The notes beneath the pieces were generated by a model that was not told the origin of the DNA, searched no databases, and worked only from the letters and a program-made list of their open reading frames with translations. From assembly GCA_002457605.1 (NCBI GenBank), contig NTJT01000007.1, positions 1-41,564 of the forward strand: DNA of 41,564 bases, given 5' to 3'. Positions 1 through 41,564 of this stretch are shown in pieces. The translations under genes and the position numbers were made by a program. The stretch is from Marine Group II euryarchaeote MED-G34 (GTDB taxonomy: Archaea > Thermoplasmatota > Poseidoniia > Poseidoniales > Thalassarchaeaceae). Numbering within the stretch: position 1 is the stretch's first letter; each line of letters begins with the position of its first letter.

Positions 1-1
1 A

Positions 2-346
2 GACGACAAACGCTCAGAGTGGTGGACGGCAACGGCCGACTCGGCGAGGGAGAGGTTCGTCGCAGAGGGCCACCACGTTCTCGTTCGCGACCCATCCGAC
101 TGGGTCGGGGTGGCCCGTCGGCACCTGTCGTACCATGGACTGGGGGGAATCGATTCGACGGCTGGGACGGACGAGCATGGAGGGATCCGTCTCGGTTTCA
201 CATCCGTCTTCCACCCAGCCATCGCAAGTGGAGTATTGCTCGGCTGTTGGGAACGCGCTCACGGTAGAAACGGCCGCGCCTCGGTCAGCTACGAGGAGGG
301 CCTAGTGACTCTCGAATTACGCTCTTCTCGGGAGATAGCCGCATGA
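2..346 (+). CDS. C-terminal part of an unrecognised protein (truncated by window start)
   Basis: A reading frame is open from the second base of the window to a TGA at 344-346, giving at least 114 residues. The true start lies outside the window. Visible features are a Trp pair near the beginning, a His-rich middle and a C-terminal stretch rich in Gly, Ser and Glu. I recognise no domain, signal peptide or membrane segment in this part. It is followed by a promoter-like AT-rich stretch and the start of a large exported protein, so it is probably a separate transcription unit. The call as coding rests only on frame openness and its clean end before the next promoter. Function unknown. Confidence 0.5.
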   Translation, partial: DDKRSEWWTATADSARERFVAEGHHVLVRDPSDWVGVARRHLSYHGLGGIDSTAGTDEHGGIRLGFTSVFHPAIASGVLLGCWERAHGRNGRASVSYEEGLVTLELRSSREIAA

Positions 347-371
347 CTCTGGCCGCTCATCCGCCGTGAAA

Positions 372-379
372 CATTATAT
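372..379 (+). promoter_or_regulatory. TATA box for the TSP3-repeat surface protein gene
   Basis: The octamer CATTATAT and its flank form the only strongly AT-rich patch between the upstream stop at 346 and the ATG at 428. Archaeal transcription normally starts about 25 bases downstream of the TATA centre, which would be near 400-404. That gives a leader of roughly 25 bases that begins at the hairpin described in the next entry. Confidence 0.5.
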
Positions 380-400
380 TGGTGCCCAATTTCAATCCAA

Positions 401-417
401 CGGCCCCCTTGGGGCCG
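401..417 (+). other. Perfect GC-rich stem-loop at the predicted 5' end of the TSP3 gene mRNA
   Basis: CGGCCCC and GGGGCCG are exact inverted repeats separated by three bases (CTT). They sit 11 bases before the ATG at 428 and start close to the transcription start predicted from the TATA box at 372-379. An RNA hairpin with seven GC pairs at the extreme 5' end could protect the transcript or affect initiation of translation. The pairing is seen directly; the role is inferred. Confidence 0.55.
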
Positions 418-427
418 GGTGTACTCC

Positions 428-3400
428 ATGGCCCTAAATCACAACCAGTATGCGGTTCTCGCAATCGCTGCAACGCTGTGTCTAGCGGGCTTCTACACAA
501 TCATCGATGCCGGCCTCTCGACTACTGAGTCAGGAGGCTTTGAGGCGGCAGGCGGAGACATTGAGGCCAACGATGAATTCCACATTGGTGGAGAGGACTT
601 CGACGGTGATGGACTGCCTGACAGGATGGAGCAGACTCTGTATGGGACTGACTGGAGGGACGCCGACACCGATGACGATGGACTCGAAGATGGATGGGAG
701 ATTTCCAATGGCCTAGATCCACTCGATAACGGCGAGCCAGCTACCAGTGATATTCCATTCACCCCTATTGATAACGAAGAAGAGACAGGGGAGCAGAACG
801 AGACTTTCCCTAATCCTGACAACGGTCCGTTCGGCGACCCCGACAGAGATGGTTTGACAAATACTCAGGAGATGGAGTTGGGCACTAATCCTAATCTTAG
901 AGACACCGATGGTGATGGCTTGAATGACCGGTGGGAGTCTGAGTACACCTTCGTTGTCGAGACTCCGTCCGGCGAAGTCACCCTCTTGGATCCTCTCGAT
1001 GGGAATTGGGATTGCTACTTGCTTACTCCTGAGGTCAAGGGACAGATAGAGAATGACATCGGATCTAGTGAGTGGGACGATATGGGGAGCCAGTTTGGCC
1101 ACTCCTGTGACGCATTACTCGATTTGGAGCAGCCTGAACCCGACAGTTTGAGGAACTATGTCGAAGAGAGGTATGACACGAATCCACTCGAGGAGGACAG
1201 CGATGGCGACCTGATTGCCGACCGCTATGAGATTGCCTTCGGCCAGATTCAACTTGGAGTGCACTGCGGAGTGCCGGTGTTCGGCACCCTTTCTCTTCAA
1301 TCACCTTACTCCGAGCACATGAGCGGCCACGGCGACAGGACCTGGTTTGAGCAGGACATGGACAACGACGGACGCCTCAATGGGCCGGGCGACTGGGATA
1401 CCGATGGTGACGGCATGCCAGATGGCTTCGAGTACTGCTATGCGTTGAATTCCGATGGTAGCCGCTTCCTTAATCCAGCCAACGCCACTGATGCCTATGG
1501 AGATACAGACGAGGACGGCCTGAATAATGTCGAGGAGTACGAGGTCGCCTATACATGGGGGCCTGAGAACTTCACCAGTCCACTCGACGCCGATACTGAC
1601 AACGATGACATGCCCGACGGCTGGGAGCACATGAGCGGTATCCACCCCAATGATGGCAGCAATGCCGATGATGATCCTGATTTCGACGGCTATGATGCCG
1701 ACGGTGACGGGGGAGTCAGATACTCCGATCTGGTTGGCATCACCACGGTGCATGCCATCTCAGTCGAGGTGGGCGACTACGTTCAGGTCAACAGCACTGT
1801 TCTCTGGGTTCGAACAGTCCAGTCTAGTCAATACGTAAACATCCCCATCAAGACCCTGACAGCGGGTTGGATATACGCGATTAACGTCGAAATAGGCCAA
1901 GAAGTTACTAGTCGCATACAAGACCTCGCCATGGTTGTCGAAGAGAGCGAGCGCTTCACAAACCTAGACGAGTACAATGCAAGGGATCGTGACGGCGACG
2001 GCTTCGTCGACGGTCGCTCTACCGACCCGTTAGTGGCTGACACCGATGGTGATGGCCTCATCGATGGCATCGAGGTCATCGGTTGGACCATCCGAATAGT
2101 CGATCAGGGTGTCAAGGACGTCCACGTACGCAGTGATCCAGGAGCCTTCGATACCGATAGAGACGGACTGTCGGATGCAGCTGAGTACTATGATTACTTC
2201 ACCAATGCGACTGACAAGGATACCGATAGTGACGGACTTGAGGACTTCACCGAGGTGATAGATGGCTTCACTTGGAATGGCTCGAAATACTACACCAACG
2301 CATCTTCGCATGACACTGACCTCGACGGTCTGGCCGACGGGGAAGAGGTCATCGACGGCCTAGACCAGTACATCACCCATGCCAATAACCCCGACAGTGA
2401 CGACGACGGGTTGTTCGATGGCAGCGAAGTCCTGAACATCCCACGCCCTTGGCAGGGCGCTACGAACCCACTTAACAACGACACCGATGGCGATGGCCAA
2501 CCTGATGGTTGGGAGATGCAAGTCTTCTCGGTACAGCACAACACTAGGAGCCACAGTCTGTGGATTTCGGTGACAAACTGGCTGCCACCGGGTTGCGAAT
2601 CGATGATTGAGTGTGGACTAGGTCCAGGCGGATGGGTTTGGAGTAGTTATCTCGGCGGTTTCTCTACCTCGGGAGACAGGGACGGTGATGGTCAGATGGA
2701 CCCCAAGTATTTCTTACACGAGATGAACCTCTCAGGTTTCACAATTCCTGCCACCGGCAGATGGGCCATTAATCCCGCTTGGGGTTCACTGCCTGATTCG
2801 GCCTTCGACATTGATAATGACACTCTGATGAACACACTCGAGGCACCCGACCGCTGGGACACCAATCCCGTGGATGACGACACTGATGGAGATAGACTTC
2901 CTGACGGTTGGGAGGTCCAATTCTCTGAACTCGCACTGAGTCTCGGACTGGTTGACAACAACACCCTCAGTGCCGTTGGTGCACGCGGTCCAATGGATCC
3001 TAAAATGGATGACTCCGATGTCGATGGCATCAATGATGGGCAGGAGGACTTCGACGACGACGGGCTGAATCGAACCCACCTGCTGAATAGATACTGCCCG
3101 GGCTGGAATGACCCCCAGTACTCCGAATGCCACATAGATCCGACTTCGGAAGCCGGTAACGACTTCTACGACGATTTGGAGAACTACACCAACTTTGAAG
3201 AGTACCAGAATGGCACTAACCCCGTCGATCCGGATACTGATGGAGACCAGTGGCTCGACGGATCGGAGGTGTATCATCAAGATCAGGACGGCGACGGCAT
3301 GTGGGCCGGCTGGGAGTATTACTTCGGGTTCGACCCCTTCGATCCGGCCGATGCCAACATCGACTCAGATGGTGATGGCCATCTGAATAAGTGTGAGAAT

Positions 3401-3472
3401 AAGTGGAACACTAATCCGAAGTCTGCCATTAGCTTCCCCGGTCAGGGAGAGCTCTGTAGTGAGTTCGACTGA
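428..3472 (+). CDS. Giant exported calcium-binding protein with thrombospondin type-3-like repeats
   Basis: A protein of 1,014 residues. Residues about 6-30 are hydrophobic and act as a signal peptide or N-terminal anchor. The rest is acidic and carries about twenty copies of a DxDxDG(L/M)xDGxE motif, for example DTDGDGLNDRWE, DTDGDGMPDGFE and DTDGDGQPDGWE. This is the thrombospondin type-3 calcium-binding signature, in which the alternating Asp residues coordinate calcium. Repeats are separated by 20-100 residue inserts with NxT/S sequons and a few Cys. There is no recognised enzyme domain and no C-terminal membrane helix. An in-frame GTG lies at 419, but the ATG at 428 gives the better signal sequence. 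Such proteins in marine archaea are usually taken to be cell-surface adhesion or structural proteins; that role here is inferred. A leader hairpin and TATA box precede it. Confidence 0.85.
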   Translation: MALNHNQYAVLAIAATLCLAGFYTIIDAGLSTTESGGFEAAGGDIEANDEFHIGGEDFDGDGLPDRMEQTLYGTDWRDADTDDDGLEDGWEISNGLDPLDNGEPATSDIPFTPIDNEEETGEQNETFPNPDNGPFGDPDRDGLTNTQEMELGTNPNLRDTDGDGLNDRWESEYTFVVETPSGEVTLLDPLDGNWDCYLLTPEVKGQIENDIGSSEWDDMGSQFGHSCDALLDLEQPEPDSLRNYVEERYDTNPLEEDSDGDLIADRYEIAFGQIQLGVHCGVPVFGTLSLQSPYSEHMSGHGDRTWFEQDMDNDGRLNGPGDWDTDGDGMPDGFEYCYALNSDGSRFLNPANATDAYGDTDEDGLNNVEEYEVAYTWGPENFTSPLDADTDNDDMPDGWEHMSGIHPNDGSNADDDPDFDGYDADGDGGVRYSDLVGITTVHAISVEVGDYVQVNSTVLWVRTVQSSQYVNIPIKTLTAGWIYAINVEIGQEVTSRIQDLAMVVEESERFTNLDEYNARDRDGDGFVDGRSTDPLVADTDGDGLIDGIEVIGWTIRIVDQGVKDVHVRSDPGAFDTDRDGLSDAAEYYDYFTNATDKDTDSDGLEDFTEVIDGFTWNGSKYYTNASSHDTDLDGLADGEEVIDGLDQYITHANNPDSDDDGLFDGSEVLNIPRPWQGATNPLNNDTDGDGQPDGWEMQVFSVQHNTRSHSLWISVTNWLPPGCESMIECGLGPGGWVWSSYLGGFSTSGDRDGDGQMDPKYFLHEMNLSGFTIPATGRWAINPAWGSLPDSAFDIDNDTLMNTLEAPDRWDTNPVDDDTDGDRLPDGWEVQFSELALSLGLVDNNTLSAVGARGPMDPKMDDSDVDGINDGQEDFDDDGLNRTHLLNRYCPGWNDPQYSECHIDPTSEAGNDFYDDLENYTNFEEYQNGTNPVDPDTDGDQWLDGSEVYHQDQDGDGMWAGWEYYFGFDPFDPADANIDSDGDGHLNKCENKWNTNPKSAISFPGQGELCSEFD

Positions 3473-3518
3473 CCCTCTCATTTCTTGCGCGAAACACCTC
3501 TCGCCGGTATGGGATGAC

Positions 3519-3995
3519 ATGTCTTGGTGGATACTGCCCACGACCGCGGACATCGGCCTGAGGGCGTTTTGTGCTGACGCCCCGGGGGCCATGTCCGAAG
3601 CCGCGATTGGCCTACAGTCTATCCAGATGTCACCGAAAGGAAATGACTCGGTGACATCTCTGCCGAAGACGGACGATGAATGGACAGTCGAGTTCGTTGG
3701 CGACGATCTAGAACGCGGTTTGGTTCGATGGCTCGAGGAAGTCCTCTATCGCGGTTCTGCGGAAGGCCAGTGGCTGTGCGAGTCCAAACTCGACGTAGCG
3801 GACGGAAGGATAGTCGCACAGGTATCTTGGGCCGATGCGGACATGATTGAGCGCGAGGTCGAGGTCAAGGCAATCACACTACACGAGCTGGCCCTGATAG
3901 AAGTCGCTGAAGGTGAAGTAATCCCCGGTGTCGATTCTGACATCCCGTCTTTTGAGGGCCCAGGGTGGATGGCCCAAGTGGTTTTCGACATCTAA
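3519..3995 (+). CDS. Archease (RtcB RNA ligase activator)
   Basis: A 158-residue protein, the usual size for archease (SHS2 domain). The N-terminus WWILPTTADIGLRAF matches the family's start, with its HTADIG-like element containing the conserved calcium or metal-ligand Asp. The middle (VEFVGDDLERGLVRWLEEVLY) matches the conserved DLLVDWLNELLY-like helix, and the final residues GPGWMAQVVFDI match the C-terminal strand with the conserved final Asp. The His of HTADIG is Thr here. In the family, archease allows multiple turnover of the tRNA-splicing ligase RtcB; rtcB itself is not in the window. The frame extends upstream to 3393, but that would overlap the end of the preceding gene; the ATG at 3519 leaves a 46-base gap and gives a normal N-terminus. 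Confidence 0.85.
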   Translation: MSWWILPTTADIGLRAFCADAPGAMSEAAIGLQSIQMSPKGNDSVTSLPKTDDEWTVEFVGDDLERGLVRWLEEVLYRGSAEGQWLCESKLDVADGRIVAQVSWADADMIEREVEVKAITLHELALIEVAEGEVIPGVDSDIPSFEGPGWMAQVVFDI

Positions 3996-4030
3996 CCTAG
4001 TGCCTCATACAGGTAGAACTATGCTATTTG

Positions 4031-5083
4031 CTATTCTTGGACATCGAATCGCTGGTAGACCTCATTGGTGGTCTGGGTAACTCGGATGAAGGTCGCACAC
4101 TTCGGGAGGTCCTTGATGCGCCTAGCTCCAACATAAGAGCAGGCTGAACGAACTCCTCCGAGAACTGATTGCACAGTCGTTTCCAGCGGCCCTCTGTAGG
4201 GAACCCTGACCTCTTTGCCCTCTGGAGCCCGGTGCTTGGCCACCTCCCCATAGTGCGACTCCATTGCCTTGGATGAGGACATGCCATAGAACGACTTGTA
4301 CATCTTCCCGTCACCATTCTCAACCAGTTCCCCGCCCGACTCGTCATGGCCGGCAAACATGCCACCCAGCATGACAAAATCCGCTCCTGCTGCGAAAGCC
4401 TTGGAAACATCTCCTGGTGAAGAGCAACCTCCGTCAGCCATCACATGGCCGAGTAGTCCATGAGCCGCATCGGCGCACTCGGCGATGGCTGACAATTGTG
4501 GATATCCAACACCGGCTACCTTACGGGTGGTGCATACCGAACCCGGCCCTATGCCGACCTTCACTATGTCCGCTCCTGCTAGTATCAACGCCTCGGTCAT
4601 CTCTCGAGTAGCGACGTTACCCGCGATAACGATCCTGTCAGGGAACTCTTTCCTCACACGTCGTACAAAATCGAGGAAGACCTCTCGGTATCCGTTGGCG
4701 ACGTCTATGCAAATCATTCTGATTCCGTCGTTGGTCGCCAACTTGCGCTGCAGCAACTGAAAACTCTCCTCGGTAGAGCCGCACGTTACTGCGACGAAGC
4801 TTGGATCGACCCCGTCATCCCAAGCCCGAGCACACTCTTTAGTCGAGTAGAATTTCTGTATGCAGGTTAGCATGCTGTGGCTCTGCAGCACCTTCGCAAT
4901 AGAGAACAGACCAGTGGTGTCCATGTTGGCAGCCACTATGGGGACACCACTCCAAATATCCTTGGAATGACGGAATTCGAAGTCCCTAGACAGACTGACA
5001 TCCGACCTCGAAACCAGTGTACTGCGCTTAGGTCGAATTAGAACATCATCAAAGGTCAGCTTCACATCGTGCTCTACGCGCAT
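4031..5083 (-). CDS. guaC: GMP reductase
   Basis: A 350-residue protein of the IMP dehydrogenase/GMP reductase TIM-barrel family, with the length and layout of the classical E. coli/animal GuaC. It begins with the conserved [16 protein letters not shown] segment. It has an AANMDTTG loop, the catalytic-loop sequence [11 protein letters not shown] with the active-site Cys at residue 184, and the phosphate-binding stretches [12 protein letters not shown] and [12 protein letters not shown]. There is no CBS-domain insert, which argues against IMP dehydrogenase, and the flap sequence ([12 protein letters not shown]) is also GMP-reductase-like. The reaction is NADPH-dependent deamination of GMP to IMP, a purine salvage step. 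It lies downstream of tRNA-Glu on the same strand. Classical GuaC is commonest in bacteria and eukaryotes, so ancient transfer is possible. Confidence 0.92.
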
Positions 5084-5138
5084 CGAGACCTTACTACGCC
5101 AACGAAGGTCCGTTTAAGACCGTTATGAGTCACTAAAG

Positions 5139-5216
5139 TGGTGCTCGTGCCGGGATTTGAACCCGGGTCGACGGATCGAGAGTCCGTCATGATGGACCGA
5201 ACTACACTACACGAGC
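5139..5216 (-). tRNA. tRNA-Glu (anticodon CUC), CCA encoded
   Basis: The minus strand forms a complete cloverleaf. The acceptor GCTCGTG pairs with CACGAGC, the D-arm begins GTGTAGTTCGG, and the anticodon stem ACGGA/TCCGT encloses the seven-base loop CTCTCGA with anticodon CTC. The T-arm is CCGGGTTCAAATCCCGG. The discriminator base is A (5142) and the genome encodes CCA at 5139-5141. A T-rich TATA-like sequence lies about 30 bases upstream (around 5243-5254). The GTGTAGT D-arm is typical of archaeal tRNA-Glu. Confidence 0.95.
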
Positions 5217-5325
5217 GTGGTTCTCAGCGACTGGCTGTCCGCTTAAGAAAACAATGGGTTGAGAGCCTGATTTACGATTTTATTCACTTTCACTTTCACC
5301 CCTCGGGACTATTGCCTCGCTTGAT

Positions 5326-5625
5326 ATGTGGAAGTCGCGACATACCTCCATGAACAGACAACAAGACGTCACATCGACGCTCCTCTACAGGAAGCGTCCA
5401 GAGCCATGCAAGGTAGTCTCACTGGCAACCCTGCGAAGAACGAACGTAACTACACGTGGGTCACTAGACCAGACACTTGTCAGCGCAACCGGGGTGGTTT
5501 CTGACCACGACTCCTGGAAACCCATGCCGCATCTAGTCGCACAGGTCAATGTGAGCCCCTCAAGCTGGCAGGGCCTACAAGACAGGCTACGCGCGAGTCG
5601 AGCCACTCCTACGGTGGTGGCCTGA
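5326..5625 (+). CDS. Small basic hypothetical protein, coupled to the next gene
   Basis: A frame of 99 residues from ATG 5326, or 91 from ATG 5350. It is rich in Arg, Ser, Thr and Val and has no recognisable domain, signal or membrane segment. Its TGA at 5623-5625 overlaps the ATG of the following gene by one base (TGATG), the classic arrangement for translational coupling. This is the main reason to think it is real. An AT-rich stretch around 5272-5284 could be its TATA box. Part of the same DNA has an open frame on the opposite strand, so the coding call is moderate. I do not recognise the family. Confidence 0.45.
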   Translation: MWKSRHTSMNRQQDVTSTLLYRKRPEPCKVVSLATLRRTNVTTRGSLDQTLVSATGVVSDHDSWKPMPHLVAQVNVSPSSWQGLQDRLRASRATPTVVA

Positions 5626-5879
5626 TGTCTAGGACACAACGACTCCGCGAAGAGGTGCGGATTTACCTCGAGGAAAATGAAACTGCGAACACTGTCGAGA
5701 TATTCGACCATCTAAACGGTAGGTTCCGCTGGGGTGCTACCATGAATCAGGTTGGTAATATCATGGCCAAGGACATCCGATTCTCCAAGGTTGGGCATGT
5801 GCGTGGACAGTTCAGAGGGAGTACGTACACGGTCTGCATCTGGGGCCTCGCACAACAAGCCGTACAAGCTACTTCCTGA
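5625..5879 (+). CDS. Small winged-helix-like protein, possible DNA- or RNA-binding
   Basis: An 84-residue protein. The N-terminal 55 residues alternate helices in a helix-turn-helix-like layout: LREEVRIYLEENE, then TANTVEIFDHLNGRF, then TMNQVGNIMAKD. They end in a strand-turn-strand segment, FSKVGHVRGQFRGSTYTVCIW, that could be a wing. This resembles small archaeal winged-helix proteins in which a short N-terminal helix precedes the recognition helix. Its start overlaps the stop of the preceding small gene by one base, so the two are probably translated together. A UbiA prenyltransferase follows 23 bases downstream and may share the transcript. The DNA-binding role is inferred from predicted fold only. 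Confidence 0.6.
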   Translation: MSRTQRLREEVRIYLEENETANTVEIFDHLNGRFRWGATMNQVGNIMAKDIRFSKVGHVRGQFRGSTYTVCIWGLAQQAVQATS

Positions 5880-5902
5880 TCGAGGGAAGCAATCAAGGCA
5901 GA

Positions 5903-6826
5903 GTGGCCGTGAGTCAGGCCGTGAGCAGTAGCGGTGCGATGGGTTCGTGGTGGGTCCTTTTCAGGGCCGGAAACTCGACCACAGGCCTTCTTGGCGTACT
6001 ACTCGGCTCCATGCTCGCACTTGGGGGCCTACCGGAGGCCCAACTCGCATGGATTACAGCACTACAGGCCATCTCAGTCTGGTCGTTTATGTGTTCTTGG
6101 AACGCCCTCAATGACTATCTTGATCTTGAAATCGATATAGTCAATCGACCCAGTAGACCCCTCCCTTCAGGAGAAATTTCGGAGGTATCAGCCAAGAGAG
6201 GGATAGCCTTGATGATGACAGTTTCACTAATCTCAATCGTCGGTGCTATGAGCATCGCTGGAGGTATGGAAGAAGGATTAGAAGGATGGTATCCGGCTCT
6301 TGTGATATGGCTCGGGGCGCTTTTCTTACTGACTAATTATGAGTCAACTGGATCATATAGTCTGAGACTCAAGGAGAGAGGCCTTCCTGGTAACATTGCT
6401 ATCAGTCTCTCAGTAGGAATGGTGGTACTGTTTGGGGCTGCCGGAGTATTTGAGCCGTTTAACGAACGCGCTTGGGCGATGTTCACCGTAGGGGTACTGT
6501 ATAGCTTAGCGAGAGAGATTGTCAAGGATATCGAGGACATGGAGGGTGACGAAGGCAGGAATACATACGCCATGCGAGTTGGACCAGAGAAGGCCCGAGT
6601 GGTAGCCTGGATCCTCCTCTTGTTGACACTGGTATCGTTACTCGTTCCCTTCGGAATCGGGGTCTTTCCCCAACTGCACTTGGTAGGAGTAATTCCTGCT
6701 GTCATGCTCCTACTCATGGTAAAAGGCAAACTTATGACTTCTGAGGACCATGCAGCACAGCAATTAATCAAGAAATCAATGTATTTGACCCTCGCAGCCT
6801 TCCTTGGCAGTTCGCTTCTTGCGTAG
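5903..6826 (+). CDS. UbiA-family prenyltransferase, likely digeranylgeranylglyceryl phosphate synthase
   Basis: A 307-residue polytopic membrane protein with about eight or nine hydrophobic segments. The first Asp-rich motif, NDYLDLEIDIVNRPSRPLPSG (split here as NDYLDLEID and NRPSRPLPSG), lies near residue 70. The second, DIEDMEGDEGRNTYAMR, lies near residue 213. Both are the magnesium-prenyl-diphosphate-binding motifs of the UbiA superfamily. In archaea the most common such enzyme adds the second geranylgeranyl chain to form the ether-lipid precursor, and the NRPxRPxPSG form fits that group. A chlorophyll- or quinone-type prenyltransferase cannot be excluded. The start is uncertain: GTG codons at 5903, 5909 and 5921 and an ATG at 5939 are all in frame before the first helix. 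Its stop abuts the convergent ornithine carbamoyltransferase stop with no spacer. Confidence 0.82.
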   Translation: MAVSQAVSSSGAMGSWWVLFRAGNSTTGLLGVLLGSMLALGGLPEAQLAWITALQAISVWSFMCSWNALNDYLDLEIDIVNRPSRPLPSGEISEVSAKRGIALMMTVSLISIVGAMSIAGGMEEGLEGWYPALVIWLGALFLLTNYESTGSYSLRLKERGLPGNIAISLSVGMVVLFGAAGVFEPFNERAWAMFTVGVLYSLAREIVKDIEDMEGDEGRNTYAMRVGPEKARVVAWILLLLTLVSLLVPFGIGVFPQLHLVGVIPAVMLLLMVKGKLMTSEDHAAQQLIKKSMYLTLAAFLGSSLLA

Positions 6827-7810
6827 TCACTCAAGTTCTTTGTAAGCGTGCCAAGCATCATTGTTGCATAGGTAGGTCAGGAGAGACATCTGGGCCCACA
6901 TCCTGTTCTCAGCTTGATCGAGAACTACACTGTTAGAGGAGTCTATGACCGCGTCAGTCACCTCTTCGCCACGATGAGCAGGGAGGCAGTGCATGAACAG
7001 GCAGTTGGGGTCGGCATGGGCAACCAACTCTTTGTTGACCTGGAAACCTTCGAAAGCATCCGTCTTGCCCTCCATGTGCTCTTCTCCCATCGATACAAAG
7101 ATGTCTGTGTAGATCACTCCAGCGCCGCTGACCGCCTCGACGGGATTGTTAGAGCCGAGAATCATCGCGTTTGTCTGCGCGGCTATCTCGCGAGCTCTGC
7201 CCATCACCGATTTGTCAGGCTCGAAGCCCACGGGAGTTGCGTAGCGTACATCGTATCCCAGTGTGACGCTAGCGAGTAACAGATCGTGGAACACGTTGTT
7301 ACCATCTCCCACCCAAGCTATGTGGCCGTTCACGTTGTCCCCCTGTTCAACTATTGTCATCAAATCTGCCGCTGCTTGGCACGGATGGTGTAGGTCAGAG
7401 AGGGCGTTGATTACAGGTACCGTTGCATGCTTGGCGAGTTCTACGGCGTCAGCATGATCGAAGCACCTGTATGTGATTCCATCTAGGAAGCGCGACAACA
7501 CAGCTGCAGTGTCGGCGATCGACTCGCTCTTGCCTAATTGGATATCATTGGAAAGCAGTGTCAGTGGTTGTCCTCCAAGTCTGCTGACTCCCACTTCAAA
7601 GGACACCCTAGTTCTGGTCGAAGGCTTCTCGTAGATTGAGCCTATGGACATCCCCTCAAGGGGCTTGAAGTCTAAGTTGAATTCGCCGCCGTGCTTGAAT
7701 GCTATTGCCCAATCTATAATCGCAGCCAAATCGTCGCTGATATCGTCTATCGCCATCAGGCTACTCTTCGCTTCAGCCTCGTTCATGCTCAATGTCTCCT
7801 GCGTACCCAT
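6827..7810 (-). CDS. argF: Ornithine carbamoyltransferase
   Basis: A 327-residue protein, or 319 if the second Met (7786) is used. It has the carbamoyl-phosphate-binding motif EKPSTRTRVSFE, the HPCQAAADLMT loop, the ornithine-proximal DIFVSMGEE segment, and the HCLPAHRGEEV motif that carries the active-site Cys. Together these identify OTCase rather than aspartate carbamoyltransferase. The reaction converts ornithine and carbamoyl phosphate to citrulline in arginine synthesis, in the cytoplasm. The gene follows the GPN GTPase on the minus strand. Starting at 7810 it overlaps that gene by 38 bases; starting at 7786 by 14 bases. Either implies translational coupling. The position fits an operon, but the pairing of these two functions has no obvious logic. 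Confidence 0.95.
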   Translation of the reverse strand: MGTQETLSMNEAEAKSSLMAIDDISDDLAAIIDWAIAFKHGGEFNLDFKPLEGMSIGSIYEKPSTRTRVSFEVGVSRLGGQPLTLLSNDIQLGKSESIADTAAVLSRFLDGITYRCFDHADAVELAKHATVPVINALSDLHHPCQAAADLMTIVEQGDNVNGHIAWVGDGNNVFHDLLLASVTLGYDVRYATPVGFEPDKSVMGRAREIAAQTNAMILGSNNPVEAVSGAGVIYTDIFVSMGEEHMEGKTDAFEGFQVNKELVAHADPNCLFMHCLPAHRGEEVTDAVIDSSNSVVLDQAENRMWAQMSLLTYLCNNDAWHAYKELE

Positions 7811-8651
7811 CTCTTGTATCTGCCATGCCTCCGAATATGGTCTGAGCGAAGGTTAGAACATCAGCGAGCCCCTCCTCATTCTCGCTGGAGAGAGGGGTCA
7901 ATCCTGGCTGTATCGAGGCGTGCTGCATCATCCTTAACTGACCTATCGCAAACTCTGCTCTCTGACTTCCTGAGTGCGCGTCCAGAGCCTGCTGAGCCGA
8001 CTCCTCATACAAGGCGGCCTCGAGGATATCGAGATTTTCGCCCCAATCTAGTACTCTCTCGAGGGCCTCAGGCTCTAGTAGATCAGACTTAGAGAGAAAG
8101 TTGGCGGTCGGCAGCCCAAGTCTGAAGTGAACTATCGACGAGAGCAGCATCTGCGAAACAAAGCCACTGGGCGTCTGGGAGAGCATTGGATCGAAGAGGA
8201 AGATCAAACAGGCCCTACCCTGCCCTATGACACTCACTAGATGGCTGGAGGCCTCTCTGAAGGCGAATAACTCCACTTGCCCTGGAGTGTCTACAATTAG
8301 CATGTCGCATGACAACCCTTCAATCTCATCGAAGACTTCGTCAGCCCGAGATGCCACTAAGTCGGCAGCTAAAATCTGGGCTCCATTGGGGCCAAGTTCG
8401 TACTCAATCATTACATCGGATAGGGAAATCAGCTCCCTGACATCAAACTCTGTGTCGTAATCCACTTTCTCGGCACCCGGATCAAGGTTGATAGCGAGGG
8501 CATCGACCTCGAGAAATCTAGCCCACCTTTGGAAAGCGGTGACGAGAGAACTCTTACCTGCACCAGCTGTACCTACTACGAATAGCACTGGAGGTGCCGT
8601 GCCGTCTTGACTACTCACGCTCTCGCCCAAGGGCGAGAGAACTTCAACCAT
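7773..8651 (-). CDS. GPN-loop GTPase
   Basis: A 292-residue GTPase. From the ATG at 8651 it shows the P-loop GTAGAGKSS (residues 27-35), the signature LGPNGA with the Gly-Pro-Asn triad at residues 87-89, the G3 motif DTPGQVE, and a SKSD form of the NKxD base-recognition motif. GPN GTPases are homodimers. The eukaryotic homologues act in RNA polymerase assembly and import; the archaeal role is not settled. The frame extends upstream to 8690, but that start would lie two bases from the TATA element at 8691-8700. The ATG at 8651 gives a normal promoter-to-start distance of about 40 bases. It is divergent from the large Pro-rich protein and overlaps argF downstream. Confidence 0.9.
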   Translation of the reverse strand: MVEVLSPLGESVSSQDGTAPPVLFVVGTAGAGKSSLVTAFQRWARFLEVDALAINLDPGAEKVDYDTEFDVRELISLSDVMIEYELGPNGAQILAADLVASRADEVFDEIEGLSCDMLIVDTPGQVELFAFREASSHLVSVIGQGRACLIFLFDPMLSQTPSGFVSQMLLSSIVHFRLGLPTANFLSKSDLLEPEALERVLDWGENLDILEAALYEESAQQALDAHSGSQRAEFAIGQLRMMQHASIQPGLTPLSSENEEGLADVLTFAQTIFGGMADTRDGYAGDIEHERG

Positions 8652-8690
8652 TCGTGAAGCCCTAGATTCGACTCGAAGTCTGACAAGCAA

Positions 8691-8700
8691 TGGTTATACC
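8691..8700. promoter_or_regulatory. Near-palindromic, possibly bidirectional TATA element
   Basis: TGGTTATACC lies between two divergent genes whose starts are at 8651 (minus) and 8744 (plus). The core GGTTATACC reads GGTATAACC on the other strand, so both orientations resemble an archaeal TATA box. It is about 40 bases from each start, leaving leaders of roughly 15-20 bases. The plus-strand gene also has a GGGGTGA Shine-Dalgarno-like sequence ending eight or nine bases before its ATG. The same ten bases occur at 13981-13990. Confidence 0.55.
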
Positions 8701-8743
8701 AATCCAAGCGCTGTCCGCGACCACCCATCGGGGTGACCGTGCC

Positions 8744-11323
8744 ATGTCAGAAGACCCTCCTCCTCTACCTCCTGGGTTCCCCCCTCCACCACCTCCTGGC
8801 TTTGGAGAGGCAGATGATGAGGACTCCGAGGAGGAGCAGATGCCACAGCCCCCGCCCCCTCCACCCGGCGTGATGGAACTCAAAGACAGGGAGATTGCCC
8901 CAGAATCTGAATCAGTCCCTGAAGTGCCTCCGCCGCCGCCTGGATTAGATTCCCCGCCGCCCCTTCCACTAGGCTTTAACGAGCCGAATGAGTCTAAACC
9001 AGAAGGCGTGCCAGAGGAAACCTCATCCTTGCAAGACTCACTCGCTGCTCTGAAGGATTCTGTCGAAGATGTTGCGGAGGAAGTCTTTGAAGCCGGCTCT
9101 GAAGTTGTTGGAGAACTCGCTATCGGCTCGGTCAGTAGTGCTGTAGATTCAGCTGTTGAAGGAATTGTAGAAGTTTCCAGTGAGATTGTCGACTCATCCA
9201 AAGAAATAGCCGAGACTCTGTCGAAGCCTGTTGTTGCAGTAGCAACCCATCCTCACTTGAGATCAGCAACTGAAGTGGACGCGATACCAGGAGACAAGCT
9301 GCACGCTACTCTGAGTGAGATTGAGACGTCGATGCTTAATCCAGATGGTTCGGTCAGGAGGCAGTCTATAGAAGGAGAGTTGATACTGAGGAATTCGAGC
9401 AAGAAGCACAGGGCTTGGGATATCGAGGTCCTGCTTTCCGCTACTGACTCCACGGACATCGGAGGTCGTTCAATCTCGGTACGCGAACTCGAAGCTACTG
9501 AGGAGACAGTGATTCCGTATTCGGCCAGTGGACCGAGGATGCTAGTCCTCAAGGAGATAATGGACACTAATCCCGAGAGAGATCAAGAGGATAGCCTGTC
9601 GCTGATATATTCTACAGAGCCCCAGGAGATTGAGATGCATATCGAGGTTCAGAACGTTTCTCCAGTACCTCTGCTTGAGGTAGAGGTTAGCAGGAACTTT
9701 CCGGAAAACTTCGACATTCCCGACGGCCAAGATTACAGTATCTCCGAATCGTCGATTTCATGGGATATAGGTAGACTGAATGTAGGGGAGAGCAGAACCC
9801 TTTCGCTTTCTCCAATGGTCACTACTAAAGGAGTAGAAAGGATATCTGCTGGAGTAGCCTCGGCCAACTTCTCTGCCGAAGCTGCGGTTTCGAGGGCCGA
9901 CTTCGACCGTGTATCTGGTTCAACACTGCATATGATGAGGGTGGATAAGGTAGAGGATGACCGCCCAGGGATATGGCACTGCAAATCAGTCTTTGAGAAT
10001 CGTTCTTCTTTCGTGGTCACTCTATCGGGAGTCACTGTTTGGCTATCGGGCAGAGATAATCCCATCCTAGATGTATCTGACCTCAGGCAGGACGTTCCGC
10101 CTGAAGGCAGCTGGAGTTCTATGGAGAAGAGAGTAGAGGCGGACACGCCAAGTTTCACACACGAGTTCCGTTCATCCATTCTCCCAAGAGTCTCAGTCAC
10201 TTCGACCGGCTCAATAGACCTCAAGGAGCAGGAGTTGACAGTTCTAGATGCTAGGCTGCTCAAGCAGTATGATAAATCCAGAATCAAGTCCTTCATATCG
10301 TCGGACTTGGAAGTAACAATCTCAATCGAGAACACAGGCTCAGCTCCAATCAACGTGATGCGACTACTCGACGACGTACCGGGTGTCTTTGAGCCCCCAA
10401 CCGAGTCCGAGGTAAGTATCGAGATAGAAAATACCGAACTGAATGAGGAGCAGTACCTCATTGAGGTCATTGATGGCATTCAGTTAGAAGAGAGGCTGAT
10501 ATCTCCTGATAACAACGGTAACAGCCTGAGAATTACAGTCGGGCGCTCGGCGCCGTTGGGTCTACAGCCCGGTAAGACGATGGTTTTGCGATACCCATTG
10601 CATGCTCCTGACCCCTCTCCTGCTAATGGCCTTCTGGCAGCACCAATCAGGGCTGATTTTGGTTCTGAGAAGTTCGGACCTGTAGCAACTAGAGAGGTTG
10701 CGAGACCACCGCAGTTGAGAGTGGTGCACCGCCGCCGCAACATCAGCACCGGCAAGGAGGTCTTCCCCGCAGGAAGCGCAGGCAGGTACGAGGTGCTATT
10801 GATGTTCATTAACAACTCTGATAGTGCCCTCGACGATCTTGTCCTGCACGATGTAGTCCCGGGGACTTTCTCCATCGAGAAGTCGACTGTTCGCTCCTCG
10901 GTTGATGGTGATCGGGACATAAAGATGGACAAGGAATCGGCCCCGGAGGGGACTCATGTGGAGTGGAGAGTAGGGAGAATCGAGCAAGGAGAGAGGATTG
11001 AGGTGACCTACGAGATACAGGGTGATCCTGAGTCAGAGTACAAGGTTTCTGATGCTCAAGATTTCCACGGTGCCACTTTCGGCGATGAGGTCGATGAGGA
11101 ACCCAATGTACCTGAATGGCTCGAGGAGCAGAGTCAGCCGGAGCCAGAACCAGAGCCGGAGCCGGAGCCGGAGCCAGAACCAGAGCCGGAGCCGGAGCCA
11201 GAACCAGAACCAGAGCCGGAGCCGGAGCCAGAACCAGAGCCCGAGGGTGAGGTATGTCCAATCTGCGGTTCTGAGGCCCAGATAGGTGCCTCTGTTTGCA
11301 TCGTCTGTAGCTATTCATTTTGA
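8744..11323 (+). CDS. Large multidomain protein: Pro-rich N-terminus, DUF11-like repeats, Pro-Glu linker, zinc ribbon
   Basis: A protein of 859 residues. Residues 1-80 contain four Pro-rich blocks ([21 protein letters not shown] and PPPLPLGF) in an acidic background. Residues about 90-160 are Ala/Ser/Val/Glu-rich and probably helical. The main body has several beta-rich segments resembling DUF11/CARDB modules, for example [16 protein letters not shown] followed by [15 protein letters not shown], and later [11 protein letters not shown] followed by [16 protein letters not shown]. Eighteen Pro-Glu dipeptides follow, then a zinc ribbon CPICGSE...CIVCSYSF. There is no signal peptide or membrane helix, so the DUF11-like modules, usually extracellular, appear to be cytoplasmic or exported by another route. 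The start is set by the GGGGTGA sequence before 8744. Function unknown; a scaffold is a guess. Confidence 0.85.
11138..11245 (+). repeat. Eighteen-unit Pro-Glu hexamer repeat
   Basis: Eighteen tandem CCN-GAR hexamers encode (PE)18 inside the preceding gene. The units follow a loosely periodic order of CCGGAG and CCAGAA or CCAGAG, suggesting expansion by slippage or unequal exchange of a larger unit of about 24-30 bases. In protein such a run is a stiff, extended, strongly acidic spacer, here separating the beta modules from the C-terminal zinc ribbon. The length probably varies between strains. Confidence 0.9.
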
Positions 11324-11391
11324 AGTGAATCGACTTGGACGCCTATGGCGTCCACCGAAGCGTTCTTCCTACTCGGTCCGAACGCGTGTCC

Positions 11392-12318
11392 ATGACTTCC
11401 GCAGGAGGTGGTGACCCACAGGCCGAGTCGATGTCATCGATGATGATGCCCATGCTGTTCCTAATGCTGATGATGGTAGTGCTGATGTTGAATCCTAGTC
11501 TACGCATCCTTCTCGCAGATGGTGCTGGCTACGCCATTGAACCAATGCTGCCGTTCCACACAGCCTACTTCGTCCCCACTGTCTTCATAGTGGGTTCCAG
11601 CATCATGATCGTCAACACCATCATTCGCGCATTTTTCACAGATCCGTTGTCACAGGCGCATATCAGCCATCGCCAAAAACAGATTGGCAAGCAACTTAGG
11701 GAGGCCCAGATGGCTCGCGACACCGCCAGAACTGAGAAAATGCAGAAAATGCAGATGTCAATGCAGCCAGAACAGATGGCTATGCAGGCCGCTATGATGA
11801 GGCCGATGATGTTCACAATGGTATTTATCATCGCCATATTCAGTTGGATGGCTAGCGAGGTGGAGTCGTTTAGAGTCTCCTTCGTCAGCCTTCCTTGGGC
11901 CCCAATGTGGTCGTTCAATGAAAGAATAATGTGGATATTCCCTGCTTGGATTGCTACATACATCACAATGAGCGCCCCCCTGGGGAGGATCATCGACCGC
12001 CACATCAAGATTCGCCGTTATAGGAGCCATCCGCTGGTTCTCTCTGGTGACCCTATTCCAGAGCCTCTTATTCACCTCCTGGGCGAGCAGAAGGTCAAGA
12101 CAAGCGACGATTCGAGAACTCGCCGGGCTCAGCGAAGGAGGAACGGACCCAGAAAGAAAGGAGGGCAGGCAATGACTCCCTCTCAGAAGAAGAGAGGCAA
12201 TACCCCCATAGCTCCTCCTAAGTCAGGGACGGTATGTCCTTCCTGCAATTCGGAGATGGTCACTAGAACCGCCAAGGGGAGACTCAGGTGCGATATGTGC
12301 CGCAACGAATGGAGGTGA
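11392..12318 (+). CDS. EMC3/TMCO1-like (DUF106) Oxa1-superfamily membrane insertase with C-terminal zinc ribbon
   Basis: A 308-residue membrane protein. Hydrophobic segments lie at about residues 18-34, 58-80, 135-155 and 180-197. Between the second and third is a Met- and Gln-rich helical loop (QKQIGKQLREAQMARDTART and beyond). This is the layout of archaeal DUF106 proteins, homologous to EMC3, TMCO1 and YidC, which insert membrane proteins. After about residue 215 there is a basic tail, and then CPSCNSE...CDMCRNEWR, a zinc ribbon that is not part of the core family and could contact RNA or the ribosome. Its position immediately before cmk and cbf5 matches the conserved archaeal cluster. The ATG at 11392 is preferred over a TTG at 11335 because it begins just before the first helix region. 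Confidence 0.85.
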   Translation: MTSAGGGDPQAESMSSMMMPMLFLMLMMVVLMLNPSLRILLADGAGYAIEPMLPFHTAYFVPTVFIVGSSIMIVNTIIRAFFTDPLSQAHISHRQKQIGKQLREAQMARDTARTEKMQKMQMSMQPEQMAMQAAMMRPMMFTMVFIIAIFSWMASEVESFRVSFVSLPWAPMWSFNERIMWIFPAWIATYITMSAPLGRIIDRHIKIRRYRSHPLVLSGDPIPEPLIHLLGEQKVKTSDDSRTRRAQRRRNGPRKKGGQAMTPSQKKRGNTPIAPPKSGTVCPSCNSEMVTRTAKGRLRCDMCRNEWR

Positions 12319-12331
12319 GCGAATACTGAGG

Positions 12332-12853
12332 ATGACTGTCAGCGGACCTCCTGGAAGTGGTACTTCGACATTAGTTGGGAAATTGTGCGAGGACCGTGGC
12401 TGGTCCTCAGTCAACGGTGGAGATATATTTCGAGAGGAGGCCTCGAACCGAGGCCTCACTGTGGTCGAGTTCAGCGCTTTGTGTAAGCAGGATTTCGATG
12501 TGGATCGTTCCCTGGACACGATTCTAAGGCACGCAATGAGTGATCCAAAAGGTCCCGAGGTGGTCGAGAGCAGACTCTGCGGTTGGTGGGCCCACGAGCT
12601 TGGTCTGCAGTGCCTCAGAGTATGGGTTTCAGTATCAGATGAAGAAAGAGCTAGAAGGATCCAGAACCGAGAGGGAGGGGACTACCAAACCTGTTTGGAA
12701 CTCTCCAAGCAGCGTCAGAGCGATGACATGGAGAGGTATCGTGAACTGTATGGAATCGATTTAGATGATATGAGCCCGTACAGTCTCGTAGTAGATGCCG
12801 ACAAATTGGACGCTAACGAGGTCTTCGGAGTTGTCAGTACGGCATTGGAGTAA
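12332..12853 (+). CDS. cmk: Archaeal-type cytidylate kinase
   Basis: A 173-residue nucleoside-monophosphate kinase, the usual size for the short archaeal CMK. The P-loop is GPPGSGTST near residue 5, followed by the NGGDIFREEA segment that corresponds to the NMP-binding helix and the conserved VESRLCGWW stretch. The Walker Lys is replaced by Thr, a form I recall as common in archaeal cytidylate kinases, so I do not treat it as a defect. It phosphorylates CMP or dCMP with ATP. It lies 13 bases after the EMC3-like gene and 8 bases before cbf5, so the three are almost certainly one transcript. Confidence 0.88.
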   Translation: MTVSGPPGSGTSTLVGKLCEDRGWSSVNGGDIFREEASNRGLTVVEFSALCKQDFDVDRSLDTILRHAMSDPKGPEVVESRLCGWWAHELGLQCLRVWVSVSDEERARRIQNREGGDYQTCLELSKQRQSDDMERYRELYGIDLDDMSPYSLVVDADKLDANEVFGVVSTALE

Positions 12854-12861
12854 GTGGTAGG

Positions 12862-13839
12862 ATGGGCGAAAGTAACTTCTGGGAAATCTCCGAAGCTTCC
12901 ACGAATCCTGGATTCGGATGTATTCCTAGTGAGCGCTCGCTTGATGAACTGCTATCGGCAGGTGTGATACTGGTGGATAAGCCTAGAGGGCCTTCGAGCC
13001 ACCAGCTGGCGGCTTGGGCCAGAGAGACATTGGGAATCACAAGACTGGGTCACGGAGGTACTCTCGACCCGTTTGCAACAGGACTTCTGACTATACTGTG
13101 TGGCAAGGCCACTAGGCTCACTGAAATAGTCCTCAAGGGTGACAAGAGGTATGTCGGAGTGTTACGATTTGGCAGGGATGTTCCAGATGACGAACTCGAA
13201 TCTACCTTATCTCTACTCAATGGTGTGATTTACAATGTCCCTCCTCTTGAGTCCGCTGTCAAGATACAAGTCCGGACTCGCACTATTCATTCTTTGAAGA
13301 TGCTAGAATCTGACACTGACTCGCGCATAGCCGCCTTCGAAGTCTCGTGCAGTGCCGGGACATACATCAGGACTCTCGCCAAGGATATCGGATTGATGCT
13401 AGATACAAAATGTGAGCTGACCGAGCTGCACCGAGACAGAACAGGTCCATTTGACCAGACTATGGCTTGCTCCATGCAGCAGCTTGCCGATGCGGCATTT
13501 CTGCACAGAGAGCATGGCGATGAGAGCGCTTTAGTAAAGCTCATTGCCCCGGTCGAGGTCTTGCTCTCAGGTCTGCCCTCTATCACTGTAAAAGACGGCG
13601 CAGCAGCAGCTCTTTCTCACGGGGCACCTCTGGCGAGCCCAGGTGTTGTCAGAGCACAGAAGGGAGTATCAGAGGGTTCCAATGTACTTGTGCAGAGCAT
13701 CAAGGGCGAAGCGGTCTCCGTAGCTAAATTGACAGTCGATACCGATTCTCTTCCTAAAATGAGGACCGGAGAAGTCGCAGTTGCTCATGCTGTAATGATG
13801 GAGCCAGGAACGTACCCACAGAGTTGGTCTAAAGAATGA
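12862..13839 (+). CDS. cbf5: tRNA/rRNA pseudouridine synthase Cbf5 (dyskerin family)
   Basis: A 325-residue protein of the TruB/Cbf5 family. The catalytic motif GHGGTLDPFATGLL contains the catalytic Asp at residue 69. It is preceded by the VILVDKPRGPSSHQLAAW segment and followed by the KRYVGVLRFG and SAGTYIRTLAKDIG motifs. The final 90 residues (from about ITVKDGAAAALSHGAPL) match a PUA RNA-binding domain. The extended N-terminus, PUA domain and neighbours mark it as archaeal Cbf5. That enzyme works alone on tRNA U55 or within H/ACA guide RNPs with Nop10, Gar1 and L7Ae; none of those partners are in the window. It follows cmk by eight bases. Confidence 0.93.
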   Translation: MGESNFWEISEASTNPGFGCIPSERSLDELLSAGVILVDKPRGPSSHQLAAWARETLGITRLGHGGTLDPFATGLLTILCGKATRLTEIVLKGDKRYVGVLRFGRDVPDDELESTLSLLNGVIYNVPPLESAVKIQVRTRTIHSLKMLESDTDSRIAAFEVSCSAGTYIRTLAKDIGLMLDTKCELTELHRDRTGPFDQTMACSMQQLADAAFLHREHGDESALVKLIAPVEVLLSGLPSITVKDGAAAALSHGAPLASPGVVRAQKGVSEGSNVLVQSIKGEAVSVAKLTVDTDSLPKMRTGEVAVAHAVMMEPGTYPQSWSKE

Positions 13840-13843
13840 GGGC

Positions 13844-13960
13844 TCAGGCCATCTCATGTTCTTCGTAGACCCACTCTTCTGTCTCCAAACGAATTTTCAG
13901 TTTCATCATCTCAGTCACACACCACCGGCTCAGACACCATGAAGCACCCTTGCGCGGCAT
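13844..13960 (-). CDS. 38-residue leaderless microprotein
   Basis: A minus-strand frame of 38 codons plus TGA. It starts MPRKGASWCLSRWC and ends ETEEWVYEEHEMA. It has a basic, Cys/Trp-rich N-terminal half (Cys 9 and Cys 14, Trp 8 and 13) and an acidic, probably helical C-terminal half. No known family comes to mind. The evidence for coding is positional: the TATA-like TGGTTATACC at 13981-13990 centres about 25 bases upstream of the ATG, exactly the spacing for a leaderless archaeal transcript. The frame nearly fills the otherwise empty interval after cbf5, stopping four bases beyond the convergent cbf5 stop. A small metal-binding or regulatory protein is possible. It could instead be the 5' part of a noncoding RNA. 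Confidence 0.45.
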   Translation of the reverse strand: MPRKGASWCLSRWCVTEMMKLKIRLETEEWVYEEHEMA

Positions 13961-13980
13961 CCTTCTTCGGATTCGCGTAT

Positions 13981-13990
13981 GGTATAACCA
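13981..13990 (-). promoter_or_regulatory. TATA box for the 38-residue microprotein gene
   Basis: On the minus strand the sequence reads TGGTTATACC, identical to the divergent promoter element at 8691-8700. It is preceded by a purine-rich stretch (GGGAA) in the position of a TFB-recognition element. Its centre lies about 25 bases before the ATG at 13960. Confidence 0.5.
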
Positions 13991-14037
13991 TTCCCTGAAA
14001 ATCACCGATTATCGGCCAGATAGGGGGTCGGAGGTGC

Positions 14038-14043
14038 AAAAAA
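14038..14043 (-). terminator. T6 tract, likely transcription terminator of the CARDB protein gene
   Basis: On the minus strand, TTTTTT begins 14 bases after the stop of the gene ending at 14057 and follows a GC-rich CCCGG. Short T-tracts are sufficient terminators for archaeal RNA polymerase. It separates this gene from the microprotein gene downstream on the same strand. Confidence 0.5.
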
Positions 14044-14056
14044 CCGGGCCACTGGG

Positions 14057-16432
14057 CTACTTCTTGTGATTGAATGGCTTGCGTACTCTGTTCGGGCTGA
14101 AATATAGGGCCGTGAGTGAGATTAGTACCACTCCTACGGAGATGAAGACCAAAGCTGGACCTCTATCTAAGGAGTCTATGATGCCCCTTTCTTCATCTTC
14201 GCTTTCGGACACGTCTAGGACGACAGTACGGTCGTTGTTACTCTCTGAGGTCTCCGCTATCGAACCTGTTCCGTCTGCTGACACCTCGATAGTCAGAGTT
14301 TCACCATCTCTCACCACCTGTGCGTCACAGACGGCCGCACCGAGTCCTCCGGACTCAATGTGATCAATCATTTTGGCGCCCACTAAGATTCCGTCCACTC
14401 TACACTTGACATCAACAGCATCAGCGCCTCCACGACCCTCGTTCCTGATGTATGCATGAATCTCGATGATGTCGCCATCGACTAGATTCGTCACACTGAC
14501 ACCATCTCTCCTCACATCTACCATCTCAACCAGTAAGTCGGGTTTCGCGGTCACGATGACCTCTATGTTCTGAGAAATCTCATTAGTACCGTCACTTATT
14601 GAAATCTCTACTGAGTGCGATCCGGAATCGACGGGAGTCAGCACTAGGTCTCCCGATGCGTCGAAAGTTGCCCACGATCTACTGGTTCTCAGTATCAGTG
14701 ATTCAGTGTCTGGATCAGTGATTGTTAGATCAACTACCATAGTCTGTCCCAGTTCTATGTAGACGGTCAGTGGCAAACCATCGAGTACTGGAGGGTCTTC
14801 ATCCGGAGTGACTGTTACTAACATCGAATCAGACCAAGAGTTCCCAAGTGCATCGCTGACAACAACTTCGATGCTGGCCTCGCCCCAAGCATCTCGGGCC
14901 GGCTGTATCCTGATATATTGGCCAACCACACTCGCTTCGATAATCCCTGAATCGGAACTCACTGCACTGAGGACGAGGTCCTCTGGAGCAGTAAGGTCGT
15001 CACTGCATCTGACATCCATAGGAAGGTGGACTCCGACATCGTCCTCATTGAACGACATGTCCTCAAGCCCGAGGCATTCGGGGTCATAGTCCCAATGCAC
15101 GGAATATCCACCGGTTATGGTCATAGATTGGATGTGAACTACGGTGGATTCGGCTGTTCCGTTTGATGACCATTGGAACCTTGAAGCGACACCCACCGAC
15201 ATATCGCCCCCTTGTACTGGCAGTGCGTGCCCCACAGGAACGTCCACTGAGAAGGCGCCGTACTGGAGTGGTCTACTGTCCACCAGACTGTTGCCAACGG
15301 CGAACCTGATGTAACTGGTATCCGCTAAGCCGCCAAGTGCCCCTGAGACATATCCTTGAACCACCAGATGTGGGTCGTTGACATCAATTCTAGCACCTGA
15401 GATGCACCCATCCGCGATTTCAATCTTAATCTGCTGAAGGGAATGAGATGTGTCCAACAATTCCCCCGATTGCATCTCGATGTAGTCTCCATCTAAATCA
15501 TCGGGCAGTGCCCATATCGTGTGGTTGCCTGAGCCGAATACGTGTATCCTGCCCAACTCCTGCAGTGGAGGCACTTCTACATCAAACGTCCACTCTCCAG
15601 TTACAGGCCCTTCAGGAGAGAGTCCACATGATTCCTGGGAGAGTCCCGAGATTGCCCCATCATATGGGCTGATGTCAATTACGGGGGAGTTAACACCGTT
15701 GACCGTGTTGGTGGCCTTGACAGTTTCGAAAGAGTACCAAGGCTGGTGGTACTTCACTCGGAGGCCCACTGCATCCACCCTGACTTCGGAGTCATCGGTG
15801 GTTCCAGTGGATACGTAATCGATGGTGAACTGAGTGTCCTCCAAGGAAGGCCAGTCGGCAAGGGCCAACCCGTCGAGTGATAGGACCACTGGATTGGCCA
15901 TCCTGTATATCGGCCCAAATGTTCGAGCGTAAGTAACGACTAACTTATCTGAGCCGTGATTCTGCAGGATGACTCTGACGGAGTCCTGATTCAAGGTATC
16001 TGGAATCGAGAAGTGTAGCACTAGAGAGACATTAGCGACCAGCATCCCATGCAGTCCGCTGAAATCATAACCAGCCATCGTGATGTTAGGTCCCTTTGAC
16101 CAAGTGTAGTAAGAATCCGGCTCTCCTAAGGTCGCATTGGAATTGGTGATACTGTTTGAGGCCCATGAGGTGGAATACTGGAAATTGTCCGGCCTACTGT
16201 GAGTGAAAGACAATTCTCCATCGGCTACCATGCCCAACGAGTAATCTGCTGCATTGTTGGAGAATCCGGTATTACTGGATATCTGCCACTCCTCTGAGTC
16301 GGTGAAATCACCAGCTTCCAGCAGCTCTGCATCTTCGGCCCCAATCACAGTGTCGGCCACGGCGAATGGCACTAGGGGTGCCAAGCTAGTCACAAGTAAG
16401 ATGACGAGCACGACTCCCGAACGAGTCCTCAT
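14057..16432 (-). CDS. Secreted, membrane-anchored protein with CARDB and Ig-like domains
   Basis: A 791-residue protein with an N-terminal signal peptide (residues 1-26, VVLVILLVTSLAPLVPFAVA core). A single C-terminal membrane helix lies at about 764-780, with a basic tail after it. Between them are beta-rich regions. Around residues 535-625 is a cadherin/Ig-like segment (PVLDGLPLTVYIELGQ... VEISISDGTNEISQ). Residues about 630-740 form a CARDB module (PDLLVEMVDVRR... AYIRNEGRGGADAVDV... SIAETSESNNDRTVVLDV). The architecture is that of an extracellular protein held at the membrane by its C-terminus. No catalytic motif is visible. Adhesion or cell-envelope structure is the likely role, but this is inferred. 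It is transcribed away from tRNA-His and ends just before a T6 terminator. Confidence 0.85.
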   Translation of the reverse strand: MRTRSGVVLVILLVTSLAPLVPFAVADTVIGAEDAELLEAGDFTDSEEWQISSNTGFSNNAADYSLGMVADGELSFTHSRPDNFQYSTSWASNSITNSNATLGEPDSYYTWSKGPNITMAGYDFSGLHGMLVANVSLVLHFSIPDTLNQDSVRVILQNHGSDKLVVTYARTFGPIYRMANPVVLSLDGLALADWPSLEDTQFTIDYVSTGTTDDSEVRVDAVGLRVKYHQPWYSFETVKATNTVNGVNSPVIDISPYDGAISGLSQESCGLSPEGPVTGEWTFDVEVPPLQELGRIHVFGSGNHTIWALPDDLDGDYIEMQSGELLDTSHSLQQIKIEIADGCISGARIDVNDPHLVVQGYVSGALGGLADTSYIRFAVGNSLVDSRPLQYGAFSVDVPVGHALPVQGGDMSVGVASRFQWSSNGTAESTVVHIQSMTITGGYSVHWDYDPECLGLEDMSFNEDDVGVHLPMDVRCSDDLTAPEDLVLSAVSSDSGIIEASVVGQYIRIQPARDAWGEASIEVVVSDALGNSWSDSMLVTVTPDEDPPVLDGLPLTVYIELGQTMVVDLTITDPDTESLILRTSRSWATFDASGDLVLTPVDSGSHSVEISISDGTNEISQNIEVIVTAKPDLLVEMVDVRRDGVSVTNLVDGDIIEIHAYIRNEGRGGADAVDVKCRVDGILVGAKMIDHIESGGLGAAVCDAQVVRDGETLTIEVSADGTGSIAETSESNNDRTVVLDVSESEDEERGIIDSLDRGPALVFISVGVVLISLTALYFSPNRVRKPFNHKK

Positions 16433-16503
16433 GGCATAGCAACGGGAGAGAGCAGGGCTTCAATCCGTTGGTCTCAAGTGCTTCATACCTCGGACGCGTA
16501 ACG

Positions 16504-16516
16504 GTTGATAAACAGG
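16504..16516 (+). promoter_or_regulatory. Probable TATA box of tRNA-His
   Basis: GTTGATAAACAGG is the AT-rich patch about 28 bases upstream of the tRNA-His 5' end at 16540. On the other strand GTTTATC could serve the divergent secreted-protein gene at 16432, though at a longer distance. Confidence 0.4.
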
Positions 16517-16539
16517 CATTGAGTCCAAGTTGCCAATAC

Positions 16540-16615
16540 GGCTGTGATGGTGTAGCGGTTAGCACGGTGGGTTGTGGTCCCGCCGGCCCGGGTTCAAGTC
16601 CCGGTCACGGCCCCA
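16540..16615 (+). tRNA. tRNA-His (anticodon GUG), G-1 and CCA encoded
   Basis: The acceptor GCTGTGA pairs with TCACGGC with one G-U pair. The extra 5' G at 16540 faces the discriminator C at 16612, the G-1:C73 pair that identifies tRNA-His. The D-arm includes GTGTAGCGGTTAGCAC, and the anticodon stem GTGGG/CCCGC encloses TTGTGGT with anticodon GTG. The T-arm is CCGGGTTCAAGTCCCGG. CCA is encoded at 16613-16615. Confidence 0.95.
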
Positions 16616-16619
16616 TTTC

Positions 16620-17342
16620 CTATTCATGACCGGTGAGGTGCTCGTCTTCAATTTCGTGCCCCATCCTATCTATCTTGGTCGTCAGGTATTGGAGATTCTG
16701 CTCCCTTACTCCGACGACCAAGGGCATTCTCTCAACTATATTGATGCCATTTTGAACCAGTTGCACTATCTTATCGGGATTGTTTGTGAGCAAGCACACA
16801 CTCTTGATCTCAATAGTGCTCAGTATTTTTGAGGCGATTCCGTAGTCTCTTGCATCTGCGGGATGACCCAGTAGTAGGTTCGCATCCAAAGTATCGGCAC
16901 CATGGTCCTGTAGATTGTACGCCTGTATCTTGGCATGCAGACCTATCCCGCGACCTTCTTGCCTCAGATAGATGATGCATCCCCATCCGATATCGTGAAT
17001 TTGCCTCATCGCTGCATCCAACTGGGCACCACAGTCACATCTGAGGCTACCAAAAGCATCTCCGGTCAGGCATTCGGAATGCACCCTGACTAGCACCGGG
17101 TCCGGTCCACTCATATCGCCTAGAGTAAGTGCCACGTGGTCCAGACCTGTATTCTCCTCGTGAAATACTCTAATGCGAAAGTCTCCGTAAGACGTCGGGA
17201 GGCGAGCATCCGCTGGGACCTCTCCGAGTTCGTTGACGTTGTATTGGTCGGGCACGGGGACCACCGAGAAGAACGCCCCCTTTGAACAATATCCAAGCAG
17301 CCTATCGCCGTTTCTCGATACGGAAAGTGTACTCTCCCGCAT
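16620..17342 (-). CDS. ribA: GTP cyclohydrolase II
   Basis: A protein of up to 240 residues. It contains the zinc-binding motif HSECLTGDAFGSLRCDCG with Cys 91, 102 and 104, and the catalytic YLRQEGRGIGL motif near residue 125. Both are diagnostic of GTP cyclohydrolase II, which opens GTP to begin riboflavin (and possibly deazaflavin) synthesis. It is the bacterial RibA type rather than the archaeal GTP cyclohydrolase III. The ATG at 17342 overlaps the TusA-like gene by 41 bases and gives 44 residues before the usual family start (LPTSYGDF). In-frame GTG codons at 17264 and 17255 are alternatives that avoid the overlap. It is the last gene of a minus-strand cluster and ends five bases from tRNA-His on the opposite strand. 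Confidence 0.92.
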   Translation of the reverse strand: MRESTLSVSRNGDRLLGYCSKGAFFSVVPVPDQYNVNELGEVPADARLPTSYGDFRIRVFHEENTGLDHVALTLGDMSGPDPVLVRVHSECLTGDAFGSLRCDCGAQLDAAMRQIHDIGWGCIIYLRQEGRGIGLHAKIQAYNLQDHGADTLDANLLLGHPADARDYGIASKILSTIEIKSVCLLTNNPDKIVQLVQNGINIVERMPLVVGVREQNLQYLTTKIDRMGHEIEDEHLTGHE

Positions 17343-17538
17343 CCTCGCTCACACCTAGCAGAACTAGCCCCATCCGATCGCAAAGAGCAGGTATGTCGTG
17401 AAGTGTCTCAGGGTCATCACACAGAACCTCAAAAAGAGTACCACTGGCTGCTTCCTCTACCGCTTTACGAGTTTCGTGCATAGGCACTGGGCAGAGGAAT
17501 CCGACTAGGTTGAGAGCGACTATGCCCTCACCAACCAT
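17302..17538 (-). CDS. TusA/SirA-family sulfur-carrier-like protein
   Basis: A 78-residue protein with the family's two-layer alpha/beta layout. A short strand (ALNLVGFLCP) leads into the CPxP motif (CPVPM, Cys at residue 16), then the first helix (HETRKAVEEAA), a strand (TLFEVLCDDP) and a second helix (DIPALCDRMG). The motif Cys carries persulfide in TusA, which relays sulfur to tRNA 2-thiouridine or other pathways. Archaeal homologues exist with less certain roles. The gene starts eight bases after the DEAD-box helicase stop and overlaps ribA, so all are probably co-transcribed. Confidence 0.85.
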   Translation of the reverse strand: MVGEGIVALNLVGFLCPVPMHETRKAVEEAASGTLFEVLCDDPETLHDIPALCDRMGLVLLGVSEDAGEYTFRIEKRR

Positions 17539-17546
17539 GATTTCAC

Positions 17547-18971
17547 CTAGGCTTCCACAATGATTGGGGACAGAGACACGCCGTTGAATTCTCTAGCCTT
17601 AATCACACCGATGACGTAGGCGACCTTCTCGACATGTATCTCGACATCGGTCTCATTGTCGCTCTGGGAAATCTCTCCGATTACAATGTCGGGAATTCGT
17701 GCCTGATTGGTTATCCAGTCGGCTAGCGCCCGCTTGGTGGAATCTGATTTGCCTATTGAGAGTCGGATTTTCACCATGCCGAAGGCGTCAGACACCTCGT
17801 CCCAGTCTTCTCTCTTTCTGATGGGGTCTCTTTCGACACCTTTTGGAAGAGGGGGTGCGTCGACGATAGGAATAGTCATGTTCCAAGTCGAAGAGATTTT
17901 TTCAATCTGAGGCTGGTCCTCACGAGTCACGAAACTCCAGGCTTCACCTTTCCTACCCATCCTGCCAGTACGACCTATCCTGTGTACGTAGGACTCCGTG
18001 TCATCAGGGAGGTCATAGTTCACGACATGAGTTATGCCATCCACATCCAGTCCGCGTGCCGCTACATCTGTGGCTATGACTATGCTCTCTCGACCTTCCT
18101 TGAAAGACTCGATTATCTTCTCCCTTTTGCCCTGTCCGAGGTCTCCGTGAAGTCCGATGGCCCTAATCCTGAATTTGCCGAGCCTCTCTGAGAGAATCTC
18201 TACCATTCGCTTAGTATTGGCGAATACGAGCATCTGGTCGGCTTCATTCATCCGACATATGATACGACCGAGTGCCCAGAGTTTGTTCGCCCTACCAATC
18301 TTGATTGCATACTGATCAATCTCAGGTATCTCGACCTCCATGTCATCGCTCATCACATGGGCAGCGTCTGACATGAACTCATCTGCCGCGTCCAGCACCT
18401 CTTGCGGAAAGGTTGCACTGAACAACAGAGTCTGTTCTCTGTTAGTGGTCTGCTCAAATATCCAGAGGACGTCGGGAAAGAACCCCATGTCTAGCATTCG
18501 ATCAGCTTCGTCGAGACAAAACAAGCTAATTCCCTCGAGATTGAGGTGTCCTCGTTTGGTCATGTCGATGACACGCCCAGGAGTCCCGACTACTATGTCG
18601 GCGCCCTGATTGAGTCTCTTTGCCTGCTTTTCAAGATCGGTGCCACCATAGACGGTCTGTATCGAAAGCCCCTTGTCTCCTTGTAGCGAGTCCATTTCCT
18701 CTGCTACCTGTACAGCCAGCTCCCTAGTCGGACAGAGCACGATTGCCTGCGGTTCCCCTTGAGGTGTGCATTTCTCTAGGATTGGTATGCCAAAAGCTCC
18801 GGTTTTGCCTGAACCAGTACGCGCTTGGCCAACTACATCAGAACCCTGTCTAGCTAGGGGAATGGCCTCTCGCTGAATCTCAGTCGGCTCAGTCCAACCA
18901 TTAGCCTCGATGGCTTTCGCAATCGGGGCCTGTAGGCCCCAAGATGTGAAGCCGACTTTTGCTGAATTCAT
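17547..18971 (-). CDS. DEAD-box RNA helicase with DbpA-like C-terminal RNA-binding domain
   Basis: A 474-residue helicase. It shows, in order, the Q motif (GFTSWGLQ... TEPTEIQ), motif I ARTGSGKT (about residues 50-57), PTRELAVQ, TPGR, DEAD, SAT, MLVFANTK, ATDVAARGLDVDG and HRIGRTGRMGRKG. All catalytic motifs are intact. Residues about 395-474 (from VKIRLSIGKSDSTKRALADW) form a compact alpha/beta segment resembling the DbpA RNA-binding domain, which in bacteria targets rRNA. The likely role is RNA duplex unwinding in ribosome assembly or RNA decay. It lies nine bases downstream of the small basic gene and eight upstream of the TusA-like gene. Confidence 0.93.
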   Translation of the reverse strand: MNSAKVGFTSWGLQAPIAKAIEANGWTEPTEIQREAIPLARQGSDVVGQARTGSGKTGAFGIPILEKCTPQGEPQAIVLCPTRELAVQVAEEMDSLQGDKGLSIQTVYGGTDLEKQAKRLNQGADIVVGTPGRVIDMTKRGHLNLEGISLFCLDEADRMLDMGFFPDVLWIFEQTTNREQTLLFSATFPQEVLDAADEFMSDAAHVMSDDMEVEIPEIDQYAIKIGRANKLWALGRIICRMNEADQMLVFANTKRMVEILSERLGKFRIRAIGLHGDLGQGKREKIIESFKEGRESIVIATDVAARGLDVDGITHVVNYDLPDDTESYVHRIGRTGRMGRKGEAWSFVTREDQPQIEKISSTWNMTIPIVDAPPLPKGVERDPIRKREDWDEVSDAFGMVKIRLSIGKSDSTKRALADWITNQARIPDIVIGEISQSDNETDVEIHVEKVAYVIGVIKAREFNGVSLSPIIVEA

Positions 18972-18980
18972 GCTATCGCC

Positions 18981-19265
18981 TCAGAAGGTTTCCGAATCGC
19001 GGATTTCCTTCTGCAGCTCGCCCATCCAGTACTTGCGGCAGTTTTCCTTCGTGAGAAACTGATCTTTGCTTGAGAAACTGTGGTTGAAATGTCCCTTGTC
19101 GGCAGACGCCCACTGACTCTTCTGCTTCTTGTGAAACTTCTGCAGGACGTGCTGTCGCATATATTGTCTGAACTTAATTGACTTGCTTCGGTTGATGCCT
19201 TTTGGCGTCACACCGTCCCAAAGGCGCTCGAATCGCTCAAGCTTGCCATCAAACTCCTCGCTCAT
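18981..19265 (-). CDS. Small charged hypothetical protein between HEAT protein and helicase genes
   Basis: A 94-residue soluble protein, strongly charged. A basic centre (KSIKFRQYMRQHVLQKFHKKQKSQW) lies between an acidic N-terminus and a C-terminal helix (ENCRKYWMGELQKEIRDSE). There is one Cys and no recognised motif. Its start overlaps the stop of the HEAT-repeat gene by four bases (ATGA), and the helicase begins nine bases after its stop. This supports it being a real gene in the same operon. The basic helix could bind RNA, which would fit the helicase neighbour, but that is only a guess. Confidence 0.7.
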   Translation of the reverse strand: MSEEFDGKLERFERLWDGVTPKGINRSKSIKFRQYMRQHVLQKFHKKQKSQWASADKGHFNHSFSSKDQFLTKENCRKYWMGELQKEIRDSETF

Positions 19266-20473
19266 GCTTGGTCCTCGCTGTGCGGCCGACCTGACTGCTG
19301 TTTATCATGTTCACCCACGGGAGGTGAATCACCGCTACGCGGTGCGTCTATCTCCTCAGGTAGGGGGTCAACCCTCTCTAGGGGGGCTAGGAAACGATTC
19401 TTCTCGTCTTCAGTCCCCTCTATTTCCAAGTCTATGGAATAAGCGCTTAGTTTCTTTCTCAAATCCGGACGAGTTTCTTGTTTGAGCAACTCGGTAGCCG
19501 CATCTCTCAATGTTTCACCGCTCATGATTATTGGGAGATGATCAATACAGGCCTTGCGCAGGTTGTAGTCTCTACTTCTGGCGCCATCGATCACCATCTT
19601 GTTGACACGTGGGTTCTGCATGTCCAGCTTCTTGAGTGCCCGGATGACCGACTTCCTGACTCCATCGTCATCGTCGAGCATCGCCGCTTCTATGAAAATA
19701 GTAGCTATCGCTGGCTCGTTGTTAGCCAGGGTTATGAGCGTGTTAGAAGCATTCCTTCTTACTAGGGCGTCCTCATCTTCCAGTGACCAACCTATCAAGT
19801 CCCATCCGGTAGCTCCTGCTTTGGAAGCGATGGTACGTAGGATCTTCGAGCCACGCCTACGTAGGTCCGTGTCTTCTTCGCGAATCAATTCGTCAAGGTG
19901 CAGGCAGCCTGCCTCCGGCCAGCTCTCTGCAGTCAGACGCAACGCTTCAAAGGCGTTGGTCCTACGGTCCAGCCTTTGTTCACGCAACTCACGTCTCAAT
20001 ATCTCTTCACAACCCGAGGGGAATACCGGTGCGACCTTCAGAAAGCAGTTGCGTGCTGCATCTTCCACTTGTGAGTCTTCGTCTAGTAATCTGTCAGACA
20101 TGCACTGCAGCAAGCCATCATGCCTCTTCAGGGCGAAGGCAGGGAGGGCACTAAGTGCGGCTATTCTGTTGCGGCCCTCATCATCATCTAGCGCATCAAG
20201 CAGAACTTCGTGAGCATCATTAATCTGACTCTGCATCACACGATGTAGGGCCTGGAGCGCATCGACCCTTCTGGCAAATCCTCCTCCCTGGCTACGAGAT
20301 ATTTGCAGCCCATCTGAGTCGCCACGCGCCAGAGGTAGGATTTCATGAACAGGAATTCTCAGCCACATCCCGTCTACAGGAAGCATCCCCCGGATGTCTA
20401 CATCCGCAACAGGGCCCCGGCGATTAATCGCTTTCCCAGTACGCGGGTCCCGTGCAATGTAATCTCTCGCCAT
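19262..20473 (-). CDS. HEAT-repeat protein
   Basis: A 403-residue soluble protein from the ATG at 20473 (MARDYIARDP); an upstream ATG at 20551 would add 26 less protein-like residues. Residues about 80-345 consist of eight or so tandem helical pairs of about 35-40 residues with HEAT hallmarks, such as DDDEGRNRIAALSALPAFA, EDSQVEDAARNCFLKVA, EDTDLRRRGSKILRTIA, EDALVRRNASNTLITLA and DDDGVRKSVIRALKKLD. The C-terminal 60 residues are acidic and Pro-rich, probably disordered. HEAT arrays are protein-protein scaffolds; no enzyme motif is present. It leads the cluster HEAT, small charged protein, DEAD helicase, TusA-like, ribA, and is divergent from the DUF2240 gene. Confidence 0.8.
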   Translation of the reverse strand: MARDYIARDPRTGKAINRRGPVADVDIRGMLPVDGMWLRIPVHEILPLARGDSDGLQISRSQGGGFARRVDALQALHRVMQSQINDAHEVLLDALDDDEGRNRIAALSALPAFALKRHDGLLQCMSDRLLDEDSQVEDAARNCFLKVAPVFPSGCEEILRRELREQRLDRRTNAFEALRLTAESWPEAGCLHLDELIREEDTDLRRRGSKILRTIASKAGATGWDLIGWSLEDEDALVRRNASNTLITLANNEPAIATIFIEAAMLDDDDGVRKSVIRALKKLDMQNPRVNKMVIDGARSRDYNLRKACIDHLPIIMSGETLRDAATELLKQETRPDLRKKLSAYSIDLEIEGTEDEKNRFLAPLERVDPLPEEIDAPRSGDSPPVGEHDKQQSGRPHSEDQA

Positions 20474-20587
20474 GCTGCTTCGGCCCGCGCATACCGCCAC
20501 CTCACTTGAATGGACTGTTTTTCTGTTCACCCTGAGAGAGGCAATCATCAAGCATCTCCCTCACCCCGATAAGTCTCCGGAGGGAGC

Positions 20588-21187
20588 ATGAACAAGGGCC
20601 ATCAGCAGGATGTCTGTCATCTGCTGCACATCAGCCTAGAGGGATTGTCAGGGGGCACGACGACCCGTGACGAACTCTCGCGTATCTGGTCCCTAGAATT
20701 GCAGTGGTTCACTCCTAAGGAAGCGGATGAGGTAGTATCGATGTTAACCGAGAGAGGATGGCTGACCGAATCCGAATCCAAATTATCTCCCTCTGCCGGA
20801 CTCAAACTCTCGCGACCTCCACTGGGCTGGCGCCCGATTTCCCGTAGGTTACTGGAAATCCCTCAGTTCCAGCAGGTGCTGACAACTCAGCCTGCTCCCG
20901 TCCCAGAGGTAGTGGAGGTCGTGAACGAGTCTAAGCCCATGCCGCGAGTCTCCGACCCGACCTCCAGTAATCTGCCGCCCGATCGGGCCGAGGGCTCGAT
21001 ACCACATCTGATTGGAATGATAGCAGACAAATCAGCACTTGAGAACAAGGAGGTGATGCGTAGGGTCCAGAGAAAGCGTCGCGCCCTGGGTCCTGTTACT
21101 CTGTGGATGGCACTGGCGCTGGTGGCTAGGGAACAGGGTCTCGACATGCACGATGTAATCACGACAATCGAGGCCTATCAGGCATAG
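20588..21187 (+). CDS. DUF2240-family archaeal protein
   Basis: A 199-residue protein. The first 85 residues follow the pattern of the archaeal DUF2240 family: a helical lead, then LSRIWSLELQWFTPKEADEVVSMLTERGWLTES, a short strand (KLSPSAGLKL) and a PPLGWRPISR segment. This resembles a winged-helix fold with a conserved WFxxxEA helix. A Pro-rich acidic linker follows, and then a helical C-terminus (IPHLIGMIADKSALENKEVMRRVQRKRRAL). Function is not established for the family. The start is supported by a GGAGGGAG Shine-Dalgarno-like sequence just upstream. The stop overlaps the stop of the convergent RND gene by ten bases. Confidence 0.7.
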   Translation: MNKGHQQDVCHLLHISLEGLSGGTTTRDELSRIWSLELQWFTPKEADEVVSMLTERGWLTESESKLSPSAGLKLSRPPLGWRPISRRLLEIPQFQQVLTTQPAPVPEVVEVVNESKPMPRVSDPTSSNLPPDRAEGSIPHLIGMIADKSALENKEVMRRVQRKRRALGPVTLWMALALVAREQGLDMHDVITTIEAYQA

Positions 21188-23778
21188 TCGTTTGAAGTGC
21201 GGAACTCGGCGGCAAGCAGGCCAGGCAGAACAAGCAGCGCCATCACTAACGAGAACAGCACAGATATCGAACTCACTATACCGAAGTCCTGGATGACCGG
21301 GATGGGCGATAGTAGCAGTACCATGAAACCACAGATTGTGGTCCCAGCAGAGAGCAGGAGGGCAGTTCCCGTTGTTGAGTACATGTCCCGCATCGCCTCC
21401 CACGTTCCCATGCCTGAATTCCTGTTCGCCTCTATCCTCCTCCAGACGTGAATCGAGTAGTCGATGCCAAGTCCAATGGTCAGGGCGGTAATCATGATAG
21501 TCAGAACGTTCCAGTTCATTCCAATCATCGCCATCGCACCGACAACCCAAGCCCCAGCGAGGCCCACAGGTAAAATCACGACTAGTGACTGACCCAGCCT
21601 CCTAGTTAACAGAACCAGAACCAGCATCGAAACGAACAGACTTATGGCAGTCGATTCGACTTGTGAAAGCACCAGCCCTGAGAGCACGTTGTTGAGGACT
21701 ACGACATCTCCTGTGATGTAGACCTCGCCACCGACCAAACCATCATCTTCCAGTAATTGTGCCTGTTTCGAGAAGACCTCTGCTACCTCATGGGCCTCCT
21801 CACTGGTCCTGGCCAAAACGTCAACTCGCATCTTGAGGAACCTAATCGACTCCCCGTCCTCCGTCAGAGCCACATGCATCGCGGTCCTCTCGGCCCAAGT
21901 ATGTCCTCTCAGGACGTCGCCCACCGAGTCATTGTTGAGTAGAGATGTCACAGCAGCGGTCAGGTCACCTTCTTCGAATTCTGTCCCAGCAACACCTAAT
22001 TGACCATCAAAAATTCCTATGTGAAAAGACTCTCCGAAATTTGGATCATTCTCTACAGCATCCCTCAGAAGAGGGTAGAGGCCATCATAGGATGGACGCT
22101 GAGTCCCAGTATTGATTGGGTTGACAACTTCTGGAAGTCCAGAGATTCTACCATCGAAGATACCCAGTCCCTTCATCAGGTCCCTCTCTCCGGTCAGGGC
22201 ACCTTCTTCGAATACTGGCTCAACAAGTACGATTACCGATTTCCAAGCCGCAGCATCGTAAGAGTCGTAGATGTCGTTCCTCACTTCCATGACTTCCATC
22301 CCCTCCTCAGAAAGGAAATCAGTCAACTCGAAACTGGTGTCGAGTTCCCTTATTGCCACAATAACAGAACCCATGGTAATCATCGCTACTATCAGTAGAA
22401 CTCTCGCGGTGTTTCTCCTCTGGAATCGGGTCGCTAGGTCTGCTGTTCTGTCCATTCGGAGGCCTCTGTGATGCATCTCACCCGCACTATTTTCGACAAC
22501 AACGTGCACTGCTCCTACAGTAATGGTGCTGGCTACGAAGGCCGAAACTACTCCGAGAGCTAGTGTGAATCCGAAGGTCCTGAGGGGAGGAAGTTCGGAT
22601 GACAAGTTAGCGAGGAAGGCGAATACAGTGGTCACCACTGCCAAAGACAGGGCGAGCCGCAGCACGGAGAAAGATTCAACCCAGGCTCTGGCCGCACTAA
22701 TGGGGCGCTTCTTGGCGAATTCGTAACCTCGTTGCAAATGGATTGAGTAATCGATACCCAACCCGAGAACGACCGGAGCAACCGCAACCTCGAGGACTGA
22801 CATCCGCATCCCCAGCAGAGTAACGATACCATAGGTCCAGACCAAAGCGGCAGACAGTCCTAGGAGGGGCGCTGCTACCATCATGACGGAGCGGAAGGCA
22901 ATAGCCAGAAGGGCCACCACCACCATCACAGCGATTAGAAGAAGCCAAACCAAGTTATCCATTGTCGACTGGTTAATATCATGACTAATCAGATCGTCAG
23001 AGATGACTCCATAGGAAAGTGATGAACTCTCTCCTAGAGGGTGTTTTACTGTCAACATGGCCCTGATTGCGGATGTCTTCTCACGCCTCTCGTCATCGCT
23101 TATATCTCCACTAATCTCAATCACCCACATGGTGCTTGAGGCGGAAGGAGTTGGGTCTCCCTCACCGCTGTCAAGCCATTCGCAGACTGGTGCGTAGTCC
23201 AAATCTTCGTGGAGCATTGCTGACGCAGCGAAAGAGGCCGAGGCGATGGCCTGTTCGTTCCCTATCGCATCAGAGCACCTCTCGCCCTCACTCACTGCAT
23301 CGAGTAGATCTCCCCAATCAGTGAAGTCACTGAGGCTGCGGCCTTGCTCATCCCTCTCCTCGAGGGCGCTCTCAAGCATTCCAGCGGCATTCATGTGGGC
23401 TACGATGAATCCTTGATTGGTCTGCGAGAAGCCCTCGATTCTATCTAGGTCGTCTGATAGTTGCTGCAGCGCAGCTATCTCAAGGACGTTACAGGGCGAG
23501 TTCTCGCACAAGTTGGTTCCATCATTCGCTTGGTCTTGAGGCTCGACGTTGATGTATATTAGATGAGGCGAGGCCTGCATGACCTCGTCAATTCTATCCT
23601 CAGCGGCATCTGATTCAGTTTCAGGAGCGAATGAGGCTATGTCTGTGGTAAAACCAGGGAACTCCAGCAGGACCTGGGCCATTGCAGCCGTGAAAAGGAC
23701 ACTCAGCACCACTATTGGAAGGGCGGATTTCTCAAATGCCCTTACTAGGGACTCTGAGGCCTGACCTCCATTCTCCAT
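21178..23778 (-). CDS. RND/MMPL-family membrane transporter
   Basis: An 866-residue polytopic protein with the duplicated RND plan: one N-terminal helix, a large extracytoplasmic domain of about 240 residues, five or six helices, and then the same again. Each half has a GLGIDYSIH motif (residues about 339-347 and 769-777) at the conserved fourth-helix region typical of MMPL/HpnN/sterol-sensing-like transporters. The first extracytoplasmic loop holds Cys pairs (CENSPC; ERCSDAIG with VCEWLD). Such proteins move lipids or other hydrophobic cargo using ion gradients; the cargo here is unknown. The ATG at 23778 lies about 27 bases from a TATA box, implying a leaderless transcript; an upstream ATG at 23859 would put the TATA box inside the gene. 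It is divergent from rpoL. Confidence 0.88.
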   Translation of the reverse strand: MENGGQASESLVRAFEKSALPIVVLSVLFTAAMAQVLLEFPGFTTDIASFAPETESDAAEDRIDEVMQASPHLIYINVEPQDQANDGTNLCENSPCNVLEIAALQQLSDDLDRIEGFSQTNQGFIVAHMNAAGMLESALEERDEQGRSLSDFTDWGDLLDAVSEGERCSDAIGNEQAIASASFAASAMLHEDLDYAPVCEWLDSGEGDPTPSASSTMWVIEISGDISDDERREKTSAIRAMLTVKHPLGESSSLSYGVISDDLISHDINQSTMDNLVWLLLIAVMVVVALLAIAFRSVMMVAAPLLGLSAALVWTYGIVTLLGMRMSVLEVAVAPVVLGLGIDYSIHLQRGYEFAKKRPISAARAWVESFSVLRLALSLAVVTTVFAFLANLSSELPPLRTFGFTLALGVVSAFVASTITVGAVHVVVENSAGEMHHRGLRMDRTADLATRFQRRNTARVLLIVAMITMGSVIVAIRELDTSFELTDFLSEEGMEVMEVRNDIYDSYDAAAWKSVIVLVEPVFEEGALTGERDLMKGLGIFDGRISGLPEVVNPINTGTQRPSYDGLYPLLRDAVENDPNFGESFHIGIFDGQLGVAGTEFEEGDLTAAVTSLLNNDSVGDVLRGHTWAERTAMHVALTEDGESIRFLKMRVDVLARTSEEAHEVAEVFSKQAQLLEDDGLVGGEVYITGDVVVLNNVLSGLVLSQVESTAISLFVSMLVLVLLTRRLGQSLVVILPVGLAGAWVVGAMAMIGMNWNVLTIMITALTIGLGIDYSIHVWRRIEANRNSGMGTWEAMRDMYSTTGTALLLSAGTTICGFMVLLLSPIPVIQDFGIVSSISVLFSLVMALLVLPGLLAAEFRTSNDYA

Positions 23779-23801
23779 GTTGCGGCCAAAACCACCCCAT
23801 G

Positions 23802-23808
23802 TATAACT
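23802..23808 (-). promoter_or_regulatory. TATA box of the RND transporter gene at 23778
   Basis: On the minus strand the sequence is AAGTTATAC. Its centre is about 27 bases from the ATG at 23778, the spacing expected for a leaderless archaeal mRNA. This decides the start codon choice for the transporter. Confidence 0.55.
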
Positions 23809-23820
23809 TAGGCTCTGCTT

Positions 23821-23836
23821 GGACCCTAGGGGGTCC
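23821..23836. promoter_or_regulatory. Perfect inverted repeat between divergent RND and rpoL promoters
   Basis: GGACCC and GGGTCC form a perfect six-base-pair inverted repeat around TAGG. It lies just upstream of the RND gene's TATA box (23802-23808) and about 50 bases before the rpoL ATG (23887). A dimeric regulator could bind here and affect either gene. The symmetry is seen; regulator binding is inferred. Confidence 0.35.
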
Positions 23837-23886
23837 AACATAAGTATGAAAGCCCTCAAAAGGGAAGGGCCGGTCGGGCGGCTGTC

Positions 23887-24144
23887 ATGCCAATCAAGGT
23901 ACTAATGAATGAAGGTCGCGAACTAAGACTGCGAATGGTAGGGGAGGGTCACACGACTCTGCAATTGTTCCGCTCCAGACTCAACACCAGCAAGGACGTC
24001 GAGTACGCGAACTACTTCCAGAACCACCCTGACCTTGATGAACCGGAACTATATCTCAGGGCCGTCAAGGGCAAGAGCGCTGAGAAGGTGTTCAAGAGTC
24101 TATGTTCTGGTATCTCAAAGGATCTCTCTAAGCTCAAGCTGTGA
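23887..24144 (+). CDS. rpoL: DNA-directed RNA polymerase subunit L (Rpo11)
   Basis: An 85-residue protein, close to the size of archaeal Rpo11. The core EGHTTLQLFRSRLNTSKDVEYANYFQNHPDLDEPELYLRAVKG carries the family's conserved elements: a GE.HT.L..L.R..L.....V..A.Y...HP....P.L.... pattern at residues 19-61. It pairs with subunit D to form the alpha-like assembly platform of RNA polymerase. Its TGA lies 13 bases before the TTG start proposed for truD, so the two are likely co-transcribed. The region upstream contains an ATAAGTATG patch at about 23840-23848 that could be its TATA box. Confidence 0.92.
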   Translation: MPIKVLMNEGRELRLRMVGEGHTTLQLFRSRLNTSKDVEYANYFQNHPDLDEPELYLRAVKGKSAEKVFKSLCSGISKDLSKLKL

Positions 24145-24157
24145 AGGCGGTGAGGAT

Positions 24158-25555
24158 TTGACCGCCGACTCTGTAGAGGAGCATCTGGGACTGACAGGTT
24201 GGTCCGCGGAAGGAGAGGGGACTGGCGGTATACTCAAGGTTAGGGTGGAGGATTTCAGAGTCGAAGAGGTCTCTCAGATACCAGCGCTCGATCCCAAGGG
24301 CAGGTTCACGGTTGTGCGAGTTACTCTGAACAATTGGGAGACCAATAGATACCTCAATCGTCTGGCCAAGGCCTGTGGAATCAGTCGGAAGAGAGTATTC
24401 TCCTCCGGAATGAAAGACAAGCGAGCCGTGACTACACAAATCCTAGTCATTGATGCTCATCAGTCCAAAGTGGAACGGGTTAGTATTGCCGATTCGACAA
24501 TCGAAATTCTTGGTAGGACTCACCAGAAGATAGGAATGAGCGACCACGACGGAAACAGATTCACTATCACTGTCCGAGGATGCTGCAATTCGGACGGTAG
24601 TCCGATTGATGGAAAGGAGGCTATGAGGAGAGTCAGAGTGATGCAGTCGAGCATGTCCGAGAGGATGGGGGCTGACGCATTCCCCAATTGGATCGGCCCG
24701 CAGAGGTTCGGCGCTACTAGACCAGTCACTCCGGAAGTAGGGAGGGCAGTAATCGAGGACGACTACAAGAGGGCTTGCGATTTGTATCTGGGAATGGCAG
24801 GGCACAACTCGACTGAGGATGTAGCAGCTTTCAGAACCATGTGGCGCAAGACCAAGGAACCCGAGAGATGCTTGGAAATTATTCCCCGTCACTTGGGCTA
24901 CGAGAGGGGCATACTCGAGAGATTGGTGAAAGACCCCGATAATTGGCTTGGCGCTTACAAGAGCCTACCTCACTCCTTACAGCTTTTGACCATACACTCT
25001 CTACAGTCGCTTACCTTCAATCATGCACTAGCTGGACGTCTGGTATCAGGACTCTCACTCGTAGAACCTGAGTTGGGCGATTTGGTTGCTCCGATGAAAC
25101 CAAACGGTCGAATCGACGTCTCCAAGATGGCCCTAGTCAGTGAGTCCAATCTCGAGAGATGCCGACGCAACTGTAGATTGGGGAGACTGGCGGTGACCGG
25201 TCCGCTACCGGGAGGAAATGCAATCTTTGCACAGGAACAGCCCGGGGAGATTGAGCACCAAGCGCTCAAGGACACCAGTTTGGCGGATGCGGATTGGAAC
25301 GTTTCGAGAATTCCTCGTCTGACCTCCTCGGGGACACGCAGGCCGCTTGCAGTACCTTTTCGTTCCTTCTCGGTCGAGGAGGCACCCGAACTATCAGACT
25401 CCTCAGCCTCGGAAAAGTGGGAGAGAGGTCCGGACGAGACAGACCTGTGGCACCCCGATGGAGCCAGCCTCAGGATGAGGTTCGAATTACCGCCAGGAAC
25501 TTATGCTACAGTGCTCATGCGAGAACTGATGAAGTCCCCACTGGACCACTACTGA
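24158..25555 (+). CDS. truD: tRNA pseudouridine-13 synthase TruD
   Basis: A 465-residue TruD. From the proposed TTG start the catalytic motif FSSGMKDKRAVTTQ places the catalytic Asp at residue 87. Upstream of it is the family's VEDFRVEEV motif, and downstream NRFTITVRG and NWIGPQRFGATRPVT. The C-terminal domain with LPPGTYATVLMRELMKS is typical of archaeal and eukaryotic (Pus7) members. It modifies U13 of certain tRNAs. The start is unusual. The frame is open back to 24035 inside rpoL, but the only good site is TTG 24158, with GGTGAG starting nine bases upstream. No ATG or GTG in this frame lies between the rpoL stop and the conserved core. Confidence 0.92.
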   Translation: MTADSVEEHLGLTGWSAEGEGTGGILKVRVEDFRVEEVSQIPALDPKGRFTVVRVTLNNWETNRYLNRLAKACGISRKRVFSSGMKDKRAVTTQILVIDAHQSKVERVSIADSTIEILGRTHQKIGMSDHDGNRFTITVRGCCNSDGSPIDGKEAMRRVRVMQSSMSERMGADAFPNWIGPQRFGATRPVTPEVGRAVIEDDYKRACDLYLGMAGHNSTEDVAAFRTMWRKTKEPERCLEIIPRHLGYERGILERLVKDPDNWLGAYKSLPHSLQLLTIHSLQSLTFNHALAGRLVSGLSLVEPELGDLVAPMKPNGRIDVSKMALVSESNLERCRRNCRLGRLAVTGPLPGGNAIFAQEQPGEIEHQALKDTSLADADWNVSRIPRLTSSGTRRPLAVPFRSFSVEEAPELSDSSASEKWERGPDETDLWHPDGASLRMRFELPPGTYATVLMRELMKSPLDHY

Positions 25556-25556
25556 A

Positions 25557-25823
25557 TCAGAGTCGACCCATCTCAAGAGCCTCTATCTGGCCCACTAGTG
25601 GATTGATTCCTCTGACTCTATCTTCGAAGCCGTCGACAATACCCTCTCCTTCTCCGAGGACCACTTGGACCTCGATAAACATCATTCCGAAGGCCAATGG
25701 CTTGATATCTACAGCTTGGACCTCTTCAAAACTGCCAATTTGCTCGGCTATTCCGTCGTAGTCAGGAGTGCCGTCCTCAGGCTGATCTATAGTGACCTTG
25801 TACTTCACAACGACATGTCCCAT
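25557..25823 (-). CDS. Archaeal elongation factor 1-beta (EF1A nucleotide exchange factor)
   Basis: An 88-residue protein from the ATG at 25823 (MGHVVVKYKVTI). It matches archaeal aEF1-beta in length and pattern: a first strand, a short acidic helix (DYDGIAEQIGSFEEVQAVDIKPLAFGMMFIEVQVVL), and a final strand ending near IEALEMGRL. The conserved PLAFGMMFIEV segment corresponds to the PxAFGL strand that contacts EF1A. It promotes GDP release from elongation factor 1A. A GAGGTGA Shine-Dalgarno-like sequence precedes it, so the ATG five codons earlier is not preferred. It lies 15 bases after the zinc-ribbon gene, a common archaeal pairing, and converges with truD with one base between stops. Confidence 0.9.
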   Translation of the reverse strand: MGHVVVKYKVTIDQPEDGTPDYDGIAEQIGSFEEVQAVDIKPLAFGMMFIEVQVVLGEGEGIVDGFEDRVRGINPLVGQIEALEMGRL

Positions 25824-25838
25824 TTGTTCACCTCTCAA

Positions 25839-26012
25839 TCAGGGCCCTTCGAACCTGCACTCAGGACATACGTACTTGACAGCCTGCACCCTACTCTGCT
25901 CGCTGCGACCAATCGAGTGGCCGCATTCAGGACAAGGGAATGCAGTACTCCTCTTGTCAACTAAGGGTAGTCCGGACGATGCACAGAACTCTGCTCTTCC
26001 TGACATTGTCAT
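25839..26012 (-). CDS. Small zinc-ribbon protein adjacent to aEF1-beta
   Basis: A 57-residue protein (55 if the second ATG at 26006 is used). It has two CPEC motifs, at residues 27-30 and 48-51, and an extra Cys at residue 10. The ending YVCPECRFEGP matches the short archaeal zinc-ribbon proteins, often called predicted RNA-binding zinc ribbons, which typically sit directly before the aEF1-beta gene. Those usually have four CxxC motifs; here the first is reduced to a lone Cys (FCASSG) and the third is missing, so one zinc site may be lost. The role is unknown, probably ribosome- or RNA-associated. A TATA-like GCTAAAAGG lies about 33 bases upstream of the first ATG. Confidence 0.8.
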   Translation of the reverse strand: MTMSGRAEFCASSGLPLVDKRSTAFPCPECGHSIGRSEQSRVQAVKYVCPECRFEGP

Positions 26013-26146
26013 TCCTCGGTGACGCGGCGAACTGCACCCCCCTTTTAGCGTTGACCGAGAGGAGTGGCGTTAACATCCTTGCAGTGGTCCGATTAAAGTC
26101 TTGAGGACATTTCAAATTAGACCACCGTCCTGCGTTCTTTGATAGT

Positions 26147-26599
26147 ATGAGTGAAGAGGAGATTGGTCTGACAGGAAAGCAAGAGGATTTGAGTAGCTAC
26201 GTGACTGACGAAGGTGGGATATGGAGTCTCAGGCAATTGGAGAAAGTTAGAGGCTGGAACAATATCGAGTACGCACCCGGACTGTCCGGTAAGAACACCC
26301 CCTCTACTGGCCTATCTATGAATCGTGCATACATCCCTCCCGGGGGAATCGCCAAAGCCCATATTCACGTTGGTTTCGATGTTATGGTCTATCTCTTGCA
26401 GGGTAGTGTTCGTCACGAGTATGGTCCGGGTTGTAGGGAGTCTGTGGTGCATAGCGCGGGTGATATGTTCTACATCGAACCGGGCCTACCACACGAGGTT
26501 TTCAACTGCTCAAATTCCGAATGGGTACACGCAGTAGTCTCCCGTTCAGACGCATCCGAGTGGCAGAATATAGAGCCATATGACCGGAATTCAGAGTGA
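26147..26599 (+). CDS. Cupin-domain protein
   Basis: A 150-residue protein with one conserved beta-barrel cupin. Motif 1 is HIHVGFDVMVYLLQGSVRHEYG, and motif 2 is GDMFYIEPGLPHEVFNCS; together they give His residues suited to binding a metal. The N-terminal 50 residues are unrecognised. Many single-cupin proteins are isomerases, dioxygenases or sugar-binding proteins, and the motif alone does not give the substrate. It stands alone on the plus strand between two minus-strand units, with an AT-rich TTTCAAATTAG about 30 bases upstream of its ATG that could direct a leaderless transcript. Its stop lies seven bases from the stop of the convergent RlmE gene. Confidence 0.82.
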   Translation: MSEEEIGLTGKQEDLSSYVTDEGGIWSLRQLEKVRGWNNIEYAPGLSGKNTPSTGLSMNRAYIPPGGIAKAHIHVGFDVMVYLLQGSVRHEYGPGCRESVVHSAGDMFYIEPGLPHEVFNCSNSEWVHAVVSRSDASEWQNIEPYDRNSE

Positions 26600-26605
26600 T
26601 TTCAG

Positions 26606-27355
26606 TCACTCTTCTTCACGCTTCTTAATGCGTCGGAAACCGACCTTCGACTCTATCTCGTCAGATTCCTCCTCGACGACAATCCCTAGTTCGGACAAGT
26701 GGTGCTGCACCTGCTCTGACGCACTCTTCCCTTGTGCTCCTCCCTTGGGTCGAGGAAGTCTGTTCTGGCAGATCAGATAGGTCTCTGAGGATGCACTCCG
26801 ACTTGCGGTGGGGGAGTATCTCTGGACGTTGGAGAAGCGATCCCGAGCGGCGGTGACTAGACCCTCGATGCCCGTTCCTTGGAAGATCTTCGTGACGAAG
26901 CTGCCACCAGGAGGGATGAACTTCATTGCCGCATCGAGGACCAGAGTCGAAAGCTCAAGTGAGATTGTTTGATCGGTGTCATATCGTCCTGTCAGATTAG
27001 GAGAGATGTCGCTGACCACGACGTTCAGTTCACGCTCACCCAGAGTCTGGCTTATCCGTGCAATCGTATCTTCCTCAGAGATGTCGCCGATGATGATGCT
27101 AGCGCCATCGACTGGAGATGTCGCCAGCAAGTCCACTCCGATTACCAATCCTTCCTCTCCAGTCTCTTCGACGGCTACCTGAACCCATCCACCGGGATGG
27201 CACCCCACATCAAGCACCACATCTCCTCTCCGGATGATGCCGAAACGCTCTTGGATCTGCTTGAGCTTGTAAGCTGAACGCGTGCGATACCCCTTGGAAC
27301 GCGCTATCCTCCTCCAAGCGTCGCGCCTGTTGTCTTGATACCAGCGCTTGCTCAT
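26606..27355 (-). CDS. rlmE: RlmE/FtsJ-family rRNA 2'-O-methyltransferase
   Basis: A 249-residue methyltransferase from the ATG at 27355 (MSKRWYQDNRRD). The Rossmann SAM motif is VLDVGCHPGGWVQVA. The catalytic tetrad K-D-K-E is present: Lys in RSAYKLKQI, Asp in VVSDISPNLTG, Lys in FVTKIFQG and Glu in SSETYLIC. Members methylate the 2'-OH of a uridine in the large-subunit rRNA A-loop, or tRNA in some eukaryotic paralogues. The C-terminal 50 residues beyond the core are acidic and Lys/Glu-rich. An upstream ATG at 27409 overlaps the epimerase stop by four bases, but the sequence following the ATG at 27355 is a better family N-terminus. It follows the epimerase on the minus strand. Confidence 0.9.
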   Translation of the reverse strand: MSKRWYQDNRRDAWRRIARSKGYRTRSAYKLKQIQERFGIIRRGDVVLDVGCHPGGWVQVAVEETGEEGLVIGVDLLATSPVDGASIIIGDISEEDTIARISQTLGERELNVVVSDISPNLTGRYDTDQTISLELSTLVLDAAMKFIPPGGSFVTKIFQGTGIEGLVTAARDRFSNVQRYSPTASRSASSETYLICQNRLPRPKGGAQGKSASEQVQHHLSELGIVVEEESDEIESKVGFRRIKKREEE

Positions 27356-27405
27356 ACTGAGTCCTCGGGTCACGGGGTTATGAATGGGGCTCGCCAGGCA
27401 AGCGC

Positions 27406-28347
27406 TCACAGGCCAATCTCGTCTATCAGAGCTCGAGCAGTGTGTCTGATGGCCTGCTCCGACTGCATCCCGGGTGAGAATCCAGTGGAGAACAGAAATT
27501 CGACATCAAGAGAGGTCTTCGGAACATCGCCAGCCCAGCCACGATCTCCTCCGGTGTATTCGATTGAAACTCCTTCCAGACCACTCTCCTCGATCACAAT
27601 CTCTGCGATTCTGCCAACCGAACAGGTGTCCCCCGTTCCAAGGTTGTACAGGTTGACATCAGCATCGACGCCGTCAATTAAGTGCAGCATGGCGCCGACG
27701 CAGTCCTCGGCTGACATGTACGACTTTTCTTGCCGACCGTCTCCTAGGACCTCCAGTCTAGAAGGATCGGATTTGAGCTTGTGCACGAAGTCGTAGATGA
27801 CGCCATGAGTTCCTCTGGGACCGACGATGTTGGCGAACCTGTGTATCCATGACTTGGCGCCAAAGGTGCCGCACCAAGCAGTAATCAGGGCTTCCGAGGC
27901 GAGTTTGGAAGCCCCGTAGAGTGAAATTGGTTTTATTGGACCATATGTCTCGGGCGTCGGCATCTGGGAAGCTTCACCGTATACTGCTGAGGACGAAGAG
28001 AATGAAATCCTACTCACTCCCTCCATACGCATTGACTCTAGTACATTGTAAGTTGCTATCGTGCCTTGTCTGAGGTCGGTATCGGTTACAGAGATGCCAA
28101 GCCTGATGTCAGGGTTTGCTGCCATGTGGTGGACAGTGTCCACACCCTCCATGGCCGATCTCACGGATTCCAGATTGAGTAAATCTCCCTTCATGACTTC
28201 CACCATGCCCGAGCCAGCGTGATGAGAGAGGAACTCCTCGCGTCCACTGCTGAAGTTGTCGAGTACGCGTACCTGCTTGCCATTAGCCACCAACGAGTCA
28301 ACTAAGTGGGAACCGATGAACCCCGCGCCTCCAGTAACCAGTTCCAT
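27406..28347 (-). CDS. NAD-dependent nucleotide-sugar epimerase/dehydratase (GalE-like SDR)
   Basis: A 313-residue extended short-chain dehydrogenase. The NAD-binding motif TGGAGFIGSHL is at residues 5-15. The active-site region shows SSSSAVYG and then LYGASKLASEAL, the YxxxK catalytic pair, followed by FANIVGPRGTHG. The C-terminal substrate region has GDGRQEKSYMSAEDCVGAM and YNLGTGDTCSV. These fit UDP-glucose 4-epimerase or related dehydratases acting on nucleotide sugars. The exact substrate cannot be told from motifs alone. Sugar modification of exported proteins or surface glycans would fit the many secreted proteins nearby, but that link is inferred. Confidence 0.88.
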   Translation of the reverse strand: MELVTGGAGFIGSHLVDSLVANGKQVRVLDNFSSGREEFLSHHAGSGMVEVMKGDLLNLESVRSAMEGVDTVHHMAANPDIRLGISVTDTDLRQGTIATYNVLESMRMEGVSRISFSSSSAVYGEASQMPTPETYGPIKPISLYGASKLASEALITAWCGTFGAKSWIHRFANIVGPRGTHGVIYDFVHKLKSDPSRLEVLGDGRQEKSYMSAEDCVGAMLHLIDGVDADVNLYNLGTGDTCSVGRIAEIVIEESGLEGVSIEYTGGDRGWAGDVPKTSLDVEFLFSTGFSPGMQSEQAIRHTARALIDEIGL

Positions 28348-28402
28348 GGCCGTACGACCCTAGGGTCAGCCTTGAGTCCATCGGGTTGCCGTCGCTGGCA
28401 AA

Positions 28403-28972
28403 TTAGGCCCACATACCGCTCTGTTTGCGCCCCCGCAGTGCGTGGGCAGCGACGAGGAACCCTATCAGGGACAAGTGAGCGACTGTGCAGAATGGGCAAA
28501 TGTGAGGGGCGCCTTCGACCTGAGTCAACTCAACGAAAATCAGGAAGGCGACGAAGGGCACGCCAGCGAGCCCGGCCAGCAAAGAGTAGGAGGTGAATGA
28601 CTCTGCCCATTTCGCATGCATGTCCATCCGTAGTGACAGGAAGAGGAAGAACAGCAGGCTGAAAGAGAGTAGTCCAGTGATTCCCCATGGGATGCCGAAG
28701 AGATTATTCCATTCCGGATCGCCAATCACAGAACCACACTGGACGAGACCCTCGGAGGCGCACATACTGCTCTCGCCTGAATCGAGCAGTGAATTGTGGA
28801 TGGCGTAGGTCCAACCCGATGACATCAGTCCGATTACTGAGAATACTAATCCTGAATCGATCATTCCCTTGGTGCCTTCTTCACCATCCGTTCGACTCGC
28901 TTTCAGACCTCCGGCCGAGGCAATCGCTAGTCCGGCGATGAATATCATCAGAGGGGCATCCAGAGCCATCAA
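28403..28972 (-). CDS. Vitamin K epoxide reductase (VKOR)-family disulfide-forming membrane protein
   Basis: A 189-residue membrane protein with four or five hydrophobic segments. The loop Cys pair is CASEGLVQC (Cys 71 and 79) and the active-site CxxC is CPFC (Cys 159 and 162), in the order and eight-residue spacing known for VKOR. The Cys-to-Trp region (NNLFGIPWGITGL) with its conserved small/aromatic residues also matches. In prokaryotes VKOR replaces DsbB: it reoxidises a thioredoxin-like partner and passes electrons to a quinone. The partner is the adjacent thioredoxin-like gene, with which it overlaps by four bases (ATGA). This strongly implies an oxidative protein-folding pair facing outside the cytoplasm. 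Confidence 0.9.
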   Translation of the reverse strand: MMALDAPLMIFIAGLAIASAGGLKASRTDGEEGTKGMIDSGLVFSVIGLMSSGWTYAIHNSLLDSGESSMCASEGLVQCGSVIGDPEWNNLFGIPWGITGLLSFSLLFFLFLSLRMDMHAKWAESFTSYSLLAGLAGVPFVAFLIFVELTQVEGAPHICPFCTVAHLSLIGFLVAAHALRGRKQSGMWA

Positions 28973-29646
28973 GTTCCACCCACCAAGCGCTGCAGAGCGC
29001 CTTCCATCTCTTCCCCCTCAGGGTGGTTGCCCGACTGTTGCGGATTCCAAGCCACTATTCCGTCGGGCTGTAGCAGTGCGGCAAATGGTGTCCCAGGTAA
29101 TTCCCAGTCCCCACTCGTCCTCGTATTCAGGTCGTCGATGTAGATCCACGAGTGCGGATTTCCAGGTCTATCTGCGCAGTTTGAGTTAGTTATACAGCCG
29201 TCGTAAGGAGTCTTGTCCCTGAAAGCCTCCACTTCCTCCCGGCTGCTGTCGTGACCCTGGATTCCGAGTTCAACCACAACGGTGACGAAGGTCACTTCCT
29301 GATTCCATTGTGAGTGTAACTGGCTCATCATCTCGCCCTCACTCCAGCAGTATGGACAGTCAGTATCGATGTACTGCACAACTATCCAATCACCATCTCC
29401 GCCCGGTGCCCAACTCTTGTTGAACAAATCAGACAGACGGAAGTCCTCCCACTCCCCTCCGCTGTAAGCCTGGGCTGAGAAGTCGGGAGCCAACTCGCCC
29501 TCTGAAGGGCCGACCTTGACCACAGGTGCCAGAAGCATCACTGCCATCAGAATCATACTAGTAACTCCAAAGGTCACCAGAGCCGCCATCAATCTGACAT
29601 CATCATCCCTGCCTTTGGGGGCGGCCACCCTCCTTCTCCTAGCCAT
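28969..29646 (-). CDS. Membrane-tethered thioredoxin-like protein (disulfide oxidase partner of VKOR)
   Basis: A 225-residue protein with a basic N-terminal tail, one membrane helix at about residues 19-44 and an extracytoplasmic thioredoxin fold. The active site is DTDCPYCWSE with CPYC at residues 97-100. Later features are FVTVVVELGIQGHDSS, a second Cys pair (GCITNSNC) and ELPGTPFAALLQPDG, whose cis-Pro is the thioredoxin TP motif. The CPYC dipeptide resembles glutaredoxin and DsbA-like proteins. As the first gene of the pair it should accept oxidising equivalents from VKOR and make disulfides in exported proteins. Divergent from it is the RND transporter at 29819. Confidence 0.88.
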   Translation of the reverse strand: MARRRRVAAPKGRDDDVRLMAALVTFGVTSMILMAVMLLAPVVKVGPSEGELAPDFSAQAYSGGEWEDFRLSDLFNKSWAPGGDGDWIVVQYIDTDCPYCWSEGEMMSQLHSQWNQEVTFVTVVVELGIQGHDSSREEVEAFRDKTPYDGCITNSNCADRPGNPHSWIYIDDLNTRTSGDWELPGTPFAALLQPDGIVAWNPQQSGNHPEGEEMEGALQRLVGGT

Positions 29647-29818
29647 GCATCTCTGTCGGGTGGCTCATCCACTTTCAGGGATTCGATGGTCTCTGACTGA
29701 TAGCAAGCAAGCTGTAACACGGTCAGGCAGTTCCAAAATTTCTATTCTCGTTCGTAACACGCCTCCTACACGGAGCCGATGCGAACGCTTCATTTGGCTC
29801 CGGTGGAGGCCCCATCCC

Positions 29819-32800
29819 GTGGCGCGAGTTGAGCCGGAGGATAAGTACTCCATCGGAGATGGAGAAGGCCGTGATGACGAGGCCGCTTTTTGGGACGGCT
29901 TCTTTGAGAAACTCAAGCCCCTCAAAGAGTCCTTTGACAGTGCTCGCGAAGGCTTCGCCGACAGTTTCATCGGTGAAGGATTGGACACAACGGCTCAACT
30001 AATAGATGACGTAAGTGATGCCGCCGAGGCCACTACTCGTAGGACGGTCGAACTGACTTACTCATCAATACTCAGAAGTCCGGCCAGTATCGTAGTCCTC
30101 CTCCTTCTGGTAACTACGGTGATTGGTAGGGACGCCATGGAGTTCGAACACCAAATCAACGGAGACGTTGAGATATACTTGCCTGATGGAGCCGACTCCA
30201 CTATCCTATTGCAGCAAGTCAGGGAGCAGTGGTCGACTGACATTTTCATCCTATATGTGCAGACCGACAACGCTGTCGACGATCCCAGCCACAGGGGAAC
30301 AGAGAATATCACCAGTGTAGAGATACTGAAACAGATCTCGTGGATAGAGGGGGACGATCAGAACCGAGGGATAGGCGGCTACCAGTCCGGACTCGACTAC
30401 AATAAGGAGGACAGGGGAGGGATTGATGGCGTCGTTTGGGTAATCTCTCCTGCGCAGATTATCAAGGAGGCGAACTCTTCCAACTACCGCTTCAACTGCG
30501 CGATGGAAAAGTATGCGTTGCCGACAGGAGACAACGAAGACTGCGCGGTCTCGTCACTCAATCCCTACGAAGGGTATTCGATTCCAGAAGGCTCTGGAGC
30601 ACAGGAGAGAATAGACAGGTTCGTCGAGGATGCAGAACCGCTACTATCTAACTTCGTTCGTGACACCAATAACGACGGCATCTGGGATACGGGAGTAGTC
30701 ATCATGGGGCTGAAGTTCGATATGTCGGAAACGGACATCACATCTCGTCCGGACCCAAAAGGCTCAACTGAAGAGAATCCAGATGGAATTTTGAGGGACC
30801 ACAAGGCCTTCATCACACACTCTCAACAGTTGATTTACGAGGAATCAAATCCTGTGGACTGCCAACTTTGTCACAGAGTATACGATACTCCTACCTCAAC
30901 AATGGACGAATTCACTTCAACTGACAACCGCAAGGCCATCACTATTACCGGATTGACTCCAGTGGTGCACGACATCTCCGATGCAATCTACATCGAACTT
31001 GTCGACAGGATGCTCCCCATCAGTATAGTTCTAGTCTCACTGGCCATGCTGCTACTGCACCGCAATCCAAAGGTCATTATTATCTGCGGCGCCCCCATTT
31101 TGATGAGTCTAGCAATAACATTCGGCATCACCGTCATCGCCGACATCATGCTCACTCCAATGATTATCTCTGTTGGCCCCATACTGGTCGGGCTAGGGGT
31201 TGACTACGCCCTGCATTTGACCAACAGGATAGAGGAGAATAGAATTGAGTTGATTGAGGAACGTCTCGAGATGGCTTGGTCGGCTCAGAGGGACGGCTTC
31301 CAGACCGAGGATATCGACCCGTGGGATCCACATATCAGTCTCACAGCGACAGTCAGAGCAGTTCTTACTACCGGGCACGCCATATTCCTATCTGCGTTGA
31401 CCACTATCATAGGTTTCAGTGTACTCAGGTGGCCCAGTTTGGTTCCGATAGAGCCTATGAGGACAGTCGGAACAACGCTCCTAATAGGTATCTCGACTAC
31501 ATTCGTGTTATCGATGCTAATGGTCCCCGCGCTGGTTCAGTTACTGAGATACAGAAAGAGCCGTTCAAAAGCCTTCGATAAGTTGTGGGAGTCAATAGGG
31601 GAGATTCCAGTCAAGGCCACTGTCATAGTTCTGATAGTCACCTTAGCCTTGACTTTCTCAGGGGCTCGCATCCTTGAGGAACAACTCGGACAGGGAATAA
31701 GCGGCGCCGCCGATGAGGTCCCTCCAGGTCTAGAATCATATGAGACCCTCAGGGAATACAGCTACGTCTTCGATGGCGGACAGACTAACATGTTCATCGT
31801 AGATGCTACTCAGAGAGGGGCTCAGAATGACACAGCCCCGATTCGGGACCTCCCTATACTCGATGCCATTGATTTCATGCAAGTCAACAAAATTGACCAA
31901 GTGGCTAATACCTCCACCGTCAGTTTAGTAACCATTCTGAAATCAATACATGTAGATGTCGTGATTGGAGATTTAGAATTATACGATGAGAGCCTTTGGG
32001 AAATCCTTCATGATGAGTGTTGGGATGAGTCGACTAATCCCCTACGCCCTGATTGTTGGGCCTATGTCGTGACCAGTCGCGAGGACATGGTCAATGTGGC
32101 TTTCGACACCCTCTCTCCAGAGATTCGATCAATGCTGATGAATGCTGATCAGGGCTCAGGCGAGACAAAGACTCTGGTTTATGTTAATCAGCCCTATCTC
32201 AATCTGGCTGATGCAGGCTCTCTACGGGATGCCATAGACGGCTTCTTGACGGGTGTAGGATGCGGAGGCTCGGCCTGGACCTGCCAAGGCCTAGGATTGG
32301 ATCAGACCTTCAACTCGCTCTTAACGGGAGGGCTGCCAGTATCCATCGATGTCAACGATGGGGTCCACGAGGCCCAGTCAGAGACAACCATAGCTACGAT
32401 GCTCATACTGCTCATCGCTATGACCTTCCTGTTTCGCTCCCCTCGGTTGGCTCTATTCACTATGATTGCAGTAGGGGTTGTTGTGGTTTGGCAGCCACTA
32501 TTGATGCGCAGTGGTGGCGTTAACGTCAACTTCTTCACCGCCATGGTAGGGACAATTGTCTTCGGCATAGGGGTGGATGATTCCATCCACATCGTTGATC
32601 GAATCAAAGACGAAGGAGAGACTCCTGCTGGTATCGTCAAGTCTGTGTCTAGGACCGGTCAGACCATCTTCGAGACCACTGCCACGACCTGTGCCGGCCT
32701 CTCAGCTGGATTATTCGTAGCCATCCCCGGACTGCAGAACTTCTTCGTGTTGATGATGCTGCTACTCATTCTAGCTCTGCTGACTAGCTCAATCCTTCTG

Positions 32801-32923
32801 CCGGCGATGATTGTCGCCTACCACGAGTTCGGACATCGAATCACCCGGGGGGAGTCTTGGCTGGACTATGAGCAGAGCGGGGTGCTATCTGAAGAGGCCG
32901 TGCTCGAGGCAGTCATCGAATAG
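29819..32923 (+). CDS. Second RND/MMPL-family membrane transporter
   Basis: A 1,034-residue polytopic protein from the GTG at 29819. An acidic cytoplasmic N-terminus of about 85 residues (FWDGFFEKLKPLKESFDSAREGF) precedes the first helix (ASIVVLLLLVTTVIG). Two RND halves follow, each with a large extracytoplasmic domain and a helical bundle. The signature GLGVDYALHL is at residue 458 and GIGVDDSIHI at residue 916; in the second copy Tyr is replaced by Asp. The extracytoplasmic loops contain several Cys (CQLC, CWDE...DCW, CGGSAWTC). The frame is open further upstream to 29516, but that would overlap the thioredoxin gene. The GTG is the first plausible start after the divergent gene. Cargo unknown; lipid or hydrophobic-compound export is the family expectation. 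Confidence 0.85.
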   Translation: MARVEPEDKYSIGDGEGRDDEAAFWDGFFEKLKPLKESFDSAREGFADSFIGEGLDTTAQLIDDVSDAAEATTRRTVELTYSSILRSPASIVVLLLLVTTVIGRDAMEFEHQINGDVEIYLPDGADSTILLQQVREQWSTDIFILYVQTDNAVDDPSHRGTENITSVEILKQISWIEGDDQNRGIGGYQSGLDYNKEDRGGIDGVVWVISPAQIIKEANSSNYRFNCAMEKYALPTGDNEDCAVSSLNPYEGYSIPEGSGAQERIDRFVEDAEPLLSNFVRDTNNDGIWDTGVVIMGLKFDMSETDITSRPDPKGSTEENPDGILRDHKAFITHSQQLIYEESNPVDCQLCHRVYDTPTSTMDEFTSTDNRKAITITGLTPVVHDISDAIYIELVDRMLPISIVLVSLAMLLLHRNPKVIIICGAPILMSLAITFGITVIADIMLTPMIISVGPILVGLGVDYALHLTNRIEENRIELIEERLEMAWSAQRDGFQTEDIDPWDPHISLTATVRAVLTTGHAIFLSALTTIIGFSVLRWPSLVPIEPMRTVGTTLLIGISTTFVLSMLMVPALVQLLRYRKSRSKAFDKLWESIGEIPVKATVIVLIVTLALTFSGARILEEQLGQGISGAADEVPPGLESYETLREYSYVFDGGQTNMFIVDATQRGAQNDTAPIRDLPILDAIDFMQVNKIDQVANTSTVSLVTILKSIHVDVVIGDLELYDESLWEILHDECWDESTNPLRPDCWAYVVTSREDMVNVAFDTLSPEIRSMLMNADQGSGETKTLVYVNQPYLNLADAGSLRDAIDGFLTGVGCGGSAWTCQGLGLDQTFNSLLTGGLPVSIDVNDGVHEAQSETTIATMLILLIAMTFLFRSPRLALFTMIAVGVVVVWQPLLMRSGGVNVNFFTAMVGTIVFGIGVDDSIHIVDRIKDEGETPAGIVKSVSRTGQTIFETTATTCAGLSAGLFVAIPGLQNFFVLMMLLLILALLTSSILLPAMIVAYHEFGHRITRGESWLDYEQSGVLSEEAVLEAVIE

Positions 32924-32946
32924 CGAATGCTGTCGCTATGTAGTTA

Positions 32947-33249
32947 GGCGAGGGTGCAGGGAGTAAGCCCCTTTCTGTTCACCTTTCAGCTGGTCGCATT
33001 CAACTGTGCGTCCTACCCGGTCCTGTCGATGCCATGCAGACCTGCTTGGACTTGCTCCGGTGGGGATGCTCGTTCCAGCCGCGGTCAGGAAACCTCCCCC
33101 TTGCGGGTTCATAGTACGCCTGGCGCGGTTCGTTTCTGTTGCAGAGCCGACCCTCCCGGGCCTCCGACTTGCGTCGGACCACCTGCATCATGGAGAGGGG
33201 ACTTTCCTCAGTGTCGTACACTGTCAGCAACCCTCCTGCTCCCTCGCAC
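32947..33249 (-). ncRNA. rnpB: RNase P RNA
   Basis: The minus strand has the universal RNase P RNA landmarks in the right order. GAGGAAAGTCC, the conserved region I element, lies at 33199-33209. ACAGAAAGGGGCTTAC, the conserved 3' element that completes helix P4, lies at 32963-32978. The ends pair as helix P1: GCGAGGGAGCAGG (33235-33247) with CCTGCACCCTCGC near 32948-32960, with one mismatch. The length of about 303 bases is normal for archaeal (type A-like) RNase P RNA, which processes tRNA 5' ends. It sits convergently beyond the RND gene and divergently from rpiA. Open frames on both strands across it are incidental. The exact mature ends are estimates. Confidence 0.93.
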
Positions 33250-33326
33250 CCACGGGCGCAGGTGCCTCGCATGAACCCCTCGGTTGCTCAGAACGCAGCC
33301 TTGAGCAACAAATACACGCGGAAACC

Positions 33327-34058
33327 ATGATGCGCGGCACACCTCCAGCGAGTATCGTGGACGAAGTCGAGGCTTTGAAGCGCGAGGCCGGAATCGCTGC
33401 TTGCTCATTCGTCAGCAGTGGCATGATACTGGGCCTCGGAACCGGCTCTACAGTCCGCTACACGGTGCTGGAGATTGGACGCCGGATGATCGAAGAGGGA
33501 CTACAGATCAAAGGGGTCCCAACCAGTGAGGCGACTAGACATCTGGCAGAGAGCCTTGGTATCCCATTACTCACTCTAGAGCAGGTCGATGAAATCGACC
33601 TGACGATCGACGGTGCGGACGAGTTCGACCCAGATTTCCAACTCATCAAGGGCGGCGGCGGCGCTCTCACTCGAGAGAAGAGGGTAGCCTCTGTATCGAA
33701 GGCCATGGTCGTGGTAGCAGATGATCGCAAGCAGGTGCCGGTTCTCGGTGGATTTGACCTACCTCTAGAGGTCGGTACCAGCGACTGGGAGGGAGTTCGG
33801 GATGAATTAGACTCAATATGCCCAGGGCAGGTGAGGCTGCGTGGCGGGCCGATGCCCTATGTTACTGACAACGGAGGATACATCCTCGACTGCGAGTTCG
33901 GCCCCACCATCTCAGATCCAGGTAAGCTGGAAAAATTGATTCTCTCGGTAGACGGTGTAGTCGAGGTGGGGCTATTTGTTGGTATGTGCGACGCGGTCGT
34001 GATGGCGACGTTGTCAGAAGTGCTGACTATAGTCAAGGAAGATGGCAGACTGAACTGA
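33327..34058 (+). CDS. rpiA: Ribose-5-phosphate isomerase A
   Basis: A 243-residue protein starting at the first of two adjacent ATG codons (33327 and 33330). Motifs are GLGTGSTV near residue 35, TIDGADEFD, and KGGGGALTREK with the active-site Asp, Lys and Glu, all typical of RpiA. It interconverts ribose 5-phosphate and ribulose 5-phosphate for nucleotide synthesis. The frame continues upstream to 33006, but that stretch is RNase P RNA sequence on the opposite strand and does not encode protein. It is followed by tRNA-Lys. The gene is divergent from rnpB with about 77 bases between them, which must hold both promoters. Confidence 0.95.
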   Translation: MMRGTPPASIVDEVEALKREAGIAACSFVSSGMILGLGTGSTVRYTVLEIGRRMIEEGLQIKGVPTSEATRHLAESLGIPLLTLEQVDEIDLTIDGADEFDPDFQLIKGGGGALTREKRVASVSKAMVVVADDRKQVPVLGGFDLPLEVGTSDWEGVRDELDSICPGQVRLRGGPMPYVTDNGGYILDCEFGPTISDPGKLEKLILSVDGVVEVGLFVGMCDAVVMATLSEVLTIVKEDGRLN

Positions 34059-34074
34059 TTTCACGTTCCGTCGC

Positions 34075-34082
34075 GGTTATAG
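34075..34082 (+). promoter_or_regulatory. TATA box of tRNA-Lys
   Basis: GGTTATAG is centred about 27 bases upstream of the tRNA-Lys 5' end (34105), immediately after the rpiA stop. It shares the GGTTATA core of the elements at 8691 and 13981. Confidence 0.55.
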
Positions 34083-34104
34083 AGTGGCGTCAAGTCGGTG
34101 GGCT

Positions 34105-34181
34105 GGGTCTGTAGCTTAGTCAGGTAGAGCACCCGGCTCTTAACCGGGCGGTCGCGGGTTCGAACCCCGTCAGACTCGCCA
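34105..34181 (+). tRNA. tRNA-Lys (anticodon CUU), CCA encoded
   Basis: The acceptor GGGTCTG pairs with CAGACTC with one G-U pair. The D-arm is GCTTAGTCAGGTAGAGC, and the anticodon stem CCCGG/CCGGG encloses CTCTTAA with anticodon CTT. The T-arm is CGGGGTTCGAACCCC-like (GCGGGTTCGAACCCCGT). Discriminator G at 34178 is followed by encoded CCA at 34179-34181. It lies between rpiA and asnS on the same strand. Confidence 0.95.
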
Positions 34182-34250
34182 TCCAAACGCCCCTTTGAAT
34201 CGAGGTTTCTTAACCGATGAGCGAGCGAGTAGCCGATAGGAAGTGAGCCG

Positions 34251-35579
34251 ATGAGCAAGCAGCACTGGGTCGGTGACGTAAGAGCCGGAGATCACGACGG
34301 GTCCGAGGTAGAACTGAAGGGTTGGATACACAGGTCCCGGGGCTCGAACAAAATTTGGTTCCTAGTAATTCGAGATTCGACTGGTGTAGTGCAGTGTGTA
34401 GTCAAGAGGAAAGACGTCGGTGACGATACATTCGAGGACCTCCGTACAGCTCTCATAGAGTCTAGTGTAGTCATCCGCGGCACAGTCGAGGCCACCGACA
34501 GGGAACACGGTCATGAGGTGCTAGTTAGTTCGGGAGAGATTGTTGGTGCGGTGAATCCTGAACGACCCTTCCCGATAACCGAGTCCGCCATGGCCGAAGC
34601 AGATGGTGGTCAGACAGAGTTTCTGCTGGATAACCGACACTTGTATCTCCGCACCAGCCGGATGACTACGATGCTGAAGGTGCGTTCTACTGTATTCGGA
34701 GCCATCCACTCATACTTTCGGGACCGAGATTTCATTGAGTACCAAGCTCCGAACTTCGTAGCTGGGGCAGTAGAAGGTGGTAGCACCCTTTTCGAGGTAC
34801 CCTATTTCGATCGTAAGGCCTACCTAACTCAATCTTGGCAGCTCTATGCAGAGGCGGCGATGCCCGCTCTTGAGCGCCTGTATACCATGGCCCCTTCCTT
34901 CCGGGCAGAAAAGAGCCGCACTAGGAGACACCTCACAGAGTTTTGGCACGCTGAGATGGAGGTCGCTTGGGCGAGTAACTCTGAGATTATGGAGTACGGA
35001 GAGGGTGTCGTCAGACACATCGCTAAATCCCTACTGGATGAGAGGTCTGACGAGATGACGGAATTGGGACGAGACCTCGATTTAATCGCTAACTATGCGG
35101 ATAGCGAATATCCTAGGATGCGGTACGACGAGGCCATCGAGATTTTGCAAGGCAAGGGGGTGGTTGTTGAATGGGGCCAAGACCTTGATTACTCTAAGGA
35201 GAAGGTGCTAACCTCTGATTTCGACGTCCCTCATTTCTTGACGCACTATCCGAGGATAGCCAAACCGTTCTACCATCGCCCTGACCCAGATGATGAGAAA
35301 TATGTTCTCTGCCACGACCTACTCGCTCCTGAGGGATACGGCGAGATTGTAGGTGGAGGCGAGCGGACCTGGTCTGAGAAGGAGATTCTTGAGCGAATTG
35401 ACGAAGAGAAAACTCCTCGCGAGCCATATGAGTTCTACATCGACATTCGCCGCTATGGGGGCGTTCCGCATGGCGGCTTCGGCCTCGGTGTCGATAGGGT
35501 CTGTGCGTGGCTGTCAGGGGCTGACCATATCCGTGAGGTAATTCCATTCCCAAGAGATAGCAGAAGGGTCACGCCGTAG
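34251..35579 (+). CDS. asnS: Asparaginyl-tRNA synthetase
   Basis: A 442-residue class IIb synthetase. An N-terminal OB-fold anticodon-binding domain (ELKGWIHRSRGSNKIWFLVIRD) precedes the catalytic core. Motif 2 is SFRAEKSRTRRHLTEFWHAEMEVAW and motif 3 is PHGGFGLGVDRVCAWLSGADHIREV. The FLLDNRHLYLRTSRM segment and the motif 2 loop EKSRTRRHLTEFW match AsnRS of the archaeal/eukaryotic type rather than AspRS, where the corresponding stretch is shorter and carries different residues. It charges tRNA-Asn directly, so the transamidation route to Asn-tRNA would not be required. Start at the ATG at 34251 preceded by GAAGTGAG. The acyl-CoA dehydrogenase follows after 47 bases. Confidence 0.9.
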   Translation: MSKQHWVGDVRAGDHDGSEVELKGWIHRSRGSNKIWFLVIRDSTGVVQCVVKRKDVGDDTFEDLRTALIESSVVIRGTVEATDREHGHEVLVSSGEIVGAVNPERPFPITESAMAEADGGQTEFLLDNRHLYLRTSRMTTMLKVRSTVFGAIHSYFRDRDFIEYQAPNFVAGAVEGGSTLFEVPYFDRKAYLTQSWQLYAEAAMPALERLYTMAPSFRAEKSRTRRHLTEFWHAEMEVAWASNSEIMEYGEGVVRHIAKSLLDERSDEMTELGRDLDLIANYADSEYPRMRYDEAIEILQGKGVVVEWGQDLDYSKEKVLTSDFDVPHFLTHYPRIAKPFYHRPDPDDEKYVLCHDLLAPEGYGEIVGGGERTWSEKEILERIDEEKTPREPYEFYIDIRRYGGVPHGGFGLGVDRVCAWLSGADHIREVIPFPRDSRRVTP

Positions 35580-35626
35580 GCGTGCTTCTGCGAATCACTC
35601 ATACGAAGGCGGCGCTTAGCGATACC

Positions 35627-36841
35627 ATGGGAGAGGGCTGGCGCGAACTAGACATCGCAAATCCCACTGAGGAGCACGCGATGTTGCGTGATATGGTGCG
35701 CAGCTTCGTTTGTGATGAGGTCGAACCTCAAGCTCTTGAGCACGACCGCGATGAGAAGTTCAACTCCAAACTGTTCCGCAGACTGGGTGAGCAGGGGATT
35801 CTCGGAATCTCCGTTCCTCTCGAGTACGGTGGTGGAGGAATGGACGCTACTGCGGTGGCCATCATCAATGAGGAGATTTCCTACTCCGACCCCGGACTCT
35901 GTCTAGCATACCTTGCTCACGACCAACTTATCGCCAACAATCTCGCTCACAACGGCAGTGAAGAACAGAAGCAGCGTATACTGCCGAAACTGTGCAGTGG
36001 TGAGTGGATCGGCTGCATGGCGATGAGCGAGCCGGGATACGGAACAGACGTCCTTGGTATGCAGACCAGCGCCGAGCAGCGCGAGGATGGCTCTTGGATA
36101 ATCAACGGCCGCAAGATGTGGATTACCAACGGCTCAATCGACGAGGAAGGCACGCCTGCTGACGTGGTTTGGCTGTACGCCCGCACAGGAACTGATTCTA
36201 AGGGACGGGCCGAGCTAACCACCTTCATTGTAGAGAAGGGCATGCCGGGTTATTCGGTGGGCCAGAAGATTGAGGATAAGTTAGGTATGAGATCTAGCAA
36301 TACCGCCGAGTTGGTATTCGACGATTGCATCGTACCTGCAATAAATGTCGTCGGCAACCCAGGTGAGTCGATGATTCACATGATGAGAAACCTTGAGCTG
36401 GAGAGACTAGGTCTCGCAGCGATGGGAGTGGGCATAGCTAGGCGCAGCTTGATGGCGATGAATAGGTACGCAAGCGAGAGAGAAGCTTTCGGTAAGCAGA
36501 TTCGTGAGTTCGGACAGATTCAACGCCACATTGGCGAATCTTGGGCCGAATACAGAGCGATGCGTGCCTACGTCTACGATACCGCCCGCAAGATTGACCT
36601 CTCAAAGGCAGGTAACAGACTGGATTCGGATGGAGTCAAACTGTTCGGGACGTCCGCCGCCAAGAACATCGCAGACAGGGCCATCCAAGTGATGGGTGGC
36701 TATGGCTACGTCGGCGAGTACACTGTCGAGAGGCTATGGCGGGATGCCAAGCTCCTGGAAATCGGGGGTGGCACCCTTGAGGGACACCAGAAGAACATCG
36801 CTCGAGACCTCGCTGACGATTCCGCGGCAATAGACAGATAG
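35627..36841 (+). CDS. Acyl-CoA dehydrogenase, isovaleryl-CoA dehydrogenase-like
   Basis: A 404-residue flavoprotein. It has the N-terminal helical domain, the SEPGYGTDVLGM FAD/substrate motif, KMWITNGS, the GYG-containing MGGYGYVGEYTVERLWRD motif, and the C-terminal EIGGGTLEGHQ. In most family members the catalytic base is a Glu in an EGT motif at the C-terminus; here that position is Gly (GGGT). The alternative base used by isovaleryl-CoA dehydrogenase is present as Glu 259 in LELERLGLA. This suggests a branched-chain (leucine breakdown) or related substrate, using electron-transfer flavoprotein as acceptor. An upstream TTG/ATG-rich frame reaches 35582, but the ATG at 35627 is the normal start. 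Its stop abuts the encoded CCA of tRNA-Gln on the other strand. Confidence 0.88.
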   Translation: MGEGWRELDIANPTEEHAMLRDMVRSFVCDEVEPQALEHDRDEKFNSKLFRRLGEQGILGISVPLEYGGGGMDATAVAIINEEISYSDPGLCLAYLAHDQLIANNLAHNGSEEQKQRILPKLCSGEWIGCMAMSEPGYGTDVLGMQTSAEQREDGSWIINGRKMWITNGSIDEEGTPADVVWLYARTGTDSKGRAELTTFIVEKGMPGYSVGQKIEDKLGMRSSNTAELVFDDCIVPAINVVGNPGESMIHMMRNLELERLGLAAMGVGIARRSLMAMNRYASEREAFGKQIREFGQIQRHIGESWAEYRAMRAYVYDTARKIDLSKAGNRLDSDGVKLFGTSAAKNIADRAIQVMGGYGYVGEYTVERLWRDAKLLEIGGGTLEGHQKNIARDLADDSAAIDR

Positions 36842-36917
36842 TGGTAGTCCCGGGAGGATTCGAACCTCCGTCACCGGGACCAAAACCCGGTATGATGGAC
36901 CACTACACCACGGGACT
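36842..36917 (-). tRNA. tRNA-Gln (anticodon UUG), CCA encoded
   Basis: The minus-strand acceptor AGTCCCG pairs with CGGGACT. The D-arm is GTGTAGTGGTCCATCAT, and the anticodon stem CCGGG/CCCGG encloses TTTTGGT with anticodon TTG. The T-arm is GGAGGTTCGAATCCTCC. The discriminator is A (36845), and CCA is encoded at 36842-36844, directly touching the stop codon of the acyl-CoA dehydrogenase gene. A T-rich TATA-like patch lies about 30-40 bases upstream (36947-36957). Confidence 0.95.
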
Positions 36918-37003
36918 CCGAGCCGATGCTGACGTGTCTCTGCTTTTGATTTGACGGGACATCCAGCCGACACTATCAAAGGTTCTTGGAGTACGCTTAG
37001 AAC

Positions 37004-40000
37004 ATGCGTCAGCGTACAGCGTCTGCATTAGTGCTGCTACTACTGCTATCTTCTCTCTCGGTTGGCATGGCTTCCGCCGACCTCACCTATACGCGCAATC
37101 CCAGCATCATAGATGCTGACAACAATTTCGATACAGAATCAAGCCAGGAATTTCAACGCGGTACACCCTGGGTCGATTCGAGCCTTTGGGAGAGAGTTGA
37201 TTCGGGGGCCGAACAAGTACGGGTGACTGTCATCACACGCTCCCTGGCGACCCTTGACCAGTGGCAGCACGACAACGATGCCATAGAACAGCAGAAGCCG
37301 GCCAAGAACGGAGAGACTCTAGTTGCTCTTGATTCGACTGATGGGCAGGTGGATCACAGGACTTTTTGGATGGATGCTAGCATTTTCCATAAGTTGACCG
37401 GAGTCCCGGCAGTAATCGCTGTTCTGGATGCCGAGAAGACACCTGAACCGTATGACACAATGCCATTCGAGGCCCCTCCTGGGTTCGAGCCAGAGTCTGT
37501 CCGTAGCGGTGAGATACACGGCGCTAACGACGCATGGGATAGGGGATATGCAGGAGAAGGAATGGTAGTGGCCATAGCTGACACTGGAGTGGACTTCGGG
37601 CATCCTGATCTGAATGGAACTCAAGCTAGGGTGACCGATTCTAAGTCACCTTACGAGGGCTGGCCATTGATGTTCGATCACAACAGCATGTATTACTGGC
37701 TGTTGTATGGTGAGGCTTACCCTGCAAGGGGTACATGGTATGCTGACACTTCGCTGATTGATTACGACAACAACACCGACGGACTTCTCGACACGTCTGG
37801 TTACAACATTACTGGCATCAATTCCTCACTATCTGGGGCCTACCACCTTGGGGAGCACCCCGACTGGAGACTCATTGACAAGGCAGGCGGGGATGTCCCC
37901 ATCTTAGTGGTCGATGACAGGATATCCGGACTTTACGAGACCGTTTATCCTGACATTAACCGAGATGGCGACTTCTACAACGATGTTCCAATGCGCCCGG
38001 GGGAGGAGACAGCCGGCCTAGATACCGATGGAGACGGTCTATGGGATATCTCCGGAGGCTTGGTCTACTGGGTGGCCGATGGTACCAATGGAGTTCCTTA
38101 CACAGACACCTACGCTGCCCGACATGGTTACGCGAATCGGATTCCCGGCTCGGGGAACCTGACCCTTTTCATGATTGAATCGGGAAGTCATGGGACGCTT
38201 TGCGCCAGCGCGGTGGCCGCACAGGGAATTGTGAGCGACGGCAAGGTCCTAGGCATGGCACCGAACGCTACCATATCTTCGATAGGCAACCACTACTCAG
38301 GTGGCCACGCACTCGACGGCTGGCGCTTCATCGCCGAGGGCTACGACGGTGTCACCCTAACTCAGGGTGACCAGCCTCATATCGGTTCGTTCTCATTCGG
38401 TTACTCCTCGATAGACGAGGCCGGTGCCGACGGCTACTCTCTGTACCTTGACTGGCTCACCCGGGTCTACAACGACAACGCATCATACTCTGTGGCCATA
38501 GGTAACGGTGGTCACGGCTTCGGCACCGCCAAGGTACCAGGGGCCGCTCACGGCATCTTCTCAGTCGGTGCATTTAGCAGTCGTTCCAGTGATTCATGGG
38601 GTCAGAGCGCACCGTGGTCTAACCGAGGGCCAAATGTAGTAGGTAGGATGGACCCAGACATCGTCTCTGTGGGGTGGTCTGCAACCGGCGATATTCCACT
38701 AAACCAGAGGAGCAATGCCAACTCCGCTTGGGGGACTTGGGGTGGGACAAGTCTCGCAACTCCGATAGCAGCTGGCCTGATGGCTCTAGTCGCTCAGGCA
38801 TGGCAGCAGAACTTAGGTTACTATCCCGGCTCTCAAGAGTTCAGGGATTTCGTACTCTCTACATCTGATGACAGGGGTTACGAGCCGTTTGTCCAAGGCG
38901 GTGGTTGGTTCAATGCCTCTAGAGCGACAGCTACCTTGGATGGCGAGAATGGCACTTGGTGGGCCAGTCCAGCACAGTGGAACAGCGGTACATTCCAAGG
39001 GAAACACAGAGACGCCAACATTAACCTCATGCATCCAGGTGATTCGCAGCAAGTCGACCTAGGATTCCACAACTACGCAAATAATTCTGTGATGCTCAGA
39101 TTTACTCCTACAACCCACACCCCTCTCGAGCACAATGAGCATCTGTGGGTGAGCAGAGGGGAGATAACTTGTGTTGATGAACCCGGTGAGCCACCTTGTG
39201 ACGGCCCAGCATTTGGCGATGAGACCTATACCAATTCGGAATGTGAAGTGTATGATTCTAACAGGCCACACTTGCTGATACCACTCCATCTGACAAACAA
39301 CTCAAGCGTTCAGCTGCCTCCCGACACTACTCAGCTAAGGGCTCGTGCCACCATAGAGTACTCGGCATTTGATGGAAATCAAGACCGTAGTTCCGAGGAA
39401 CGAGTATTCCTCCAAGTCTACAGGTGGTCTGATCTTGATGGAGATGGAACTTACATCACCAATTCATGGGAGACGCCTTACCATGTTATGCCCGTAGATG
39501 AATGGACCGAGGCAGATGAGTTGGATGAAGTAACTTACTGGTGGTCCAATGGCCCGAACGCGGAAGTCAGAGTCGGACTTCCATTCGAAGACGCCAGAGA
39601 TGGCCTACTGCTAGGGATATGGAACTACAATTGCGATACTGGGTCAAACCCAGTCAGGATAGAGATTGATTGGACAGCATTCGGTAGTTCAGCAGACGAC
39701 TGGATCACAATTCCTTCTAGCACTGTGATCCATGCCAATAGTTCGGCCACAACTCAGATGACAGTCTCAGTTCCACTTGATGCCGAATCAGGTCTTCACC
39801 AGCACGGAGTACTGGTAGAGACATTCGAACTCAATCAGACAGGCTGGCCCACGACAGTTCCACACAGAACATGGACTCTTCCTGTGGTGACAAATGTCCC
39901 TTGGTCTGGCCCCTTCAACCTAGATGCGAGGCCTTTGGATGGGAACGTATCGAACCAGACTTTGTATGATGAGAGTTGGATTAGCGGAGCCACTAGGTGG

Positions 40001-41564
40001 AACTGGAGGGCTGAGAGCGGTGACTGGCGATTCCTGTCCGTGGAGTGGCCAGAAGAATGGGACACCGGTGGGACTGCGATTTTGGATGTAGACTGGTCAG
40101 ATGTTGTCCAGGGAGCTCTGGGTGATGGCAACGCCACTAACTACTCAAATATCTACACTGATATCGATGTGCTCTGGCTCTCGGAGATGCCTCACGGATA
40201 TGCCGAGGACGATCCAGATGCATATGGCGATTCGACCTTCTTCATCGAATCACGGTCCACCAACAATCATGCTGGCAGTGGCTCGCATAACTGGGGGACA
40301 TACACCGGTACTTCACGAGAGATGTTCGCCGTCCCTGCCGAACAAGGAGTCCACCAGATGGTTCTGCACACAGCTCTGCACGGTGTATCATCAAATGACA
40401 ACCCACTCAATATCTCGGTAGGATACATCGCTGCCGAGGAGTCCGGCTTTGAGCAGGTGGTGACTGATTGGGCCGAAGGCAGCGGAGTAGACGCAGTTCA
40501 TGTGGTTTCCACCGTGCCTCTGAACGTCGATTCGGTGTCTGCATACGGTTGGAGCCAGCCGGCCCACTTCGATAACGAGACTGCCTTCCAAGATATCTCC
40601 GGCGACAAGATGACGGCTTCATGGTGGCACAATATGACCGTCCAGAACTCCACTGAGCTGAACATCAAGATGAACGCTCATGGGGACGCAGATCTCGACT
40701 TATTCCTGTTCCGCGACTCAAATGGAGATGGAACATTCTCCTCTGGTGAGGAGGTAACACGCTCATGGTCCGGTTCCTCAGCAGAGACAATCAGAATAGT
40801 CGACCCCGATGACGGCAATTATTCGGTCGCAGTACACGGTTACTCTGTACCGAGTGGGACAGTTCAGTTCTGGATTGACATCGAGGTTGTAGGTGGTGAC
40901 GAACTCGTGATAACCGACCAATTATCCCTAACTGGGGGTGAGATAGATGCGATTTGGCCGAATGGTAGCGATACACTTGCAGGGCAAACCCCATCTTCCG
41001 CACTGCAAGTCAACCTCGCCTATGAGAGGCCGGAGACAGCTGGAATCTGGACAGGTTTCATTGATATCACCGTCGAAGGAGACATCAGCCTGCGCCTGCC
41101 TTACACATACGAATTGGTCGAACTCGACCCTGAGGTGAGTTTTGACATCCCGGCCAACCTAACACAGTCTAGTTCAGTAGTGCCGATTCGCCTACATGCC
41201 TTGGACACCGGCATCGGCTTCCGTCTCGACGACCTCGACTGGGAACCGGCTGACGAGGACACTATTGTTCCCGAAGCTGATCTCGTTGAAGCCATCGACA
41301 CGGTTGGCGTGCACCACAACCTGACTTCGATATGGAACAGTGGCAACCACTTCGCAATACCTGAGAACATTACCTTCAGGGAGGCTTGGGTCAATGCCAC
41401 CCTACCTGCAATCGAGCAGTGGCACGACTACCGAGCCACTCTGAAAGACATCTCAAACAACTCCGCTGAGACCTACCTCTCAGTGGCCTACGACGTTACA
41501 GCGCCCACACTGGCCCTGTCTAACATACCCTGGATTACCAACCAACAGAATCTCACTTACACCA
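37004..41564 (+). CDS. Giant secreted subtilisin-like serine protease (S8 family), 3' end beyond window
   Basis: The frame stays open from the ATG at 37004 to the right edge, at least 1,520 codons. A signal peptide (ASALVLLLLLSSLSVGMASA) occupies residues 6-25. A propeptide-like region follows, then the S8 catalytic domain: Asp 193 (VVAIADTGVDFGHPDL), His 396 (ESGSHGTLCAS), oxyanion Asn 501 (AIGNGGHG) and Ser 583 (GTWGGTSLATPIAAG). The Asp-to-His distance of about 200 residues is long and includes an insert with DTDGDGLWD calcium-type repeats. Beyond the catalytic domain lie more than 900 residues of beta-rich, NxT/S-rich modules, with a PPC-like segment (DADLDLFLFRDSNGDGTF). It is probably a surface-attached protease for degrading protein in seawater. 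The C-terminus and any anchor are outside the window. Confidence 0.9.
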   Translation, partial: MRQRTASALVLLLLLSSLSVGMASADLTYTRNPSIIDADNNFDTESSQEFQRGTPWVDSSLWERVDSGAEQVRVTVITRSLATLDQWQHDNDAIEQQKPAKNGETLVALDSTDGQVDHRTFWMDASIFHKLTGVPAVIAVLDAEKTPEPYDTMPFEAPPGFEPESVRSGEIHGANDAWDRGYAGEGMVVAIADTGVDFGHPDLNGTQARVTDSKSPYEGWPLMFDHNSMYYWLLYGEAYPARGTWYADTSLIDYDNNTDGLLDTSGYNITGINSSLSGAYHLGEHPDWRLIDKAGGDVPILVVDDRISGLYETVYPDINRDGDFYNDVPMRPGEETAGLDTDGDGLWDISGGLVYWVADGTNGVPYTDTYAARHGYANRIPGSGNLTLFMIESGSHGTLCASAVAAQGIVSDGKVLGMAPNATISSIGNHYSGGHALDGWRFIAEGYDGVTLTQGDQPHIGSFSFGYSSIDEAGADGYSLYLDWLTRVYNDNASYSVAIGNGGHGFGTAKVPGAAHGIFSVGAFSSRSSDSWGQSAPWSNRGPNVVGRMDPDIVSVGWSATGDIPLNQRSNANSAWGTWGGTSLATPIAAGLMALVAQAWQQNLGYYPGSQEFRDFVLSTSDDRGYEPFVQGGGWFNASRATATLDGENGTWWASPAQWNSGTFQGKHRDANINLMHPGDSQQVDLGFHNYANNSVMLRFTPTTHTPLEHNEHLWVSRGEITCVDEPGEPPCDGPAFGDETYTNSECEVYDSNRPHLLIPLHLTNNSSVQLPPDTTQLRARATIEYSAFDGNQDRSSEERVFLQVYRWSDLDGDGTYITNSWETPYHVMPVDEWTEADELDEVTYWWSNGPNAEVRVGLPFEDARDGLLLGIWNYNCDTGSNPVRIEIDWTAFGSSADDWITIPSSTVIHANSSATTQMTVSVPLDAESGLHQHGVLVETFELNQTGWPTTVPHRTWTLPVVTNVPWSGPFNLDARPLDGNVSNQTLYDESWISGATRWNWRAESGDWRFLSVEWPEEWDTGGTAILDVDWSDVVQGALGDGNATNYSNIYTDIDVLWLSEMPHGYAEDDPDAYGDSTFFIESRSTNNHAGSGSHNWGTYTGTSREMFAVPAEQGVHQMVLHTALHGVSSNDNPLNISVGYIAAEESGFEQVVTDWAEGSGVDAVHVVSTVPLNVDSVSAYGWSQPAHFDNETAFQDISGDKMTASWWHNMTVQNSTELNIKMNAHGDADLDLFLFRDSNGDGTFSSGEEVTRSWSGSSAETIRIVDPDDGNYSVAVHGYSVPSGTVQFWIDIEVVGGDELVITDQLSLTGGEIDAIWPNGSDTLAGQTPSSALQVNLAYERPETAGIWTGFIDITVEGDISLRLPYTYELVELDPEVSFDIPANLTQSSSVVPIRLHALDTGIGFRLDDLDWEPADEDTIVPEADLVEAIDTVGVHHNLTSIWNSGNHFAIPENITFREAWVNATLPAIEQWHDYRATLKDISNNSAETYLSVAYDVTAPTLALSNIPWITNQQNLTYT

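What the first reader, a model, noticed from the sequence alone, without database searches (positions are those of the whole stretch)
13844..13960. Leaderless 38-residue microprotein convergent with cbf5
An uninterrupted 38-codon frame begins about 25 bases from a good TATA box and fills the space after cbf5. It has a Cys/Trp-rich basic half and an acidic helical half. It is too short for ordinary gene finding and matches no family I know. The TATA spacing predicts transcription starting at the ATG itself.
Basis: partly seen in the sequence, partly recalled or inferred. Interest (0 to 1): 0.65.

Follow-up and report, generated by a model that had tools for sequence, protein, structure and literature searches.

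The report
Tiny conserved archaeal protein, shared with viruses
Behind the gene cbf5, a whole order of abundant ocean archaea keeps a gene for a protein of only 21 amino acids, and dozens of archaeal-type viruses carry their own copies, so something this small seems to do a job important enough to keep and to copy.

Summary
Only its last 21 codons (ATG 13909 to stop 13844, minus strand; MMKLKIRLETEEWVYEEHEMA) are a gene; the upstream 17 'codons' are a ~50-base leader. The 21 codons evolve as protein (pN/pS 0.22, this frame only; upstream 0.98). The gene lies behind cbf5 in 57 of 57 loci and was found in 197 of 223 Poseidoniales genomes; the other 26 lack cbf5 in the assembly (25) or have it cut at a contig end (1). 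It is absent from MGIII and the rest of the phylum, and no Pfam, NCBIfam or PDB sequence matches. AlphaFold gives a beta-hairpin. In the sister family its leader is a three-way-junction RNA (13 of 16 pairs covary). Unexpectedly, about 45-50 IMG/VR virus contigs carry the peptide as a free-standing 20-28 aa gene, away from cbf5 and without that RNA; many look like archaeal magrovirus-type viruses (PolB, thermosome). The peptide is therefore the functional unit and acts in trans. Best guess: it docks on a conserved cell protein and viruses mimic it. The partner is unknown.

The parts
13844..13909 (-). 21-codon microprotein gene MMKLKIRLETEEWVYEEHEMA, ATG 13909-13907, stop 13846-13844
   Evidence: start, frame and stop conserved in 57 genomes; pN/pS 0.22 in this frame only; profile hits in almost all Poseidoniales
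   Evidence: pN/pS 0.98 across 57 genomes and stops in relatives; a weak 6-pair helix in the window's relatives, no excess stability in the window itself; the equivalent leader in Poseidoniaceae is a covarying three-way junction
13916..13926 (-). GGTGGTGTGTG, ribosome-binding-like stretch 6 bases before the ATG
   Evidence: TGGTGTGTG nearly invariant in the aligned relatives
13981..13989 (-). TATA box GGTTATACC
   Evidence: TTATACC invariant in 11 relatives; centre about 25 bases before 13960
14007..14017 (-). second conserved upstream element GGCCGATAATC, about 28 bases before the TATA box
   Evidence: GATAATC invariant in 11 relatives; the only match in the window within one mismatch, but 1.3 expected by chance
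12862..13839 (+). cbf5 (tRNA/rRNA pseudouridine synthase), convergent neighbour in all relatives
   Evidence: tblastn beside the microprotein in 57 of 57 loci
14057..16432 (-). large secreted CARDB-type protein, upstream neighbour on the same strand
   Evidence: tblastn in 56 of 57 loci; L051 is cut short upstream

Best explanation
A protein-coding gene for a free-standing, soluble, acidic beta-hairpin microprotein of 21 residues, universal in Poseidoniales wherever its locus is assembled and carried as a sporadic accessory gene by archaeal-type viruses. Shown: coding, 21-residue length, order-wide conservation with fixed synteny, viral copies detached from cbf5 and from the leader RNA. Inferred: it is made from a leadered mRNA and acts in trans as a peptide whose conserved hairpin (L-x-I-R-I-E-T-[ED]-E-[WY]-[VI]-[YF]-E-E) docks on a conserved host protein, probably by adding strands to an existing sheet, as a subunit or modulator. 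Its dose is set by a structured leader; viruses supply or mimic it during infection to control the same partner.
For: 57/60 relatives; 197/223 Poseidoniales strong, and all 26 others lack cbf5 or have it at a contig end; pN/pS 0.22 in frame only, with pS 0.295 against pN 0.005 among eight close relatives; fixed neighbours. Viral copies: about 42 of 45 first-scan contigs show the motif including residues 4-8, which the scan pattern did not fix; SD-like site plus ATG in 36/39, lengths mostly 20-28 aa; no cbf5 or CARDB neighbour and no leader RNA. Further variants. Archaeal hallmarks: Cpn60_TCP1 in 20/38 records (three examined are group II), PolB, PCNA in one. AlphaFold hairpin, strands 20-26 and 31-36, block means 77 and 71. 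Covarying leader in the sister family.
Against: No partner identified, no expression or peptide data. AlphaFold confidence is only moderate (mean 58.6 over 38 residues). Hosts of the virus contigs are inferred, not shown. Only 2 of 25 thermosome-bearing virus contigs outside the seed set carry even a weak copy, so it is not essential to such viruses. pN/pS of viral copies (0.14) is biased low because the hits were chosen by a motif.
Confidence: 0.45

Rival explanations
1. One reading: a 38-residue protein on a leaderless mRNA starting at 13960.
For: TATA spacing fits a transcript start near 13960; the frame is open in most of the closest relatives.
Against: Upstream codons have pN/pS 0.98 overall (pN 0.115, pS 0.230 among eight close relatives, against 0.005 and 0.295 for the core); ATG lost in L007, in-frame stops in L008 and many others.
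Confidence: 0.03
2. A cis-acting leader peptide or attenuator that senses translation to control a downstream gene.
For: Short length and structured leader; in viruses it often sits just before, or overlaps by ATGA, another gene.
Against: In Poseidoniales the next gene downstream is cbf5 on the opposite strand in 57/57 loci; viral downstream genes are mostly unrelated to each other.
Confidence: 0.04
3. The conserved unit is an RNA (riboswitch-like or small RNA) and the frame is incidental.
For: The Poseidoniaceae leader is a three-way junction with 13 of 16 covarying pairs, 0/500 shuffles.
Against: The peptide's codons vary synonymously; the three-way junction is found only in Poseidoniaceae, and viruses carry the peptide without it; no Rfam match.
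Confidence: 0.05
4. A lineage-specific part of the H/ACA ribonucleoprotein working with Cbf5.
For: Always next to cbf5; N-terminus superficially like that of Nop10.
Against: A normal Nop10 exists in 57/60 genomes; MGIII has cbf5 without the peptide; viral copies occur with no cbf5 nearby.
Confidence: 0.06
5. A host-virus conflict peptide: a host guard against, or a viral inhibitor of, an infection response; the host copy is a domesticated viral gene or the reverse.
For: Sporadic presence in diverse viruses, near SNF2- or XPD-type helicases; second, virus-like variants in a few MGII genome contigs (L111, L264).
Against: Defence genes are normally patchy, whereas the host copy is order-wide with fixed synteny under strong purifying selection.
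Confidence: 0.2

Closest known systems
Very short conserved prokaryotic microproteins (for example eL41 of ribosomes, CydX/CcoM-type subunits; from own knowledge, CcoM also in the abstract of PMC10433244)
   Same: Tens of residues, stand-alone gene, strongly conserved, missed by gene finders
   Different: Those are basic (eL41) or membrane helices; this one is acidic, soluble, a predicted beta-hairpin, limited to one archaeal order plus viruses; no match to any PDB chain, Pfam or NCBIfam model
Nop10 (PF04135)
   Same: Small archaeal protein linked with Cbf5, similar N-terminal MKxKIR (own knowledge)
   Different: Nop10 is longer (52-position profile) and is present separately in the same genomes
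Leader peptides / upstream ORFs with structured leaders
   Same: Short ORF, structured 5' RNA
   Different: No downstream gene on the same strand in the host; the peptide is the terminal product
Magroviruses (order Magrovirales; PMC12999244, PMC10768690)
   Same: Some virus contigs with the peptide carry PolB and look like archaeal head-tail viruses of this kind
   Different: No report of such a peptide was found in the papers held; only a minority of such contigs carry it

Membership tests
Protein-coding microprotein | Codon-wise purifying selection in one frame | tested here: met
   pN/pS 0.22 in frame, above 1 in the other two sense frames
Protein-coding microprotein | Conserved start and stop | tested here: met
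   ATG/GTG/TTG start at this place in 55 of 57 loci and stop in all; the two g10 genomes can use a TTG two codons upstream
Protein-coding microprotein | Peptide or ribosome footprint detected | not testable with these tools
   no proteome or ribosome profiling data on hand
Leaderless mRNA | Translation start at the transcript start (TATA centre ~25 bases before the start codon) | tested here: not met
   conserved ATG 13909 lies ~76 bases from the TATA box; the ATG at 13960 is not conserved
Nop10 (PF04135) | Profile match / replaces Nop10 | tested here: not met
   no Pfam match; Nop10 present elsewhere in 57/60 genomes
Attenuator leader peptide | Regulated gene downstream on the same strand | tested here: not met
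   convergent cbf5 downstream in 57/57
Known Rfam leader / riboswitch | Covariance-model match | tested here: not met
   no match near the gene at gathering score or in one Poseidoniaceae leader at E<=5
Chaperonin cofactor | Co-occurs with viral thermosome | tested here: not met
   20/38 peptide-bearing records have a chaperonin, but only 2/25 further chaperonin-bearing contigs have even a weak copy
Peptide docking on a sheet of a host protein | Physical partner | not tested
   hairpin predicted; no complex prediction available

The most novel reading that the evidence does not exclude
A 21-residue beta-hairpin is an order-universal regulator or subunit of a core machine in Poseidoniales, dosed by a structured leader RNA, and several unrelated archaeal virus lineages have independently captured it to take control of that machine: one of the smallest host proteins known to be copied by viruses.
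Probability: 0.4. Interest if true: 0.85.

Novelty: new variant of a known kind. Interest (0 to 1): 0.74.

Why it matters
[quoted passage not shown] A 21-residue gene kept wherever the locus is assembled, and copied by viruses, marks a process important enough to conserve and to hijack, and one that standard annotation cannot see. It gives a short, exact bait for finding that process and a possible sequence marker for viruses of these archaea. The covarying leader adds a candidate new archaeal regulatory RNA.

Tried and rejected
38-aa leaderless protein (codon test). Nop10 substitute. Functional tie to thermosomes: 20/38 records looked suggestive but only 2/25 independent thermosome-bearing contigs carry even a weak copy. 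Homologues in other Thermoplasmatota: only short partial hits, E >= 0.03. INPHARED tblastn with the 21-mer found nothing, but low-complexity filtering may hide it. Named Poseidoniales viruses (PP497040, ON649702, OR863078) are not held. Two virus proteins found no annotated relatives; SNF2 helicase hits are bacterial phages at 36% identity or less, uninformative. MCM gave only weak sub-threshold matches. The three-way junction model does not match the window's own leader. PDB profile hits to 'KIRIETGEW' in RSV integrase are 9-residue chance matches. Fusion of the motif to larger proteins: none in 1.78 Mb of virus DNA.

Full report
What is there. The minus strand 13960-13844 reads MPRKGASWCLSRWCVTEMMKLKIRLETEEWVYEEHEMA*. 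tblastn of the 38 residues over 60 relatives found a match in 57, in all 18 genera. When the matches are lined up, only the last 21 residues are shared. The protein starts at ATG 13909: ATG is used in 52 of 57 loci, GTG or TTG in three, and in the two g10 genomes a TTG lies two codons upstream. The stop is always at the same place.

Coding test. Over the 57 genomes residues 4-21 have pS 0.88 and pN 0.19 (ratio 0.22). The two other sense frames give ratios above 1. Changes fall at codon positions 1/2/3 with rates 0.26/0.15/0.56. L4, R7, E9 and E16 never change as residues, although all six leucine and all six arginine codons occur. So the gene is 21 codons, and the Cys/Trp-rich half is leader sequence read as protein.

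Distribution. In all 57 loci the gene lies tail-to-tail with cbf5 and downstream of a CARDB-type secreted protein (56 of 57; the remaining locus, L051, is short). A profile (A2) searched over 244 genomes of the class gave strong matches in 197 of 223 Poseidoniales (my count from the table). The other 26 were checked for cbf5: 25 have none at E <= 1e-10, and in one (G219) cbf5 ends at the contig edge. These are incomplete assemblies, so the absence is of the locus, not of the gene. The MGIII genomes of the same class lack it (one weak chance-level match, E 0.29), also beside their cbf5, and a 390-genome sample of the phylum adds only chance-level partial hits. The window's family is Thalassarchaeaceae and the sister family Poseidoniaceae; six loci were matched by sequence to titled GenBank records, some titled at family or genus level. 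No Pfam, NCBIfam or PDB match was found, and peptide strings occur in no held paper.

Promoter and leader. Eleven relatives share TTATACC at 13981-13989 and an upstream GATAATC element at 14007-14017. By the usual archaeal spacing (own knowledge) transcription should begin near 13958-13960, giving a ~50-base leader, so the mRNA is probably not leaderless. In Poseidoniaceae the leader is a three-way junction: 16 pairs, 13 with compensatory change, 96.5% of cells paired, 0 of 500 shuffles as good, and all slid versions far worse. It is essentially single-copy per genome (two weak extra matches, E >= 0.03, in one genome) and tied to this gene, and it is not in Rfam. In the window's own family the model does not match; there is a small helix with two covarying pairs and no excess stability in the window, so for the window itself leader structure is only suggested. 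In four loci of the family (L026, L030, L035, L038) the predicted fold is more stable than shuffles, z -2.0 to -2.7.

Virus copies. A degenerate pattern for E9-E17 was scanned against IMG/VR: 45 stretches. All but about three are genuine: residues 4-8, which the pattern did not constrain, again read L-x-I-R-I or close, and a stop usually follows within a few codons. A second, shifted pattern added variants such as MMKLVLRVETEEYIFERWNYA, and a profile search two more of the type MKNTHLVIKIETEEYIYWECSEPDYTE. In 36 of 39 the chosen ATG follows a Shine-Dalgarno-like site, and products are mostly 20-28 residues. In a few contigs the motif ends or begins a somewhat longer small ORF (L255 with a CxxC-type N-terminus, L236, L222/L261). 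In 1.78 Mb of further virus DNA no new occurrence, and no fusion to a large protein, was found. None of the virus loci has cbf5 or the CARDB gene, and none has the leader RNA.

Which viruses. 20 of 38 records carry Cpn60_TCP1; three that were examined are closest to archaeal thermosomes. PolB occurs in two of the contigs sampled and PCNA in one. Phage-type capsid and portal matches occur too. This is the character of archaeal tailed viruses; magroviruses of Poseidoniales encode PolB and a replisome (PMC12999244, PMC10768690). Hosts were not shown, and some records may come from viruses of other archaea. Carriage is sporadic: 2 of 25 other thermosome-bearing contigs have even a weak copy. Neighbours are helicases (SNF2, XPD type), a pyrimidine-dimer glycosylase-like protein and many small unknowns, typical of early or replication regions (inference).

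How it probably works. AlphaFold on the 38-residue frame with 33 rows predicts strands 20-26 and 31-36, a hairpin, at about pLDDT 70-77, and disorder before residue 17. The alternation L-K-I-R-L-E and W-V-Y-E-E fits a two-stranded ribbon with one hydrophobic and one charged face. Such a peptide is unlikely to hold a catalytic site; the simplest mechanism is docking on a partner protein. Because viruses keep the peptide without the RNA or the neighbours, the peptide itself acts in trans. A host-universal peptide also carried by viruses suggests that the partner is a core machine that viruses want to modulate. The partner is not identified; this step is inference.

Rivals. Leader-peptide attenuation fails because no gene lies downstream on the same strand. 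An RNA-only function fails on codon evolution and on the virus copies. A Cbf5 cofactor is unlikely because Nop10 is present, MGIII Cbf5 does without the peptide, and the virus copies are away from cbf5. A conflict (guard or inhibitor) peptide remains possible.

Limits. pN/pS among virus copies (0.14) is biased by motif selection. The held literature is open-access only.

Noticed in passing
L055 2985-3059 and 21 other Poseidoniaceae loci (alignment A5): The 5' leader of the microprotein gene is a three-way-junction RNA with 13 of 16 covarying pairs, essentially single copy per genome and absent from Rfam: a candidate new archaeal regulatory RNA.
   Followed up: yes
L219-L263, L273-L280, L405, L406 (IMG/VR): About 45-50 archaeal-type virus contigs encode the peptide, in several sequence types (EEY, EEW, ERW, YWE endings).
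   Followed up: yes
L264 (G113:C13) and L111: Two MGII genome contigs hold a second, virus-like variant away from cbf5 (LLFRLETEEYIFEQWDL, LVFKIETEEYVFEEWII): possible provirus or virus contig binned with the host.
   Followed up: partly
L255 5500-5800 region: A virus ORF of about 61 aa with two CxxC motifs whose last 20 residues are the peptide: a natural fusion that may hint at its partner or use.
   Followed up: no
window 14007-14017 (-): GGCCGATAATC element invariant in its core among relatives, about 28 bases upstream of the TATA box; perhaps a regulator site. A GGATAAC element lies upstream of the leader in Poseidoniaceae too.
   Followed up: partly
window 11134-11270: The protein 8690-11323 (+) holds a long PEPEPE... 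repeat before a zinc-ribbon-like tail; the repeat is open in other frames too.
   Followed up: no
L296 7000-8493, L285 5815-7323, L287 14962-16458: Virus-encoded group II chaperonins close to archaeal thermosomes, common in this kind of contig (146 relatives in the collection).
   Followed up: partly
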